Shown here in pieces: positions 1-52,221 of a stretch of DNA of 52,221 bases (position 1 is its first letter; every line of letters begins with the position of its first letter). The stretch is from the IMG/VR virus record IMGVR_UViG_3300048041_000040, positions 1 to 52,221 of that record. One strand, written 5' to 3'. The notes beneath the pieces are model-generated. The model had not been told where the DNA came from. It saw only the letters and a list, made by a program, of their open reading frames with translations, and ran no database searches. This DNA comes from a virus. A program made the translations under genes and the position numbers.

Positions 1-2
1 TC

Positions 3-722
3 GAAAACCCGTCATTTGCGCATAATGAAAAACTGAACAAGGAGATTGCCGAGGAACTGGCGAAGGCCAGCGCGGGTCCGGACGCCGAAAGAGTGAACGC
101 GATCGTACAGGCGCTTAGGGGCGGGGCGGCTACCGCCGCCGTGCGAACCGACCACGGAGAGGCATTTGTCCGGGAACTGCGGGGGAAGAACCCGGCAACG
201 AACCGGTTCTCCGATCTGGAAAAGCAGAACAGCTTGCCTCCGAACCTGCTGGAGAGCGTCGAAAAGCAGGAATCGAATAGTGGGAAAAACAAGAACGACA
301 GTTCCGTAGGGGCGCAGGGTCCGTTCCAGTTCATGCCGGCTACGTGGAGCCAGTACGGGCGCGGTGGCGACGTACACGACGAATCCCGCGCGGCTGAAGC
401 GGCGGCAAAACTGTACGCCTACCTGTTAAAGAAGTACAAGGGGGATGTGGCTAAGTCTCTCGCGGCCTACAACTGGGGCGAGGGGAACGTCGATAATTAT
501 GGCCTGAAAAACGCGCCAAGGGAAACCCGCGAATACGTAGCTAAGATAATGGCCGACATGCAACGGCGGAACGGAGCCGATCAACCCGCACAGGTTACGT
601 CAGTCGCGCAGGCCGCGCCGAGCGTAGGGCGTGCCGCGCCGCCGCAAAACGTCAACATCAGCGTGACGGTTCCGGCCGGCGCGGATGTGCACCAAACGAT
701 TAACGGGATGGCGCCGGGATGA
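3..722 (+). CDS. Tape measure protein, C-terminal part with lytic transglycosylase domain (5'-truncated copy)
   Basis: The window begins inside this gene; the first whole codon is at 3 and the full copy is at 47761-49722. The fragment carries the goose-lysozyme/SLT-like domain: the ESVEKQESNSG segment with the likely catalytic glutamate, then GAQGPFQFMPATW and AAYNWGEGNV, which are typical SLT motifs. In the virion it would act on peptidoglycan during DNA entry. It ends in TGA overlapping the ATG of the next gene at 719. It is partial only because of where the contig starts and is not a broken gene. Confidence 0.9.
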   Translation, partial: ENPSFAHNEKLNKEIAEELAKASAGPDAERVNAIVQALRGGAATAAVRTDHGEAFVRELRGKNPATNRFSDLEKQNSLPPNLLESVEKQESNSGKNKNDSSVGAQGPFQFMPATWSQYGRGGDVHDESRAAEAAAKLYAYLLKKYKGDVAKSLAAYNWGEGNVDNYGLKNAPRETREYVAKIMADMQRRNGADQPAQVTSVAQAAPSVGRAAPPQNVNISVTVPAGADVHQTINGMAPG

Positions 723-1477
723 GCTTCGGGCGCACAGCTTTTCAGGTCGGGTTTGAAGTATCCCCGATCCTGCTCGTACAAGGCCTTGCCGCGAGCATGC
801 CGGGCAATATGTTGCCGATCCTCGCGATTACGCAGGCGGCGAGTTTCGTCAATGGCCTGTTGTCCGGGGCCGTCAGTCTGAACCCGGACACCTATTTCGC
901 TCGGTTTCAGCCGATGGCGGGCGGGACATTGATCTCAAACCAGATCGGACAGTACCCGTTCGCTAACCAGACCGTCGCGGCCAACGCGATCATTTCCCAG
1001 CCCTTGAATATCAGCGTGGAAATGATTTGCCCGGCACGTCAAGCCGGCGACATGATCGTGCGCCTGGCGACCTTGAGTGCGCTCAAGCTGGCGCTGGATA
1101 ACCACATCGCGCAAGGCGGATACTTCACATATGCCACGCCCGCGTTCATCTACACGAATTTAATCTTGATCGGGCTTCGCGACATTACGCCGGGCGACAG
1201 CAAACAAAAACAGACCGTGTGGCAGTGGGACTTCCAGCGCCCGCTTATCACTCAAGATACCGCCGCGACCGCTACGAACTCGCTCATGTCAAAGCTGAAC
1301 AGTTTTCTACCGCCGGGCACGCCGGCCGGTATCACGCCATCGTGGAGTGGGATACAATCGGCGGTAGGCAGTTCGGTGTCCAACGCGCTCGGCGCGGTCG
1401 TGCCGTCCGCAAGCAATTTGGTCGGTTCGGTCACCGGCTTGAGCAACACTCCCGCAGATTTCGCTGAAGGCCCGTAA
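719..1477 (+). CDS. Tail or baseplate structural protein (left copy)
   Basis: A 252-residue protein lying directly after the tape measure, with a 4-base ATGA overlap that implies translational coupling. It has no signal peptide. The N-terminal half is moderately hydrophobic and Gly/Ala-rich, and the C-terminus is a low-complexity Ser/Gly/Val stretch. In contractile-tail phages this slot between tape measure and baseplate genes usually holds a tail or baseplate initiator protein. I do not recognise a specific family motif, so the role rests on position and composition. An identical copy lies at 49719-50477. Confidence 0.7.
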   Translation: MSFGRTAFQVGFEVSPILLVQGLAASMPGNMLPILAITQAASFVNGLLSGAVSLNPDTYFARFQPMAGGTLISNQIGQYPFANQTVAANAIISQPLNISVEMICPARQAGDMIVRLATLSALKLALDNHIAQGGYFTYATPAFIYTNLILIGLRDITPGDSKQKQTVWQWDFQRPLITQDTAATATNSLMSKLNSFLPPGTPAGITPSWSGIQSAVGSSVSNALGAVVPSASNLVGSVTGLSNTPADFAEGP

Positions 1478-1478
1478 A

Positions 1479-3593
1479 ATGAAAAAACTTGCATACCTGC
1501 TCGCTCTGGGGTCCGGCCTGGCCTTCGCCGCCGGTTCGACGGTCGACCCGACGATCCCCTCCGCGAGTTCGCCGCTAGAGTCCGCGCCGGTTCGGGGGAA
1601 CTTCGCCGCCGCCGCCAATGATATCAACGCGCTGATACAGATCAACGCCGGCACGACTGCCCCGGCGACACCGTTGCTTGGCCAGCAGTGGCTAAACACT
1701 ACATCGACCCCCTACGTGTGGAACGTGTTCGACGGCGCCGTGTGGGACACGATCGGATCGTTGAACGCGAGCACGAATACATTTCAAGCCGGGTCGGTGC
1801 CGTGGTCCGGCGTCACGGGCACGCCGACGACGCTTTCCGGGTACGGGATTACGAACGGGGTATCCAGCGTCGGTGTGACAATGCCGTCCGCGTTTTCGTG
1901 TACCGGCAGCCCGGTCACGTCGAGCGGCACGGTCGCCTGTGCGTTCGCGGCGCAATCGCAAGCATACTTCCTGGCCTCGCCGGCCGGCTCTACGGGCGCC
2001 CCGTTGATGCGTCAAATTGTCGCCACGGATGTGCCGACGCTGAACCAGTCCACGACGGGTAACGCGGCCACTGTGACCACGAATGCGAACTTGACCGGGG
2101 ACGTTACGAGCGTCGGGAACGCGACAACGCTCACGCCAACGGGCGTGACGGCGGGGACGTACGCGCAGATGACCGTCGACGCAAACGGGCGGGCTACGGC
2201 GGGCGTCACGATAAATACGGTGCCGTTCGGCGGTACCGGCGTGGCGAGCATATCCGGGATCGTGAAAGGCGCCGGCACAGGCCCCTTTGTGACCGCGACG
2301 CCGGGAACGGACTATATCGCTCCCGGCGGCGCCTTCGGCACGCCTTCATCCTTGACTTGCACAAACTGCAGCGGAACGGCAGCGGGGTTAAGCATCGGCG
2401 GCACAGTCAACGGCAACACGCTAACCGCCGGCAGCAGTACGTACACTGGAACTGCCGGAAAGACCTACACCTTCCCGGCTACGACCGACACCGTTGCCGG
2501 GATCGGAACCGCACAAACTTGGACGGCCGCACAAACTTTTACGAATTCGGATTTAAAGCTACTTGGCTCTTCTACGGGCGTAACCACATTCACCAGCGCG
2601 AACTCTGGTGCAAGCAACTACACTGTGACCGTGCCGGCCGGAAGCATTACGGTTGCACGAACCGATGCGGCACAGACATTTACCGGCGAGCAGACATTTA
2701 ATGGCCCGTCAGGTTCTCCGGCCATGTTGGTACAAGGCGCAGGTACTGCTGGTTCGAATTATGGATTGAGAGTTCAGGCTGGTCTGAACGCGTCAGATTA
2801 TTCATTCTATGTGGTTGATAATACAAGTACCTATGGATTATTCGAAGTTCTGGGAACTGGCGCTGTAAAAGTAAATAGCGGAGCACAATCACCGACCACT
2901 GCTTTGATAGTGACAGGTGCTACAACCATTTCTACCACATTAGGTGTTTCAGGTGTAGCATCATTCTCGGGAGCATTAACTGCAGGTTCATCAGCAAATA
3001 CTTCAATTGGATATTCAGGATTTGCTAATCCAACTGCTGGCACTTCAGCAGGTACTTCTATCGCATTGAATGGATACCAAGCATCGGCAAATAATTACGG
3101 TATTGGTATTAGCGCCGCAGCGTTGAACGCATCAGGCAAATACGATATATGGTATCAGACAGGATCCACGAATGGCGGTGGACACGCATTCTTTAGTGGT
3201 ACTACTCAGACTGGCTATTTGAGTCTGTCAGGTGCTTTGTCGGTACTGGCTTCAGTGAGTTCTGCTTCGAACATTACTATAGCCGGTGGGAGAGCTGTCA
3301 ATACTACTTCATCGGCATCCACTGCTACCGTGGCGGCTGGTATTGCCTCAACTTATATTGCCACACCGGGCACCACCATAACCGTGACGCTTGCGGCACC
3401 AACCGCAGACGGCGAGCGCCGCAGGATAGTATTTGGTGCCGCGACAACCGTCACATGGGCGGTCACTTCACCGGCCACTGCTGTCGCTGGATTGCCGACC
3501 GTGTATGCGGCGAACACCCACGTTGAAGTTGTTTATAACGCAGTCGCTGGAACACCTACCAACTCGGCTGCGACGACCTGGTACCAGTATTGA
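1479..3593 (+). CDS. Tail fibre protein with signal-peptide-like N-terminus
   Basis: A 704-residue fibre. Residues about 25-95 form the common phage fibre attachment module (APVRGNFAAAANDINAL, then GTTAPATPLLGQQW). The rest is Gly/Ser/Thr-rich beta-structured sequence with repeated 'TGTAGKTYTFPATTDTV' and 'AQTF'-type blades seen in fibre shafts. The first 20 residues (MKKLAYLLALGSGLAFAAGS) look like a Sec signal peptide, which is odd for a virion protein assembled in the cytoplasm. The start at 1479 lies one base after the previous stop, with AAGG about 10 bases upstream. From about 2690 the base composition turns AT-richer, suggesting an exchanged tip domain. The second, truncated copy differs at residue 563 (Ser here, Ala there). 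Confidence 0.85.
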   Translation: MKKLAYLLALGSGLAFAAGSTVDPTIPSASSPLESAPVRGNFAAAANDINALIQINAGTTAPATPLLGQQWLNTTSTPYVWNVFDGAVWDTIGSLNASTNTFQAGSVPWSGVTGTPTTLSGYGITNGVSSVGVTMPSAFSCTGSPVTSSGTVACAFAAQSQAYFLASPAGSTGAPLMRQIVATDVPTLNQSTTGNAATVTTNANLTGDVTSVGNATTLTPTGVTAGTYAQMTVDANGRATAGVTINTVPFGGTGVASISGIVKGAGTGPFVTATPGTDYIAPGGAFGTPSSLTCTNCSGTAAGLSIGGTVNGNTLTAGSSTYTGTAGKTYTFPATTDTVAGIGTAQTWTAAQTFTNSDLKLLGSSTGVTTFTSANSGASNYTVTVPAGSITVARTDAAQTFTGEQTFNGPSGSPAMLVQGAGTAGSNYGLRVQAGLNASDYSFYVVDNTSTYGLFEVLGTGAVKVNSGAQSPTTALIVTGATTISTTLGVSGVASFSGALTAGSSANTSIGYSGFANPTAGTSAGTSIALNGYQASANNYGIGISAAALNASGKYDIWYQTGSTNGGGHAFFSGTTQTGYLSLSGALSVLASVSSASNITIAGGRAVNTTSSASTATVAAGIASTYIATPGTTITVTLAAPTADGERRRIVFGAATTVTWAVTSPATAVAGLPTVYAANTHVEVVYNAVAGTPTNSAATTWYQY

Positions 3594-3616
3594 CTATCAA
3601 CCCATAGGGACACAAA

Positions 3617-5446
3617 ATGCCATCCATTCCGGGAATAACAGATTTTGCAGCACTCGCAGCGGGGAGGCAACCGCTGTCAATTCTCGATTCATCCTATGCA
3701 GCAGTATCGTCATCCTTGACGGCAACCTCACTTTCTGTTGGCGATGCGCCCTTCGGGGCGAAGGGCGACGGAACGACGGACGATACTGCCGCTATTCAAG
3801 CAGCCGTCAACTACGCCGTGGCCAACAGTATGAGACTGACATTTGGTGGTCCTGGTTTGATTTACAGAATCACTTCGCCGATCACGATCCCGTTTACAAA
3901 TCAGAACTTCGCATTGGATTTAGACGGCCAAGGCGCTGCGATTTATCCGGTTGGTATCGCTGGCTCAGTATTCAAGGCATCGAATCAAAGTATTAATTAT
4001 CAGTCGATTGGCAGGATCCACGATTTCGTTGTATATTCAGCAAACACGAATTCAGCCGTCCAAACTACACTACAGGCCTATTCCTTTGTTGAATTGTTCG
4101 GTGGTGGATTTACTTGCTGGAAAGTGGATAGAATCAAGTCACAAGGCGTGGTATGTATTGGCACTGTGGTGTGGTTTAGTGGCCTTGGATATAATACTTC
4201 ACCGGCTTTTGAATCTGGATTTGCTGATGGATGTACTGTCGCTGATATCAATTTTGAATACGCATCACAGACGGCGTATTGTGTAGCGGTCACACAAGAC
4301 CCAGGGTCATTGTCCGGATATGGTGAATTGCCACACTTCACTATGACCAACTGCTTGAACGCCACAAACCCTGGCGCCGTTGATTTCGGCTCGTGGCCTT
4401 CGACAACCTACGGCGCTGTCGGCAATCAAGGATGTTTGTGGCTGAACGGCGTGCTTCTATCCGACTCCCACATCGGTCCATTCTTGATCAGCAACCCGAC
4501 GGTCATCAATGGCGCTAACGGCGCAGTGATGCGCAATGGTACGATTGAAACCACTTACGCTGAATACTCCCGCTCGAATGATCTGTACGGTACGGCTTTC
4601 TCCGTGCCGACATCGATTGCAAACGTGCTCCTGCATAACGTGACACTGAAAAGCCCGCGCGTGTACTACGACAATTCGGTATGGACTGGCCGCGCGTATA
4701 TATTTGCTGGACAGGCGATCAATTGTAAGTTCGTCACTCCTGTCATCACGAAGGTAAGCGGCGCCATCGCGGCGACCGACTTTTTCCTGGACTTCACTTC
4801 CGGCTCAGTCATGAACTGGATCGACACTTTCGATCTGACGCAAGTAGTGTCGGGCGTGACCACCACCGCGATCTACCCGGTGCCGTCTCAGTTATGTAAT
4901 TTTGTCGTGAATTCAGACATCTACTCGAACGAGTTCAACAATTTTAGAACGGCTTCGAATATTCCATTTTCGGAACCTCAGAACTCGGCCTTTACGGCAA
5001 CAGGGTCCTATCTTTTGGCTACAATTCCAGCATTCAGCATCAACACGAACAGCACCGTCAATGTGAGCGCGACGTTCATCACGTCGGGCAACAGTACGGG
5101 GTCTACGATCAGCTTGAGTAATTTGATCGAGGGCGCCGGCGGCAACTCAGGCAGCGCGGTTCTGACGTCTTCAGACAACATCGCTACCTTGAACTTTTCC
5201 TTGTCGTTCACGGGCGGCGTTGATAAGGTAATGCACGCGGCAAATACGTGCTCTTACGCATTCAGCGGCAACGCCATCATCAAGGGCGCAAACCCCGTTG
5301 TGAACAGCCCTGGGTCACTTTACACTCTTACCACTTTCGCCACTGACTCGATTTTAATCTACTTGAACGTGACGTCACTCGCCGACGCCAGCGTGACGTT
5401 TGTGAGCGGACAGATTGAAATCTTGGATTACCCATTCATCAATTAA
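3617..5446 (+). CDS. Tailspike with pectate-lyase-like beta-helix, candidate depolymerase
   Basis: A 609-residue protein. Near residue 45 it has the signature entry to a right-handed beta-helix of the Pectate_lyase_3 type: DAPFGAKGDGTTDDTAAIQA followed by an AVNYAVAN helix. Such proteins are usually trimeric spikes that bind and cut capsule or O-antigen. The C-terminal part (after about 450) is Ser/Thr/Asn-rich and may be the trimerisation or binding end. It directly follows the fibre gene, so the two are probably the receptor-binding set. The first half is AT-richer than the late operon around it, consistent with exchange. Enzymatic activity cannot be shown from sequence alone. Confidence 0.8.
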   Translation: MPSIPGITDFAALAAGRQPLSILDSSYAAVSSSLTATSLSVGDAPFGAKGDGTTDDTAAIQAAVNYAVANSMRLTFGGPGLIYRITSPITIPFTNQNFALDLDGQGAAIYPVGIAGSVFKASNQSINYQSIGRIHDFVVYSANTNSAVQTTLQAYSFVELFGGGFTCWKVDRIKSQGVVCIGTVVWFSGLGYNTSPAFESGFADGCTVADINFEYASQTAYCVAVTQDPGSLSGYGELPHFTMTNCLNATNPGAVDFGSWPSTTYGAVGNQGCLWLNGVLLSDSHIGPFLISNPTVINGANGAVMRNGTIETTYAEYSRSNDLYGTAFSVPTSIANVLLHNVTLKSPRVYYDNSVWTGRAYIFAGQAINCKFVTPVITKVSGAIAATDFFLDFTSGSVMNWIDTFDLTQVVSGVTTTAIYPVPSQLCNFVVNSDIYSNEFNNFRTASNIPFSEPQNSAFTATGSYLLATIPAFSINTNSTVNVSATFITSGNSTGSTISLSNLIEGAGGNSGSAVLTSSDNIATLNFSLSFTGGVDKVMHAANTCSYAFSGNAIIKGANPVVNSPGSLYTLTTFATDSILIYLNVTSLADASVTFVSGQIEILDYPFIN

Positions 5447-5457
5447 TCTAGGCTGAT

Positions 5458-5832
5458 ATGTTGCAACAACCGAGCTGGGACGACGGGTCAACCTCATGGG
5501 ACGAGGCGGACGTCTACTGGGACACGTCGCGCCCCACTCTAACGCCCCTGCCGGTCAACCCGAATACGGTGTACGTGGCGTTCCTCCCGTCCGCAACCTC
5601 GAATTTCACTTTTCAGGCCACGCTCGACGGCACGAACTATATCGTCATCGTCAATTGGAATTGGTTCGGCGAGCGGTATTACATCAACATCTACGACACG
5701 TCGCAAACGCTAATTCTCAGCACGGGGCTTGTCGCGTCGCCCGACTTTTACAACATCAATTTAACCGGGCCGTTGTTTGCCACGCAAATGGTGTACCGCG
5801 CGGCGTCGGGGAATTTCGAGATTATCGGATGA
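5458..5832 (+). CDS. Baseplate plug-like protein
   Basis: A 124-residue protein with an N-terminal Trp/Asp-rich stretch (WDDGSTSWDEADVYWDTSRP). It is followed by a compact beta domain (FQATLDGTNYIVIVNWNWFG, RYYINIYD) typical of the small baseplate plug family described in short-tailed cyanophage myovirus Pam3 (gp18-like). It overlaps the hub gene by ATGA at 5829, so the two are probably made together. The role in closing the tube at the baseplate is inferred from that family resemblance and from its place before hub and spike genes. Confidence 0.65.
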   Translation: MLQQPSWDDGSTSWDEADVYWDTSRPTLTPLPVNPNTVYVAFLPSATSNFTFQATLDGTNYIVIVNWNWFGERYYINIYDTSQTLILSTGLVASPDFYNINLTGPLFATQMVYRAASGNFEIIG

Positions 5833-6812
5833 GGAGCTATGATCTCAAGATCACCGACCCGGTATCTGGCGCGCTCATCCGGGAGTACACATCCCTGAAC
5901 GCTGACGGGAGTACGAACCTGGGCGCGTTGAACGTGGAAATCGATTGCCCTGTGTTCACCGCCGATCTGCCGATGGGCAACGCCACGATCAAGGTATGGG
6001 GCATTTCTGTACAGGATATTTCGCAAGCGTTGGACCTCGGCCCGCATTTCGACGCAAAGGGCAATTGGGTGCCGGGCAAGAATCTACAACTGTTCGCCGG
6101 CATGGCAAAAGGCTTGCCGCTGGCGAACCCAAAGCAGTACGGATTGATCCTGCAGGGCCAGATAAGTTCTTGCTTCGGCAACTGGCAAGATACCACGCAG
6201 ACACTTGATTTCGTCGTGACTACCGCGCCGGGGAGTCAAGCGCAGCCGGTGAATATCACGCACCAATGGCCTGCCGGTCAGAACCTCGGCGACATGGTAA
6301 AAGGCGCGCTTGCCGTGGCGTACCCGAATTTTAAATGCAGCGTGGAGACCAGCCCAAACCTTATTCGCGGTCAAGCCGAGCCGGGGTTTTACGAGAATAT
6401 CGATCAATTCGCGAATTACGTACGCGAGGCGTCTCAGCATATCATTCAGACGCCAGGCTACCTAGGCGTCCGAATCGTGGCGCTGAATAACGAATTTATC
6501 GTCAGCGATGCCACGCAAGCCGCGCCGACCGCGACGACAATCGCGTTTACCGACCTGATCGGACAACCGACCTGGCTCGACATATCTACGATCAGCTTCA
6601 AAACGGTCCTGCGGGCCGATCTGAAGCCGCTTGACTACATCGTGCTGCCTCAGACGCAAGTGACGACCTCGGCGCAAAGTTACGCGCAGTACCGGCAAAG
6701 CCCGACGTTTAAGGGGCAGTTCCAGGTCAAGAACGTGCGCCACGTCGGAAATTTCCGGCAGGCTTCCGGCGAGTCCTGGGTGACGGTTTTCGAGGCGTAC
6801 GTAGCCCTATGA
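5829..6812 (+). CDS. Baseplate hub protein (gp27/gpD-like)
   Basis: 327 residues starting at the ATG of an ATGA overlap (MRSYDLKITDP); the reading frame extends further upstream, but only over the plug gene. The order plug, this gene, OB-fold spike, gp25-like, baseplate J is the standard hub position. The sequence has the beta-rich pattern expected of a hub ring protein, including 'NATIKVWGIS' and 'GQFQVKNVRHVG', the latter matching the late strand of gpD-like hubs. No catalytic motif is visible. The assignment is mainly contextual, with moderate sequence support. Confidence 0.65.
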   Translation: MRSYDLKITDPVSGALIREYTSLNADGSTNLGALNVEIDCPVFTADLPMGNATIKVWGISVQDISQALDLGPHFDAKGNWVPGKNLQLFAGMAKGLPLANPKQYGLILQGQISSCFGNWQDTTQTLDFVVTTAPGSQAQPVNITHQWPAGQNLGDMVKGALAVAYPNFKCSVETSPNLIRGQAEPGFYENIDQFANYVREASQHIIQTPGYLGVRIVALNNEFIVSDATQAAPTATTIAFTDLIGQPTWLDISTISFKTVLRADLKPLDYIVLPQTQVTTSAQSYAQYRQSPTFKGQFQVKNVRHVGNFRQASGESWVTVFEAYVAL

Positions 6813-7429
6813 GCAACGCGCAAAAACTCCCGCTGGCGCGAACGCTCAACCGGTGGGCATCGCAGCAAATAAACGATGCTTTCCAGCGCGCGGGGCAGGC
6901 GCTCCCGTGCTCGGTCGTATCCGTGCGGGGCGCGATCGTCACAGTGGCGTTCCAGGTCAACAGCAAATTCACCCTGCCCAACGTGACCATCCCACTCGTC
7001 GGCGCGCAGTACATCCGCTACCCGATCCAGCCAGGCGATAAGGGCGTGGTATTTCCGGCCGACGCGCGCCTGAGCGGGGTGTCCGGGATCGGCGGCGGCG
7101 TGGCGGACCTGTCGCAGCCAGCGAATCTTACCGCGCTGGTATTCCTGCCGTGCGGGAACGTCAACTGGGTTTCGGTAGACCCCGGAGCCGTGGTAATCTA
7201 CGGGCCGAACGGCACGGTTTTGCGGGATACGGGGAACGCCTCGAACATCACGCTTACGCCGTCGGGCATTGTGATGACTACGCCGCAGCTCACGATCAAC
7301 GGCCCAGTAACGATCAACGGCCCGGTAACGGTGAACGACGAAGTGACGGCGAACGGGATACCGTTATCGGAGCATATTCACGGCGGCGTTATGGCGGGCG
7401 GGGGAAATACCGCGCCGCCGAGTCCATAG
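6809..7429 (+). CDS. Baseplate spike (gpV/Gp138-like OB-fold and beta-helix tip)
   Basis: A 206-residue spike. Residues about 35-110 fit a gp5/gpV-type OB-fold (ALPCSVVSVRGAIVTVAFQV, PIQPGDKGVVFPAD). After it come short repeats that build a triple beta-helix (NGPVTINGPVTVNDEVTANG). It ends in SEHIHGGV, and this HxH resembles the iron-binding apex of P2 gpV. In family members the trimer forms the membrane-piercing needle. The gene is coupled to the hub by ATGA at 6809. The two adjacent copies of TINGPV come from a short in-frame DNA duplication. Confidence 0.85.
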   Translation: MSNAQKLPLARTLNRWASQQINDAFQRAGQALPCSVVSVRGAIVTVAFQVNSKFTLPNVTIPLVGAQYIRYPIQPGDKGVVFPADARLSGVSGIGGGVADLSQPANLTALVFLPCGNVNWVSVDPGAVVIYGPNGTVLRDTGNASNITLTPSGIVMTTPQLTINGPVTINGPVTVNDEVTANGIPLSEHIHGGVMAGGGNTAPPSP

Positions 7430-7437
7430 AGGGCAAC

Positions 7438-7785
7438 ATGCGAACCTGGGGCAGAATTTACAACGAGTACGGTGTGCCGACGTGGGTCGAAGTCACGACC
7501 GACGCGAACGGGTACAATGATGCTGTGTGGCTGACTACGCTCATTCAATGCCTGAAATTGAATATCGGCGAGTCGCCGTTTTACGCCAACTACGGTATCG
7601 CGGCGCGGCAATCCGTGGTCACGCAGGTATTCCCCGACTATTATGTCAATCAGACACAGACGCAATTCGCTCAGTATTTCGCGAGTCTGCTGATTTCAAA
7701 AGTGCCGGGAACGCCCACGCCGACATATAATGTCAATGTCGTGACTCACCAAGGCGCAACGATTTCTTTACAGATCGCAACCTGA
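7438..7785 (+). CDS. gpW/gp25-like baseplate wedge protein
   Basis: A 115-residue protein of the size of gp25/gpW-like lysozyme-fold wedge proteins. The start is taken at 7438 (MRTWGRIYNEYG) because a GAGGG ribosome binding site sits just upstream; the frame stays open further left only within the spike gene. The central part (LKLNIGESPFYANYGI) matches the family core 'l.t..gErp..p.fG'. It lies between spike and baseplate J genes, the usual order. It should join gpJ in the wedge that surrounds the hub. Confidence 0.75.
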   Translation: MRTWGRIYNEYGVPTWVEVTTDANGYNDAVWLTTLIQCLKLNIGESPFYANYGIAARQSVVTQVFPDYYVNQTQTQFAQYFASLLISKVPGTPTPTYNVNVVTHQGATISLQIAT

Positions 7786-7787
7786 CC

Positions 7788-9206
7788 ATGAGCCTAAACC
7801 CGCTTCCGATCGTTCTAACCTCCGCCGGCTTGCAACCGACCAGCCCCGGCGCGATCCTGGCCGAGCTGATCGCCCTTGTCAGCGCTACGAACCCCGGCTA
7901 CACAGCGAATTTGCCCGGCTCCCTGGTCGACGATGTGGCCGGCACCGACGTGGCCGCCGTATCTCTCTGCAACCAGGCGATGGTCGAACTCGTCAATTCG
8001 ATGACGCCCTACGGCGCCAACCAATTTGTCCTGAACCAGCTTGGCGCGATATACGGCGTGACGCAAGGCTTGCCGACGAATACCAGCGTCTATGTCACCT
8101 TCGCCGGGGACGCGGGTTTCGTCGTACCCGCCGGGTTCGTGGTCTCGGACGGCTCGCATCAGTATGTCGTCCAGGACGGCGGAACGGTCGGGGCGAACGG
8201 TTTCACGGTGCCGCTGTACGCGGTGGCAAATGCGACGGGTTCTTGGGCGGTCCCGTCAAACTCGGTTACGCAGCTCATCACATCCGTGCCCGTAGAGTAT
8301 CCGCTGACCTGTACGAACACATCGGCCGGGTTACCCAGCACGGGATCGGAAACGCTTGATAGCTATCAGGCCCGCGTGATCCAGGCCGGGCTTGCCACGG
8401 CGCAGGGGATGCCGACATTTTTGCGCACACTCTTGTCCGAAGTGACGGGCGTGCAGCCCCGCTTAATCTCGATCCTGCAACAGGTGGGCGGCGGCTGGGA
8501 AATCATCTGCGGCGGCGGCGACCCGTATCAGGTCGGATTCGCGATCTACTCCGCGTTATTTGATATCAGCACCCTGGTCGGATCACAACTCGCGGTATCG
8601 GGTATCACCAACGCCAACCCTGGGGTCGTGACCACGAATCTTGCGCACGGCCTCACGACCGGCGCTGTGCTGGAGCTGGTCGGTGTCGTCGGGATGACGG
8701 CACTAAACGGCGTTTCGTTCACTGCAACCGTGTTGACGCCGACGACCTTTTCCATCGGGATCAACACAACCGGCTACGGCGCGTATGCCGGTGGCGGTGC
8801 GCTGACGCCGAACCCGCGAAACGTGACGGTGTCGATCAACAGCTTCCCCGACACCTATACCATCCCGTTCGTAAATCCGCCACAGCAAACTGTGACTATG
8901 ACGGTTGACTGGCAATCGATCAGCCCGAACTATGTAGACCCGTCCACAATTTCCGCACTGGTGCAGCCCTCCGTCGTCGCCTACGTCAATTCGGTCGTGG
9001 TCGGCCAGCCCTTGAACCTCCTGCAGCTAAAAGATGCCTTCACGTCGGTGCTGCCATCGGCGATCCCGGAATCAAGCATCAACGTGCTGACATTCGCTGT
9101 CTACATCAATGGCGTGCTGACCGCGCCAACGGGAAATCTGATCTACGGCGACCCGGAGAGCTATTTCTTCAGCACAAATACCGGCATCACGGTAACGAAC
9201 ACGTAA
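7788..9206 (+). CDS. Baseplate J-like protein with inserted beta domain
   Basis: A 472-residue member of the baseplate J family. The N-terminus has the conserved 'ILAELIALVSATNPGYTANLPGSLVDD' region and the segment around AMVELVNSMTPYGANQFVLN. The C-terminal half has the 'VDWQSISPNYVDPSTISALV' pattern of gpJ. Between about residues 265 and 345 lies an extra beta domain (AHGLTTGAVLELVGV, TPTTFSIGIN) that resembles inserts in three other virion proteins of this genome. It starts two bases after the gp25-like gene and its stop shares one base with the next start at 9206. Confidence 0.85.
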   Translation: MSLNPLPIVLTSAGLQPTSPGAILAELIALVSATNPGYTANLPGSLVDDVAGTDVAAVSLCNQAMVELVNSMTPYGANQFVLNQLGAIYGVTQGLPTNTSVYVTFAGDAGFVVPAGFVVSDGSHQYVVQDGGTVGANGFTVPLYAVANATGSWAVPSNSVTQLITSVPVEYPLTCTNTSAGLPSTGSETLDSYQARVIQAGLATAQGMPTFLRTLLSEVTGVQPRLISILQQVGGGWEIICGGGDPYQVGFAIYSALFDISTLVGSQLAVSGITNANPGVVTTNLAHGLTTGAVLELVGVVGMTALNGVSFTATVLTPTTFSIGINTTGYGAYAGGGALTPNPRNVTVSINSFPDTYTIPFVNPPQQTVTMTVDWQSISPNYVDPSTISALVQPSVVAYVNSVVVGQPLNLLQLKDAFTSVLPSAIPESSINVLTFAVYINGVLTAPTGNLIYGDPESYFFSTNTGITVTNT

Positions 9207-9940
9207 TGCTGACGGCCACGATCCCGAGCTATGTTTACTATGAGTACAGCGACGACTCGGACTTGCGGGCGTTCGCGCGGGCGTACAACACGCTGACGCA
9301 ACAGTACGTGACGTGGTTCGCCACGATCGGCTTGCCGGTCTACACGGGGTTGACTGGGCCGCTGCTCGATTGGATTGCGAATAGCCTTTACGGGTATTAC
9401 CGGCCGACACTGGGCGGCGACGGCACGCTGTCTACCGTCACCTGGGTCAACAACAACGGCGACCCGGTTACCTGGGTCAACGACAGCGGCGGCACGGTCA
9501 CCTGGACCACAGACAACAGTTACCGGCCGACGCTGGGCGGTGAACTCGCTACCGACGACGTATTTCAGCGTTGCCTCACTTGGGAATTTTTCAAAGGCGA
9601 CGGCACGCAATTTACGATCGCATGGCTCAAGCGCCGAGTGCAACGCTGGTTGGCCGGCCCGAACGGGATCGACCCCGGCGTCAGTCAAACGTATCAGGTC
9701 AGCGTCACTTTCGGGCCTCCGAACATCGTCTACATCAACATCCTGGGCGGTATCGCCGTTGCGTCGGGTGGCGCCGTATTCAATGAATTCTCTTTTAACC
9801 TAAAGCAATTTGATGAATTCGACGTAACCACGTATCATTATGTCGATACGACCCTTGCGCCGAAACTGAAAGAGGCGATTGACTCGGGCGTGGTGTCCCT
9901 GCCGTTTCAGTACACCTACGTGGTCGGCATAAATCCGTAA
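9206..9940 (+). CDS. Tail protein I-like baseplate wedge/fibre-attachment protein
   Basis: A 244-residue protein after gpJ, where gpI-type proteins usually lie. The N-terminus (AFARAYNTLTQQYVTWF, LPVYTGLTGPLLDWIA) is typical of phage proteins that link wedge to fibres. Residues about 75-105 contain three short 'VTW' units (VTWVNNNG, VTWVNDSG, VTWTTDNS), a small internal repeat probably formed by slippage; a second 'YRPTLGG' copy brackets it. The TAA stop forms part of the short leader of the next fibre gene. The role is inferred from position and family-like sequence. Confidence 0.6.
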   Translation: MLTATIPSYVYYEYSDDSDLRAFARAYNTLTQQYVTWFATIGLPVYTGLTGPLLDWIANSLYGYYRPTLGGDGTLSTVTWVNNNGDPVTWVNDSGGTVTWTTDNSYRPTLGGELATDDVFQRCLTWEFFKGDGTQFTIAWLKRRVQRWLAGPNGIDPGVSQTYQVSVTFGPPNIVYINILGGIAVASGGAVFNEFSFNLKQFDEFDVTTYHYVDTTLAPKLKEAIDSGVVSLPFQYTYVVGINP

Positions 9941-9953
9941 CGCTGGAGTATAA

Positions 9954-11441
9954 ATGCTTTTTCTGTTCGCGAATAATGCCGTGTCCGCGCTGGCCGCTCC
10001 GATCACATCGGGGGACACGACGATTACGGTCACGTCCGGCACCGGGGCGAAATACCCCAGCCCTGCGGGTGGCCAGTATTTCGCCATCACTCTCGTCGAC
10101 GCCGCTACCGGCCTGCTGCGCGAGGTCGCGTACTGCACCGCGCGCAGCGGCGACACCCTGACGGTTACCCGCGCGCGAGAGGGCACCACAGCCCGAGCGT
10201 ACGCACTGTACGACCCCTGCGCGAACCTGTGGACAATGGGCCAAGCGGCAGCGATGCTTCAAACGTCCCTGGTTGGTTCGGCGGCGTATCTGACCGCCTC
10301 GGACCAGCTCGGGGGCGTCTCGGCGATCCAACCCTACGCAGGCGATCCGAACGGCCTGGTGGCCGGTAACGCGGCAACGGGCGCCGTGCCGCCATCGATG
10401 GTATGGGACACGGTCGACAATATTGTATGGGTGTGTATCGCGACCGGGTCGACAACGACAGCGGTGTGGCTCGCGCTTGACTATCAGCAGGGCGTTGTAT
10501 TTTGTGGCACATCTACCGGAACGCCGAACGCGCAGCTACTCACTCCTGCCGTTCCGATCACTGGATACGCCTCGGGCCTGGCGGTAGCTTGGATCGCCGG
10601 GTTTACGAACACGGCCGCATTGACGATCAATGTCAGCGGTAAAGGTGCGGTCAACGTCTATAAGACCTCCCCCGCCGGCCCGGTTCCGTTGACCGGTGAC
10701 GAAGTGGTCACGGCAAATCTTATATCCGCGCGGTACGACGGGACGCAGTTCCAGCTTACTTCTACGGACCTCGGCACGATGGCCCTGCTCAATCAAGGCA
10801 ACACGGTCATCAATCCGGGAACAGGCAACGCCGAGATCGCCTCGCCGATGGGCGCGACAATCAATCAGGGATCGTATGTATTCCTGGCCGCTGACCGGGG
10901 GTACACCCGCAAGCGCAGCAACGGCGGATCCGCGATGGTCGACACCCTGCCGGCAACCGCCAGCGTGGCGAATGGCTGGTGGGTAGGCGTGGTCAACGCG
11001 GATACGTCCGCAAACGACACGATCTCGGCGCCGGCCGGCGTGAACCTAAATGGGGTACCGGCCGGCTCGGTATCCATCGCGCACGGGCAGTCAGTCCGTA
11101 TCGGCTTTGATGGCACCGGATACTGGGTTACGCAACAGCCCGTCTCGACATTGACCGCGTCACAATTCGCCTACGTCAATATCTCCAATGCCGGCCAGGT
11201 GATACCCCCTGGCGCGTATGAGGTCGACAGCTCGGGGGGGGCGTTTACGCTGCTCCTTGAGCTGTCTGCCGCGCCGGGCGACAATTACACATTCCGAGAT
11301 TTTGCCCGTACCTGGGCCAGGCACCCGGTGACGATCAACGCCAACGGGAACACAATAGCCGGCGGCGCATCGTCGAATCTGGATGTGTCCGGCGCGCAAG
11401 CGCAAATTACTTTTTCTCCATCGAACTGGGCATATCAATGA
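9954..11441 (+). CDS. Tail fibre or collar-type structural protein
   Basis: A 495-residue virion protein. The first 100 residues (NAVSALAAPITSGDTTITV, TLTVTRAREGTTARAYA) are the common N-terminal module of phage minor tail and fibre proteins. The remainder is beta-rich and ends with 'RKRSNGGSAMVDTLPATAS' and 'IGFDGTGYWV' elements seen in fibre tips. It is preceded by the leader TAACGCTGGAG, a hairpin-less version of leaders elsewhere in this genome, with GGAG as ribosome binding site. It overlaps the next gene by ATGA at 11438. Confidence 0.65.
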   Translation: MLFLFANNAVSALAAPITSGDTTITVTSGTGAKYPSPAGGQYFAITLVDAATGLLREVAYCTARSGDTLTVTRAREGTTARAYALYDPCANLWTMGQAAAMLQTSLVGSAAYLTASDQLGGVSAIQPYAGDPNGLVAGNAATGAVPPSMVWDTVDNIVWVCIATGSTTTAVWLALDYQQGVVFCGTSTGTPNAQLLTPAVPITGYASGLAVAWIAGFTNTAALTINVSGKGAVNVYKTSPAGPVPLTGDEVVTANLISARYDGTQFQLTSTDLGTMALLNQGNTVINPGTGNAEIASPMGATINQGSYVFLAADRGYTRKRSNGGSAMVDTLPATASVANGWWVGVVNADTSANDTISAPAGVNLNGVPAGSVSIAHGQSVRIGFDGTGYWVTQQPVSTLTASQFAYVNISNAGQVIPPGAYEVDSSGGAFTLLLELSAAPGDNYTFRDFARTWARHPVTINANGNTIAGGASSNLDVSGAQAQITFSPSNWAYQ

Positions 11442-13039
11442 GCACATCAAATTTGAGCGGCGTCATTCAAGGCGGGCAGACGCTCGGAATGGTGGCTGGC
11501 GCGCGAGCGATCAACGTGAATGATTTAGTCCAGATCGGCGGGCCGGGCAACGAAGCCTACCCCGTGGTCACGATTGATCAAGCGGCAGTTGCCGCCGTTA
11601 CGGTCACCGCGCCCGTTTCGATCGTAGCCGGCGCCGTCAACAATTATGCGCACTATGATCAAGTCGCCGATTCGTCCGGGAATATCTTCAACCTGTGCCC
11701 GAACCTATCTAGCCAGGGCGTGGAGGCGGTAAAACGCTCCCCGACGAGCGCCGTCCTGATCTCGGCGACGGCGCTGGACGCAACGGCGCACGCGATGGTC
11801 AACATGCGGCTGCGGAAGCTGAACAGCGGGAATTTTCTGGCGGTGTATGCGGACTCAACTACCGGCGGCGTGAAGTTTGTTATCTTCGATACGAATTTGA
11901 ACATCGTCGCCGGGCCGACAGCCATAGCCACGGGGTACGAGACGGGCGCCGTCGCGTATACGGACGCTGTGACGCTGACGGGAGGCGGCTGGGCCGTCGC
12001 GTATCAAAATTCGGCGCACACGGCCATCGAGCTGCAGACCTACACCGACGCGGGCGTGGCGGTTCTCGCGGCTACGTCGATTCAGACGATCACCGGCACG
12101 GCGCTGGTCCACCTGGCGCTAAATCAACTCTCAAGCGGCAATCTGGTCGTCGGCATGCGGACGACCGCGACGCCGGTCGGTACGTCCTTCGTCATCGTGA
12201 CAACGGCGGGGGTGTCGGTCGTCGCCAACACCGTGATCGACTCGACGGCGACGGCAGGATTCTGTCATTTGAGCGTTTTGCCGGGGTTCTTCGCCATCGC
12301 GGACGCTAACGGCACGAATTTGCAAGCTGCCGTCTATAACAACGCGGGCGCGCAGCAAGGCGGCAATGTTACGAACGCTACGACGCTCAACAGCACGACC
12401 TACGCGCAATGCCAACTGGTAAACGACGGTATCTATTTTTACCTGTTTTTCGTACCGACGGCGGGCGGCTTGAGCGTCGTCCAGTTGACGACAGCGGGCG
12501 GCCAGGCGGCGGCATCGGGTACGCTTTTGTCCTCGCTAGTCGGGTGGACTTTCGGGGCGGCGATCTGCAACAACCAGGCGTTCATCCTGATAGGCAACCC
12601 CGGTAGCGCCGGGCAGAGGACCGCTGTCGTTGGCCTGCCCGACGCATTCCTCGGCGTATCAGTCCCCTACGTGATCGCAGGCCCGACGGCTTACGGGTCG
12701 GCGGCCGCTACGACCGGCTCGTACTGGCCTTCAGTGCAGGCGTCCGGGGATTTCACCGCGAACGTCGTGTACGATCAACAGGTCACCGCCGGGATGTTCG
12801 CCGGGCAGGTAAAATTCGCCGCGTCGGCTATCCAGGGAGTGGCGCAGAATGCGGTCGCAGCTAATTCTCCGGGGACGGCACTAACGGTCAACCCCGGCCC
12901 CGGCAGTTACCCGGTGAATTCCTTGCTCGGCACGCCCGGCACCGTGTTTGATCATTCGGCGGCAACGCCGACAGGCAATCACGGGGCGCTCTACTCGGCC
13001 GGGGCGAGCCTATCCAGCCCGGCCAGCACTAAGCCTTAA
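11438..13039 (+). CDS. Large virion protein with propeller-like repeats
   Basis: A 533-residue protein rich in Ala, Thr, Val and Gly. Several segments follow one pattern: LRKLNSGNFLAVYAD near residue 130, ALNQLSSGNLVVGMR near 230 and VLPGFFAIAD near 285. They suggest repeated four-strand blades as in beta-propeller or exo-alpha-sialidase-like fibre domains. Composition and location at the end of the fibre block point to a surface-exposed adhesion part. No enzyme motif is clear. It is coupled to the preceding fibre gene by ATGA. Confidence 0.55.
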   Translation: MSTSNLSGVIQGGQTLGMVAGARAINVNDLVQIGGPGNEAYPVVTIDQAAVAAVTVTAPVSIVAGAVNNYAHYDQVADSSGNIFNLCPNLSSQGVEAVKRSPTSAVLISATALDATAHAMVNMRLRKLNSGNFLAVYADSTTGGVKFVIFDTNLNIVAGPTAIATGYETGAVAYTDAVTLTGGGWAVAYQNSAHTAIELQTYTDAGVAVLAATSIQTITGTALVHLALNQLSSGNLVVGMRTTATPVGTSFVIVTTAGVSVVANTVIDSTATAGFCHLSVLPGFFAIADANGTNLQAAVYNNAGAQQGGNVTNATTLNSTTYAQCQLVNDGIYFYLFFVPTAGGLSVVQLTTAGGQAAASGTLLSSLVGWTFGAAICNNQAFILIGNPGSAGQRTAVVGLPDAFLGVSVPYVIAGPTAYGSAAATTGSYWPSVQASGDFTANVVYDQQVTAGMFAGQVKFAASAIQGVAQNAVAANSPGTALTVNPGPGSYPVNSLLGTPGTVFDHSAATPTGNHGALYSAGASLSSPASTKP

Positions 13040-13059
13040 CTCACAAAGGACAAATCGAT

Positions 13060-13611
13060 ATGGTGACGGAAGATCACGAACAGACCGAGACGTTAAAAAC
13101 CGACGTTATCGAACCGGGCCACGAGGCGCGCGGTGCGGCGACGGCGCTATTCAAGCGCACCCGACTTGCGCTGATTCAGCGAGAGCGTGGGAAGTGCTGG
13201 TTGTCCGGCCTGACCGCCAAGGAGCTCGGACCCCTTGAAGCACATCACTGGCCGGTAGAGCGGTGCTGGGCCGAGCGATGGGATTGGCCGCGCTTCGCTA
13301 AAGCCGCGCAGAGCGGGAAATTCGGCCCCTGCCCGCAAGGGTTCGACTGGACGGATTTCTTCCAGGGCAGCGTGACCATCACGGCGCCGGATACCGGCAA
13401 GCCTTTTTGCAAGGTGCGCGACCCGTACCTGTTCGTGGATGACATGCTGGTCAACGGGCGATTGCTCGGCAAACAGTTTCATGTTCACGTCGACGCCGGG
13501 GCGCACAATCTGACTGAGTCGCAGTGGCTCGCGCAAGGGTTTCTCGCGGAGGGTTACAAATTCTCCCCGACTGAGGTCATCCATCACGAGTTCGACGCGG
13601 CAGAGGCATAG
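13060..13611 (+). CDS. HNH-like protein at the head of the lysis operon
   Basis: A 183-residue protein with a segment resembling the first half of an HNH nuclease near residues 45-66: KCWLSG, then LGPLEAHHWPVER, i.e. a Cys-containing knuckle followed by an HH pair. The second HNH half is less clear (HVHVDAGAHNLTESQW). The protein ends HHEFDAAEA. It has no signal peptide or membrane helix. It is the first gene after the fibres and lies two bases before the membrane-protein gene of the lysis cassette. It could be a nuclease or simply a zinc-binding protein; the nuclease call is tentative. Confidence 0.4.
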   Translation: MVTEDHEQTETLKTDVIEPGHEARGAATALFKRTRLALIQRERGKCWLSGLTAKELGPLEAHHWPVERCWAERWDWPRFAKAAQSGKFGPCPQGFDWTDFFQGSVTITAPDTGKPFCKVRDPYLFVDDMLVNGRLLGKQFHVHVDAGAHNLTESQWLAQGFLAEGYKFSPTEVIHHEFDAAEA

Positions 13612-13613
13612 CT

Positions 13614-13976
13614 ATGACTCCTGACCGGCGATCGCCAGAGGGGCAAATGTCCGAGCCACAGTTCCGTGAGTACATAGTCACGCGGTTGGACGACGGAGAC
13701 CAACGGTTTTTTAAGGTGTGTTCGGCGCTCGAAGATTTATCAACGGCCCTTGGGGAAAACACTCGCCTGACCATAGAGCAGCGAGACGATACGGCCGACC
13801 TCGTACGCATCCTGAAATTCGGAAGCTGGGGCGCGCGGATCGTCAAGAACGGAATTGAAGGGACGAGTAAGGCGATTAAGGTACTTTGGCCTATCGTCGC
13901 CGTTATCGCCGCCGTCCTGGCGCTTTACCACGACGGGAAAATATCCTGGCGTGACATACTGGAGGCACTCAAATGA
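13614..13976 (+). CDS. Small membrane protein, holin or antiholin candidate
   Basis: 120 residues. The first 75 are charged and probably cytoplasmic. A single strong membrane segment (KVLWPIVAVIAAVLALYH) lies near residues 89-106, followed by a short charged tail. An internal ATG at 13647 (MSEPQFREYIV) is a possible alternative start. Its stop overlaps the start of the muralytic gene (ATGA at 13973), so it belongs to the lysis operon. One C-terminal transmembrane helix fits class III holins or anchored regulators, but no family is recognised. Confidence 0.6.
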   Translation: MTPDRRSPEGQMSEPQFREYIVTRLDDGDQRFFKVCSALEDLSTALGENTRLTIEQRDDTADLVRILKFGSWGARIVKNGIEGTSKAIKVLWPIVAVIAAVLALYHDGKISWRDILEALK

Positions 13977-14431
13977 CCCCTGCCGATTTCATCGCGAGCA
14001 TTGCGCCGGCTGCGAAAGCATCTATGGCGCTGACTAAAATCCCGGCGAGCTTCGTCATCGCCGAAGGCGCGCTTGAGTCCGCCTGGGGCGACTCGGAGCT
14101 GTGCCGGAACGCCCGCAATATTTTTGGCGTCAAAGCTGACGCCGCCTGGCGGGGGGCTACGGTCTCGATGCCGACGCATGAGGTTATCCGCGGCAAGACG
14201 GTACAGGTACAAGCGCTGTGGCGAGCGTACCCCGACTATCTGTCGTGTATCCGTGACCACGCGCTATTCTTGCTCGACAACCCGCGCTACGCCCCGGCAT
14301 TGCAGCATGCCGACAATGCGGAAATTTTCGCACAGGGCGTTGCCGCCGCCGGGTATGCGACCGATCCGGACTATGCGGCCAAGATCATTGCGATCATCCG
14401 GGCGCATGGTCTGACTGAGTACGACGCGTGA
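13973..14431 (+). CDS. Endolysin, FlgJ-type N-acetylglucosaminidase (GH73-like)
   Basis: A 152-residue single-domain enzyme. The GH73/FlgJ core is plain: FVIAEGALESAWGDS with the likely catalytic Glu at residue 35, then NIFGVKADAAW and a 'YPDYLSCIRDHALFLL' helix. The C-terminal 'VAAAGYATDPDYAAKI' is also typical. Family members cut the glycan strands of peptidoglycan. No signal peptide is present, so release would depend on a holin. It is flanked on both sides by genes for small membrane proteins with 4-base overlaps. Confidence 0.88.
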   Translation: MTPADFIASIAPAAKASMALTKIPASFVIAEGALESAWGDSELCRNARNIFGVKADAAWRGATVSMPTHEVIRGKTVQVQALWRAYPDYLSCIRDHALFLLDNPRYAPALQHADNAEIFAQGVAAAGYATDPDYAAKIIAIIRAHGLTEYDA

Positions 14432-14598
14432 ACGCCCTATACATCAAGCTGCTCATTGGCGCGGTCCTGTTCGGCGCATGGCTGGCGCTGGTATTCAACC
14501 CGCAATCCCACGATGACGCGATCATCACGTTCATCCAGTTCACGCTCGGCGGCTTGGCCGGGCATCTTGCAACGCCAACTTCAAAGGACACACCATGA
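14428..14598 (+). CDS. Small two-helix membrane protein, holin candidate
   Basis: A 56-residue protein with a GTG start that overlaps the endolysin stop (GTGA). It shows two hydrophobic segments, LYIKLLIGAVLFGAWLALVF and IITFIQFTLGGLAGHLA, separated by a short polar turn, and a short polar tail. Size, two helices and place next to the endolysin fit a class II holin. Its stop overlaps the ATG of the lipoprotein gene at 14595. It may act with the one-helix protein encoded at 13614. Confidence 0.7.
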   Translation: MNALYIKLLIGAVLFGAWLALVFNPQSHDDAIITFIQFTLGGLAGHLATPTSKDTP

Positions 14599-14831
14599 AC
14601 CGCACATTAATTTATGTACTCTTGGCCTGCGCCGCGCTCACCGGTTGCACCGGACTGAATATCTCCTGGGTCGCGTCCTACAATTGCGGCCCGAACACGA
14701 CGCAGGCTTGTCAGATGTCGAACTTGGGCGGTTCTGCTCCTATCTCCTTGCCTGCGCAGCCGTCAACCAATGCGGTCGTCACGCCGTATGGTCCGTCAAT
14801 CTCTGTTACTCCGGTAGGGGTGGCGAAATGA
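14595..14831 (+). CDS. Small lipoprotein of the lysis cassette
   Basis: A 78-residue protein with a lipoprotein signal: MNRTLIYVLLACAALTGC, with the lipobox LTGC and the cysteine at about 18. The mature part is short, Ser/Pro/Val-rich and has two further cysteines (CGPNTTQAC). Size and lipobox fit an outer-membrane spanin subunit, but no inner-membrane coiled-coil partner overlaps it as in Rz/Rz1 pairs, so this is only a possibility. It is coupled on both sides by ATGA overlaps. Confidence 0.7.
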   Translation: MNRTLIYVLLACAALTGCTGLNISWVASYNCGPNTTQACQMSNLGGSAPISLPAQPSTNAVVTPYGPSISVTPVGVAK

Positions 14832-15109
14832 AGGCCGTCGCATTGACCTTGCTGATCGCGTGCAGTGTCGCATTCGCGCAGCAAGAGCCGTTTGACTCGC
14901 CAAAGCGCATTGAATACCGGGGCGGCTATAAAGCGAGTGTATATAGACAGGAAGTAGAAGACCACCGGGCGATAATGAAAAATTGCGCCGCGCTGGAAGA
15001 CCAGTTTGTTGCGTCCCTACGCGGAACAAAGTCAGAGGATGACTTGCGGGCGTACTGGGCACAAGGCGATATTGGTAGGGATTGCGTTAGGCAGGGATTC
15101 GAGCCGTGA
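14828..15109 (+). CDS. Exported protein of unknown function in lysis cassette
   Basis: A 93-residue protein starting at the ATG of an ATGA overlap. It begins with a cleavable signal peptide (MKAVALTLLIACSVAFAQQ), with cleavage expected after AFA. The mature part, about 75 residues, is charged and helical (YRQEVEDHRAIMKNCAALED) and holds two cysteines that could pair in the periplasm. It may be a periplasmic partner of the lipoprotein upstream, perhaps in outer-membrane disruption. I do not recognise the family. Confidence 0.7.
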   Translation: MKAVALTLLIACSVAFAQQEPFDSPKRIEYRGGYKASVYRQEVEDHRAIMKNCAALEDQFVASLRGTKSEDDLRAYWAQGDIGRDCVRQGFEP

Positions 15110-15267
15110 CCGTCATCCAGACCGCCGCGCAACTGGCCTGTGCCGACATCTACGATTCGATCACGCCGGGCAAGTTTGAAAAGATATACCGCGTCGGCGA
15201 GTCGGTTTGGGGCCTGGCACGCATCGATGGACAGACTGTTCCGTTGTCGGATTGGAGCGACAAATGA
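15106..15267 (+). CDS. Micro-gene: shortened duplicate of the lipase N-terminus
   Basis: 53 codons with a GTG start. By eye, the product aligns with the first 55 or so residues of the lipase encoded next door: 'A..A...IY', then VWGLARIDGQTVPL against VVGHVQVDGADVLAL, ending SDWSDK against EDWMRD. It lacks the catalytic serine, aspartate and histidine regions. It is linked to its neighbours by GTGA at 15106 and ATGA at 15264. This looks like a tandem duplication followed by loss of the rest of one copy. Whether the peptide does anything, or only keeps translational coupling, is unknown. Confidence 0.6.
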   Translation: MTVIQTAAQLACADIYDSITPGKFEKIYRVGESVWGLARIDGQTVPLSDWSDK

Positions 15268-15878
15268 TCACGCCCCTGCAATGCGCGCAGCAGTCGGCCC
15301 GGATTTATTCCGATCCGACTGGATGGCTGCACTACTGGACGTTTGACGACGTGGTTGTCGGCCACGTGCAGGTAGACGGCGCCGACGTGCTGGCATTGCG
15401 CGGCTCGGTGACAATCGAAGATTGGATGCGCGATGCTGCGGCAATACCTGTGTGGCATGACAAGTTAGGATTCGTTGACGCTGGGTTCCTGGCCGGGATG
15501 GATGACGTGTTCGCGGAAGTGCGTGCTGCTGTCGGGCCGAAGCTGACGATTACAGGACACTCGCTGGGCGGCGCACGTGCGCGTATCCTGGCCGGTCTGT
15601 TCGCTTGCGCGGGTATCGCTGTCGAGCAGTTGACCGTTTTTGGGTCGCCGAAGCCGGCGTTCGCCAACCTGGCGCGTGTCATCAAAAAGAGCGGCATGCT
15701 ACATGCCAGCTATCGATTTTTTAACGATATCGTGCCGACTGTGCCGTTCACTATCGCGCCGTGTTTCGACTTCGTGCATACGGAGGATTGGATAGCGCTC
15801 GCCGGGCATTCAGGTCAGTCGGACCTCGGGCCGTTGCGTGACCACAGTGTGATTAATTACATCGATGCGCTGTCGTGA
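15264..15878 (+). CDS. Class 3 lipase-like alpha/beta hydrolase in lysis cassette
   Basis: A 204-residue protein with a complete lipase class 3 signature. The nucleophile elbow GHSLGG puts the serine at residue 100; FGSPK follows at about 127; the acid lies in NDIVPTVP (Asp155); the histidine lies in RDHSVINY (His194). The N-terminal 'LRGSVTIEDWMRD' is the usual lid or oxyanion region. There is no signal peptide or membrane helix, so it would act after membrane lesions or inside the cell. As the last lysis-operon gene it may attack phospholipids of the outer membrane. Its 3' end overlaps a leftward gene by 22 bases. Confidence 0.85.
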   Translation: MITPLQCAQQSARIYSDPTGWLHYWTFDDVVVGHVQVDGADVLALRGSVTIEDWMRDAAAIPVWHDKLGFVDAGFLAGMDDVFAEVRAAVGPKLTITGHSLGGARARILAGLFACAGIAVEQLTVFGSPKPAFANLARVIKKSGMLHASYRFFNDIVPTVPFTIAPCFDFVHTEDWIALAGHSGQSDLGPLRDHSVINYIDALS

Positions 15879-16300
15879 TGCTCGGTCAGGTGGCCGGGCT
15901 TGGCTGCGACTCGTCCAGTGGTTGCTGCTTCAATTGCATCAGATATTTCTTGGTGCGTTTTAGTTGGATAGCAGCGAAGCATGTTCACGTAAAACGCCGA
16001 TCGCAGATCATTCATTTGCTCGGTTAGACGCGCATTCTTGGCGATCAGTACGGACTGCGGCTCGACCTTTGCCAACTTAATCTTTGCAAGCTCAGATTCA
16101 AAGTAAAGTCGCCCTTGTTCGACTCCACGCGCAAAGCCTTTCTCTTCCTCTCGGATTAGTGCCATCGTGTGATCTAATTTCAGTCTTTGCATTTCATTGC
16201 GAACGTCGGTAATCACGTCGCGTATTGCGACGATTAACATACCGGCAAGAAAAATAACCCACGCAACTGTTACAAAAATCATTGCGACAGCGTTGTTCAT
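15857..16300 (-). CDS. Membrane-anchored coiled-coil protein
   Basis: A 147-residue protein with an N-terminal membrane segment (AMIFVTVAWVIFLAGMLIVAI) followed by a long charged helix likely to form a coiled coil (about residues 30-95), with Lys/Glu-rich heptads. This topology resembles inner-membrane spanins, yet the gene is on the opposite strand from the lysis operon and at the end of the leftward accessory cluster. No family recognised. Its start overlaps the stop of the upstream gene (ATGA at 16297-16300), and its end overlaps the lipase gene. Confidence 0.65.
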   Translation of the reverse strand: MNNAVAMIFVTVAWVIFLAGMLIVAIRDVITDVRNEMQRLKLDHTMALIREEEKGFARGVEQGRLYFESELAKIKLAKVEPQSVLIAKNARLTEQMNDLRSAFYVNMLRCYPTKTHQEISDAIEAATTGRVAAKPGHLTEHHDSASM

Positions 16301-16473
16301 GAATTCCCTTTCGATTCGCCATCACCGGGCGATTTCGGAGTTATTGCCTCTTGAAAGTCGGCAAAAGCCTTTAATGCTTTAATCATTTCCGCATCAACAT
16401 CGCCAGTAGCAACAATTCGAAAACTTTGATTTGGCCGAATTTCGTGGTAAAAAACCACACGTTCATTTTCCAT
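16297..16473 (-). CDS. Small hypothetical protein
   Basis: 58 residues. The ATG at 16473 (MENERVVFYHEIRP) is chosen because AAGG lies about 10 bases upstream. The frame is open about 40 codons further, but that stretch has no ribosome binding site and reads as low-complexity sequence. The product is acidic to neutral with a short beta stretch (SFRIVATGDVDAEMI) and a helical end. It is coupled to the coiled-coil protein by ATGA. Function unknown. Confidence 0.55.
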   Translation of the reverse strand: MENERVVFYHEIRPNQSFRIVATGDVDAEMIKALKAFADFQEAITPKSPGDGESKGNS

Positions 16474-16696
16474 AAGACTTACCTTTTGCTGTTTATCACA
16501 CGCAGGGTTCGGCGGCGGTGCTTTTCCCTCGTCCAGTGGTTGCTCTTTCCCATACTTGGCTTGTCGCTGCTGAAACATGGAAAGCAGCGCGAAAGCCAAG
16601 GGGGAGGCTTCACATAGTTAGATAGTCACGACCCCGACCGCGACCCCGACCGCGACCCCGACCGCGTCCAACCTTCGTGAAGTAATGCGGCATTAA
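16474..16696. other. Gene-poor gap with short tandem repeats
   Basis: I find no convincing gene in these 223 bases. The stretch includes an upstream continuation of the preceding small gene's frame without a start signal, and the 12-bp tandem repeats at 16630-16665. Nothing else stands out, and no clear promoter is seen. Confidence 0.5.
16630..16665. repeat. Three perfect 12-bp tandem repeats (GACCCCGACCGC)
   Basis: GACCCCGACCGC occurs three times head to tail between two leftward small genes, outside any supported coding region. The unit is itself made of two similar halves (GACCCC/GACCGC). It may come from slippage or be a protein-binding array. Confidence 0.9.
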
Positions 16697-17009
16697 TCAT
16701 TTTTGCGACCGTGGTAAAGGCTTTTCAAGCACAACGGCATCCATCAATCCGCCGCGTCCAATAACGACTCTGCGCCCGTCAGCAACGAATTGCATGTATC
16801 GTCCCGTATCCGGTATCCATGAGCAATCAACTAATACCAGTTCCGTAGCACCAACATCAACCAGCTTGCCGGTATAGATCATCGTCACGGTACGGACGAT
16901 GTAATTTTTACCGATCTCAAAAAAAATGCTGTACTGGTGCTGTTTTCTCATCGCTGAAAAGTGCAGATAGTTCACGCGCTTGTTTAATTGTTAGGTCTTC
17001 GATGTTCAT
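16697..17009 (-). pseudogene. Conserved phage protein of unknown function, reading frame split at an A8/T8 run
   Basis: Read leftward, an ATG at 17009 with a GGAGAA ribosome binding site opens a 30-codon frame (MNIEDLTIKQARELSALF...) that stops at 16917. The second frame, down to 16697, continues with FFEIGKNYIVRTVTMIYTG...VIGRGGLMDAV...LPRSQK. Together they match the layout of a small family I recall from phages of proteobacteria, in which both parts form one protein. The frames meet at a run of eight T on the coding strand (16919-16926); seven T would join them exactly. This is a real frameshift, a +1 slip, or a sequencing error. Without the join, the second part could start at ATG 16951. 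Confidence 0.7.
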
Positions 17010-17039
17010 TTCTTGTTCTCCGTTTTTACTGCTATTTGA

Positions 17040-17453
17040 CTACAAGGGTGAAGCTGCTTGCGCATATCTACGATGAATCTCCTGCGCGAACTCGTGCAGC
17101 CACTGAGCGTTGATCTCCCCATTCACCAGTGGATTCGACTCGGGGAAAGCATCTTCTATCTGGTCGAATGTCAAAGGCTCCACAGCCTTCGGCGGCGGGT
17201 AGATATTAATCGGCGTATCCGTAACGATGTCGTTCACGCCGGCGATGTTCGGCATCAGCCTGCGACGCTCCTCGTGGTTCTTCTGGACTATGCCCGTACG
17301 AGGCCGCGCAAGCACCTCCCGACATACGGCCAGAGCGATTTCAGCCGGGGTTCCGGCACATGCCGGCGGGTCGGAGTCATCCGCCGCCCAACGCTTGCCG
17401 CAGCTACACGCAAATTCGTCCCCTTCGCGGCGGGCACGGCAGCGGGTCAGCAT
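17040..17453 (-). CDS. Hypothetical protein with N-terminal cysteine cluster
   Basis: 137 residues from the ATG at 17453; a GTG four codons upstream is an alternative. The N-terminus has Cys5, then CSCGK and a later PAC (RREGDEFACSCGKRW), consistent with a small zinc ribbon. The C-terminal part (LTFDQIEDAFPES, INAQWLHEFAQEIHRRY) is a helical element common in short phage accessory proteins. It overlaps the end of the upstream membrane-protein gene. Function unknown; probably early-expressed from the leftward promoter at 18606-18634. Confidence 0.6.
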   Translation of the reverse strand: MLTRCRARREGDEFACSCGKRWAADDSDPPACAGTPAEIALAVCREVLARPRTGIVQKNHEERRRLMPNIAGVNDIVTDTPINIYPPPKAVEPLTFDQIEDAFPESNPLVNGEINAQWLHEFAQEIHRRYAQAASPL

Positions 17454-17695
17454 GATACCGCCCACGAGATTGCCACGATTAGCAGCGCGGACAGCACGGT
17501 CAGCACCCAGCAGCGCGCTTGCGTCCAGGCGGTAGGCTCGTGTATCGTCAACTCCGCGCCCGGACCGAACGCCTCCTCTAGCGTACGCGGAAACTTGTCA
17601 CCGTAGTATTGCGACGGCGGTATCCAGCGGCTCGTGCGCGGCAAGTTCAAGGGCTGCGACGGCGCCACGTCGTGCTCTGAGTAATTTATTATCAC
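17447..17695 (-). CDS. Small C-terminally anchored membrane protein
   Basis: An 82-residue protein with a GTG start overlapping the previous stop (GTGA). A central motif 'FPRTLEEAFGPGAEL' recurs, as I recall, in small phage membrane proteins of unknown function. A C-terminal membrane helix (WVLTVLSALLIVAISWAV) follows an amphipathic region. The N-terminus is presumably cytoplasmic. It is translated in a chain with the HTH protein upstream and the cysteine-cluster protein downstream. Confidence 0.65.
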   Translation of the reverse strand: MIINYSEHDVAPSQPLNLPRTSRWIPPSQYYGDKFPRTLEEAFGPGAELTIHEPTAWTQARCWVLTVLSALLIVAISWAVSC

Positions 17696-17856
17696 TTTGC
17701 ATCCCCCTGTTTAATCTTCCACTCGCGGTACCACATTGCCTTGCAGATCGCGCTAATCGAGATCCCCGACTGCTTGGCGGCCTGACTCGGCGCTACGCCC
17801 TGGACGAGTACCAGTTCGCGCGCCTTGCGCATTGCCTCGGATTCATGGGCGCCCAT
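17692..17856 (-). CDS. Small helix-turn-helix protein
   Basis: A 54-residue protein. The core KARELVLVQGVAPSQAAKQS, continuing GISISAICKAMWYREWK, has the spacing of a helix-turn-helix: a first helix ending in a GV turn, a PSQAAKQSGIS turn-helix, then a recognition helix. Apart from a short charged tail nothing else is present, so it would bind DNA alone or as a dimer. It is the second gene after the palindrome-bearing promoter at 18606-18634, which makes it a candidate for controlling that promoter. It is coupled on both sides by 4-base overlaps. Confidence 0.7.
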   Translation of the reverse strand: MGAHESEAMRKARELVLVQGVAPSQAAKQSGISISAICKAMWYREWKIKQGDAK

Positions 17857-18572
17857 CAGTCTTCCCCTTCGATAAATTCGCCATTATCGTCCAGCGTATA
17901 CCACACGTCGGGCTGAATGCCGTTTTCTCCGACTTTGCTCGAACGGATCAAAGACACGTTTCGATCATTGTCGCGGCGTATCAAAACGATTGCGCCGTTA
18001 ACGCCGGCTTTCGCTTTCCCGTCCCATCCCGATATGGCCACGCCCCGCATACCTGTGGCGGATGCAGCGCCCTGATATCCCATGGCGGATGCAGCGCCCT
18101 GATCCCCCGGGGCGGATGCAGCGCCCTGATATCCCGTGGCGGATGCAGCGCCCTGCGTACCTGTGGCGGATGCAGCGCCCTGCGTACCTGTGGCGGATGC
18201 AGCGCCCTGATCCCCCGGGGCGGATGCAGCCGAAAGTGGATCGACCGGTAAAGCACGCTTAAAAGTGTACTCAACTGCGGCTTTCACCAAGCCGGGAATT
18301 CCGATTTCAAAATTCAATTCAATGGAACGACTAGCCGCCTTCGTATCGCTGTCCCCACGCGAGATGTCGCCTGATTGTTCAACGACGACAAAACGGCTAT
18401 TGGCCGGCGCGTAATAGTCAAACACCTCGAGCGGATATTCGCACGCATGAAAACCGGAGTTGCAAACTTTGACGGGGCCCTCGTGCGCATACTCTTTGCC
18501 GATTTCGAATTGAAAATCGCGACATTGGAGCGCGGTATTAAAACCTTTGTAAGCTATGATTTTTTCGGACAT
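17856..18572 (-). CDS. DUF7666-like protein with nine-residue Gly/Ala repeats
   Basis: A 238-residue protein. The N-terminal 100 residues (IIAYKGFNTALQCRDFQFEIG, CNSGFHACEYPLEVFDYY) match a domain I know as DUF7666-like, present in phages and bacteria. The middle has about seven nine-residue repeats of the form GAASATGTQ/GAASAPGDQ. The C-terminal part (GVNGAIVLIRRD, WYTLDDNGEFIEGED) completes the domain. The repeats resemble a surface-exposed linker or coil. It is the first gene after the leftward promoter at 18606-18634. Function unknown. Confidence 0.7.
   Translation of the reverse strand: MSEKIIAYKGFNTALQCRDFQFEIGKEYAHEGPVKVCNSGFHACEYPLEVFDYYAPANSRFVVVEQSGDISRGDSDTKAASRSIELNFEIGIPGLVKAAVEYTFKRALPVDPLSAASAPGDQGAASATGTQGAASATGTQGAASATGYQGAASAPGDQGAASAMGYQGAASATGMRGVAISGWDGKAKAGVNGAIVLIRRDNDRNVSLIRSSKVGENGIQPDVWYTLDDNGEFIEGED
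18058..18235. repeat. 27-bp in-frame tandem repeats, about 6.5 copies
   Basis: Units begin GCGGATGCAGCGCCCTG and differ in the last 10 bases (ATATCCCATG, ATCCCCCGGG and similar). They keep frame and encode GAASA-type nine-residue units in the leftward gene. Some units are identical, which suggests recent slippage; copy number probably varies between isolates. Confidence 0.95.
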
Positions 18573-18605
18573 TTCGGGATCCCCAGACCGGTTAATTGAC
18601 GCCTC

Positions 18606-18634
18606 ACTTTAGTGGAATTATTCCACCGAGTCAA
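18606..18634 (-). promoter_or_regulatory. Leftward sigma70-type promoter with palindromic operator in the spacer
   Basis: Read leftward: -35 TTGACT (18634-18629), 17-base spacer, -10 TAAAGT (18611-18606). The perfect 15-bp palindrome GTGGAATTATTCCAC lies at 18612-18626, inside the spacer. Transcription would start near 18599, about 27 bases before the ATG at 18572. A nearly identical element is at 38629-38657. A protein on the palindrome would block RNA polymerase, so repression is likely. Confidence 0.75.
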
Positions 18635-18637
18635 GCG

Positions 18638-20959
18638 CTATTTTGAATATCGTTTCTTGCGCCATCCGCCCGCCGCCCGCACCGGCCAATCTACCGCCCA
18701 CGCCGGCATCGTGGCCATGATCCGTTCAAATTCCTCGATACTGCCCCATCCTTCGGGAATCTCGCACACGATTTCGTCGTATACATGCAACACGACGGGA
18801 TACCCGGCACGTTCCAAATTGACGATCGCGTGGCGCAGGATATCGCGGCATGTCGCTTGCGTGATGTTCTCGACCAGGCGCCCGCCCCACGTGTCCATAC
18901 GGTTCCAACCCGGCGGCCCATTTTTCGGGTTCGTGTTCCACCCCTCGTACGAGATCGACAATCCGCCCCGCTCGGGGTTTGGGCGCAACCGGGGCGCGTG
19001 GTAGGTCAGATACCGGCCGGAAATCAGGCGCAAGTACACCGCATCGCCGCGCATTTCAAACGTCATACCGCGACAGGTGAATACGTGGCCCGGATATTGG
19101 ACCGCCTGGATAAAGCAACCATCGACGCCGCCCCACAGCTCAACGATAGCCGGGCTTGCCGCGCGCCATTTGAGGATCGCTTGTTTCATTTCCTCGTCGG
19201 TAAAGAATTCATCGGCGCCGAACGCTTTCCATGCGCCTATCCATCCCTGATAGCCGGATGCCAACTCGGCGACTTTGCCGACCTTCTTACGCATCGGATG
19301 ATGGCCGCCAGTCTCCCGTTTGTGCCGCTCGAATTCTTCAAATGGTATGCCGGTGATCTTGCTCGCCGACATTTCGTAAATCTTGCCATGCGTGCGAAAC
19401 ACGTCGATGCGCCATTGCTCGCCGGCCAGCATCGCCAAGCCAACCGCTTCAATTGCCGAGTAATCGGAGCAAATCAGGTCGTGGCTTGGCGCGGCAATGA
19501 ATAACCCACGCAATGACCCCGATATGGCGGGCATCGCATCGCCAAAATAGTATTCAACCGTGGCCAAGTCGCGCGTGTTGATCACAGTTATCGCGTCGGC
19601 GGCCGCGTCGGCGGTCCATTCCGGTATCGGTGATTTACCGGGCGGTTGCGGCATTCCGCACCAAGGGCACGCCGTGTGATGCCGGCCAAAATGCCGGCTG
19701 CAGGAGCACCGCAAAACTGCAGGCCCGCTATTCGGTAGATTCGTCGGTTGCGGACCGTTGCCCGTGGCGCGGCCGGTGCGCGCGGCGTGGTAACTGAACA
19801 GATCATGCAATCGGCCGGCACGGGTCGTTTGGTTCCGCATCGCGAATACCTTCTTGACTGCAGCCGAACCGATCGCTTGGCGGATTTCCAGCGCACGGCG
19901 GCATTCAGCGGGTAGCGCGGGCGTCGGAGTTAACCCGACAATTACGCCCCCTACGGCAAGCGGCGTTTTTTCACCACGAGACAACATGCCCTCAATCGCG
20001 TCTTCGTCCATCGAGGACATGTGGATACCGCGCTGATGCAGCCAATTTTGCAGCTTGGAAAGCTCCGATGCCCGCGCGACCTCGCCGCCGGTCAAATGGT
20101 ACAGCTCGGTGTTGTACCGTACCTGCGCCTGATCGATCACCGATATGCATGCTTCGACCGACACCGTATCGACTTGTACGCCCCGGGTATTGATACGTTG
20201 GTCACATAGCCAGAATTCCAGTTCCTCGCCTTCCAGATCCGGGCAACGCGCCGACGCTTCCGCCTCGGTTACGATGTCGCGCTCGTTATATGCGTAGAGG
20301 TTGACCGCGTCCATCGGGTCGTCTTCGGGGCGTATACGTAACCGACGGTCGGACTTGGTCGGGTTGCGCGGCATGCTGAATTTTTTAATCAGGCGATCGC
20401 CGTCCGGGTCTTTCTGGTGCGTCAAGCGCATGACCTCGGCAGACTTGGCGAGCGCGCCGGGGTAGCACGAGGCGCGGGCTTTCGCCATGGCGCAACGCGT
20501 CGCCTCGATCGGCAGGGGCGGCCATCCGTATTTCGGCACGCATACTTTGTTCCAGATCCAGCGCTCGAAAGCCACGTTCCACGCTTCAATCGGGCCGAGG
20601 GGCGGGTATTCCGTGTGTATGCTCAATGTGGCAAACAGGTCGTCGGGATTCGCCATCCCCGGACACCAAAACCGCCGCCCTTTGCCGTCTTTCAGATCGT
20701 AATACAGCGACAGCACCTCGGTACTCGGATGCTCGGCATAGACCGCCGCGCCAACGATAGGTAAACCCTTGCGACCTTGCGATGCGCCGGGCAGGGCGTC
20801 CCATTTTTCCGTGGCGGGATTCCACACGTTGCCGGCTTCGCTGTACGTTTCAAAATCAATATCCGGCATGACGACCGATTCGCCTTGTCCGGCGTGCAGA
20901 ATCGTACCGGCCCGGAGGTCACGAACGGGCGTTGGTGGCGGGGGAAGACTACTCGTCAT
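18638..20959 (-). CDS. Family A DNA polymerase with 3'-5' exonuclease
   Basis: 773 residues from the ATG at 20959 (MTSSLPPPPTP), preceded by GAAGGG; a TTG six codons upstream is less likely. Exonuclease motif I is DIDFETYSE (Asp35, Glu37). Polymerase motif A is DYSAIEAVGLAML (Asp499), motif B is RKKVGKVAELASGY (Arg557 to Tyr570), and motif C is HVYDEIVCE (Asp728, Glu729). The usual motif C histidine (VHDE) is tyrosine here. A four-cysteine knuckle (Cys418, 420, 431, 434) interrupts the polymerase domain. It is the replicative polymerase of the phage. Its start overlaps the upstream gene, and its end abuts the leftward promoter. Confidence 0.93.
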   Translation of the reverse strand: MTSSLPPPPTPVRDLRAGTILHAGQGESVVMPDIDFETYSEAGNVWNPATEKWDALPGASQGRKGLPIVGAAVYAEHPSTEVLSLYYDLKDGKGRRFWCPGMANPDDLFATLSIHTEYPPLGPIEAWNVAFERWIWNKVCVPKYGWPPLPIEATRCAMAKARASCYPGALAKSAEVMRLTHQKDPDGDRLIKKFSMPRNPTKSDRRLRIRPEDDPMDAVNLYAYNERDIVTEAEASARCPDLEGEELEFWLCDQRINTRGVQVDTVSVEACISVIDQAQVRYNTELYHLTGGEVARASELSKLQNWLHQRGIHMSSMDEDAIEGMLSRGEKTPLAVGGVIVGLTPTPALPAECRRALEIRQAIGSAAVKKVFAMRNQTTRAGRLHDLFSYHAARTGRATGNGPQPTNLPNSGPAVLRCSCSRHFGRHHTACPWCGMPQPPGKSPIPEWTADAAADAITVINTRDLATVEYYFGDAMPAISGSLRGLFIAAPSHDLICSDYSAIEAVGLAMLAGEQWRIDVFRTHGKIYEMSASKITGIPFEEFERHKRETGGHHPMRKKVGKVAELASGYQGWIGAWKAFGADEFFTDEEMKQAILKWRAASPAIVELWGGVDGCFIQAVQYPGHVFTCRGMTFEMRGDAVYLRLISGRYLTYHAPRLRPNPERGGLSISYEGWNTNPKNGPPGWNRMDTWGGRLVENITQATCRDILRHAIVNLERAGYPVVLHVYDEIVCEIPEGWGSIEEFERIMATMPAWAVDWPVRAAGGWRKKRYSK

Positions 20960-21242
20960 CTGGTAAATACCCTTCAATATCTTCGATCCGTTTCACGCCC
21001 GCAGGGAGAACGGGTTTTGCGCCGGGGCGAAATTTCAAATATCCGACAGGTATCCCGGAGCCTCGCCGTTGAGCGCGCAAACAAGTGTACCAAGCCGGAT
21101 TACCGGGTGTCGCATTCGTCACACGATATCCCATGATGAGCGCAATTTCCATTTCGGTAGCCGGCGGCTGAATGTCTTCTTCCGGACCTCGGCCGGTCGT
21201 TTTCAAACCACCGCCAAATGCGTAACGTGTCGCTCGCTTCAT
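20949..21242 (-). CDS. Hypothetical protein between ssDNA-binding protein and polymerase genes
   Basis: A 97-residue basic protein. The central 'EMEIALIMGYRVTNATPGNP' and 'GYLKFRPGAKPVLPAGVKR' suggest a small mixed alpha/beta fold. The C-terminal end is acidic (IEDIEGYLPDDE), and its codons overlap the polymerase start, so the two are probably co-translated. No known motif. Its place inside the replication block suggests a replication-linked role, but that is only context. Confidence 0.55.
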   Translation of the reverse strand: MKRATRYAFGGGLKTTGRGPEEDIQPPATEMEIALIMGYRVTNATPGNPAWYTCLRAQRRGSGIPVGYLKFRPGAKPVLPAGVKRIEDIEGYLPDDE

Positions 21243-21432
21243 CGCATCCTAAAATCGGTCAATTCCCGCGCTTGCGGGCTTCCTACTTGCGGGCATCCGC
21301 CCGATTAGATAAAGTACCCGCCGCCGTGTAACATCGCTCGTGGGCCGGCGGCGGTCAATAAGCGCGAGCTGTGTGCCACGTTGACCAGACGCGGCTAGGA
21401 TTGGATACCCCCACGAGGGCCGCTCTACTCAG
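21243..21432. other. 190-base gap with two GC-rich inverted repeats
   Basis: No gene seen. A perfect 9-bp inverted repeat (CCGCCGCCG at 21318-21326 and CGGCGGCGG at 21346-21354, 19-base loop) lies in the middle. A smaller hairpin, CCCGC-GCTT-GCGGG, is at 21267-21280. No T-tract follows on either strand, so neither is a standard terminator. Being between the ssDNA-binding protein and downstream leftward genes, they could attenuate transcription or mark a processing site. Confidence 0.6.
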
Positions 21433-22350
21433 TTATCGCATGTGGCCATTAGCGATCAGGGCGTCATCGGTCCATTGCGGGTCGAGCTTGAACTGTTCGT
21501 AGGTATAAGTCGGATTCAGCCACGTGCGACCCGGCGGCAATCCACCAGGCGCGGGGGGCGCGCTAGGTGGTGGCGGAACCTGGACGAATCCGGGCGCCGG
21601 GTGCACTGGAACCGGCGCCGCAGGGGCCGCATAGGCCGGGGCGGTAGTTGCCGGCACAGCAGGGTAGGCAGGTGCCGATCCTGGGGCCGGCCGTACGTTT
21701 GGGAGTGTGGCGACTCCGACCGGTACGGCGCTGGCGCCGGGGGGCAAGGCCGTCGCGCCAAAGGTGGCGTCGGCCAGGCTCGGGCCTTGTATGATTTCCT
21801 CGCCATACGCTACGCGGCAAACGATGGCCGGGTTCCAGTACAAACCGGGCGATTGACTTGGTTTGTTGTCCACGACGGACACGAGCACTTGAATGTAATA
21901 GCCGGGCTTGATCGCGTCCTTGTCCATGACGAATTCAGGCGCGGCACCATTCAACGCAGCGGCACGGGGCGCTTGTGACGACGACATCCATATCACCCAG
22001 TTGCCGGGGTAACCGACGCGCTCGCATGGTTTCCTGCCCTTCTTGTTCGGGATGACACTGTCGCCGTCAGTAATCTTCCACGCGAAATCCGGGCGCTGCG
22101 TCTCGCCATTGACGAATGCCGCATGCGCCAATTGCCAGATTGGGGCGCCCCACGGCTCGTTGGCCCAGTGGGTTGCGCCTGGCGTCTTTGGGATCGCGAT
22201 GCCCACGCTGTAACTTTGCGTCGGTTGCCCTGCGTTCGGGCCTGTTTTGACGACCAACGGTTTCCCGTCGTAATCGGTCGTTTCGGGCGTGTAAAGCGAA
22301 CCGCCAATCATGCGGCCCGTCGGGGTGGTGAATTTATGAGCGTTAGCCAT
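21433..22350 (-). CDS. T7 gp2.5/DUF2815-like single-stranded DNA-binding protein
   Basis: 305 residues from the ATG at 22350 (MANAHKFTTPTG). Residues about 1-190 show the OB-fold pattern of DUF2815-like proteins: YSVGIAIPK, the KPGYYIQVLVSVVDN strand, 'SPGLYWNPAIV' and 'GEEIIQGP'. The next 80 residues are a Pro/Ala-rich flexible linker, then a short C-terminal domain (RTWLNPTYTYEQFKLDP...). The linker is unusual compared with compact family members. It should coat replication-fork DNA, in line with the neighbouring exonuclease and polymerase genes. It overlaps the nuclease gene by eight bases. Confidence 0.75.
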   Translation of the reverse strand: MANAHKFTTPTGRMIGGSLYTPETTDYDGKPLVVKTGPNAGQPTQSYSVGIAIPKTPGATHWANEPWGAPIWQLAHAAFVNGETQRPDFAWKITDGDSVIPNKKGRKPCERVGYPGNWVIWMSSSQAPRAAALNGAAPEFVMDKDAIKPGYYIQVLVSVVDNKPSQSPGLYWNPAIVCRVAYGEEIIQGPSLADATFGATALPPGASAVPVGVATLPNVRPAPGSAPAYPAVPATTAPAYAAPAAPVPVHPAPGFVQVPPPPSAPPAPGGLPPGRTWLNPTYTYEQFKLDPQWTDDALIANGHMR

Positions 22351-23461
22351 GTTGAAAAATCTTTCGTAATTGCGTTGATGTTTCCGGCACGAGTTTTTGC
22401 GCACCGGGCGGGGTGAAACTATACGTTGCGACCATGTCGGCCGGAATACCGGCTTTCTCGGCCTGTTTAGGCGTGATTACCGCCTCTTTCCGTAACGCCA
22501 GGCCGTACATGTCGCCGAGCGCGCCGACCTCTTTCGCCGACTTGTTCCATACGGTACGCCCTTCCGTCGGCTCGAAACACCAGCCCGGCACGCGTTGACC
22601 CTGGCGCAACTGCGCTTCGATCGACGATTCGAGACCCGAGATACGACCATCTAGCGCAGCCTGGGCGCGTTTCAGCATCGCCAGTTCCAGGCCTGTTGCG
22701 GCGGGCGTCAGGTCCAGCGGTACGGAACGCATCGACAGATCAGCGGCTTGCAACGCGGTACGCTGGTACGCTTCGCAGGCGTGGCGACCGGAACAGTGCT
22801 TGCACTTCGGGTTCACCATCGCGACCGGGTTCGGCTCGTGTGCGGCTTCGGCGGCCATCCGTAGCTGGTTGATGTGGCCACGCAATTCACTGGCGCGCAC
22901 CGTGAGACGTCGGACCGGGCCGTCGCGATGGTAACATCGGGGTTGGACGATGGTCATTTCCACGATCACCTGGTCGTCGTACGTGCCGTTTAGCCCGTAC
23001 CCGTCGAGCAACCCCGCCGTGTAATTGATCAGTTGCCAGTTCTCAAACTCGTCCACGTACTCGTGGCCGTGCTTATAGTCGAAAAGGCAAAGGCGCGTGC
23101 CGCGAGTGTAATACGCGTCCGGCGTTCCCCAGTTATTCAGATTGACGCGGGGGATCTCGATACGCTCTTCAATCGTCGGTGTGTCACCAGTTCCGGCCGA
23201 ACCGGCCATAACCGTCTCATAGAACAGATACGCCCCTTCGATCATTTCCTCGACCAGCACGACCCCGTTCGGCGCCACGAGCCCGACATCAATCGGTTGC
23301 CCGGCGAACAGTTGCTCGAACGCCCAGTGTGCGGCGGTTCCTTCCATCGCCTCGATGCTGTCCTCGGGTTCGGGGTACCGTTGCCACATGCTCGGGGCGG
23401 CGGCGCACTTGACCCATGTCGCGGCGCCGGACGGCGGCAGGAATGCGTGCTGTCCGCTCAT
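22343..23461 (-). CDS. Cas4/RecB-type nuclease (DUF2800-like)
   Basis: 372 residues from the ATG at 23461 (MSGQHAFLPPSGA). The PD-(D/E)xK core is visible: WGTPDAYY (metal-binding Asp), then LCLFDYKHG (D-x-K) and later 'ENWQLINYTAGLL' (the Q-x-x-x-Y of RecB motifs). Cysteines that could hold an iron-sulphur cluster are Cys near 22 (WVKCAAAPSMW) and CKHCSGRHAC near 240. Such enzymes process DNA ends for recombination-dependent replication. It is partnered here with the ssDNA-binding protein, as in many phages. Confidence 0.8.
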   Translation of the reverse strand: MSGQHAFLPPSGAATWVKCAAAPSMWQRYPEPEDSIEAMEGTAAHWAFEQLFAGQPIDVGLVAPNGVVLVEEMIEGAYLFYETVMAGSAGTGDTPTIEERIEIPRVNLNNWGTPDAYYTRGTRLCLFDYKHGHEYVDEFENWQLINYTAGLLDGYGLNGTYDDQVIVEMTIVQPRCYHRDGPVRRLTVRASELRGHINQLRMAAEAAHEPNPVAMVNPKCKHCSGRHACEAYQRTALQAADLSMRSVPLDLTPAATGLELAMLKRAQAALDGRISGLESSIEAQLRQGQRVPGWCFEPTEGRTVWNKSAKEVGALGDMYGLALRKEAVITPKQAEKAGIPADMVATYSFTPPGAQKLVPETSTQLRKIFQHG

Positions 23462-23841
23462 GCGACACCAGTCAGTTGCGTGACGACATCCGCCGCGCAC
23501 ATCTGGATATGCGTCGTGGTCAATGCCGCGATAATCGCGCCGCGCTCAGAAGGCGACATTTTCCATAACGTTTCGGTCATACTCTGGTAGTGTTCGTGAA
23601 ACGTCGTCGGGGCCGTTTCGATAGCGTCCTCGCCTCGAACCCAAGCCATGTACTGATTCCCGGTAATTCCCGCACGGCCCGAGTTCAATTGCTCCGCGTC
23701 AATCCCGGTAATTTTCTCGTGCGAAACCCAGCACAATTTCCCGAATTGAACGCCTTGCGGGCCGATAATCACGGTTCTGTAATCGGCGGGGGCGGCTTCG
23801 CCGTCTGGTTCCGGCGTAGCGTTATCTGGTGGTTGGAACAT
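23458..23841 (-). CDS. Hypothetical replication-block protein
   Basis: 127 residues from the ATG at 23841; a GTG one codon upstream is possible. The N-terminus is disordered and acidic (PPDNATPEPDGEAAPAD). The rest looks globular, with 'YRTVIIGPQGVQFGKL' and a helical C-terminus (SPSERGAIIAALTTTHIQ). Coupled to the nuclease gene by a 4-base overlap and to the upstream gene by ATGA. I recognise no motif. Confidence 0.6.
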   Translation of the reverse strand: MFQPPDNATPEPDGEAAPADYRTVIIGPQGVQFGKLCWVSHEKITGIDAEQLNSGRAGITGNQYMAWVRGEDAIETAPTTFHEHYQSMTETLWKMSPSERGAIIAALTTTHIQMCAADVVTQLTGVA

Positions 23842-24638
23842 CACGCACCCCCGTTGAATATCGCATCGTGAACCGTCGGCACCAAGTCGGGCTTCGTGGC
23901 CAACGCCGGCAAGTGGGGGAACCCGAAATGTTTCAACACAGCGTTAACGCGGTCGAGCGTGATCGTACCGGCAGCGATGGCGGCCGTCACTTTCGGCATG
24001 AGCTTAACGAACGTCATAGCCGTATCGCCGGGGGGTGGGGGCGGTAGGCTACTCGGGCCTGACCGCGCTGGCGGCGGAAGCGGTACGGTGGCGACAACGG
24101 AGGGGATCGCCATCACAGCGCACAACTCCGCTTCGACCGTTGCGAGCAGTTCCTCGGCAACATTACGCTTCTTTTTCCACGTTCCGTCCGCAATCGTGTC
24201 TTTTGACGACGAGTGGATGCGGTGGTCCCACGGCAAACCACGCTTATCGAGGGGGACAGGGGACGCTGGGCCGCTTGCAGCAGTTGCCGTGACAGGTGGC
24301 GCCGGGGGCGTTGCAGGCGGTAAGGACGGGACAGCGCCAGCAGCCGGAACCGCCGCAAAAGGCGCAGCCGTTGCCGTACCGCCCGGTGCGTTTCCCACGC
24401 CGAAGCTCGCGAGTTCAGGGTCGAGGCCCGTTTCGGGATTGTCGGCGGGGGCAAGTTTCGGTAGATTTTCCGGCAACGCGGCAAATTCAATCCGGCCATG
24501 CGATTCGCCCCGATAGGGCAATGACGACGAGGCGACTTCGCACGCTTCCGGCTCGGTCATTACCGCAACGAATGCCGCAAGCGCGCGCCATTCCGGGAGC
24601 GCCATCCGGTCGGTATCGATCTCAATTCTAAGTCCCAT
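23841..24638 (-). CDS. Phage protein with 'GLPWDHRIHSSSK' motif
   Basis: 265 residues from the ATG at 24638 (MGLRIEIDTDR). The first 45 residues are globular. A long Ala/Pro-rich linker follows, then the motif LDKRGLPWDHRIHSSSK with ADGTWKKKRNV. I know this motif from many phage proteins of unknown function that sit near recombination genes. A helical C-terminal domain (TFVKLMPKVTAAI...LKHFGFPHL) ends it. It is the first gene of the leftward replication operon, read from the promoter at 24698-24670. Confidence 0.65.
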   Translation of the reverse strand: MGLRIEIDTDRMALPEWRALAAFVAVMTEPEACEVASSSLPYRGESHGRIEFAALPENLPKLAPADNPETGLDPELASFGVGNAPGGTATAAPFAAVPAAGAVPSLPPATPPAPPVTATAASGPASPVPLDKRGLPWDHRIHSSSKDTIADGTWKKKRNVAEELLATVEAELCAVMAIPSVVATVPLPPPARSGPSSLPPPPPGDTAMTFVKLMPKVTAAIAAGTITLDRVNAVLKHFGFPHLPALATKPDLVPTVHDAIFNGGA

Positions 24639-24650
24639 AATTTTGTCCAA

Positions 24651-24679
24651 TTGGTTGGTAGGAATCGGTAAGATATGCT
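24651..24679 (+). promoter_or_regulatory. Rightward sigma70-type promoter of the helicase operon
   Basis: -35 TTGGTT (24651-24656), 17-base spacer, -10 TATGCT (24674-24679). It stands about 30 bases before the first rightward gene at 24709. Its -10 shares two bases with the -10 of the divergent promoter, so the two polymerases would compete. Confidence 0.55.
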
Positions 24680-24698
24680 ACATTAACTAAAACGTCAA
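24670..24698 (-). promoter_or_regulatory. Leftward sigma70-type promoter of the polymerase/ssDNA-binding operon
   Basis: Read leftward: -35 TTGACG (24698-24693), 17-base spacer, -10 TATCTT (24675-24670). The first leftward gene starts at 24638. The palindrome found in the other two leftward promoters is absent, so this operon is probably controlled differently. Confidence 0.55.
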
Positions 24699-24708
24699 CA
24701 GGAATTTT

Positions 24709-24849
24709 ATGCCAGTTATAAATATTGATTGCCGCGTCGGTCTCTCGTTATTCCCCGATAATTCGATTGACGCGATTGTGACAGATCCGCCGTATGAGCT
24801 ATCTGCCGAATACTGCGCTATCGCGAACGCCCGGATCGACGCAGCATGA
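24709..24849 (+). CDS. Micro-gene: internally deleted DNA methyltransferase (type DPPYEL)
   Basis: 46 codons. The first 31 read like the start of an N6-adenine/N4-cytosine methyltransferase: a 'hNIDCRVGLSLFPDNSIDA' opening and catalytic motif IV IVTDPPYEL. The last 15 (AEYCAIANARIDAA) read like the extreme C-terminus of the same enzyme class, where 'EY..IA..RI' normally follows the SAM-binding motif. The 150-250 residues expected in between are missing, yet the frame is intact. The TGA overlaps the helicase ATG at 24846. Methylation activity is very unlikely; it may serve as a coupling leader peptide. Confidence 0.75.
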   Translation: MPVINIDCRVGLSLFPDNSIDAIVTDPPYELSAEYCAIANARIDAA

Positions 24850-26549
24850 CCGTCGTTCTCCGACCGTATCAACAGCGCTTAGACGACGAAATTTCTCATT
24901 TATGGGAGTCCGGCCATGCCGTAGTGATGGCCGTTGCGCCGACCGGTGCGGGCAAGACCTGTATTTTCTCTGAGAAGCTGCGCAAGCACGTCGGCGCATG
25001 CGTAGCCATCGCGCACCGTCGCGAACTGGTTGGGCAAATGTCGCTCGCTCTCGCACGCAACGGCGTACGCCATCGCGTGATCGGCCCTGATAAAACCGTC
25101 AAAGCGTGCCAACGCCTGCATATCCGAAAACTTGGCCGGCACTTTGTCGACCCAAACGCACGATGCGCGGCTGCGAGCGTGGACACCCTGATCAATATGG
25201 ACCCGGCCAACCCGTGGCTCGGGCAGGTCACGCTGTGGATCGGCGACGAAGGGCACCACTTCCTACAAGCGAACAAATGGGGCCGCGCCGTCGCGCTGTT
25301 CACCAATCCAACATGCCGTGGTCTGTTGGTCACAGCGACGCCAACCCGCGCGGACGGTAAAGGTCTCGGCGCCGATAACGACGGCCTGGCGCATGCGTTG
25401 GTCGAGGCGCCCGGCTTGCGTGAATTGATCCATATGGGATACTTGACGGACTATCGTATTTTTACGATGCCGTCCGACGTGGATTACTCGACGGTTCCGG
25501 TCGGGGCATCGGGCGAACTGGTTCATGCGAAACTGTGCGAGGCGGTACACGCGTCAGGCACGTTCGTGGGCGATGTGGTCAAGTCGTATCTGAAACACGC
25601 GGCGGGGAAATTGGGCGTTACATTCGCGGTCGACGTAGAATCAGCAAGCGAGATCGCGGCGGCGTTCCGTGCGGCCGGGGTGCCCGCCGAGTGTGTGCAT
25701 GCCGGAACGCCGGACGACTTACGCGCCGATATCCTGGCACGGTTCGAACGGCGCGAGGTGATGCAGCTCGTGAACGTGGACCTGTTCGGCGAAGGTTTCG
25801 ACTTGCCGGCGATCGAATGCGTGTCGCTGGCGCGTAAAACTGAATCGTTTTCGTTATTTGCGCAGCAGTGCGGGCGCACGCTTCGACCTATGGAAGGGAA
25901 GCAACATGCAATCATTATTGACCACGTGGGTAATGTATTTCGGCATGCTGTCATGCGCGTTGATCCTTGGCTTAATCGTCCTGTTATCGATCTCTGTTAT
26001 CGCCAATGGTCTCTTGACCGTCGCGGTTCGCGTGGCGGAGCGGTCCCTTCCGACGTTACGCCGGTTCGGTACTGCCTTAACGCTACGTGCTGTCAACCGT
26101 TCGAACGCTTCCGCAAGTGCTGCCCCTTCTGCGATACGCCTATCCCCGAACCCGCCGGCCGAGCCGCACCGGAGCAAGTAGAAGGCGACCTCGGCGAGCT
26201 GGACCCGGCCACGCTTGCCGAGCTGTTCGCCCGTATCGGTGGCGTGCAATCGGCGCGCATACCGACGCACCTCGACGGGCCGGCGCGTATCGCAGCGCAG
26301 CGCAACATTGACGCCCGACGCGAGGCGCAAGCGGCGGTACAGAACGCGCTCGCCTGGTACGGCGGATGGCTGGCGGCGCGTGGCGTTACCGACCAGGGCG
26401 AACAGTGGCGGGAGTTCTGGCAGACGTTCGGCGTCGATGTGGCCACGATTCAAGCATTGCCCGCCCGCGATATGTGGGAGTGGTACGGCAAAATAGGTGC
26501 GAAATTATCCGAATACGGTATTGACGTTTCGGTCAATGCCGGTTTATAG
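24846..26549 (+). CDS. Superfamily 2 DNA helicase
   Basis: A 567-residue helicase. Walker A is APTGAGKT (Lys37), the DEAH-like box is DEGH at 134-137, motif III is TATPTR near 163, and motif VI is QQCGRTLRP. After the helicase core come a zinc-ribbon-like group (RYCLNATC, CCPFC) and a helical C-terminus (ARDMWEWYGKIGAKL). It probably unwinds DNA at the fork or during recombination. Between 'DHVGNVFRH' and 'WSLDRR' there are some 10 more residues than in relatives I recall; another frame at this spot codes a strong membrane helix. Coupled to the micro-gene upstream by ATGA. Confidence 0.9.
   Translation: MTVVLRPYQQRLDDEISHLWESGHAVVMAVAPTGAGKTCIFSEKLRKHVGACVAIAHRRELVGQMSLALARNGVRHRVIGPDKTVKACQRLHIRKLGRHFVDPNARCAAASVDTLINMDPANPWLGQVTLWIGDEGHHFLQANKWGRAVALFTNPTCRGLLVTATPTRADGKGLGADNDGLAHALVEAPGLRELIHMGYLTDYRIFTMPSDVDYSTVPVGASGELVHAKLCEAVHASGTFVGDVVKSYLKHAAGKLGVTFAVDVESASEIAAAFRAAGVPAECVHAGTPDDLRADILARFERREVMQLVNVDLFGEGFDLPAIECVSLARKTESFSLFAQQCGRTLRPMEGKQHAIIIDHVGNVFRHAVMRVDPWLNRPVIDLCYRQWSLDRRGSRGGAVPSDVTPVRYCLNATCCQPFERFRKCCPFCDTPIPEPAGRAAPEQVEGDLGELDPATLAELFARIGGVQSARIPTHLDGPARIAAQRNIDARREAQAAVQNALAWYGGWLAARGVTDQGEQWREFWQTFGVDVATIQALPARDMWEWYGKIGAKLSEYGIDVSVNAGL
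25906..26181 (+). CDS. Possible overprinted membrane protein inside the helicase gene
   Basis: In another frame within the helicase gene, an ATG at 25906 has a strong AAGGGAAG ribosome binding site at 25894-25901. It opens 91 codons beginning MQSLLTTWVMYFGMLS. Residues about 8-38 are almost purely hydrophobic (CALILGLIVLLSISVIANGL), a clear membrane segment, then a basic region follows. The hydrophobic part lies exactly where the helicase protein looks unusual. This could be an overlapping gene or chance; no homology is known to me. Low confidence. Confidence 0.3.
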   Translation: MQSLLTTWVMYFGMLSCALILGLIVLLSISVIANGLLTVAVRVAERSLPTLRRFGTALTLRAVNRSNASASAAPSAIRLSPNPPAEPHRSK

Positions 26550-26557
26550 TTCACGAC

Positions 26558-26695
26558 ATGAAAACTTACCGCTTTGAAATTTGGTGCGACCTGTTTCGCG
26601 CTTTCTACGGATGTCACAAAACGTTCGAGGAAATATCACCTTTGATCGACGGCGCAATTGCGCGCGGCGACTTCTTTACGATTCGACTGTTATGA
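26558..26695 (+). CDS. Small hypothetical protein
   Basis: A 45-residue protein (MKTYRFEIWCDLFRAFYGCH...) that starts eight bases after the helicase stop. Its TGA overlaps the ATG of the nuclease gene at 26692. It shows a beta strand followed by helices (TFEEISPLIDGAIARGDFF), with aromatic residues and two cysteines. The 4-base overlap and even spacing favour a real gene. Function unknown. Confidence 0.55.
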   Translation: MKTYRFEIWCDLFRAFYGCHKTFEEISPLIDGAIARGDFFTIRLL

Positions 26696-27183
26696 ACAAT
26701 GACCTAATCACCTGGGCGATTCGTCATCACGTCTCGTTCGAAGCCATTGCCGAACTGCGCAAGATGTGGGGCGACGCCGCCGGGCCGTCATACATCGACG
26801 ATACGCTACGCGGTCACGTAAGCGAGGCGACGATTCAATCGCAGTGCATCCTTGATGCGCCACGGCGCGGCATGCACCTGTTCCGCAATAACGTCGGGGC
26901 GTTGCTGGATAAAGACGGCCGCATGGTGCGCTTCGGCCTGGCGAACGATTCGAAGCGGCGCAACGAGGTGCTCAAGTCGGGTGATTTGATTGGCATCGAT
27001 CCGGTGTTAATCACATCGGCGCATGTCGGGCGGACGATTGGGCAATTCGTCAGTGCGGAATGCAAACGGCCCGGCTGGACGTATTCGGGGCAGGGACGCG
27101 AACCGGCACAGCTCGCGTGGATACAGCTCGTCATCGCTTCGGGCGGTCGGGCTAAATTCGTTACGGATGCGGGGGAATTGTGA
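26692..27183 (+). CDS. VRR-NUC domain nuclease
   Basis: 163 residues from the ATG at 26692; the frame is open further upstream, but only over the small preceding gene. The VRR-NUC PD-(D/E)xK core is complete: Glu45 with Gln51 (SEATIQSQ), KSGDLIGI (Asp98), AECKRPG (Glu123, Lys125) and AQLAWIQ (Gln140). Phage members of this family are small structure-specific nucleases linked to replication. Its position between helicase and primase fits. Coupled on both sides by 4-base overlaps. Confidence 0.85.
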   Translation: MNNDLITWAIRHHVSFEAIAELRKMWGDAAGPSYIDDTLRGHVSEATIQSQCILDAPRRGMHLFRNNVGALLDKDGRMVRFGLANDSKRRNEVLKSGDLIGIDPVLITSAHVGRTIGQFVSAECKRPGWTYSGQGREPAQLAWIQLVIASGGRAKFVTDAGEL

Positions 27184-27428
27184 GCGAGATAGATGGCTGG
27201 GTAACGGCTAGAAATCGCGCTCTAATTGCGCTCGATTTAGACTTTGCGCGCCGCGTAATGCCGGACGCGTCCGACGACGTTCTGATACGGGCGCTACATA
27301 AGACGCGGTACGAATGCGTTCACATCGACCCGTCGCTGCGACACGAAAGCCGTCGATGGCTAGAGGCGGGCGGTTGGTCGCGTATCGACGGCTTGCCTTT
27401 CCCGAACGACGGGAGCTTACCGGCATGA
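27180..27428 (+). CDS. Hypothetical protein
   Basis: An 82-residue protein with a GTG start overlapping the nuclease stop (GTGA). It contains a helical stretch 'RNRALIALDLDFARRVMP' and 'DVLIRALHKTRYECVHIDP', then a 'SRRWLEAGGWSRI' end. Several phage replication blocks carry small proteins of this length after VRR-NUC, though I cannot name the family. Its stop overlaps the ATG of a membrane micro-protein at 27425. Confidence 0.6.
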   Translation: MSEIDGWVTARNRALIALDLDFARRVMPDASDDVLIRALHKTRYECVHIDPSLRHESRRWLEAGGWSRIDGLPFPNDGSLPA

Positions 27429-27517
27429 CCCCCGAACGCATCGCACTAATTCTCTACCTGGTCGGCTCGGCCTGTTTCTTCGTCGGTACGTTGATTAATT
27501 TCGTGCGGGGGTGGTGA
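27425..27517 (+). CDS. 30-residue membrane micro-protein
   Basis: MTPERIALILYLVGSACFFV followed by GTLINFVRGW: a single membrane helix with a short polar N-terminus and an RGW end. The start overlaps the previous stop by ATGA, and the stop joins the next start as TGATG. Similar one-helix proteins recur at this spot in phages with VRR-NUC and C5 methyltransferase genes, as I recall. Function unknown. Confidence 0.6.
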   Translation: MTPERIALILYLVGSACFFVGTLINFVRGW

Positions 27518-27705
27518 TGCTGAGTGTCGGCAAACAACTCGAACGCCTGATCACTCTCTGCGGTACCGCCGACGTGACCCGGTGGGAAGAAACGTTCATT
27601 CGCGGCATGTGGGGACGGTACTTACGCGCCAACAGTTCGACGAGCGGCATGACCGGATCGATGGTTGAGAAAATCGAATCAATTTATACGAAGCATTACG
27701 GATGA
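27517..27705 (+). CDS. Small conserved phage protein
   Basis: 62 residues from the ATG at 27517 (MLSVGKQLERLITLCG), two codons inside a possible GTG start at 27511; a GGGGG stretch upstream can serve as ribosome binding site. The pattern 'TADVTRWEETFIRGMW' and 'SMVEKIESIYTKHYG' fits a small helical family in phage genomes that has no known role. It overlaps the methyltransferase ATG at 27702. Confidence 0.6.
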   Translation: MLSVGKQLERLITLCGTADVTRWEETFIRGMWGRYLRANSSTSGMTGSMVEKIESIYTKHYG

Positions 27706-28613
27706 TCGCCTTTTACAACGAAATCGATGACTACTGTTGCGCGTGGCTATCGAACCTCATGGATGCCGGCCACATTACGCCGGGCGTGATCTCTAACAAA
27801 TCAATCGAGGACTTAACACCCTATGAACTTATCGGGTATGACCGGGTTCACCTGTTCGCTGGAATCGGCGTCTGGGACTACGCTCTACGCCTGGCCGGAT
27901 GGCCGAGTGACCGACCCGTCTGGACGCTCAGTTGCCCGTGCCAGCCTTTCAGCTCGGCAGGCAAAGGCGTTGGGTTTGATGACAAGCGGCACTTGTGGCC
28001 TCACGCCCAATGGCTCATTGAAGAGTGCAAACCTGTCGAACTCATTGGCGAGCAGGTTGCAAGTGGCGCTGCGTCCGCTTGGATCGACCTTGTACACGCT
28101 GACTTGGAAGCAATGGGCTACGCCTTCGGGTGTGTCCCGTTTCCGTCTGCGGGCGTCGGTGCTCCGCATATCAGAGACCGGGCTTACTGGGTGGCCGACT
28201 CCGAACTGTCCGCGAAAGAACGATTCGGACCACACGGCAGGGAAAGCGTACCCGGCGGGGCGGAATACGTACCTACCGGAAGCGGCGGCACTGACGGGCT
28301 GGCCGACACCCCAAGCGCGGGATCATTTCCCTGCGCATACGCCGGAATACATAGCGGCGAAGAAAGCGCAGGGTCACGGCATGGCGAACTTGAACGATCT
28401 GGTGCAGTTGACCAGCCCGGCCCGACTAACGGTTTCTGGCGTGATGCTGACTGGCTCGGATGCCGGGATGGGAAGTGGCGGCCCGTTGAATCCGGAACAT
28501 TCCCGCTGGCTCATGGGGTTGCCAATCGAATGGGCAAATTGCGCGCCTACGGAAACGCGATTAACGCTAAGCAAGCGCAAGCTTTCATTGAATGCTACCT
28601 AAATGAAATTTAA
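27702..28613 (+). CDS. DNA C5-cytosine methyltransferase
   Basis: A 303-residue enzyme of the Dcm class. Motif I is HLFAGIGVWDYAL (residues 50-62). Motif IV is SCPCQPFSSAGKG with catalytic Cys80. Motif VI is weak (GEQV, Glu117), motif VIII is IRDRAYWVAD, and the C-terminal motif is RAYGNAINAKQAQAFIE. Residues about 168-270 form the variable region and look loosely structured (Gly/Ser/Glu-rich). It may protect phage DNA from restriction. Almost all of it, from about residue 41, also encodes a second protein in another frame, which may explain the odd variable region. No partner restriction enzyme is seen. Confidence 0.85.
   Translation: MIAFYNEIDDYCCAWLSNLMDAGHITPGVISNKSIEDLTPYELIGYDRVHLFAGIGVWDYALRLAGWPSDRPVWTLSCPCQPFSSAGKGVGFDDKRHLWPHAQWLIEECKPVELIGEQVASGAASAWIDLVHADLEAMGYAFGCVPFPSAGVGAPHIRDRAYWVADSELSAKERFGPHGRESVPGGAEYVPTGSGGTDGLADTPSAGSFPCAYAGIHSGEESAGSRHGELERSGAVDQPGPTNGFWRDADWLGCRDGKWRPVESGTFPLAHGVANRMGKLRAYGNAINAKQAQAFIECYLNEI
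27823..28602 (+). CDS. Overlapping gene nested in the C5 methyltransferase
   Basis: A 259-codon frame, shifted by one base relative to the methyltransferase and nested within it. It starts MNLSGMTGFTCSLESASGTT. Recognisable elements: 'SLSARQAKALGL', LTSGTCGL-type TSGTCGLTPNGSLKSANLSN, 'LTGWPTP' twice, 'ARDHFPAHTPEYI' and LNPEHSRWLMGLPIEWANC. I know this series from annotated phage proteins found together with Dcm genes, always in the overlapping position. The product's role is unknown. A chance open frame of this length is unlikely, and motif recurrence in other phages, if confirmed, would prove coding. Confidence 0.6.
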   Translation: MNLSGMTGFTCSLESASGTTLYAWPDGRVTDPSGRSVARASLSARQAKALGLMTSGTCGLTPNGSLKSANLSNSLASRLQVALRPLGSTLYTLTWKQWATPSGVSRFRLRASVLRISETGLTGWPTPNCPRKNDSDHTAGKAYPAGRNTYLPEAAALTGWPTPQARDHFPAHTPEYIAAKKAQGHGMANLNDLVQLTSPARLTVSGVMLTGSDAGMGSGGPLNPEHSRWLMGLPIEWANCAPTETRLTLSKRKLSLNAT

Positions 28614-28896
28614 ACCCGAAGACCGCAAGGCGCAAATTATCGCCGAGGCGTTACGCCAGGCCCGCGCACGTGGCTATCAGAACGTTCGCGTCGAGCATAT
28701 CGCCGCGTCGCTGGGCATCACGGCCGGCCTGATTTACCACTATTACAAGACGGTCCCGTTACTCAAGCGCGCCATTATGGGAGCGGCCATTGCGCAACGT
28801 TTGCCGGAAATCGTCGCGCAGGGGCTTGTTGCTAAAGATCCTCGGGCGATGAATGCGGACGATAGCTTGAAGGCTTCGGCGAGGGCTACGGTATGA
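28603..28896 (+). CDS. TetR-type helix-turn-helix protein without ligand domain
   Basis: A 97-residue protein. Residues 5-55 are a TetR N-terminal DNA-binding domain: [40 protein letters not shown] with [12 protein letters not shown]. The large C-terminal ligand-binding domain of TetR proteins is absent. Only about 35 further residues follow. TetR-type proteins bind palindromes of roughly 15 bp, so it is a candidate to bind the operator shared by the promoters at 18606 and 38629. Coupled to the methyltransferase relic downstream by ATGA. Confidence 0.75.
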
Positions 28897-29027
28897 TCTT
28901 GTGCGATTTGCCGTATGGTACGACGGGCGTCGCATGTGCGAACACGGGGCGCGAATTTATCGGGATCGAGAAAGACCCGACGTACTTCGTAATTGCCGAG
29001 TATCGTATTACCTGCGCGACGATCTGA
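28893..29027 (+). CDS. Micro-gene: internally deleted DNA methyltransferase (type DLPYGTT)
   Basis: 44 codons. [11 protein letters not shown] is the opening and motif IV region of a phage DNA methyltransferase. [18 protein letters not shown], then YFVIAEYRI, is its C-terminal motif I region (normally '[14 protein letters not shown]'). The two parts join at 'GTT', which both carry, as if short direct repeats had recombined and removed the centre. The frame is intact, the ATG overlaps the TetR-like gene stop, and the primase starts four bases after its stop. It belongs to a different methyltransferase subtype than the relic at 24709. Enzyme activity is very unlikely. Confidence 0.75.
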
Positions 29028-29031
29028 CCCT

Positions 29032-31341
29032 ATGCGCTCGCTCCCCGACGCATTGGCGCCGCTGGCCGCCTACCGGCAATTCATTCTCTACAAAACCGTA
29101 CCGAGCGCAGTTCGGCCCGGTAGGACCGACAAACTACCCTGCGACTGGCAAACCGGCCAAGTCGTAACGGCGCACGATCCACGGTACTGGACCGAGGCAT
29201 CGACGGCAATCGCAGCCGCTACGGCAAACCCCGGCTATGGCGTCGGGTTCGTGTTCACCGAGACGGATCCCTTCTGGTTCGTGGATATCGACGGCGCATA
29301 TGACGGGGTGGCCTGGTCGCCGGTCGCGCAACAGCTCTGCACGATGTTTGCCGGGGCGGCCGTCGAGATATCCACATCGGGCAAGGGCTTGCACCTGTTT
29401 GGCGCCGGCACCGTTCCGCCGCATGGTACGCGCTTGAAAGCCCTCGGCCTGGAGTTCTACACATCGGGCCGGTTCGTGGCGTTGACCGGCGACCAGGCGA
29501 GAGGGTCGGCAGCGACCGACTTTACCCCTCTCATGCCCTCGTTCGTGGCGCAATGGTTCCCGCCCGGCGCTGGCGAGCACGCCCCGTCCGTCGAGTGGTC
29601 AACCGAGCCGGTGCCCGAGTGGCGCGGGCCTACCGATGATGACGACCTGATACGGCGGGCGATACACTCGTCTAGCCTGTCGGCGCTTCAGGGTCGGGCG
29701 TCGTTCGCCGACCTGTGGCAGTGCAACGTCGACGTGCTGGCCGCCACGTACCCGCCCGATCCGAATTCGTCCGATGCGTTCGGCGCCAGCGAAGCCGACT
29801 CGTCCCTGGCGTCACACTTGCTGTTCTGGACCGGCAAAGACTGCGAACGCACGCGCCAGATCATGCAACGGTCCGCCCTGGTGCGCGACAAGTGGCAGCG
29901 CGAGGATTATCTCGAACGGACGATACTGCGCGCGGCTGGCGTTGTGGCCAAGGTGTGCCAGAATAAGGAAAAAACGCTTCCCTCGCTGGCCGTAGGCGGC
30001 GATCCGGTCGATAAATTCGGGCCGGTTATTTTCGCTAACGAGCTGGAACGGTTCTTTAAAAACTGTGTGTACGTGCAAGACAATCACGCGATTCTGTTGC
30101 CGACGGGCGACATGGTCGACCAACAGCGCTTTAATGCGGCGTATCCCGGAAAACTGTTCTGTATGGACGGGCAGAACGAACGAACGTCTAAACTCGCATG
30201 GGACGCCTACCTGCAAAACTCTGTTGTTTTACTGCCACACGTTCAAGGTACGTGCTTTCGTCCAGACCTGCCGTTCCAGTCGATTGTTGCCGAGGCAAGC
30301 CGTACCTGGGTCAACGTGTACCGCAAGCCGGAAGTGGTCCGGGGAGCGGGCGACGTCGGGCCGTACATCCAGTTATTGAAAAAAATGTTACCCGTGGGTG
30401 ATGACTGGTTAATCCTGGACGCGTTTACAAAAGCGATCGTGCAGTACCCCGGCGTGAAATTCGACTGGACCATATTCCTGCAGGGCACGCCAGGCAATGG
30501 CAAAAGTACGATTCTGCAATGCCTTCGGTACGCGCTGGGGCGCCGGTATATCTTCAATATCAAGCCGCACATGATCGACGGCAATTTCAACGGGTGGATG
30601 GAAAACAACGTTCTGTATGTCGGCGATGACGTGTATACATACACCGACCGGGCCGGGATATTCGAGGCGCTCAAATCGATGATCACGGAGCGCGAGCACG
30701 CCGTTACGTACAAGGGCATCGACTCGGTGCAGAAAAATATCTGCGGCAACTTCTTTTTCATGGACAACCATCGGAACGGCTTGCACAAAACGCCCGAGGA
30801 TCGCCGTATCTGTCCGCTGTTCTGCGCGCAACAGACCAAGGAACAGCGTGACGCGGACGGTCTTACGGCGCACTGGTTCGCGACCGTCTACTACCCGTGG
30901 CTTGAAGCCGAAGGGTACCGGTACGTCGCGCACTATCTGCATACCGGCGCCATCGATCCCCGGTTCAATCCGGCCGGTGCGTGCGGCGAGGCGCCGGCTA
31001 CCAGTTCGACGCAGATCGCTATCGAATCGAGCATGACCCTGCTGGAGGAAGACATTACCGAATTGATCGAGACGCGCGCGCCGGGGTTCTGCGGCGGGTT
31101 TATCAGCGCGACGATGCTCAAACGCGCATCGGAGAAAAAAGTTTCTCGTTTGAAAGTCAAGGAAGCGTTGGAACGGCTCGGGTATGACAGCGCGGGCCGC
31201 ACTGGTCGAGACGTTACGCCCGATTCGACACGCAGCATTATCTACGTCAAACGCGGTACGGTGGTGGTCGACCTGGCTGCCGAATATGAAGCAGCACAAT
31301 TGAAAGGAAGTTTCCCCGGTCGACCCCTAGTCGGTTGGTGA
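29032..31341 (+). CDS. Primase-polymerase/helicase fusion (PrimPol plus D5-like SF3 helicase)
   Basis: 769 residues from the ATG at 29032. The N-terminal primase-polymerase has FWFVDIDGAYD (Asp85, Asp87) and STSGKGLHLFG (His121). The C-terminal SF3/D5-type helicase has Walker A GTPGNGKST (Lys491), the Walker B-like VLYVGDDV and the later sensor-like 'FFFMDNHRNG'. A winged-helix-like end (FISATMLKRASEKKVSRLKV) may bind DNA. Such fusions prime and unwind DNA at the origin. It is the last gene of the rightward replication operon and faces a convergent gene 60 bases on. Confidence 0.88.
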   Translation: MRSLPDALAPLAAYRQFILYKTVPSAVRPGRTDKLPCDWQTGQVVTAHDPRYWTEASTAIAAATANPGYGVGFVFTETDPFWFVDIDGAYDGVAWSPVAQQLCTMFAGAAVEISTSGKGLHLFGAGTVPPHGTRLKALGLEFYTSGRFVALTGDQARGSAATDFTPLMPSFVAQWFPPGAGEHAPSVEWSTEPVPEWRGPTDDDDLIRRAIHSSSLSALQGRASFADLWQCNVDVLAATYPPDPNSSDAFGASEADSSLASHLLFWTGKDCERTRQIMQRSALVRDKWQREDYLERTILRAAGVVAKVCQNKEKTLPSLAVGGDPVDKFGPVIFANELERFFKNCVYVQDNHAILLPTGDMVDQQRFNAAYPGKLFCMDGQNERTSKLAWDAYLQNSVVLLPHVQGTCFRPDLPFQSIVAEASRTWVNVYRKPEVVRGAGDVGPYIQLLKKMLPVGDDWLILDAFTKAIVQYPGVKFDWTIFLQGTPGNGKSTILQCLRYALGRRYIFNIKPHMIDGNFNGWMENNVLYVGDDVYTYTDRAGIFEALKSMITEREHAVTYKGIDSVQKNICGNFFFMDNHRNGLHKTPEDRRICPLFCAQQTKEQRDADGLTAHWFATVYYPWLEAEGYRYVAHYLHTGAIDPRFNPAGACGEAPATSSTQIAIESSMTLLEEDITELIETRAPGFCGGFISATMLKRASEKKVSRLKVKEALERLGYDSAGRTGRDVTPDSTRSIIYVKRGTVVVDLAAEYEAAQLKGSFPGRPLVGW

Positions 31342-31401
31342 ATCGTCAAGGTAACCCGACACGACGTACCGCGCTTTGACAATTATCAATATACGGGTCG
31401 G

Positions 31402-32265
31402 TCACCCCTTCGGTCTGTTCGATAACGCACGTATTGACTCAGTCGCCATGCTTTCGGATTGCAACTTTAGCGCGCGTTCTATTTCCTCGTCACTCGGTCC
31501 GGTTTCGCGCAGAATCCCCCACACGGCACCCGGCAATCGGCGTCGCATGTCCGGCGCCCCGAACCTTTGGCGCTTGAGTGTTACCCCCGGCTTGAGATCG
31601 GCGACGGCGTACCAATGCGCGCCCCATTGAAAATAAGGGTAGGCGCTTTCAGAATCATCGCTGCGGGAGTACCACACCTGTATCGGAAGGCCGTACGGGC
31701 CGCCCGTGTCGACGATCTCCTGGGCGCTAACGGCGTAGCGAGACTCTCGAAATTCTTCCAGCGTGGCAATGTCGTCGGGGTGCAATCGAACCTTGTGCGT
31801 CGACCCGTCTTCAAGTACGAGAACGTCCTCGGGCAGAATCGAGGGGCATCGGGCGACGGCCAGGTACAGAACGAGATCGCGGTCTTCGAGCCATCGGTCG
31901 ACATCCGATTCTATTACCCAGTGCGTGCGCAGAAAGAGCTTTGCCCGTTCGCGTTCCTCGGCTCGACGCAGTTGGTCACGCTGGGTTTCAGCGGCGCGGG
32001 CGATCCGGGCTTCCTGTTCGGCGCGGGCTTCGGCGGCGCGTTCGAGGGCCTGTTCGGAGAAGCCTTTGCGTAGCCCCCGCTCGGCTTCCCGCTCGTCTTC
32101 GGACAACGGGCGGCGCAGGTCCGACACGGATTCCCCGTTGATGCAGGCGGCGCAACCCCCGGACGTAGTGTAACGGTATGCGAAGTGCCCATTCTTACAT
32201 GCCTTGCCGGTGAAGTATGTTTTTAGCCCAGCGGACAAAGCTACCGAACGTGAGATGATTTCCAT
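31402..32265 (-). CDS. Zinc-knuckle and coiled-coil protein of unknown function
   Basis: A 287-residue protein. The N-terminus 'GLKTYFTGKACKNGHFAYRY' and 'GGCAAC' gives a C-x2-GH...C-x2-C zinc-binding module that I know from phage HNH-like and regulatory proteins. A long Arg/Glu-rich helix (about residues 55-110) is a probable coiled coil. The C-terminal half is globular, with WLEDRDLVLYL and VWYSRSDDSESAYPYF. It is transcribed away from the terminase genes across the AT-rich control region, so an early or regulatory role is possible. Confidence 0.6.
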   Translation of the reverse strand: MEIISRSVALSAGLKTYFTGKACKNGHFAYRYTTSGGCAACINGESVSDLRRPLSEDEREAERGLRKGFSEQALERAAEARAEQEARIARAAETQRDQLRRAEERERAKLFLRTHWVIESDVDRWLEDRDLVLYLAVARCPSILPEDVLVLEDGSTHKVRLHPDDIATLEEFRESRYAVSAQEIVDTGGPYGLPIQVWYSRSDDSESAYPYFQWGAHWYAVADLKPGVTLKRQRFGAPDMRRRLPGAVWGILRETGPSDEEIERALKLQSESMATESIRALSNRPKG

Positions 32266-32302
32266 TAGATTTTACCCCGGTTGATTGAGTTCGAGTATCA
32301 TA

Positions 32303-32508
32303 CCACGGCTAAACGACGGCAGACGGTACGTTTTTTACCCATGTTTCACTTTTTAAAGACGTAAGGGAATCTAATCTAATCCATATATATAATACTAGAA
32401 TAAGATAATTGATCTAATATCAGCATTAGATATTAGGATTAGATAAGACGATAAAAACACTAAACGGCCTGAAATACCGTGCCGTGTCTGCCGTGTGCCG
32501 TCGTTTTA
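32303..32508. other. AT-rich iteron block with nested inverted repeats; origin or control-region candidate
   Basis: In a GC-rich genome, 32352-32456 is strongly AT-rich. It holds six TTAGA-type elements in mirrored orientation: TCTAAT at 32370, 32375 and 32413, then ATTAGA/G at 32425, 32432 and 32438. ATCTAATCC (32374-32382) pairs with GGATTAGAT (32436-32444), and CTAATATC (32414-32421) with GATATTAG (32429-32436). GC-rich imperfect inverted arms flank it at 32303-32330 and 32476-32508, both built on CCGTCTGCCGT-like units. It lies between divergent genes. The layout fits an origin or a shared operator. Confidence 0.6.
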
Positions 32509-32531
32509 AGTTGTGATACGATGTGGTCATC

Positions 32532-32933
32532 ATGCCCGCCTCTCACGAAATCCTCGATCAAGCCGGAATTGACGGCATTTGCGCGTTAATCCTGGACGGT
32601 AATACTCTCGGCCAAATCGCTGCGTGTTTCGGCGTTGCGCGTTCGACGCTCCATTATTGGATCGCGGATCCTGCTCACCCCGAACGTTCCGTGCGCGCGT
32701 GCGAAGCCCGAACGATGGCGGCGGCGGCATGGGACGAAAAGAGCGAATTGCTCCTCACGAACGCCAAGGATAACTTCGAGTTGATGAAAGCCAAGGAACT
32801 CGCTCACCATTACCGCTGGCGCGCCAAAGCTATCGCCCCGCGTGACTATGGCGACAAACAGGTCGACCAGGACAAGGGTAAAAATACCGTGGAGCACGTA
32901 GACGTGCCGACCGTCTCATGTCCAAAAGAATAA
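32532..32933 (+). CDS. terS: Terminase small subunit
   Basis: 133 residues from the ATG at 32532. The N-terminal helix-turn-helix (CALILDGNTLGQIAACFG, VARSTLHYWI) is the DNA-recognition domain. The C-terminal 'LAHHYRWRAKAIAPRDYGDK' is the oligomerisation and large-subunit contact region typical of terminase_5-like small subunits. It overlaps the large subunit gene by 16 bases. It opens the late rightward transcription unit; an extended -10 (TGATACGAT at 32514-32522) with a poor -35 may be its promoter. Confidence 0.8.
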   Translation: MPASHEILDQAGIDGICALILDGNTLGQIAACFGVARSTLHYWIADPAHPERSVRACEARTMAAAAWDEKSELLLTNAKDNFELMKAKELAHHYRWRAKAIAPRDYGDKQVDQDKGKNTVEHVDVPTVSCPKE

Positions 32934-34210
32934 TTTATACGCCGTTCCACGCCGGCCAAAAGCTCATTAGTGAGAACAGGGCCAAGCGCACCGTGATCCG
33001 TTGCGGGCGCCGATTCGGTAAAACCGTTATGCTGGAAAACCTCGGCGCCCGGTGGGCGGCGCGGGATGCGAAACGGGTCGGCTGGTTCTGCCCATCATAT
33101 AAGTTACTCATTCCGTCGTATAACCGCATCTTGAAGATGGTCCGTCCTCTCGTGGTCAGCGCGTCAAAGATCGACGCTGTGATCGAACTCGAAGGCGGCG
33201 GCGGTATTGAATTCTGGACCCTGAACGACCCGGACGCCGGCCGGTCCCGCTTTTATGACGAGGCGGTGATCGACGAGGCCAGTCTCGCACCGGGCCTGCG
33301 CGACATATGGGAACTGTCCATATCGCCGACCTTGCTTGATCGAGACGGCAATTGCACGATGGCCGGCACCCCCAAGGGTATCGACCCGGAAAACTTTTTC
33401 TACGAGGCATGCACCAACAAGGTTAAGACCGACACGTGGCGCGAGTTATGGAAAGAGTTCCACGCCCCGACGGCGGCGAATCCGATGCTGAAGAAAGAAG
33501 CGGTTGACCGGCTGGTCGGTCAGTATGCGCCACTTGCCTATCAGCAAGAGTATCTGGCCGAGTTCGTCGACTGGTCCGGCGTGGCGTTTTTCTCGTCCGA
33601 TAAGCTCACGGTTGACGGGCAGGGCGTACCGTGGCCGATGCGTTGCGACGCGATATTTGCCGTCATTGATTCGGCGATGAAGGACGGCAGCGAGAATGAC
33701 GGTACGGCCGTGAAGTGGTTCGCCGTAACGAAGGGCTGGGGAATTCCGCTCGTGGTGCTGGACTGGGAAGTCCTGCAGATCAAGGCGGACATGCTCAGCA
33801 CGTGGCTGCCGAGCGTAGTGCAGCGCGGCGAGCAACTAGCGGCGATCTGTGAATGCCGGGGCGGATTCGTCGGCGGGTTCATCGAAGACAAGGGGAGCGG
33901 TATTGCCCTGAATCAATACGCGCAACGTGTCGGACTACCGTTCCAGTCGATCCAGGGGGACGTGACCAGTATCGGCAAGGATGGTCGTGCGATCATGGCG
34001 TCCGGAGCGGTACACCGCGAAGAAGTCAAGTATTCGCAGCACGCGTATGATAAAGTGATGGAATTCAAGGGTCAGACGCGGAACCATTCGATCAGCCAAG
34101 TTTGTGGATATCGGCTAGGGGACAAGGACGCAGCGAAACGGGCGGACGACCTTGCGGACTGTTTCACGTATGGCATTATTTTGGGCCTCAATGGGGCGGA
34201 TGGGTTCTGA
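32918..34210 (+). CDS. terL: Terminase large subunit
   Basis: A 430-residue packaging motor. The ATPase Walker A is CGRRFGKT (Lys35), Walker B is AVIDEAS (Asp119, Glu120), and a coupling region follows (MAGTPKG). The RNase H-like nuclease domain has IFAVIDSAMK (first Asp), FIEDKGSG (second acidic) and RADDLADCFTYG (third). The subunit cuts and pumps DNA into the prohead. Length is on the short side, but all motifs are present. If packaging is headful, the terminal redundancy of the contig would follow from it. Confidence 0.92.
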   Translation: MSKRIIYTPFHAGQKLISENRAKRTVIRCGRRFGKTVMLENLGARWAARDAKRVGWFCPSYKLLIPSYNRILKMVRPLVVSASKIDAVIELEGGGGIEFWTLNDPDAGRSRFYDEAVIDEASLAPGLRDIWELSISPTLLDRDGNCTMAGTPKGIDPENFFYEACTNKVKTDTWRELWKEFHAPTAANPMLKKEAVDRLVGQYAPLAYQQEYLAEFVDWSGVAFFSSDKLTVDGQGVPWPMRCDAIFAVIDSAMKDGSENDGTAVKWFAVTKGWGIPLVVLDWEVLQIKADMLSTWLPSVVQRGEQLAAICECRGGFVGGFIEDKGSGIALNQYAQRVGLPFQSIQGDVTSIGKDGRAIMASGAVHREEVKYSQHAYDKVMEFKGQTRNHSISQVCGYRLGDKDAAKRADDLADCFTYGIILGLNGADGF

Positions 34211-34212
34211 TC

Positions 34213-34542
34213 ATGAGCAATTCAAGCTTTCCAAACGCACAAAACAATCCCGGCGCCGCCGTGCCGGTCTACGATACGGGATATGCCGCGAAGAACATCA
34301 CGACCAGCGCCAGCACGCTCGTCAAGACCGGCGTCGGTACGTTCGGCCGGGTGACGGTCAACACGGCCCAGGCCGGCGCCACCGTGACGGCGTATGACGG
34401 GATCGACAATACGGGCGTCAAGCTGGCCACGATCAGCGCGGCGGCCCAGGTGTCGCTGGCGTTCGGCGTCGCGCTCGCTACGGGTTTATACGTCGTGACG
34501 GCAGGCGCTACGCCGGCAGACATCACGGTGGCGTACCTGTAG
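34213..34542 (+). CDS. Small virion protein, paralogue of the 44856 gene product
   Basis: 109 residues from the ATG at 34213 (MSNSSFPNAQNNPG). After a polar start it runs as a single beta domain: ASTLVKTGVGTFGRVTV, AYDGIDNTGVKLATIS, GLYVVTAGATPADITVAYL. The pattern, with a leading 'K..G.....V' strand and a closing 'GL.VV..G' pair, is shared with the 124-residue protein encoded at 44856. It may decorate the capsid or be a small beta-sandwich fastener. It lies between terminase and portal genes. Confidence 0.6.
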   Translation: MSNSSFPNAQNNPGAAVPVYDTGYAAKNITTSASTLVKTGVGTFGRVTVNTAQAGATVTAYDGIDNTGVKLATISAAAQVSLAFGVALATGLYVVTAGATPADITVAYL

Positions 34543-34543
34543 C

Positions 34544-36811
34544 ATGAGCCAGGTATTCGTACAGGGGTCCGGCCTGGGCAACGCGCTTCAGCAATTCCTG
34601 ATGTGTGAGGAGATCATCCCTGGCTCCGACATCAGCTATCAACTGTGCAAGCTGATTTATGAATTTCATCCGCTTGGCCTCAAGATGGCGCAAAAACCCC
34701 TACGTGTGGCCATGAGCCAGTCGCGCGAGATTGTCGTCAAGGACGCGCCGGGGGATACCGTCAAAGAGGCGTTCCGGACCGAGTGGGCCGCCCTGGGCGC
34801 CGATGATCACATTCTCAATGTCGGCACGCTGGCGCGCATTTACGGTATCGCGTCGTGCGCGTACGGGGCGCCGGACATCCCGACGAATGAGGATATTGAC
34901 CCGCTGAAGTTTCCCAGCTTGCGGCTCTATTTCAATGACCTGGACCCGCTCAATACGTCCGGATCGCTGGTTCTGAACCAAGACCCGAACTCACCAGACT
35001 TCCAGAAACACGCTGCGATCACCGTCGCCGGCCAGCCGTACGCCCGGTCCCGCTCGGTCACGTTGATGAACGAAAAGCCGATCTACATCAGTTACACCTC
35101 GTCGGCGTTCGGGTTCTCGGGCCGCTCGGTCTACCAGCGCGCGCTATTCCCCTTGAAATCGTTCGTACAGACGATGGTCACCGACGACATGGTGACAAAG
35201 AAAGCGGGCGTCCTTGTAGCCAAGATCAAGCAAGCCGGGTCGATCGTCAACAACATGATGGCCGGCGCATTGGGCATCAAGCGCGACGTGGTCAAGGAAT
35301 CGGCCACGAACAACGTCATCAACGTCGGCCCGGATGATTCGATCGAGACGTTGGACATGCAAAACGCCGAAAAAGCGAACTATGCGCGCAAGAATATCCT
35401 GGAGAACATCGCAGCGGCGGACGACATGCCGGCGCGCATGTTGACCGAAGAAACGCTCGCGGAGGGGTTCGGCGAGGGTAGCGAGGACGCGAAGAAAGAG
35501 GCGCAATACATCGACCGTATGCGCAGATGGCTGGCGCCACTTTATTCGTTTTTTGAGCCGATCGTGATGTATCGGGCGTGGAACCCGGAGTTTTACAAGA
35601 CGATCCAGGCGCAGTATCCGGACATTTACGGCGACGTGGAATATTCGGTGGCATTCACGTCCTGGGTGAACTCGTTCAAGGCGGAATGGCCGAACTTGCT
35701 CAAGGAGCCGGACAGTGAACTCTCGAAAAGCGAGAAGGTCAAGCTCGACGGGATCGTGCAAATGTTGCAGACATTGCTCCCAGCGGTCGATCCGGAAAAC
35801 AAGGCGCGGTTGGTTCAGTGGGCTATCGATAACTGTAACGACATGAAGTTACTGTTCGGCGCGGCGTTGGAATTCGACATGGACGCGTTGATGGCGTATG
35901 TACCGCCTGAGCCGGAAGCGCAGGCAGGAGCAGCGAAAGCAGACTCGGAGTTCAACGAATCCGACCACCCCCGCGACGCCGACGGTAAATTCGGCTCGGG
36001 CGGGGGCGAGAGTTCAGAGAAAAGCAGCACCGCGCCAGAAGAAAAAAAGCGGGAGGGTAAGCTTTACAAGAACGGGTATAGCGTAAAGAGCGTGTCTCCC
36101 GCGCCGCCAGATAACCTAAGCGTCGAAGACCTGCGATGGGTTAACGCTCAAGGACTGAAGCACAAAGATACGGACGTATGGTGGGATTTTCATACCCCCG
36201 TTTTAAACGCCGCATACCAGGCAGGGTTAGAGGGGCGCGACTTATCAAAGGCGGCGGTCATAGAGGGAGTACGGTACGGGAAAGCCCCGGAGAGTGGGCT
36301 ATCTTATAACTTCTCAGAAGAAAGGTCAGAAGGCGGTCTTTCTTTGGCTCAAGAAAAGGGGGGGAAAGAGGTGGGGTCTACCATTTGGTTCGAAGACCGA
36401 AAAGCCTATGAGTACCGGGGGCTGGACGTCGGTAAGGGTTCTGACGGGGAACCAGTAATACTGCCTTTGCATGTGGATAACTTCGACAAGGAAGACTTAG
36501 CGAGATTGAAAAATAAAAAACCGAAGCCGGAACCGAAGCCGGAACCGAAGCCGGAACCAGTAATACTGCCTTTGCATGTGGATAACTTCGACAAGGAAGA
36601 CTTAGCGAGATTGAAAAATAAAAAACCGAAGCCGGAACCGAAGCCGGAACCAGTCGCACCGGAGAGCCTAAAAGCGGAAGAGGTATATGCCGTTCTCGCC
36701 CGCTTAGAGGATGCGGGGGGAAACGTACGCGAGGCGGCGGAGGCCTTGACTAAAAAACGACCGGACTTAAGGGGCGCGATAGACTCAGCTAAACGTGATT
36801 TAGGGTACTGA
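34544..36811 (+). CDS. Portal protein with long C-terminal extension
   Basis: A 755-residue protein. Residues 1-460 form the portal body (DUF1073/Mu gp29-like pattern: EIIPGSDISYQLCKLIYEF, MTVTDDMVTKK-like 'TMVTDDMVTKKAGVLV', 'DDMPARMLTEETLAEGFGEG'). At about 467 a hinge DSEFNESDHPRDADGKFGSG begins. In other phages such a hinge links head proteins to added effector or toxin-like domains. The extension (467-755) has an unrecognised globular part (about 500-630), two near-identical 35-residue units rich in PKPEP, and a helical end. Its DNA is AT-richer than the portal body. The join appears to be a genuine fusion in one frame. Confidence 0.8.
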   Translation: MSQVFVQGSGLGNALQQFLMCEEIIPGSDISYQLCKLIYEFHPLGLKMAQKPLRVAMSQSREIVVKDAPGDTVKEAFRTEWAALGADDHILNVGTLARIYGIASCAYGAPDIPTNEDIDPLKFPSLRLYFNDLDPLNTSGSLVLNQDPNSPDFQKHAAITVAGQPYARSRSVTLMNEKPIYISYTSSAFGFSGRSVYQRALFPLKSFVQTMVTDDMVTKKAGVLVAKIKQAGSIVNNMMAGALGIKRDVVKESATNNVINVGPDDSIETLDMQNAEKANYARKNILENIAAADDMPARMLTEETLAEGFGEGSEDAKKEAQYIDRMRRWLAPLYSFFEPIVMYRAWNPEFYKTIQAQYPDIYGDVEYSVAFTSWVNSFKAEWPNLLKEPDSELSKSEKVKLDGIVQMLQTLLPAVDPENKARLVQWAIDNCNDMKLLFGAALEFDMDALMAYVPPEPEAQAGAAKADSEFNESDHPRDADGKFGSGGGESSEKSSTAPEEKKREGKLYKNGYSVKSVSPAPPDNLSVEDLRWVNAQGLKHKDTDVWWDFHTPVLNAAYQAGLEGRDLSKAAVIEGVRYGKAPESGLSYNFSEERSEGGLSLAQEKGGKEVGSTIWFEDRKAYEYRGLDVGKGSDGEPVILPLHVDNFDKEDLARLKNKKPKPEPKPEPKPEPVILPLHVDNFDKEDLARLKNKKPKPEPKPEPVAPESLKAEEVYAVLARLEDAGGNVREAAEALTKKRPDLRGAIDSAKRDLGY
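36448..36650. repeat. 105-bp tandem duplication in the portal extension
   Basis: The segment starting GGAACCAGTAATACTGCC at 36448 is repeated from 36553 with almost perfect identity. It encodes EPVILPLHVDNFDKEDLARL followed by KNKK and a PKPEP stretch; the second copy has one PKPEP unit fewer. The near identity suggests a recent event. Confidence 0.92.
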
Positions 36812-36815
36812 CCGG

Positions 36816-37685
36816 ATGAGTAATTTCTACACCCTAATAAACGAAGCGATAGCCGACATCGAAGCGCACGGCTATGATTCGCAGCAGCGTGTCGACGGGT
36901 GGATGCAGCGCATCGAGGCGGCCGCCCGCGCTGCCATGTTGCCCGAATCGTCTGTCCAGAACGCCCTTGCCAACGCGTTAACCGGTATCTGGCGCCGTCA
37001 GGTCGAGCGCGGTATCGTGCTCAAGAATCACCCCGGCATCAGCCGTTTCAGCCTGGAGCACATCAAACCGATGCTACGGGCGGACCTTGATCGGCGCATC
37101 ATGGCGAGCGCGCAACTGATACGATTGAACCGTCAGCAGAGTATCGCCAAGACGTTGCAGCGTTTCAGCGGGTGGGCCACATCGATACCGGCCGGCGGGT
37201 CGAACGCCGTCGACAAGCCCGAGGTGAAAGAGGATCTTAAGAAGGCGTTACGTTCCCTGCCGTACGAGGAACGGCGTGTCGCGATCGATCAGGGGCATAA
37301 GCTTGTGGCCACGATCAACGATGTGCTGGCCGTCGATGGCGGGGCGATCGCGGCGGAATGGCACAGTAATTTCCGGCAACCCGGATACGACGCGCGGCCC
37401 GATCACAAGGAACGGGACGGCGGCGTGTACCTGATACGCGGCAACTGGGCGAGCGCGCAAGGGCTGGTAAAGCCCGGCCCGGCCGGATGGTCGGACGCGA
37501 TTACGCAGCCGGCGGAGGAACCGTTCTGCCGGTGTCAATATCACTACGTCTACTCGTTGCGTCGCCTGCCCGAGGACATGCTCACGGCGAAGGGGCGGGC
37601 GAGTCTGCAGGCAGGAACGGCACGCACTCGCCGGTCAGAACCGTATTCAACGGTTGCCACAGCCAGAAACCCATCAGGATATTAG
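36816..37685 (+). CDS. Minor head protein (MuF/gp30-like)
   Basis: A 289-residue protein just after the portal, the usual site of MuF-type head-morphogenesis proteins. The diagnostic C-terminal region 'AAEWHSNFRQPGYDARPDHK' (Asp/His-rich), 'GLVKPGPAGWSDAITQPAEE' and 'PFCRCQYHYVYSL' matches the metal-binding-like end of this family. The N-terminus is helical (YTLINEAIADIEAHGYD). It probably helps attach scaffold to portal or is ejected with DNA. Its 3' end overlaps a convergent leftward gene by about 100 bases. Confidence 0.75.
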   Translation: MSNFYTLINEAIADIEAHGYDSQQRVDGWMQRIEAAARAAMLPESSVQNALANALTGIWRRQVERGIVLKNHPGISRFSLEHIKPMLRADLDRRIMASAQLIRLNRQQSIAKTLQRFSGWATSIPAGGSNAVDKPEVKEDLKKALRSLPYEERRVAIDQGHKLVATINDVLAVDGGAIAAEWHSNFRQPGYDARPDHKERDGGVYLIRGNWASAQGLVKPGPAGWSDAITQPAEEPFCRCQYHYVYSLRRLPEDMLTAKGRASLQAGTARTRRSEPYSTVATARNPSGY

Positions 37686-37884
37686 GCGACGAGCGCACCT
37701 GCCCCGCGAGCTCAAGCGCGCGTAGCAGATACGCGTCTTTTTGCGCCGTCGTTACGTGTGAGGCGTACCGGTCTTGAACCCGTACCGCGTGCGCGTTTCG
37801 TTCCATCTCGTCGGCTACCTGGTGCAGCGCGGCGGTCAATCGTTCGCCTTCGACGACCTCGCCGGTATGCGTGCGGAATCTCAT
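37582..37884 (-). CDS. Small conserved phage protein
   Basis: A 100-residue protein (MRFRTHTGEVVEGERLTAAL...). The middle part, 'AVRVQDRYASHVTTAQKDAYLL', and the end, 'WLWQPLNTVLTGECVPFLP', match a small family I recall from phages of beta-proteobacteria. It ends with a Pro-rich tail. The last 100 bases run against the minor head gene, an unusually long convergent overlap. It is the last gene of the leftward cluster driven by the promoter at 38657-38629. Confidence 0.65.
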   Translation of the reverse strand: MRFRTHTGEVVEGERLTAALHQVADEMERNAHAVRVQDRYASHVTTAQKDAYLLRALELAGQVRSSPNILMGFWLWQPLNTVLTGECVPFLPADSPAPSP

Positions 37885-38132
37885 ACTTCATCCGGCACAG
37901 TAAGCACGGTCGCCCCGAACCGTTCGGTAAATTCACGCTGTACCGCCTTGGGCGCCCGCTTCAGTTCGGCGGCGTTCTGGTCTTCCAACAGCGCGAAAAG
38001 CTCGTCGGCAAGCGCCTTGTGCCCTTGCGCTTCCAGCACACCGGACAGCCGCGCGACGAACGAACCGGCCCGTTCGTTATCGTTCGCGGCAAGTTTTACC
38101 TGCTCGCGGAGGACTTCGGTCCAGTGTTTCAT
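37881..38132 (-). CDS. Small helical protein
   Basis: 83 residues from the ATG at 38132 (MKHWTEVLREQVKLAAND), with a clear AGGAGA ribosome binding site 8 bases upstream. Almost entirely helical ('GSFVARLSGVLEAQGHKALADELFALLEDQN'). It overlaps the next gene by ATGA. Function unknown. The frame extends further upstream, but the good ribosome binding site decides this start. Confidence 0.65.
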   Translation of the reverse strand: MKHWTEVLREQVKLAANDNERAGSFVARLSGVLEAQGHKALADELFALLEDQNAAELKRAPKAVQREFTERFGATVLTVPDEV

Positions 38133-38179
38133 GGTTTGATCTCCTGCCCCCGAGGCCCGAGGCGCGGCGTTTGATAGGG

Positions 38180-38596
38180 TTATTCGCCGCGTGGTGGCGT
38201 CTCGAATTTTAGCGACAAAGGGAGTTCTATCGGGTCGGAAAGTACGTACCGCCCGGTTACGCCGCCAATCGTGAAAGGTAGTGTGCAACGCAGAAAGCGG
38301 CCGAATTCATCACAAATCGCCAGACGCGACCCGGCGAGGGGGCCGTCAACGCAATAGTGCAGCGAGTACGTCGGCTCGGAGATCGCGTTCGGTTTGACGT
38401 GGGAGGGAAACACTGGTGGCTGGTTCGGCTTGAAAACGAAGGGTTTCGGCGGGTTGATCGGTTTGGCCCATACCGGAACTTTCGCCGCGAGCTTTTTCGC
38501 GTCCATCGTTTTGAGCCGTTCGAACAAGGCGATCTCGTTTTCATCAAACGGTTCCTCGCGCATTGCGCACTCTTCGGCTTGCTTTGGTCGGGCCAT
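38180..38596 (-). CDS. Hypothetical protein, first gene of the second leftward cluster
   Basis: 138 residues from the ATG at 38596, with GGAG upstream. A charged helical N-terminus (NEIALFERLKTMDAKKLAAK) leads to a Pro-rich stretch and a beta C-terminal domain (YSLHYCVDGPLAGSRLAI, RCTLPFTIGGVTGRYVLS). It begins about 25 bases after the promoter that carries the palindrome. No known family. Like the other leftward cluster genes it is probably expressed early or held back by a repressor. Confidence 0.6.
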   Translation of the reverse strand: MARPKQAEECAMREEPFDENEIALFERLKTMDAKKLAAKVPVWAKPINPPKPFVFKPNQPPVFPSHVKPNAISEPTYSLHYCVDGPLAGSRLAICDEFGRFLRCTLPFTIGGVTGRYVLSDPIELPLSLKFETPPRGE

Positions 38597-38628
38597 TTTC
38601 GTTTCTCCGTTGCGTTGTTGATGTACAT

Positions 38629-38657
38629 ACTTTAGTGGAATAATTCCACCGTGTCAA
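38629..38657 (-). promoter_or_regulatory. Second leftward promoter with the same palindromic operator
   Basis: Read leftward: -35 TTGACA (38657-38652), 17-base spacer, -10 TAAAGT (38634-38629). The spacer contains the palindrome GTGGAATAATTCCAC at 38635-38649. Only a few bases differ from the element at 18606-18634. The perfect -35 makes it a strong promoter unless repressed. Confidence 0.78.
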
Positions 38658-38688
38658 GCGACATTTCGCGTGGTATGATTCCAACACT

Positions 38689-39957
38689 ATGCCCGATCCT
38701 ACCGAACTAGACATTGCCCGATTGATCGCAGCCGGCGAACTCCCCAGCCCGCAACGAGTGTTCAACATGTCGTTGTTCGCGATCCGGATCACCGGCACCG
38801 GCACGGCGTACCGCTCACGCGACAAACAGTTTACGTTCCGGCCGCCCGAGCATTACCTGAACGACGAGTTCCTGGCGCGCTGCAACGGCCTGCCAGTGAT
38901 CTACGAACACCCCGAAAAAGCCACGCTCGACAGCGAGGAATACGCCGACCGGAACGTCGGAACGATCCTGCTCCCGTACATCCAGGGCGACGAGGTTTGG
39001 GGCGTGGCCAAGATATTCGATGACAACGCAATCGAGGAAATGAGCGACCCGGATAAAAAAATGTCCACGTCGCCTACAGTTTGGTTTCGCAATTTGGAAG
39101 ATAACGTTATAATTGAACTTGACAACGGCTCACCGATACTGATAGAAGGTATCCCTAGTATCCTAGACCACGTGGCCGTTTGCCCGTACGGTGTGTGGGA
39201 TAAAGGCGGCGAACCGGCTGGTGTACTGAACAATTCACTTGGAGCGACGGACATGACCGAAGATGAAATGAAAGCAAAATGCGATGCGTTCGAAGCCAAG
39301 GCCAAGGCCGACGCTGCCGAGTTTGAAAAGAAAATTGCAGACATGCAAGCCAAAATGGACACGATGATGCCTCCTGTTGCGGCTGCAGCGGACGCCGAGG
39401 AAGCGGAAAAGAAGGCGAAAGCCGACGCCGAGGAAGCGGAAAAGAAGGCGAAAGCCGACGCCGAGGAAGCGGAAAAGAAGGCGAAAGCCGACGCCGACGT
39501 TCGCGCTCTCCGTCAGGAAGTCGCTACGATGCGCGCCGGACTGAACCTGACCGACGCGGATCGCGCCAAGATCGCCGACGCTCAAATGAAGGGCGATTCA
39601 CTGGCCCGCGCATTCGGCGACAGCGCCCCGGCCCCTACGCTGGGCGAATCCTGCCTCGCGTACCGTCGTCGCCTGGTCGGCAAGTTCAAAGAACATTCTC
39701 CCGCCTGGAAGTCGGTCGACATGGCCGCTATCAGCGACGCCGCGCTCGACGTGGTGGAACAACAAGTTTTCGCCGACGCGCAAACCGCGTCCCGCAACCC
39801 TGCGACCGTTACGGGTGGCCTGCGCGAGATCAAGCGCACCGGCCCGGGCGGCCATCAGATCAGCGAGTTCGTCGGCTCGATCAGCGAATATACCCGGATG
39901 CACAAACCGCCTGTTCGCCAGTTTGGCGCGATGCGCAAGGGCGTCGTCCAGAATTAA
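38689..39957 (+). CDS. Prohead protease/scaffold fusion (DUF2213-like)
   Basis: A 422-residue protein. Residues 1-190 match DUF2213-type head proteins: 'DKQFTFRPPEHYLNDEFLAR', 'LPVIYEHPEK', 'TSPTVWF' and 'DHVAVCPYGVWDKGG', a probable protease domain with a conserved His. Residues about 200-275 are a Lys/Glu/Ala coiled coil including three perfect AEEAEKKAKAD units, as expected for an internal scaffold. The C-terminus (RMHKPPVRQFGAMRKGVVQN) is basic. The fusion of protease and scaffold is usual in this group. A possible weak promoter lies in the 90 bases upstream. Confidence 0.75.
   Translation: MPDPTELDIARLIAAGELPSPQRVFNMSLFAIRITGTGTAYRSRDKQFTFRPPEHYLNDEFLARCNGLPVIYEHPEKATLDSEEYADRNVGTILLPYIQGDEVWGVAKIFDDNAIEEMSDPDKKMSTSPTVWFRNLEDNVIIELDNGSPILIEGIPSILDHVAVCPYGVWDKGGEPAGVLNNSLGATDMTEDEMKAKCDAFEAKAKADAAEFEKKIADMQAKMDTMMPPVAAAADAEEAEKKAKADAEEAEKKAKADAEEAEKKAKADADVRALRQEVATMRAGLNLTDADRAKIADAQMKGDSLARAFGDSAPAPTLGESCLAYRRRLVGKFKEHSPAWKSVDMAAISDAALDVVEQQVFADAQTASRNPATVTGGLREIKRTGPGGHQISEFVGSISEYTRMHKPPVRQFGAMRKGVVQN
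39391..39489. repeat. Three perfect 33-bp tandem repeats in the scaffold coiled coil
   Basis: Three identical 33-base units (starting GACGCCGAGGAAGCGG at 39391, 39424 and 39457) each encode DAEEAEKKAKA. An 11-residue unit equals three turns of a coiled coil, so copies can be added or lost without breaking the helix phase much. The perfect identity marks recent slippage. Confidence 0.95.
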
Positions 39958-39973
39958 ACCCACAGATCAACCC

Positions 39974-39994
39974 TAACGCCGCGAGGCGCTGGAG
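39974..39994 (+). promoter_or_regulatory. Hairpin leader before the decoration protein gene
   Basis: CGCC-GCGA-GGCG forms a four-pair stem closed by a GCGA (GNRA) tetraloop, followed by CTGGAG as ribosome binding site, 8 bases before the ATG at 40003. The same module precedes the genes at 40961 and 44856. Confidence 0.6.
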
Positions 39995-40002
39995 AACGCA
40001 AG

Positions 40003-40893
40003 ATGACCACACCTAATATCGCAATCAACCCGATGCAAACGACCAACGCGGCCGGCCTGTTTGGCGTTACCTCCGATGGCTTTACGCAGGGCGTTGCACA
40101 CGACGACCCGGCGGTACGGTTCCAACTCGCGGGCGGGTACCTCGCCACGACGGAAACCCTGCCGATGTGGGGCGGCGTGGCAATCAGCGAAACCTTGCCG
40201 CTCGTGACCGTCACGGGTAACGCCGGCAACTCGATTACCCGCGCCGCGAACAACGCCGGCATTACGGGTTTCTCGGTATTCAATCAGGCGCACAACGCGA
40301 TCAACACGCCGCAAAGCCCGGTCCCGCTCTTGTCGGGCAACATGACGGTGAACTTCTACCGCCTGGGCAGCCTGGCGCGTATCCCCCTCGCCGCTGATCC
40401 CTCGCTCGTCGCCTCGCTGGCGTCGGGCCTGATCAATCAGCAAGTGAGCTGGGATTTCAACAATCAACGTCTACAGCCCTACGATGCTTCGACCGCGACA
40501 TATTCGGTTACCTCGATAACGTCCAGCTACTCATCTACCACAGGCCTGTATACGATGGTCGTCGTAATGGCGGTTGCCTCGCTAGTCGGCGCCGTCGGCG
40601 ATACGATCAATATCAGCGGTGTGACCGGTACGGGCGCCGCGCTGGTCAACGGCAATCAAACCGTCACGGCCTACACCGACAACGAGCATTTCACTTTCCA
40701 GATCGCCGCCGCATCGGGCGCTATCGCCACGGGCGCCCTGACTGGGACGATCGTGTTGAACGCCGGCACTGGCGCGCTGGCTTGCAAAATCCTGCAACTT
40801 GGCAACGGCAATAGCCGCACCGTCAGCTACAACACGGTGACGCAGCAAGCGACCTGGGTCAACAACGGTTCGTGCATCTTGGTGCAGATTTAA
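40003..40893 (+). CDS. Capsid decoration or structural protein with inserted beta domain
   Basis: A 296-residue protein between scaffold and major capsid genes. The first 150 residues (FGVTSDGFTQGVAHDDPAVR, FQLAGGYLATTETLPMWGG) and the C-terminal 45 (ALACKILQLGNGNSRTVSYN, ATWVNNGSCILVQI) look like one domain interrupted by an inserted domain (about residues 165-255; 'GDTINISGVTGTG', 'NEHFTFQIAAASG'). That insert resembles those in baseplate J, the sheath and the 42594 product. Position and the strong leader suggest an abundant head protein. Confidence 0.65.
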   Translation: MTTPNIAINPMQTTNAAGLFGVTSDGFTQGVAHDDPAVRFQLAGGYLATTETLPMWGGVAISETLPLVTVTGNAGNSITRAANNAGITGFSVFNQAHNAINTPQSPVPLLSGNMTVNFYRLGSLARIPLAADPSLVASLASGLINQQVSWDFNNQRLQPYDASTATYSVTSITSSYSSTTGLYTMVVVMAVASLVGAVGDTINISGVTGTGAALVNGNQTVTAYTDNEHFTFQIAAASGAIATGALTGTIVLNAGTGALACKILQLGNGNSRTVSYNTVTQQATWVNNGSCILVQI

Positions 40894-40930
40894 CGCGTAT
40901 CGTCGTGAGACGCCCGCACTTGTCTTAACT

Positions 40931-40952
40931 TAACGCCGCGATGGCGCTGGAG
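40931..40952 (+). promoter_or_regulatory. Hairpin leader before the major capsid gene
   Basis: CGCC-GCGAT-GGCG with the ribosome binding site CTGGAG, 8 bases before the ATG at 40961. One extra T in the loop compared with the leaders at 39974 and 44829. Confidence 0.6.
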
Positions 40953-40960
40953 ATCGAAAA

Positions 40961-41983
40961 ATGGCCGCATTAACACCTAGCTTTGTGCGCGTATCGCCGT
41001 CCTACGTGATGCCGGAATGGATTTTGCAGTATCAACAGGCCTCTGGCGCGTTTGAATTGCTGGCCGGCGGCGACCCGATGGTGCGCTTGTCGGAAGGCGA
41101 TCAGTACGTATACGGCAAAACACTGTACCTGAAAACGAAAGTCGCAACGGGCCAAGCCGCGTTCAACATGCTGCCTTCGGTCTCAATGGAAGCTGCGCAG
41201 ATCAGCACGCCGACGTACCTTATGCGCGCCCGCGCCGAATACGACCACCACGATACGGCCGCCGCAGGAAACTGGGGCTTGCCGATTGATGAAGCGTTCC
41301 GCCTGGGCATGCGTCAAGGCATTTTCCAGGGCTTGCGCGACTTCGAGCTGTACGGTGTCAATCCGCAACTCGGAGAGGGCTTGACTAACTCGGCCGGCGC
41401 CACGAGCGTATCGCTCCCGCCCGACTCGAATGGCAATACCACACTGGTCACATATGACAACGGCCAGCTCGCAATTTACATGCTCGGCATCGTGCAACAG
41501 CTCAAGACGCGCACGAATCAATTCGGCATGGCCTCCCGCGTGGTCATTACCGCGCCTCAGCGCGTGCTGGGTACGATGGACTATCAAAACGTCGTGCAGC
41601 TCACGCAGTATCAACGCGAGGGCGCCGGTTCTTCGACCACGCTCAAGATGCTGCAAGACGTGGTCGAGCGCAACGGCGATACGATCGAATGGACGTATGA
41701 CGACACGCTGATCGGCAAGGGCGCCGGCGGCAACGATCTCGTTATCGTCACCGTGCCAGAGATTAAGAAGCCAATCGGCGGCCAGATCAACACGAACGAA
41801 TTTGCCGGCCTCGCGCCTGGCCTGAACGCCTGCAACGTGCAATTGTGCGACATGGCCGCGCCGCGTGAGATCCGCACGCCGTTGCCTGGCGGCGCGATCG
41901 ACATCGTTGCCGAGCTGCGCGCAACACCGGGCTGGACCTTGCGCCCGGAAGCGTTAACGCTGTTCAGTATCCAATACCAGTAA
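40961..41983 (+). CDS. Major capsid protein (DUF2184-like, HK97 fold)
   Basis: A 340-residue protein. It begins 'SYVMPEWILQYQQASGAFELL', the typical opening of DUF2184 capsids. Further signs are YLMRARAEYDHHDTAAAGNW (E-loop/A-domain region), 'EAFRLGMRQGIFQGLRDFELYG' and 'NVVQLTQYQREGAGSSTTLK' with the closing 'TPGWTLRPEALTLF'. It lacks a prohead propeptide. The hairpin leader and the strong GGAG fit very high expression. A hairpin at 42020-42039 follows the gene. Confidence 0.88.
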   Translation: MAALTPSFVRVSPSYVMPEWILQYQQASGAFELLAGGDPMVRLSEGDQYVYGKTLYLKTKVATGQAAFNMLPSVSMEAAQISTPTYLMRARAEYDHHDTAAAGNWGLPIDEAFRLGMRQGIFQGLRDFELYGVNPQLGEGLTNSAGATSVSLPPDSNGNTTLVTYDNGQLAIYMLGIVQQLKTRTNQFGMASRVVITAPQRVLGTMDYQNVVQLTQYQREGAGSSTTLKMLQDVVERNGDTIEWTYDDTLIGKGAGGNDLVIVTVPEIKKPIGGQINTNEFAGLAPGLNACNVQLCDMAAPREIRTPLPGGAIDIVAELRATPGWTLRPEALTLFSIQYQ

Positions 41984-42019
41984 CATCGACTCCCCTAGCG
42001 GTGGTGCAGGTATCTTGGG

Positions 42020-42039
42020 GGGCCGGCGCGAGTCGGCCC
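42020..42039 (+). terminator. Hairpin after the major capsid gene, possible terminator or attenuator
   Basis: GGGCCG (42020-42025) pairs with CGGCCC (42034-42039) around an 8-base loop; TCATCGTTTCT follows, a poor T-tract. It lies 37 bases after the capsid stop. Two nearby CTAGGGGAA copies are at 42049 and 42059. Efficient termination is unlikely; partial attenuation or RNA end protection is possible. Confidence 0.4.
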
Positions 42040-42068
42040 TCATCGTTTCTAGGGGAAACTAGGGGAAT

Positions 42069-42590
42069 ATGATGGCGAAATTGTACGTAATGAATTGCAA
42101 GACGCAGGACGAAGTATTCTCGTACCGCGTACCCGAGTCAGGGCAACTGATCAATCAAACGATCCCGCGCGGCGGCCAGATCCAAGCCTACCGGGACGAA
42201 ACGGAAACCGTACTGCGCATGATTGCCGGGCAGCACAAGGCGTACGGCATGGTTGAAGCATGCGACGTCGACCGGACCAAGCCGTTTATCAATCTGGCGT
42301 TTCAGCTCGACAAGCCGTTCACGCCGGACCAGATCATGTACGGCCTGCAGCACAATACTGACGTCTTGACCGACCGGGGCGAGGAACAGCGCACAGCCGC
42401 AGCCGTGGCAATCGGTGATATTCTCGACAAGGCAGCCACGACGAACGGCACCGTCCGATCGATGGAATTGCAGATCGAGGACCAGACGCGCAACGGCGAC
42501 CCGACGATCAACGAGCGTATCGTCGTGGATAAAAGTCCGAACCTGTTCGGGTCGGACCGCAAGGGCAAGAACAAGCGCAAAGGGGTTTAA
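42069..42590 (+). CDS. Head protein of unknown function
   Basis: A 173-residue protein after the major capsid. MMAKLYVMNCKTQDEVFSYR leads to 'YRDETETVLRMIAGQHKAYG' and 'NLAFQLDKPFTPDQIMYGLQ', a mostly beta/alpha layout. The C-terminal end is strongly basic (SDRKGKNKRKGV). Its place between capsid and completion genes suggests a role in capsid assembly or as a neck accessory. ATG at 42069 is followed at once by a second ATG; either may be used. Confidence 0.6.
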   Translation: MMAKLYVMNCKTQDEVFSYRVPESGQLINQTIPRGGQIQAYRDETETVLRMIAGQHKAYGMVEACDVDRTKPFINLAFQLDKPFTPDQIMYGLQHNTDVLTDRGEEQRTAAAVAIGDILDKAATTNGTVRSMELQIEDQTRNGDPTINERIVVDKSPNLFGSDRKGKNKRKGV

Positions 42591-42593
42591 GCC

Positions 42594-43268
42594 GTGCCAA
42601 CACTAACCGGGTTTATCGCGTGGATTCGTGCCGTTATGGGGGTACCCGCCTCATACCTGCCGGATCCCGCGCCGGCCATCACGACGGCGTACAATGTCGC
42701 CGTATCGCTGGCGAACCGGCAAGTGTCGTGCATCGACCCGAGCATCTACACGCTCATGGTGTACAACCTGGGCGGCGATAATCTGGTCAATTACGCGCCG
42801 GATATCTACGCAGCGATCACCGGCATCACATGGACGACGGGTACCGCGACGGCCACAACGGCGGCAGCGCATGGGTTCAGTACGGGCGACGTTGTGCTCA
42901 TCTACGGGAACGCGCCGCTGGGATACAACAGTCAACCAGGCCCGGCTCAAACCTCGCTCGGCACGCCGATCGTTGTCACGGGCGCGTCAACGTTTACCTA
43001 CGCCGTGTCGGCGAACCCTGGCACGTTCTCGCAGGGCGGCACGGCGTCGGAAACGTTTTTTGCTACGTTGCGCAAGCAGTACAACATCGGCGGGTTCGTG
43101 GCCGGCGTGATCAGCGCCAGCAACGACGAGTCGACCGGTGAATCGATCCTGAATCCCGAGTTTATGAAGACACTGACGCTGGGGAACCTGCAGAATCTTA
43201 AAACGCCATGGGGCCGGCAATACCTCGCGTTCGCGCAGGATTTTGGTTCCGTGTGGGGCATATCGTGA
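42594..43268 (+). CDS. Head-completion-type protein with inserted beta domain
   Basis: A 224-residue protein with GTG start. The flanks look like one small domain ('FIAWIRAVMGVPASYLP', IDPSIYTLMVYNLGGDNLVN; C-terminal 'FFATLRKQYNIGGFVAGV', 'WGRQYLAFAQDFGSVWG'). Residues about 78-158 form an inserted beta domain (AAHGFSTGDVVLIYGNAPLG, 'GASTFTYAVSANPGTF') of the same type as in the sheath and baseplate J. In related phages this slot encodes a head completion or adaptor protein. Its stop overlaps the next GTG. Confidence 0.6.
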   Translation: MPTLTGFIAWIRAVMGVPASYLPDPAPAITTAYNVAVSLANRQVSCIDPSIYTLMVYNLGGDNLVNYAPDIYAAITGITWTTGTATATTAAAHGFSTGDVVLIYGNAPLGYNSQPGPAQTSLGTPIVVTGASTFTYAVSANPGTFSQGGTASETFFATLRKQYNIGGFVAGVISASNDESTGESILNPEFMKTLTLGNLQNLKTPWGRQYLAFAQDFGSVWGIS

Positions 43269-43456
43269 ACGAGCGCAAGGTCATCAACGGCCATGTGGCC
43301 GTGGTCGCAATATGCCGGGCGCTCGACGTAGACCCTTCGGCCGTCAGCGAAATCGTCATAACGGTAAAGCGGAATATGGTGGAAGCCGAGATACGGCGGT
43401 TCGTGTTTACCGACGAAGCCGAGAAACTGGCGGCGGCGCTAAAGGTGAAATCTTGA
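43265..43456 (+). CDS. Small protein of the head-tail joining region
   Basis: 63 residues, GTG start overlapping the previous stop (GTGA). Compact and likely alpha/beta: RKVINGHVAVVAICRALDVD, 'SEIVITVKRNMVEAEIRRFV', ending LAAALKVKS. An upstream in-frame extension lies wholly within the preceding gene. No family recognised. It sits in a run of joining proteins and may be a connector or assembly factor. Confidence 0.55.
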   Translation: MNERKVINGHVAVVAICRALDVDPSAVSEIVITVKRNMVEAEIRRFVFTDEAEKLAAALKVKS

Positions 43457-43911
43457 TATTGCACCTCGGCGTAGTCGAAATCCCGTATGCCGCCGAGGGC
43501 GGCACGAGCACGGGCGATGTGGCGGAAATCCTCGAAGAACGGTACTCGGTCATGGGCAACTTTGCCGACTTGCACCACGACGAAATTCAGGAACTGGTCG
43601 AAATTGCGTTTTCCGAGGCAATCGAGAACGTCCTAGCGGGCCAGCCCGCGCAGATCGCCAAGCCCATGAACCAGGCCGCCGACGACATCAAAAACTTGTT
43701 CACGACATATCTTAACGACGAGGAAATCGCCGGGACCGGGCAAGAGGGCGTACCGACGCAGGCGGCAAAGGACGGCGTGCGCTCCTCCCTGAAAAACAAG
43801 AAAGAGATCAAAAAGATCAAAGATTACAAGAGCCGGGTACGCGGCGTGCGTCGTCCGTCGTTCATCGACACGGGCCTGTACCGTAACGCGTTCATTGCTT
43901 GGGCCGACTGA
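43453..43911 (+). CDS. Head-tail joining protein
   Basis: 152 residues from a TTG start overlapping the previous stop (TTGA), with AAAGGTG upstream. It is helical ('HHDEIQELVEIAFSEAIENV', 'KPMNQAADDIKNLFTTYL') with a basic end (KKEIKKIKDYKSRVRGVRR, then FIDTGLYRNAF), the latter typical of HK97 gp10/neck-type proteins. It lies just before the tail terminator region. The TTG start is rare, which suggests moderate translation. Confidence 0.55.
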   Translation: MILHLGVVEIPYAAEGGTSTGDVAEILEERYSVMGNFADLHHDEIQELVEIAFSEAIENVLAGQPAQIAKPMNQAADDIKNLFTTYLNDEEIAGTGQEGVPTQAAKDGVRSSLKNKKEIKKIKDYKSRVRGVRRPSFIDTGLYRNAFIAWAD

Positions 43912-44822
43912 TGAACCCGCTCAACGCCGCGCAGATCGCCGGCACCGAAACGATTTCCCAAAACCAGACGGTCGAGTTCTTGGAATACTCGCGCCAGGTG
44001 CTACCGTTGGACGGCTACATTTTCTGGCTGAAGACCGGCCGGTCGCTGGTCGCTTCGGGTTCGTTACATGTGGCCAAGACGCTTGAACAACGGGAAGACG
44101 AAACGCTCGGCATCAGCCGCGTTGTATTTACCGCCGAACAGCAGATTCAGGATTTTGACGCGCTGCAACCCGGCACGATGTATATCGGCTCAATCGGCGA
44201 AATCCGGTTCGCGTTTTCCAGCAGCAAGAATTTCTACCAGCAGGCCGGACAGTATCACTACATGGGTGAGGCGGTCTACCCAGCAATGGCCACGCAGATT
44301 GTGGACGACCCGACGACGCTCGATCTGTCCGACGTCATCGTGTCGAACAGCCTACCCCTGTGGTTATCCTTGTCGAGCGCGACCGTGTTCGGCCAAACCG
44401 CCCCGACCTTTCCGATATACCCGTCGTTCCTCATACCACAAGACGCCGTTCCGCCGTACGTCGGAGTGCATATCGGAGACACGGATACCGAGGCGATCCA
44501 GTCGGCGCCGTCATTTGACTATGAGGATTCGCACTTCCAACTCTGTAAAGACCGGGTGAAGATCACGCTTTACGGCTTGCGAAACGATGCGGTGCTTGAT
44601 TTTCAGGATTTTGTATTCCAGTATACGTTAGATACTGGTAATATGGGAATTATGAATATGCCCGTAGTCCGCGATGAAAAACGGACGCAGCGCGAAATGG
44701 GCATTATCGCGCAAAAGAAGAGTTTCGTATTTGATGTGAATTATTATCAATCTCGGGTTCGGGAAATCGGGCGCCAGTTGATATTAGAATCGATCCAGAC
44801 GTATCTGCCGAACACTTTGTAG
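43911..44822 (+). CDS. Tail completion or neck structural protein
   Basis: 303 residues from the ATG at 43911 (TGATG junction). Largely beta: 'YIFWLKTGRSLVASGSLHVA', 'TMYIGSIGEIRFAFSSSK', and a C-terminal 'NMGIMNMPVVRDEKRTQREM' with 'SFVFDVNYYQSRV'. In this type of phage the gene before the sheath encodes a neck or tail terminator protein. No specific motif is known to me. The DNA near 44620-44760 is AT-richer than average. Confidence 0.55.
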   Translation: MNPLNAAQIAGTETISQNQTVEFLEYSRQVLPLDGYIFWLKTGRSLVASGSLHVAKTLEQREDETLGISRVVFTAEQQIQDFDALQPGTMYIGSIGEIRFAFSSSKNFYQQAGQYHYMGEAVYPAMATQIVDDPTTLDLSDVIVSNSLPLWLSLSSATVFGQTAPTFPIYPSFLIPQDAVPPYVGVHIGDTDTEAIQSAPSFDYEDSHFQLCKDRVKITLYGLRNDAVLDFQDFVFQYTLDTGNMGIMNMPVVRDEKRTQREMGIIAQKKSFVFDVNYYQSRVREIGRQLILESIQTYLPNTL

Positions 44823-44828
44823 AACCCT

Positions 44829-44849
44829 TAACGCCGCGAGGCGCTGGAG
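44829..44849 (+). promoter_or_regulatory. Hairpin leader before the small virion gene at 44856
   Basis: CGCC-GCGA-GGCG then CTGGAG, six bases before the ATG at 44856. Identical in the stem and loop to the leader at 39974. Confidence 0.6.
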
Positions 44850-44855
44850 TTAAAA

Positions 44856-45230
44856 ATGCCGCAAAACCCACTCGCTGCAACGATCGCGACGAATCCGTCG
44901 AATCAACAAGCCCCCGCAAAACTCAATTCCGTTGGCGAGCTGCTGGTCAACAGCCTGCCCGCGCTTACCGCGCTGGACATCACGGCCGCCACCGTCGTCA
45001 AGGCATCGCCGGGCCGCGTAGGAACGTGCTCGGTGATAGTAGGCGGCACGGGCGTCGGCAGCATCAACGACTGTTTGACCACGGCGCAAGTCAACGTAAC
45101 GAATCAGATCGCGGTCATCCCGGTTTTGACTACCGCTCAAATCGGCGTGTTCAAGATCGACATGAATGGCTTGACGGGCATCGTGGTCGCGCCCGGCACC
45201 GGCCAAACCGTTGCAATCAGCTACGAATAA
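44856..45230 (+). CDS. Small virion protein, paralogue of the 34213 gene product
   Basis: A 124-residue beta protein: AATVVKASPGRVGTCSVIVG, 'AQVNVTNQIAVIPVLTTAQI', 'GLTGIVVAPGTGQTVAISYE'. It has the same strand order as the 109-residue protein encoded at 34213, in particular the opening 'K..PG.....V' and closing 'G..V..GTG' pair. The strong hairpin leader implies high expression, so it may be a decoration protein. It lies just before the sheath gene. Confidence 0.65.
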   Translation: MPQNPLAATIATNPSNQQAPAKLNSVGELLVNSLPALTALDITAATVVKASPGRVGTCSVIVGGTGVGSINDCLTTAQVNVTNQIAVIPVLTTAQIGVFKIDMNGLTGIVVAPGTGQTVAISYE

Positions 45231-45239
45231 GGCGGCGAC

Positions 45240-46604
45240 ATGGCCATCGTAACCGTAAATGTATCGCAGCAGGTCGGCAGTGCGCCGAACATGTTGCAGC
45301 GTACTGGCGCGCTAGTCTCTACCGGCGGCACCACTCTCGCGCAGTACGGCACTCTGCTGTTGACGCAACTCTCCGACCTGACCAGTTCACTGGCCGGGGC
45401 GGTTACGATATCCTCAGCGGCGGAAGTCAGCACAACCGTCACCGTCACCACGGCGACGAACCACGGGTATACGACCGGGGACTTGGTGACGATTGCCGGG
45501 TTCACGACGCTGGGCTATAACGGCACCTGGGCGATTACCGTTACCGGCGCGACTACGTTCACCTTCGCCACCGCGTCGGGCCTGACCACGCCTGCGGTCG
45601 GTAGTGGCGTGGTCACCGATCAAGACGTGTCGGAATTGGTCGCGATGGCGACGACGTTTTTTGCGCAAGGGTCGAGCGTTGCGGTGTACGTTCTCGAACT
45701 CGGCCACGGTACGGCTGACGTGAATGTCGCGGCGCTGTCCACATACCTGACGGCGAATCCTCTCAAGTTTTACCGCTATCTGGTGCCGCGCGGTTTTGAC
45801 GCCGATGCGAACTTCGTCACGCTGGTCAACTCCTACACATCGGCGACCGCAAAAGTATATTTCCATGTTACGGCGACGCTCTCGACGTATTCGAGCTTCA
45901 CGACAGTGAACGGTAAGGCCGTTGTTATGTCGATCGAGGCCGCGTCGATCCCCGCGACGGAGTTCACTGCCGCCGCGTTGATGTGGGCCGCTTTGAGCTA
46001 CCAGCCGAGTTCGACTAATCAGGTTACGCCGTACTGCTACAGTTACCTGTTCGGCGTCACGACGTACCCGGCGACGACCACTCAAGCCGTGACATTCAAG
46101 GCCGCAAACCTGAATTATGTGACGACCGGCGCCGAGGGCGGCATCAGCGATTTGATGCTGGTCAACGGCACGCAAGCCGACGGCAACCCGCTCAATTATT
46201 GGTATTCGGTCGACTGGATGCAAATCCAGGTAGACCAGGCGATCAGCGCCGCGATCATCAACGGCAGCAACAATCCGCTCGCCCCGCTCTACTACAATCA
46301 GCAAGGCGTCAATGTCTTGCAGATCGTTTCACAATCGGTCGCGCAGCAAGCGGTTGCCAACGGCTTGGCGGTCGGTCCGGTGACGGGTTACAGTCTGACC
46401 TCGGCGGCGTTCACCGCACTACTGCAAAGCGGCAATGCGCCGTTGGGCGTGCTGGTCAACGCCGTGCCGTTCGCCTCGTTCGTATCGCTCAATCCGAGCG
46501 ACTACCCGATCGGTCTGTATTCGGGCCTGTCGGTCAGTTACACGCCGGCGCGTGGATTCCAAAATATCGTGTTTAACGTCAACGTGTCGAACTTCATCCC
46601 ATAA
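45240..46604 (+). CDS. Contractile tail sheath protein with inserted beta domain
   Basis: A 454-residue sheath. The N-terminus (VNVSQQVGSAPNMLQRTGAL, TTLAQYGTLLLTQLSDL) and C-terminus (NAVPFASFVSLNPSDYPIGL, YTPARGFQNIVFNVNV) are typical of sheaths in this phage group. Residues about 58-122 are an inserted beta domain (ATNHGYTTGDLVTIAGFTTL, 'GATTFTFATASG'), likely on the outer surface. It forms the contracting tube around the tail tube encoded next. It is read from 'GGCGGC' nine bases upstream. Confidence 0.85.
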   Translation: MAIVTVNVSQQVGSAPNMLQRTGALVSTGGTTLAQYGTLLLTQLSDLTSSLAGAVTISSAAEVSTTVTVTTATNHGYTTGDLVTIAGFTTLGYNGTWAITVTGATTFTFATASGLTTPAVGSGVVTDQDVSELVAMATTFFAQGSSVAVYVLELGHGTADVNVAALSTYLTANPLKFYRYLVPRGFDADANFVTLVNSYTSATAKVYFHVTATLSTYSSFTTVNGKAVVMSIEAASIPATEFTAAALMWAALSYQPSSTNQVTPYCYSYLFGVTTYPATTTQAVTFKAANLNYVTTGAEGGISDLMLVNGTQADGNPLNYWYSVDWMQIQVDQAISAAIINGSNNPLAPLYYNQQGVNVLQIVSQSVAQQAVANGLAVGPVTGYSLTSAAFTALLQSGNAPLGVLVNAVPFASFVSLNPSDYPIGLYSGLSVSYTPARGFQNIVFNVNVSNFIP

Positions 46605-46615
46605 GGCGCTGAACC

Positions 46616-47059
46616 ATGTCCTCTAATCCGATGATCCCGCAAGGCACGCTCAACCGGCTACGGGGAAGCGTCAATTTCGTCAGCAACTCGCAACTCAACG
46701 TGACCGCGCCGTACCTCGGGAAAGCAGGCATTTCGCTTGCGCTCGAAGGCGAAAGCACCTTGATGATCCCCACCATGTCCGGCACGGTCACATCGCCAGA
46801 GCCGTACATGATGGCGTCGTGCGTGATCAACCTGCTGAAGACGCAGAACCTCGCCGCCGTGTTCAAGGCGCAAATGGAGAACACTACTCTGGTCGGCGAC
46901 TTCGTGGTCACGCCTGACACTCCCACGCTGCCGACGTACTACATCAATAACGCGGCGATCGAGTCGATTAAGGAAATGCCGATTAACGGGGAAGACGCCG
47001 GGTTCGTCATCACATTGAAGGGCTACTACATCGTCAACAACGCGCTCTGGAACATTTAA
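46616..47059 (+). CDS. Tail tube protein
   Basis: A 147-residue protein of the size and order expected for a contractile tail tube (sheath, tube, chaperone, tape measure). It is beta-rich: 'GTLNRLRGSVNFVSNSQLNV', 'LALEGESTLMIPTMSGTVTS' and 'YYINNAAIESIKEMPINGED' with a final 'GFVITLKGYYIVNN'. It overlaps the chaperone gene by one base (47059). Hexamer rings of this protein stack on the tape measure. Confidence 0.78.
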   Translation: MSSNPMIPQGTLNRLRGSVNFVSNSQLNVTAPYLGKAGISLALEGESTLMIPTMSGTVTSPEPYMMASCVINLLKTQNLAAVFKAQMENTTLVGDFVVTPDTPTLPTYYINNAAIESIKEMPINGEDAGFVITLKGYYIVNNALWNI

Positions 47060-47631
47060 TGCGCATCGACAAGTCGCTCAATCTGGTAGTGCCGGTCGAA
47101 ACTGAAGCCGGCACGCTCTACGTGCATTCCACGCCCATCCGCGTGGAAACGTTTAAACGCCATTTTCTCATACTCTCGAAGACGCTCAGTGCGATGTACG
47201 AAGAGGGCATAGGCCGTAGCCTCGGCCCCCGCGTGGCAAGTTTGATGCTGCAAAAAATCGCCGCAGAGACCGGCGTATGGGATGGAGACGCGGGCGTCGA
47301 GAACAGCCTGTTCGCCGAAATTCGCCGCCTGTCGAACGTCATCGTGCCGACCGCGTCCGGGTGGCAAAGTTTGCCCCTGGCGGACGCCGCGAAGCAAGGG
47401 CACCTGACGGCCTTGGAGATCGAGGAGGCGGAGGGGTTCATCGTTTTTTTTACATGCATCTATCATCTACACAAGCGCAAGGACTTGCACTCGTTCATGG
47501 CGCCGATGAGTACGCTGTGGGATACGGAGAGTACCTTGTTAAGTTCTACGGAATACCGCGATTCATTGCCGATCTTGACCGAGACCGAGACTTTTGTGCA
47601 GACCGTACCACAGTCGTCAGTGCCGGGCTAG
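47059..47631 (+). CDS. Tail assembly chaperone, short form (G-type)
   Basis: A 190-residue zero-frame product. The first 130 residues are helical (FLILSKTLSAMYEEGIGRS, RVASLMLQKIAAETGVWD) as in G-type chaperones that bind the tape measure. The slippery T TTT TTT run (47445-47451) sits at codons 129-131, near the end of the conserved part. Past it the zero-frame tail (residues 132-190) is Thr/Ser-rich. It lies between tube and tape measure genes as in most contractile and non-contractile tails. Confidence 0.8.
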   Translation: MRIDKSLNLVVPVETEAGTLYVHSTPIRVETFKRHFLILSKTLSAMYEEGIGRSLGPRVASLMLQKIAAETGVWDGDAGVENSLFAEIRRLSNVIVPTASGWQSLPLADAAKQGHLTALEIEEAEGFIVFFTCIYHLHKRKDLHSFMAPMSTLWDTESTLLSSTEYRDSLPILTETETFVQTVPQSSVPG

Positions 47632-47759
47632 ACTGGATTGCGAACGAAGGTTTCAGGGAATTTTTCGGGGAGCAGGATTACGACTTCCCGTATAGCTCGG
47701 CGCACGAGTTCCGTCAACGGCATTTACTGCACGCGCTAGAGCGAAAAGGGGTTTTCTGA
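47059..47759 (+). CDS. Tail assembly chaperone, -1 frameshift fusion (GT-type)
   Basis: If ribosomes slip back one base on the T7 run (47445-47451), translation continues from TAC at 47451 to the TGA at 47757-47759. The fusion has 233 residues: 131 from the zero frame and 102 more (YMHLSSTQAQGLALVHGADE... to ALERKGVF). The downstream frame has no start of its own and ends one base before the tape measure ATG. Programmed -1 frameshifting in this gene pair is conserved across tailed phages. The T7 run is the expected slip site; I did not fold the RNA for a downstream structure. Confidence 0.8.
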
Positions 47760-47760
47760 A

Positions 47761-49722
47761 ATGGTTAATAAAAGCGTCATTGAGATTGATGTACGCGACG
47801 AGGCCTTTAAAGAATTCGCCGCCTTGTTCGGCAAATACCGCACCGATCTAGCCGCGCTTCCCGGCGCGTGGGACAAGCTCGATAAAGCCATCAAGTCCAC
47901 AAAAAACCCAATCACCCAACTTAGCGCCATTGGTAAAACGATGAGCGAAGAGTTCAAAAAAGCCGCTACGTTTCAGGACAAACTCCGCGTGGCCACGCTC
48001 GGCGCGGGCAAAGCGTTCGGCGCCATCGCCAAGAGTGCCGGGTCTGCGGCCAAGTCGATTAAAGGCATCACATTAAACCTGTTCAAATGGGCGAGTTTGT
48101 CCAGTTTCTTTACCGGGATATTGGGCGGCGCGGGCCTATTCGGGCTGGATCGGCTCGGCAAAGCGCAAGGCGATCAGCGGCGCGAGGCGCAAGGGTTGGG
48201 CGTGACCACCGGGGAGCTATCCGCGTCCAAAATCAGCTTCGGGCGGGCCTTCGACGTAGAGAGTACGCTGGCGAGAGTGGCCGCAGCAAAAAACGACCCG
48301 ACGCAGTGGGGCACTCTCGGAGCGCTCGGCCAGCGCCCGCAAGATTTTCAGGGCAAGAGTAGCGCCGACCTGCAAGAAAAGTTACTGCTGTCGGTAAAGG
48401 ACTTAGTGGACCGGGGCGGCGTCAATTACCAGCAAGTCGCCAAGGCGCGCGGAGCCGACCAGTTTTTCAGTGCCGAGGACTTGACCCGCATCAAGTCCAT
48501 GAAGCGCGAGGAGGTCGAGCAACTTGTCGCGAGTTATCACGCGCGTAAGGCACTGCTTGACCAGGACGAAGCGAGCCTGCGCAAATGGCAAGCGTTCACC
48601 GAGTCGCTGTCGCTCGCGGGGCAGCGCATCGAGAATGTGTTAGGCGACAAGCTGGTGCGCCTGGCCGAGCCGATCGGTAGATTGTCCGCCGCGTTCACTG
48701 ACGCTGTGGCCAAGCTGCTCGATACCGGCAAGATAGATAAATGGATCAACCTGCTGGCCGACGACATTAAACGGTTCGCCGACTGGCTGGGGGGAGACGA
48801 AGCTGACGCCGCCATGCGGAAATTCCTCGACGCACTAGACGACATCGGCGGCGCCCTGTATGCGTTCGGCGGCGCTATCGGTAAAATCCTGCACCTGCTC
48901 CCCGGCGTCGGAGAGAAGACGCTGAAATACACGCAGCAAAAGCAACTCGACAGCCTGGAGGAATTGGCGCCGGACCTTGAAAAGAAACTGCGGGTCCAGC
49001 TCGAAAACCCGTCATTTGCGCATAATGAAAAACTGAACAAGGAGATTGCCGAGGAACTGGCGAAGGCCAGCGCGGGTCCGGACGCCGAAAGAGTGAACGC
49101 GATCGTACAGGCGCTTAGGGGCGGGGCGGCTACCGCCGCCGTGCGAACCGACCACGGAGAGGCATTTGTCCGGGAACTGCGGGGGAAGAACCCGGCAACG
49201 AACCGGTTCTCCGATCTGGAAAAGCAGAACAGCTTGCCTCCGAACCTGCTGGAGAGCGTCGAAAAGCAGGAATCGAATAGTGGGAAAAACAAGAACGACA
49301 GTTCCGTAGGGGCGCAGGGTCCGTTCCAGTTCATGCCGGCTACGTGGAGCCAGTACGGGCGCGGTGGCGACGTACACGACGAATCCCGCGCGGCTGAAGC
49401 GGCGGCAAAACTGTACGCCTACCTGTTAAAGAAGTACAAGGGGGATGTGGCTAAGTCTCTCGCGGCCTACAACTGGGGCGAGGGGAACGTCGATAATTAT
49501 GGCCTGAAAAACGCGCCAAGGGAAACCCGCGAATACGTAGCTAAGATAATGGCCGACATGCAACGGCGGAACGGAGCCGATCAACCCGCACAGGTTACGT
49601 CAGTCGCGCAGGCCGCGCCGAGCGTAGGGCGTGCCGCGCCGCCGCAAAACGTCAACATCAGCGTGACGGTTCCGGCCGGCGCGGATGTGCACCAAACGAT
49701 TAACGGGATGGCGCCGGGATGA
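47761..49722 (+). CDS. Tape measure protein with C-terminal lytic transglycosylase
   Basis: 653 residues. Helical and charged for most of its length; membrane-like segments near residues 100-130 (LNLFKWASLSSFFTGILGGA, GLFGLDRLG). The C-terminal domain is a lysozyme-like transglycosylase: ESVEKQESNSG with catalytic Glu near 504, GAQGPFQFMPATW near 517-530, AAYNWGEGNV near 575. It sets tail length (the helical part suggests a tail of about 90-100 nm) and opens the cell wall during entry. The C-terminal end (NVNISVTVPAGADVHQTING) is a short beta stretch. Complete here; the copy at 3-722 lacks the start. Confidence 0.88.
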   Translation: MVNKSVIEIDVRDEAFKEFAALFGKYRTDLAALPGAWDKLDKAIKSTKNPITQLSAIGKTMSEEFKKAATFQDKLRVATLGAGKAFGAIAKSAGSAAKSIKGITLNLFKWASLSSFFTGILGGAGLFGLDRLGKAQGDQRREAQGLGVTTGELSASKISFGRAFDVESTLARVAAAKNDPTQWGTLGALGQRPQDFQGKSSADLQEKLLLSVKDLVDRGGVNYQQVAKARGADQFFSAEDLTRIKSMKREEVEQLVASYHARKALLDQDEASLRKWQAFTESLSLAGQRIENVLGDKLVRLAEPIGRLSAAFTDAVAKLLDTGKIDKWINLLADDIKRFADWLGGDEADAAMRKFLDALDDIGGALYAFGGAIGKILHLLPGVGEKTLKYTQQKQLDSLEELAPDLEKKLRVQLENPSFAHNEKLNKEIAEELAKASAGPDAERVNAIVQALRGGAATAAVRTDHGEAFVRELRGKNPATNRFSDLEKQNSLPPNLLESVEKQESNSGKNKNDSSVGAQGPFQFMPATWSQYGRGGDVHDESRAAEAAAKLYAYLLKKYKGDVAKSLAAYNWGEGNVDNYGLKNAPRETREYVAKIMADMQRRNGADQPAQVTSVAQAAPSVGRAAPPQNVNISVTVPAGADVHQTINGMAPG

Positions 49723-50477
49723 GCTTCGGGCGCACAGCTTTTCAGGTCGGGTTTGAAGTATCCCCGATCCTGCTCGTACAAGGCCTTGCCGCGAGCATGC
49801 CGGGCAATATGTTGCCGATCCTCGCGATTACGCAGGCGGCGAGTTTCGTCAATGGCCTGTTGTCCGGGGCCGTCAGTCTGAACCCGGACACCTATTTCGC
49901 TCGGTTTCAGCCGATGGCGGGCGGGACATTGATCTCAAACCAGATCGGACAGTACCCGTTCGCTAACCAGACCGTCGCGGCCAACGCGATCATTTCCCAG
50001 CCCTTGAATATCAGCGTGGAAATGATTTGCCCGGCACGTCAAGCCGGCGACATGATCGTGCGCCTGGCGACCTTGAGTGCGCTCAAGCTGGCGCTGGATA
50101 ACCACATCGCGCAAGGCGGATACTTCACATATGCCACGCCCGCGTTCATCTACACGAATTTAATCTTGATCGGGCTTCGCGACATTACGCCGGGCGACAG
50201 CAAACAAAAACAGACCGTGTGGCAGTGGGACTTCCAGCGCCCGCTTATCACTCAAGATACCGCCGCGACCGCTACGAACTCGCTCATGTCAAAGCTGAAC
50301 AGTTTTCTACCGCCGGGCACGCCGGCCGGTATCACGCCATCGTGGAGTGGGATACAATCGGCGGTAGGCAGTTCGGTGTCCAACGCGCTCGGCGCGGTCG
50401 TGCCGTCCGCAAGCAATTTGGTCGGTTCGGTCACCGGCTTGAGCAACACTCCCGCAGATTTCGCTGAAGGCCCGTAA
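49719..50477 (+). CDS. Tail or baseplate structural protein (right copy)
   Basis: Same gene and product as 719-1477, met a second time because the contig passes one genome length. Here it lies in full context: it follows the complete tape measure with an ATGA overlap and precedes the fibre gene by one base. See the left copy for the description of the protein. Confidence 0.7.
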   Translation: MSFGRTAFQVGFEVSPILLVQGLAASMPGNMLPILAITQAASFVNGLLSGAVSLNPDTYFARFQPMAGGTLISNQIGQYPFANQTVAANAIISQPLNISVEMICPARQAGDMIVRLATLSALKLALDNHIAQGGYFTYATPAFIYTNLILIGLRDITPGDSKQKQTVWQWDFQRPLITQDTAATATNSLMSKLNSFLPPGTPAGITPSWSGIQSAVGSSVSNALGAVVPSASNLVGSVTGLSNTPADFAEGP

Positions 50478-50478
50478 A

Positions 50479-52221
50479 ATGAAAAAACTTGCATACCTGC
50501 TCGCTCTGGGGTCCGGCCTGGCCTTCGCCGCCGGTTCGACGGTCGACCCGACGATCCCCTCCGCGAGTTCGCCGCTAGAGTCCGCGCCGGTTCGGGGGAA
50601 CTTCGCCGCCGCCGCCAATGATATCAACGCGCTGATACAGATCAACGCCGGCACGACTGCCCCGGCGACACCGTTGCTTGGCCAGCAGTGGCTAAACACT
50701 ACATCGACCCCCTACGTGTGGAACGTGTTCGACGGCGCCGTGTGGGACACGATCGGATCGTTGAACGCGAGCACGAATACATTTCAAGCCGGGTCGGTGC
50801 CGTGGTCCGGCGTCACGGGCACGCCGACGACGCTTTCCGGGTACGGGATTACGAACGGGGTATCCAGCGTCGGTGTGACAATGCCGTCCGCGTTTTCGTG
50901 TACCGGCAGCCCGGTCACGTCGAGCGGCACGGTCGCCTGTGCGTTCGCGGCGCAATCGCAAGCATACTTCCTGGCCTCGCCGGCCGGCTCTACGGGCGCC
51001 CCGTTGATGCGTCAAATTGTCGCCACGGATGTGCCGACGCTGAACCAGTCCACGACGGGTAACGCGGCCACTGTGACCACGAATGCGAACTTGACCGGGG
51101 ACGTTACGAGCGTCGGGAACGCGACAACGCTCACGCCAACGGGCGTGACGGCGGGGACGTACGCGCAGATGACCGTCGACGCAAACGGGCGGGCTACGGC
51201 GGGCGTCACGATAAATACGGTGCCGTTCGGCGGTACCGGCGTGGCGAGCATATCCGGGATCGTGAAAGGCGCCGGCACAGGCCCCTTTGTGACCGCGACG
51301 CCGGGAACGGACTATATCGCTCCCGGCGGCGCCTTCGGCACGCCTTCATCCTTGACTTGCACAAACTGCAGCGGAACGGCAGCGGGGTTAAGCATCGGCG
51401 GCACAGTCAACGGCAACACGCTAACCGCCGGCAGCAGTACGTACACTGGAACTGCCGGAAAGACCTACACCTTCCCGGCTACGACCGACACCGTTGCCGG
51501 GATCGGAACCGCACAAACTTGGACGGCCGCACAAACTTTTACGAATTCGGATTTAAAGCTACTTGGCTCTTCTACGGGCGTAACCACATTCACCAGCGCG
51601 AACTCTGGTGCAAGCAACTACACTGTGACCGTGCCGGCCGGAAGCATTACGGTTGCACGAACCGATGCGGCACAGACATTTACCGGCGAGCAGACATTTA
51701 ATGGCCCGTCAGGTTCTCCGGCCATGTTGGTACAAGGCGCAGGTACTGCTGGTTCGAATTATGGATTGAGAGTTCAGGCTGGTCTGAACGCGTCAGATTA
51801 TTCATTCTATGTGGTTGATAATACAAGTACCTATGGATTATTCGAAGTTCTGGGAACTGGCGCTGTAAAAGTAAATAGCGGAGCACAATCACCGACCACT
51901 GCTTTGATAGTGACAGGTGCTACAACCATTTCTACCACATTAGGTGTTTCAGGTGTAGCATCATTCTCGGGAGCATTAACTGCAGGTTCATCAGCAAATA
52001 CTTCAATTGGATATTCAGGATTTGCTAATCCAACTGCTGGCACTTCAGCAGGTACTTCTATCGCATTGAATGGATACCAAGCATCGGCAAATAATTACGG
52101 TATTGGTATTAGCGCCGCAGCGTTGAACGCATCAGGCAAATACGATATATGGTATCAGACAGGAGCCACGAATGGCGGTGGACACGCATTCTTTAGTGGT
52201 ACTACTCAGACTGGCTATTTG
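50479..52221 (+). CDS. Tail fibre protein, right copy cut by the window end
   Basis: Identical to the fibre at 1479-3593 for the 581 codons present, except for codon 563: GCC (Ala) here, TCC (Ser) in the left copy. The gene is truncated only because the contig ends. The mismatch lies in the AT-richer, presumably receptor-binding part, so it may reflect real variation in the population or a read-end error. Confidence 0.85.
   Translation, partial: MKKLAYLLALGSGLAFAAGSTVDPTIPSASSPLESAPVRGNFAAAANDINALIQINAGTTAPATPLLGQQWLNTTSTPYVWNVFDGAVWDTIGSLNASTNTFQAGSVPWSGVTGTPTTLSGYGITNGVSSVGVTMPSAFSCTGSPVTSSGTVACAFAAQSQAYFLASPAGSTGAPLMRQIVATDVPTLNQSTTGNAATVTTNANLTGDVTSVGNATTLTPTGVTAGTYAQMTVDANGRATAGVTINTVPFGGTGVASISGIVKGAGTGPFVTATPGTDYIAPGGAFGTPSSLTCTNCSGTAAGLSIGGTVNGNTLTAGSSTYTGTAGKTYTFPATTDTVAGIGTAQTWTAAQTFTNSDLKLLGSSTGVTTFTSANSGASNYTVTVPAGSITVARTDAAQTFTGEQTFNGPSGSPAMLVQGAGTAGSNYGLRVQAGLNASDYSFYVVDNTSTYGLFEVLGTGAVKVNSGAQSPTTALIVTGATTISTTLGVSGVASFSGALTAGSSANTSIGYSGFANPTAGTSAGTSIALNGYQASANNYGIGISAAALNASGKYDIWYQTGATNGGGHAFFSGTTQTGYL

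Follow-up and report, generated by a model that had tools for sequence, protein, structure and literature searches.

The window, a metagenome-type virus record analysed over its whole 52,221 nt, carries directly ahead of a helicase gene a 46-codon open reading frame, W_A, in which sequence comparison confirmed that both ends of a single N6/N4 DNA methyltransferase gene (PF01555) are fused in frame. On this evidence W_A is a real, well-explained deletion scar whose relay role is likely. We give a probability of about two in three to the reading that such scars kept their frame through the coupling of helicase or primase translation to the upstream stop.

A methyltransferase gene reduced to its two ends

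The features at the helicase locus are as follows:
24655..24684, + strand, probable weak rightward promoter TTGGTA-N18-TACATT, located where relatives have clear TTGAC...GATAAT promoters
24670..24698, − strand, divergent leftward promoter-like TTGACG-N17-TATCTT from a consensus scan, with its −35 reading GTCAA on the + strand
24700..24703, + strand, Shine-Dalgarno (SD)-like AGGA of W_A, anti-SD energy −4.3 kcal/mol
24709..24849, + strand, mini-ORF W_A, gutted N6/N4 DNA methyltransferase, 46 codons plus stop
24709..24801, + strand, N-terminal part kept in W_A, 31 codons with DPPYEL at the end, matching the relative L004
24793..24801, + strand, deletion junction of W_A, where N-side YEL and C-side FEL overlap in the parent
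24799..24849, + strand, C-terminal tail kept in W_A, LSAEYCAIANARIDAA and stop, identical in protein to the L004 tail and containing the helicase start region
24846..26549, + strand, DEAD/ResIII-type helicase, its start overlapping the W_A stop

The translation of W_A (MPVINIDCRVGLSLFPDNSIDAIVTDPPYELSAEYCAIANARIDAA, followed by the stop) is open from the ATG through the native stop, and the remnant is free of the internal stops and frameshifts of an ordinary pseudogene. Its TGA (24847-24849) and the ATG of the helicase (24846-24848) share an ATGA overlap at 24846-24849; the helicase itself has 567 residues with ResIII/DEAD and Helicase_C domains. Catalytic motif IV (D-P-P-Y) is present as IVTDPPYEL in the part aligned with L004 residues 6-36, and SAM-binding motif I (DPFAGSGSTG in L004) is absent from the 46 residues. 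No Pfam family was matched by W_A at E 0.1; the L004 gene matches PF01555 at E 5.8e-34. With motif I and the bulk of the fold lost, W_A is, judged from its sequence, dead as an enzyme.

An intact parent gene in a related phage

Relatives were found by a helicase search, which gave four close ones. At the same place, and with the same ATGA overlap with the helicase, L004 carries an intact 364-codon PF01555 methyltransferase, the full gene that the preliminary description had predicted for a relative. Compared separately, both pieces of W_A match this one protein: the first 31 residues correspond to residues 6-36 of its ORF, the first 31 of the gene itself (97%), and the last 18 to residues 352-369 (94%). 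The 47 codons compared differ by 16 synonymous changes and 1 non-synonymous one (12 and 1 in the N-terminal part), and the loss relative to L004 amounts to about 318 codons. The match of both halves to the L004 gene bears out the earlier proposal of one gene that kept its two ends and lost its centre with SAM-binding motif I. Moreover, when 16,552 short ORFs were compared without bias with every long ORF of the fetched loci, five two-piece matches emerged, four of which were gutted methyltransferases, so the two-piece match of W_A is not a product of chance.

Further stubs at the helicase and primase slots

The survey of helicase loci revealed five stubs (W_A, W_B, L003_A, L003_B and L123_A) in three phage contigs, derived from three methyltransferase subfamilies. 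Parentage, junction, ATGA overlap, the intact gene in a relative and the other stubs are all read directly from the sequences. W_B lies in a second slot of the window, ahead of the primase:
28603..28896, + strand, TetR_N-domain gene (domain match), upstream of slot B
28893..29027, + strand, W_B, second gutted methyltransferase, its start overlapping the TetR-like gene stop and its stop 4 nt before the primase
29032..31341, + strand, primase-like protein (domain match: DUF5906, NrS-1 polymerase HBD domain), lacking a Shine-Dalgarno signal of its own

W_B belongs to a different subfamily from W_A, overlaps the TetR-like gene by ATGA, and joins DLPYG to TTGVAC. Its start is an internal methionine of the intact relatives, and about 25 or more N-terminal codons are lost as well. 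In the relatives, slot B holds an intact Dam-like gene (L002), nothing (L004), or a stub of a third methyltransferase subfamily (L003). The joint GGCGAGGGCTACG[G/C]TATGA is common to the window (28880-28897), L002 (8630-8650) and L003 (5385-5405) and is followed by three different methyltransferase families, which gives it the look of a constant site at which genes can be swapped.

L003_A is a different in-frame deletion of the gene gutted in W_A, with about 85 N-terminal codons kept and a GFE junction, and the more distant phage L123 has a 44-codon stub ahead of its helicase. The N-terminal residues kept number 31 in W_A, about 85 in L003_A, 14 in L123_A, 9 in W_B and 7 in L003_B, the last being below the length at which homology is testable. 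The W_A and L003_A deletions look independent in sequence comparison, because the W_A ends are close to L004 (dS 0.75) and saturated in dS against L003, in the opposite order to helicase relatedness. Derivation of W_A from L003_A was rejected, since its ends are nearer L004 than L003.

Outside these loci, gp02 of the Lactococcus phage PhiL.6 (936-group, KP793122) has 68 codons vs about 270 in ~30 close-relative records, through a 606-nt in-frame deletion with its junction in a shared GTT word. It resembles the present stubs in its in-frame gutting and W_B in the GTT junction, and differs in lying in the terminase region of an unrelated phage with a single known carrier. Going by its sequence, gp02 probably does not function as an enzyme; in KP793122 (L183 773-979) it is annotated 'DNA methylase'. 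Since PhiL.6 is an isolated phage, a metagenome artefact is ruled out for gutting events of this type. Searches of IMG/VR with degenerate DNA and exact patterns for the W_A junction found no other carrier, a GFE-junction pattern found L003 only, and a DLPYGTT-junction pattern PhiL.6 only. Matches in Staphylococcus Silviavirus (96% query coverage) were set aside as not evidently the same kind of gutting. In Staphylococcus phage MRSA13 the methyltransferase is seemingly in pieces (L173 998-1225, 1321-1497), and at that place Romulus has a 229-codon adenine-specific methyltransferase gene.

Junction repeats and the reading frame

Each testable junction falls on a short amino-acid word that the parent contains twice (YEL/FEL, GFE, AIL/AML, GTT), and the parent segments overlap by ~3 residues at the protein level at every one of them. 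Analysis of 20 intact relatives showed that exact repeats between the two ends of the gene are often in codon phase: 136 of 298 (46%) at a length of at least 6 nt, and 52 of 88 (59%) at a length of at least 7 nt. The longest repeats of L004 are in phase and include GGGTTCGA, which encodes the GFE word used in L003; a repeat in L117, TGAGCTGG (YELG), matches the junction word of W_A. RecA-independent deletion between short direct repeats is known (PMC5426353), and the stubs share with it junctions on short repeats, whereas their repeats encode recurring amino-acid words, many in codon phase.

All five surveyed stubs are in frame, which has a p of 0.004 if one deletion in three is expected to be so, ~0.02 at 0.456 and ~0.07 at 0.59. 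PhiL.6 does not enter this count, since it came from a search that favoured contiguous matches. No out-of-frame remnant was found among ~105 helicase loci of IMG/VR (80 loci, and about 25 contigs more) and 7 of GTDB, at a sensitivity of about two thirds for 30 residues; measured with natural protein fragments, recovery was 19/27 for 31-residue N-terminal pieces, 18/27 for 30-residue C-terminal pieces and 0/27 for pieces of 14-17 residues. The five of five are no more than suggestive of selection on frame, and frame retention is weak evidence for it because in-phase repeats are common. For the same reason, the earlier argument that retention of the frame alone points to a preserved role is not supported, an in-frame scar being a common outcome when 46-59% of direct repeats are in phase; nor need a scar of 46 codons contain a stop, although decay had been expected to gather them.

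Read in the real frame, the tails end −7 to +11 nt from the downstream start; read in the two other frames, 9 of 10 end 21-133 nt from it and 1 of 10 fuses to the helicase. In Escherichia coli, a gap of +14 nt lowers re-initiation by 40-80% and one of +38 nt almost abolishes it, while the final 15 nt of the upstream gene are enough for coupling (PMC10666635). Because re-initiation falls with distance and the other frames end so far off, polarity is a plausible reason for the kept frame.

Start signals and promoters

As expected of a coupling leader, W_A has a ribosome-binding site of its own (AGGA), and the stop overlaps the next start (W_A, ATGA) or lies within a few nucleotides of it (W_B, 4 nt). 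The helicase signal of the window lies inside the methyltransferase tail and has an anti-SD energy of −3.3 kcal/mol, against a median of −2.4 kcal/mol for all window ATGs; the strong SD of the L123 helicase is likewise inside the tail (−9.3 kcal/mol). The window primase has none (+0.3 kcal/mol), as is also the case in L002. Where a stub or methyltransferase is present, the helicase plausibly relies on start signals that lie within the tail of the methyltransferase; in L123, with its strong SD, coupling may not be needed. The RNA structure of the W_A leader is not unusual (z = 0.35).

The promoter that had been placed just upstream of W_A agrees in position with those of the relatives. Its sequence is weak, however: TTGGTA-N18-TACATT scores under the threshold of the consensus scan, which reports the leftward promoter only, so that its support is positional. 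The region 24655-24698 and the same place in relatives carry overlapping divergent promoters of the form TTGAC ... GATAAT ... GTCAA, with GTCAA serving as −35 for the leftward one, and this arrangement is conserved in distant relatives though the first gene varies. A methyltransferase or stub, when present, occupies the first-gene place after this region, and in many relatives without a methyltransferase the helicase itself does.

Proposed origin, probable relay role and alternative explanations

The proposed origin begins with recombination between two short direct repeats that share a codon phase and encode an identical amino-acid word, which would remove the centre of the gene. The resulting stub would retain the gene's own ribosome-binding site and start, together with the C-terminal tail that encloses the helicase start; ribosomes would load on the stub, terminate at the TGA over the helicase ATG and re-initiate there. 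The frame would be kept partly through the commonness of in-phase repeats in the methyltransferase gene and partly since out-of-frame products would mostly end too distant to feed the helicase. We infer the recombination mechanism, translation, re-initiation and selection for frame from the sequence, and the idea of a coupling leader agrees with the finding of several stubs, each with its own deletion, at coupled positions in operons. A broader version, which we offer tentatively and hold to be rather less probable than its negation, is that the helicase and primase slots of this phage group are docking sites for interchangeable methyltransferases, from which the enzyme is excised at in-phase repeats once methylation stops paying, with selection preserving the stub solely to relay translation to an essential replication gene.

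The main competitor, which we regard as unlikely though serious, is that W_A is a plain recent relic, in frame only via in-phase repeats and due to decay, with the helicase using its own start signals. The high fraction of repeats in phase agrees with it, as do the lone deletion of PhiL.6 amid intact relatives, the lack of a further W_A carrier in IMG/VR by exact junction patterns, and the ends of W_A, which are still so like the intact L004 gene that the deletion may be young. Also counting against a relay are the weak SD that the window helicase possesses, the ordinary structure of the leader RNA and the many relatives in which the helicase is the first gene. Against a plain relic stand the five surveyed stubs, which are all in frame and each end at the downstream start, the primase without an SD behind W_B, and the other frames, in most of which coupling would be lost.

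That W_A encodes a working peptide, such as a decoy or a regulator of a methyltransferase or restriction enzyme, is improbable to a far greater degree. Its start, SD and frame are retained and its end sequences conserved, but the kept pieces vary in length and subfamily among the stubs, which come from three subfamilies, so that no common peptide function is indicated; W_A has no Pfam match, and in IMG/VR the junction patterns turned up no family in which this stub is conserved. With different residues retained in every stub, the earlier suggestion of a decoy peptide finds no footing. Least probable of all is an assembly or chimera artefact. The record is of metagenome type, yet junction words of a few nucleotides are presumably too short to mislead an assembler, the junctions differ across samples, PhiL.6 has the same kind of deletion as an isolated, sequenced phage, and the contig closes on itself through an end repeat of 3,221 nt with 1 mismatch (window 1-3221 vs 49001-52221). 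Because the ends repeat over this length, the map is probably circular with exactly 49,000 nt.

Relation to known systems

The W_A ends are those of a member of the PF01555 phage orphan DNA methyltransferases, intact in L004, from which W_A differs by the loss of the target-recognition region and motif I together with the greater part of the fold. With termination-reinitiation coupling at ATGA (PMC6728339, PMC10666635) it shares the ATGA, a short upstream ORF and a stop at the downstream start; here, however, the upstream ORF is the remnant of a larger enzyme gene and the coupling is putative. Domain atrophy (PMC4432964) likewise involves loss of core elements within a domain with the frame kept, but partial domains there still function, and W_A gives no sign of doing so; the differing pieces among the stubs argue against a common core of that type. 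No description of gutted phage methyltransferases was found in the literature, and the passages searched in two papers about the methylases of 936 phages are silent on the PhiL.6 deletion. Recurrent in-frame gutting in two coupled slots is undescribed in the literature searched, and every ingredient of it is already known.

The natural series of intact, partly gutted and deeply gutted genes illustrates how a phage can drop an enzyme gene and leave the operon behind it undisturbed. Some small ORFs of phage operons, often taken as unknown genes, may be relay stubs. Caution is also due in inferring function from a kept frame, since recurring protein words make in-frame deletions common.

A third methyltransferase in the window

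The window also encodes a C5-cytosine methyltransferase (PF00145) at 27702-28613, which contains PCQPFS and, near the C terminus, a GNAIN motif. Of the three methyltransferases of this phage it is apparently the sole whole one. It has 303 codons vs 501 in L003 (L003 3483-4988), where an HNH-endonuclease-like ORF in another frame (L003 4489-4980) overlaps the extra part. This extra part looks like an inserted homing endonuclease with in-frame readthrough.
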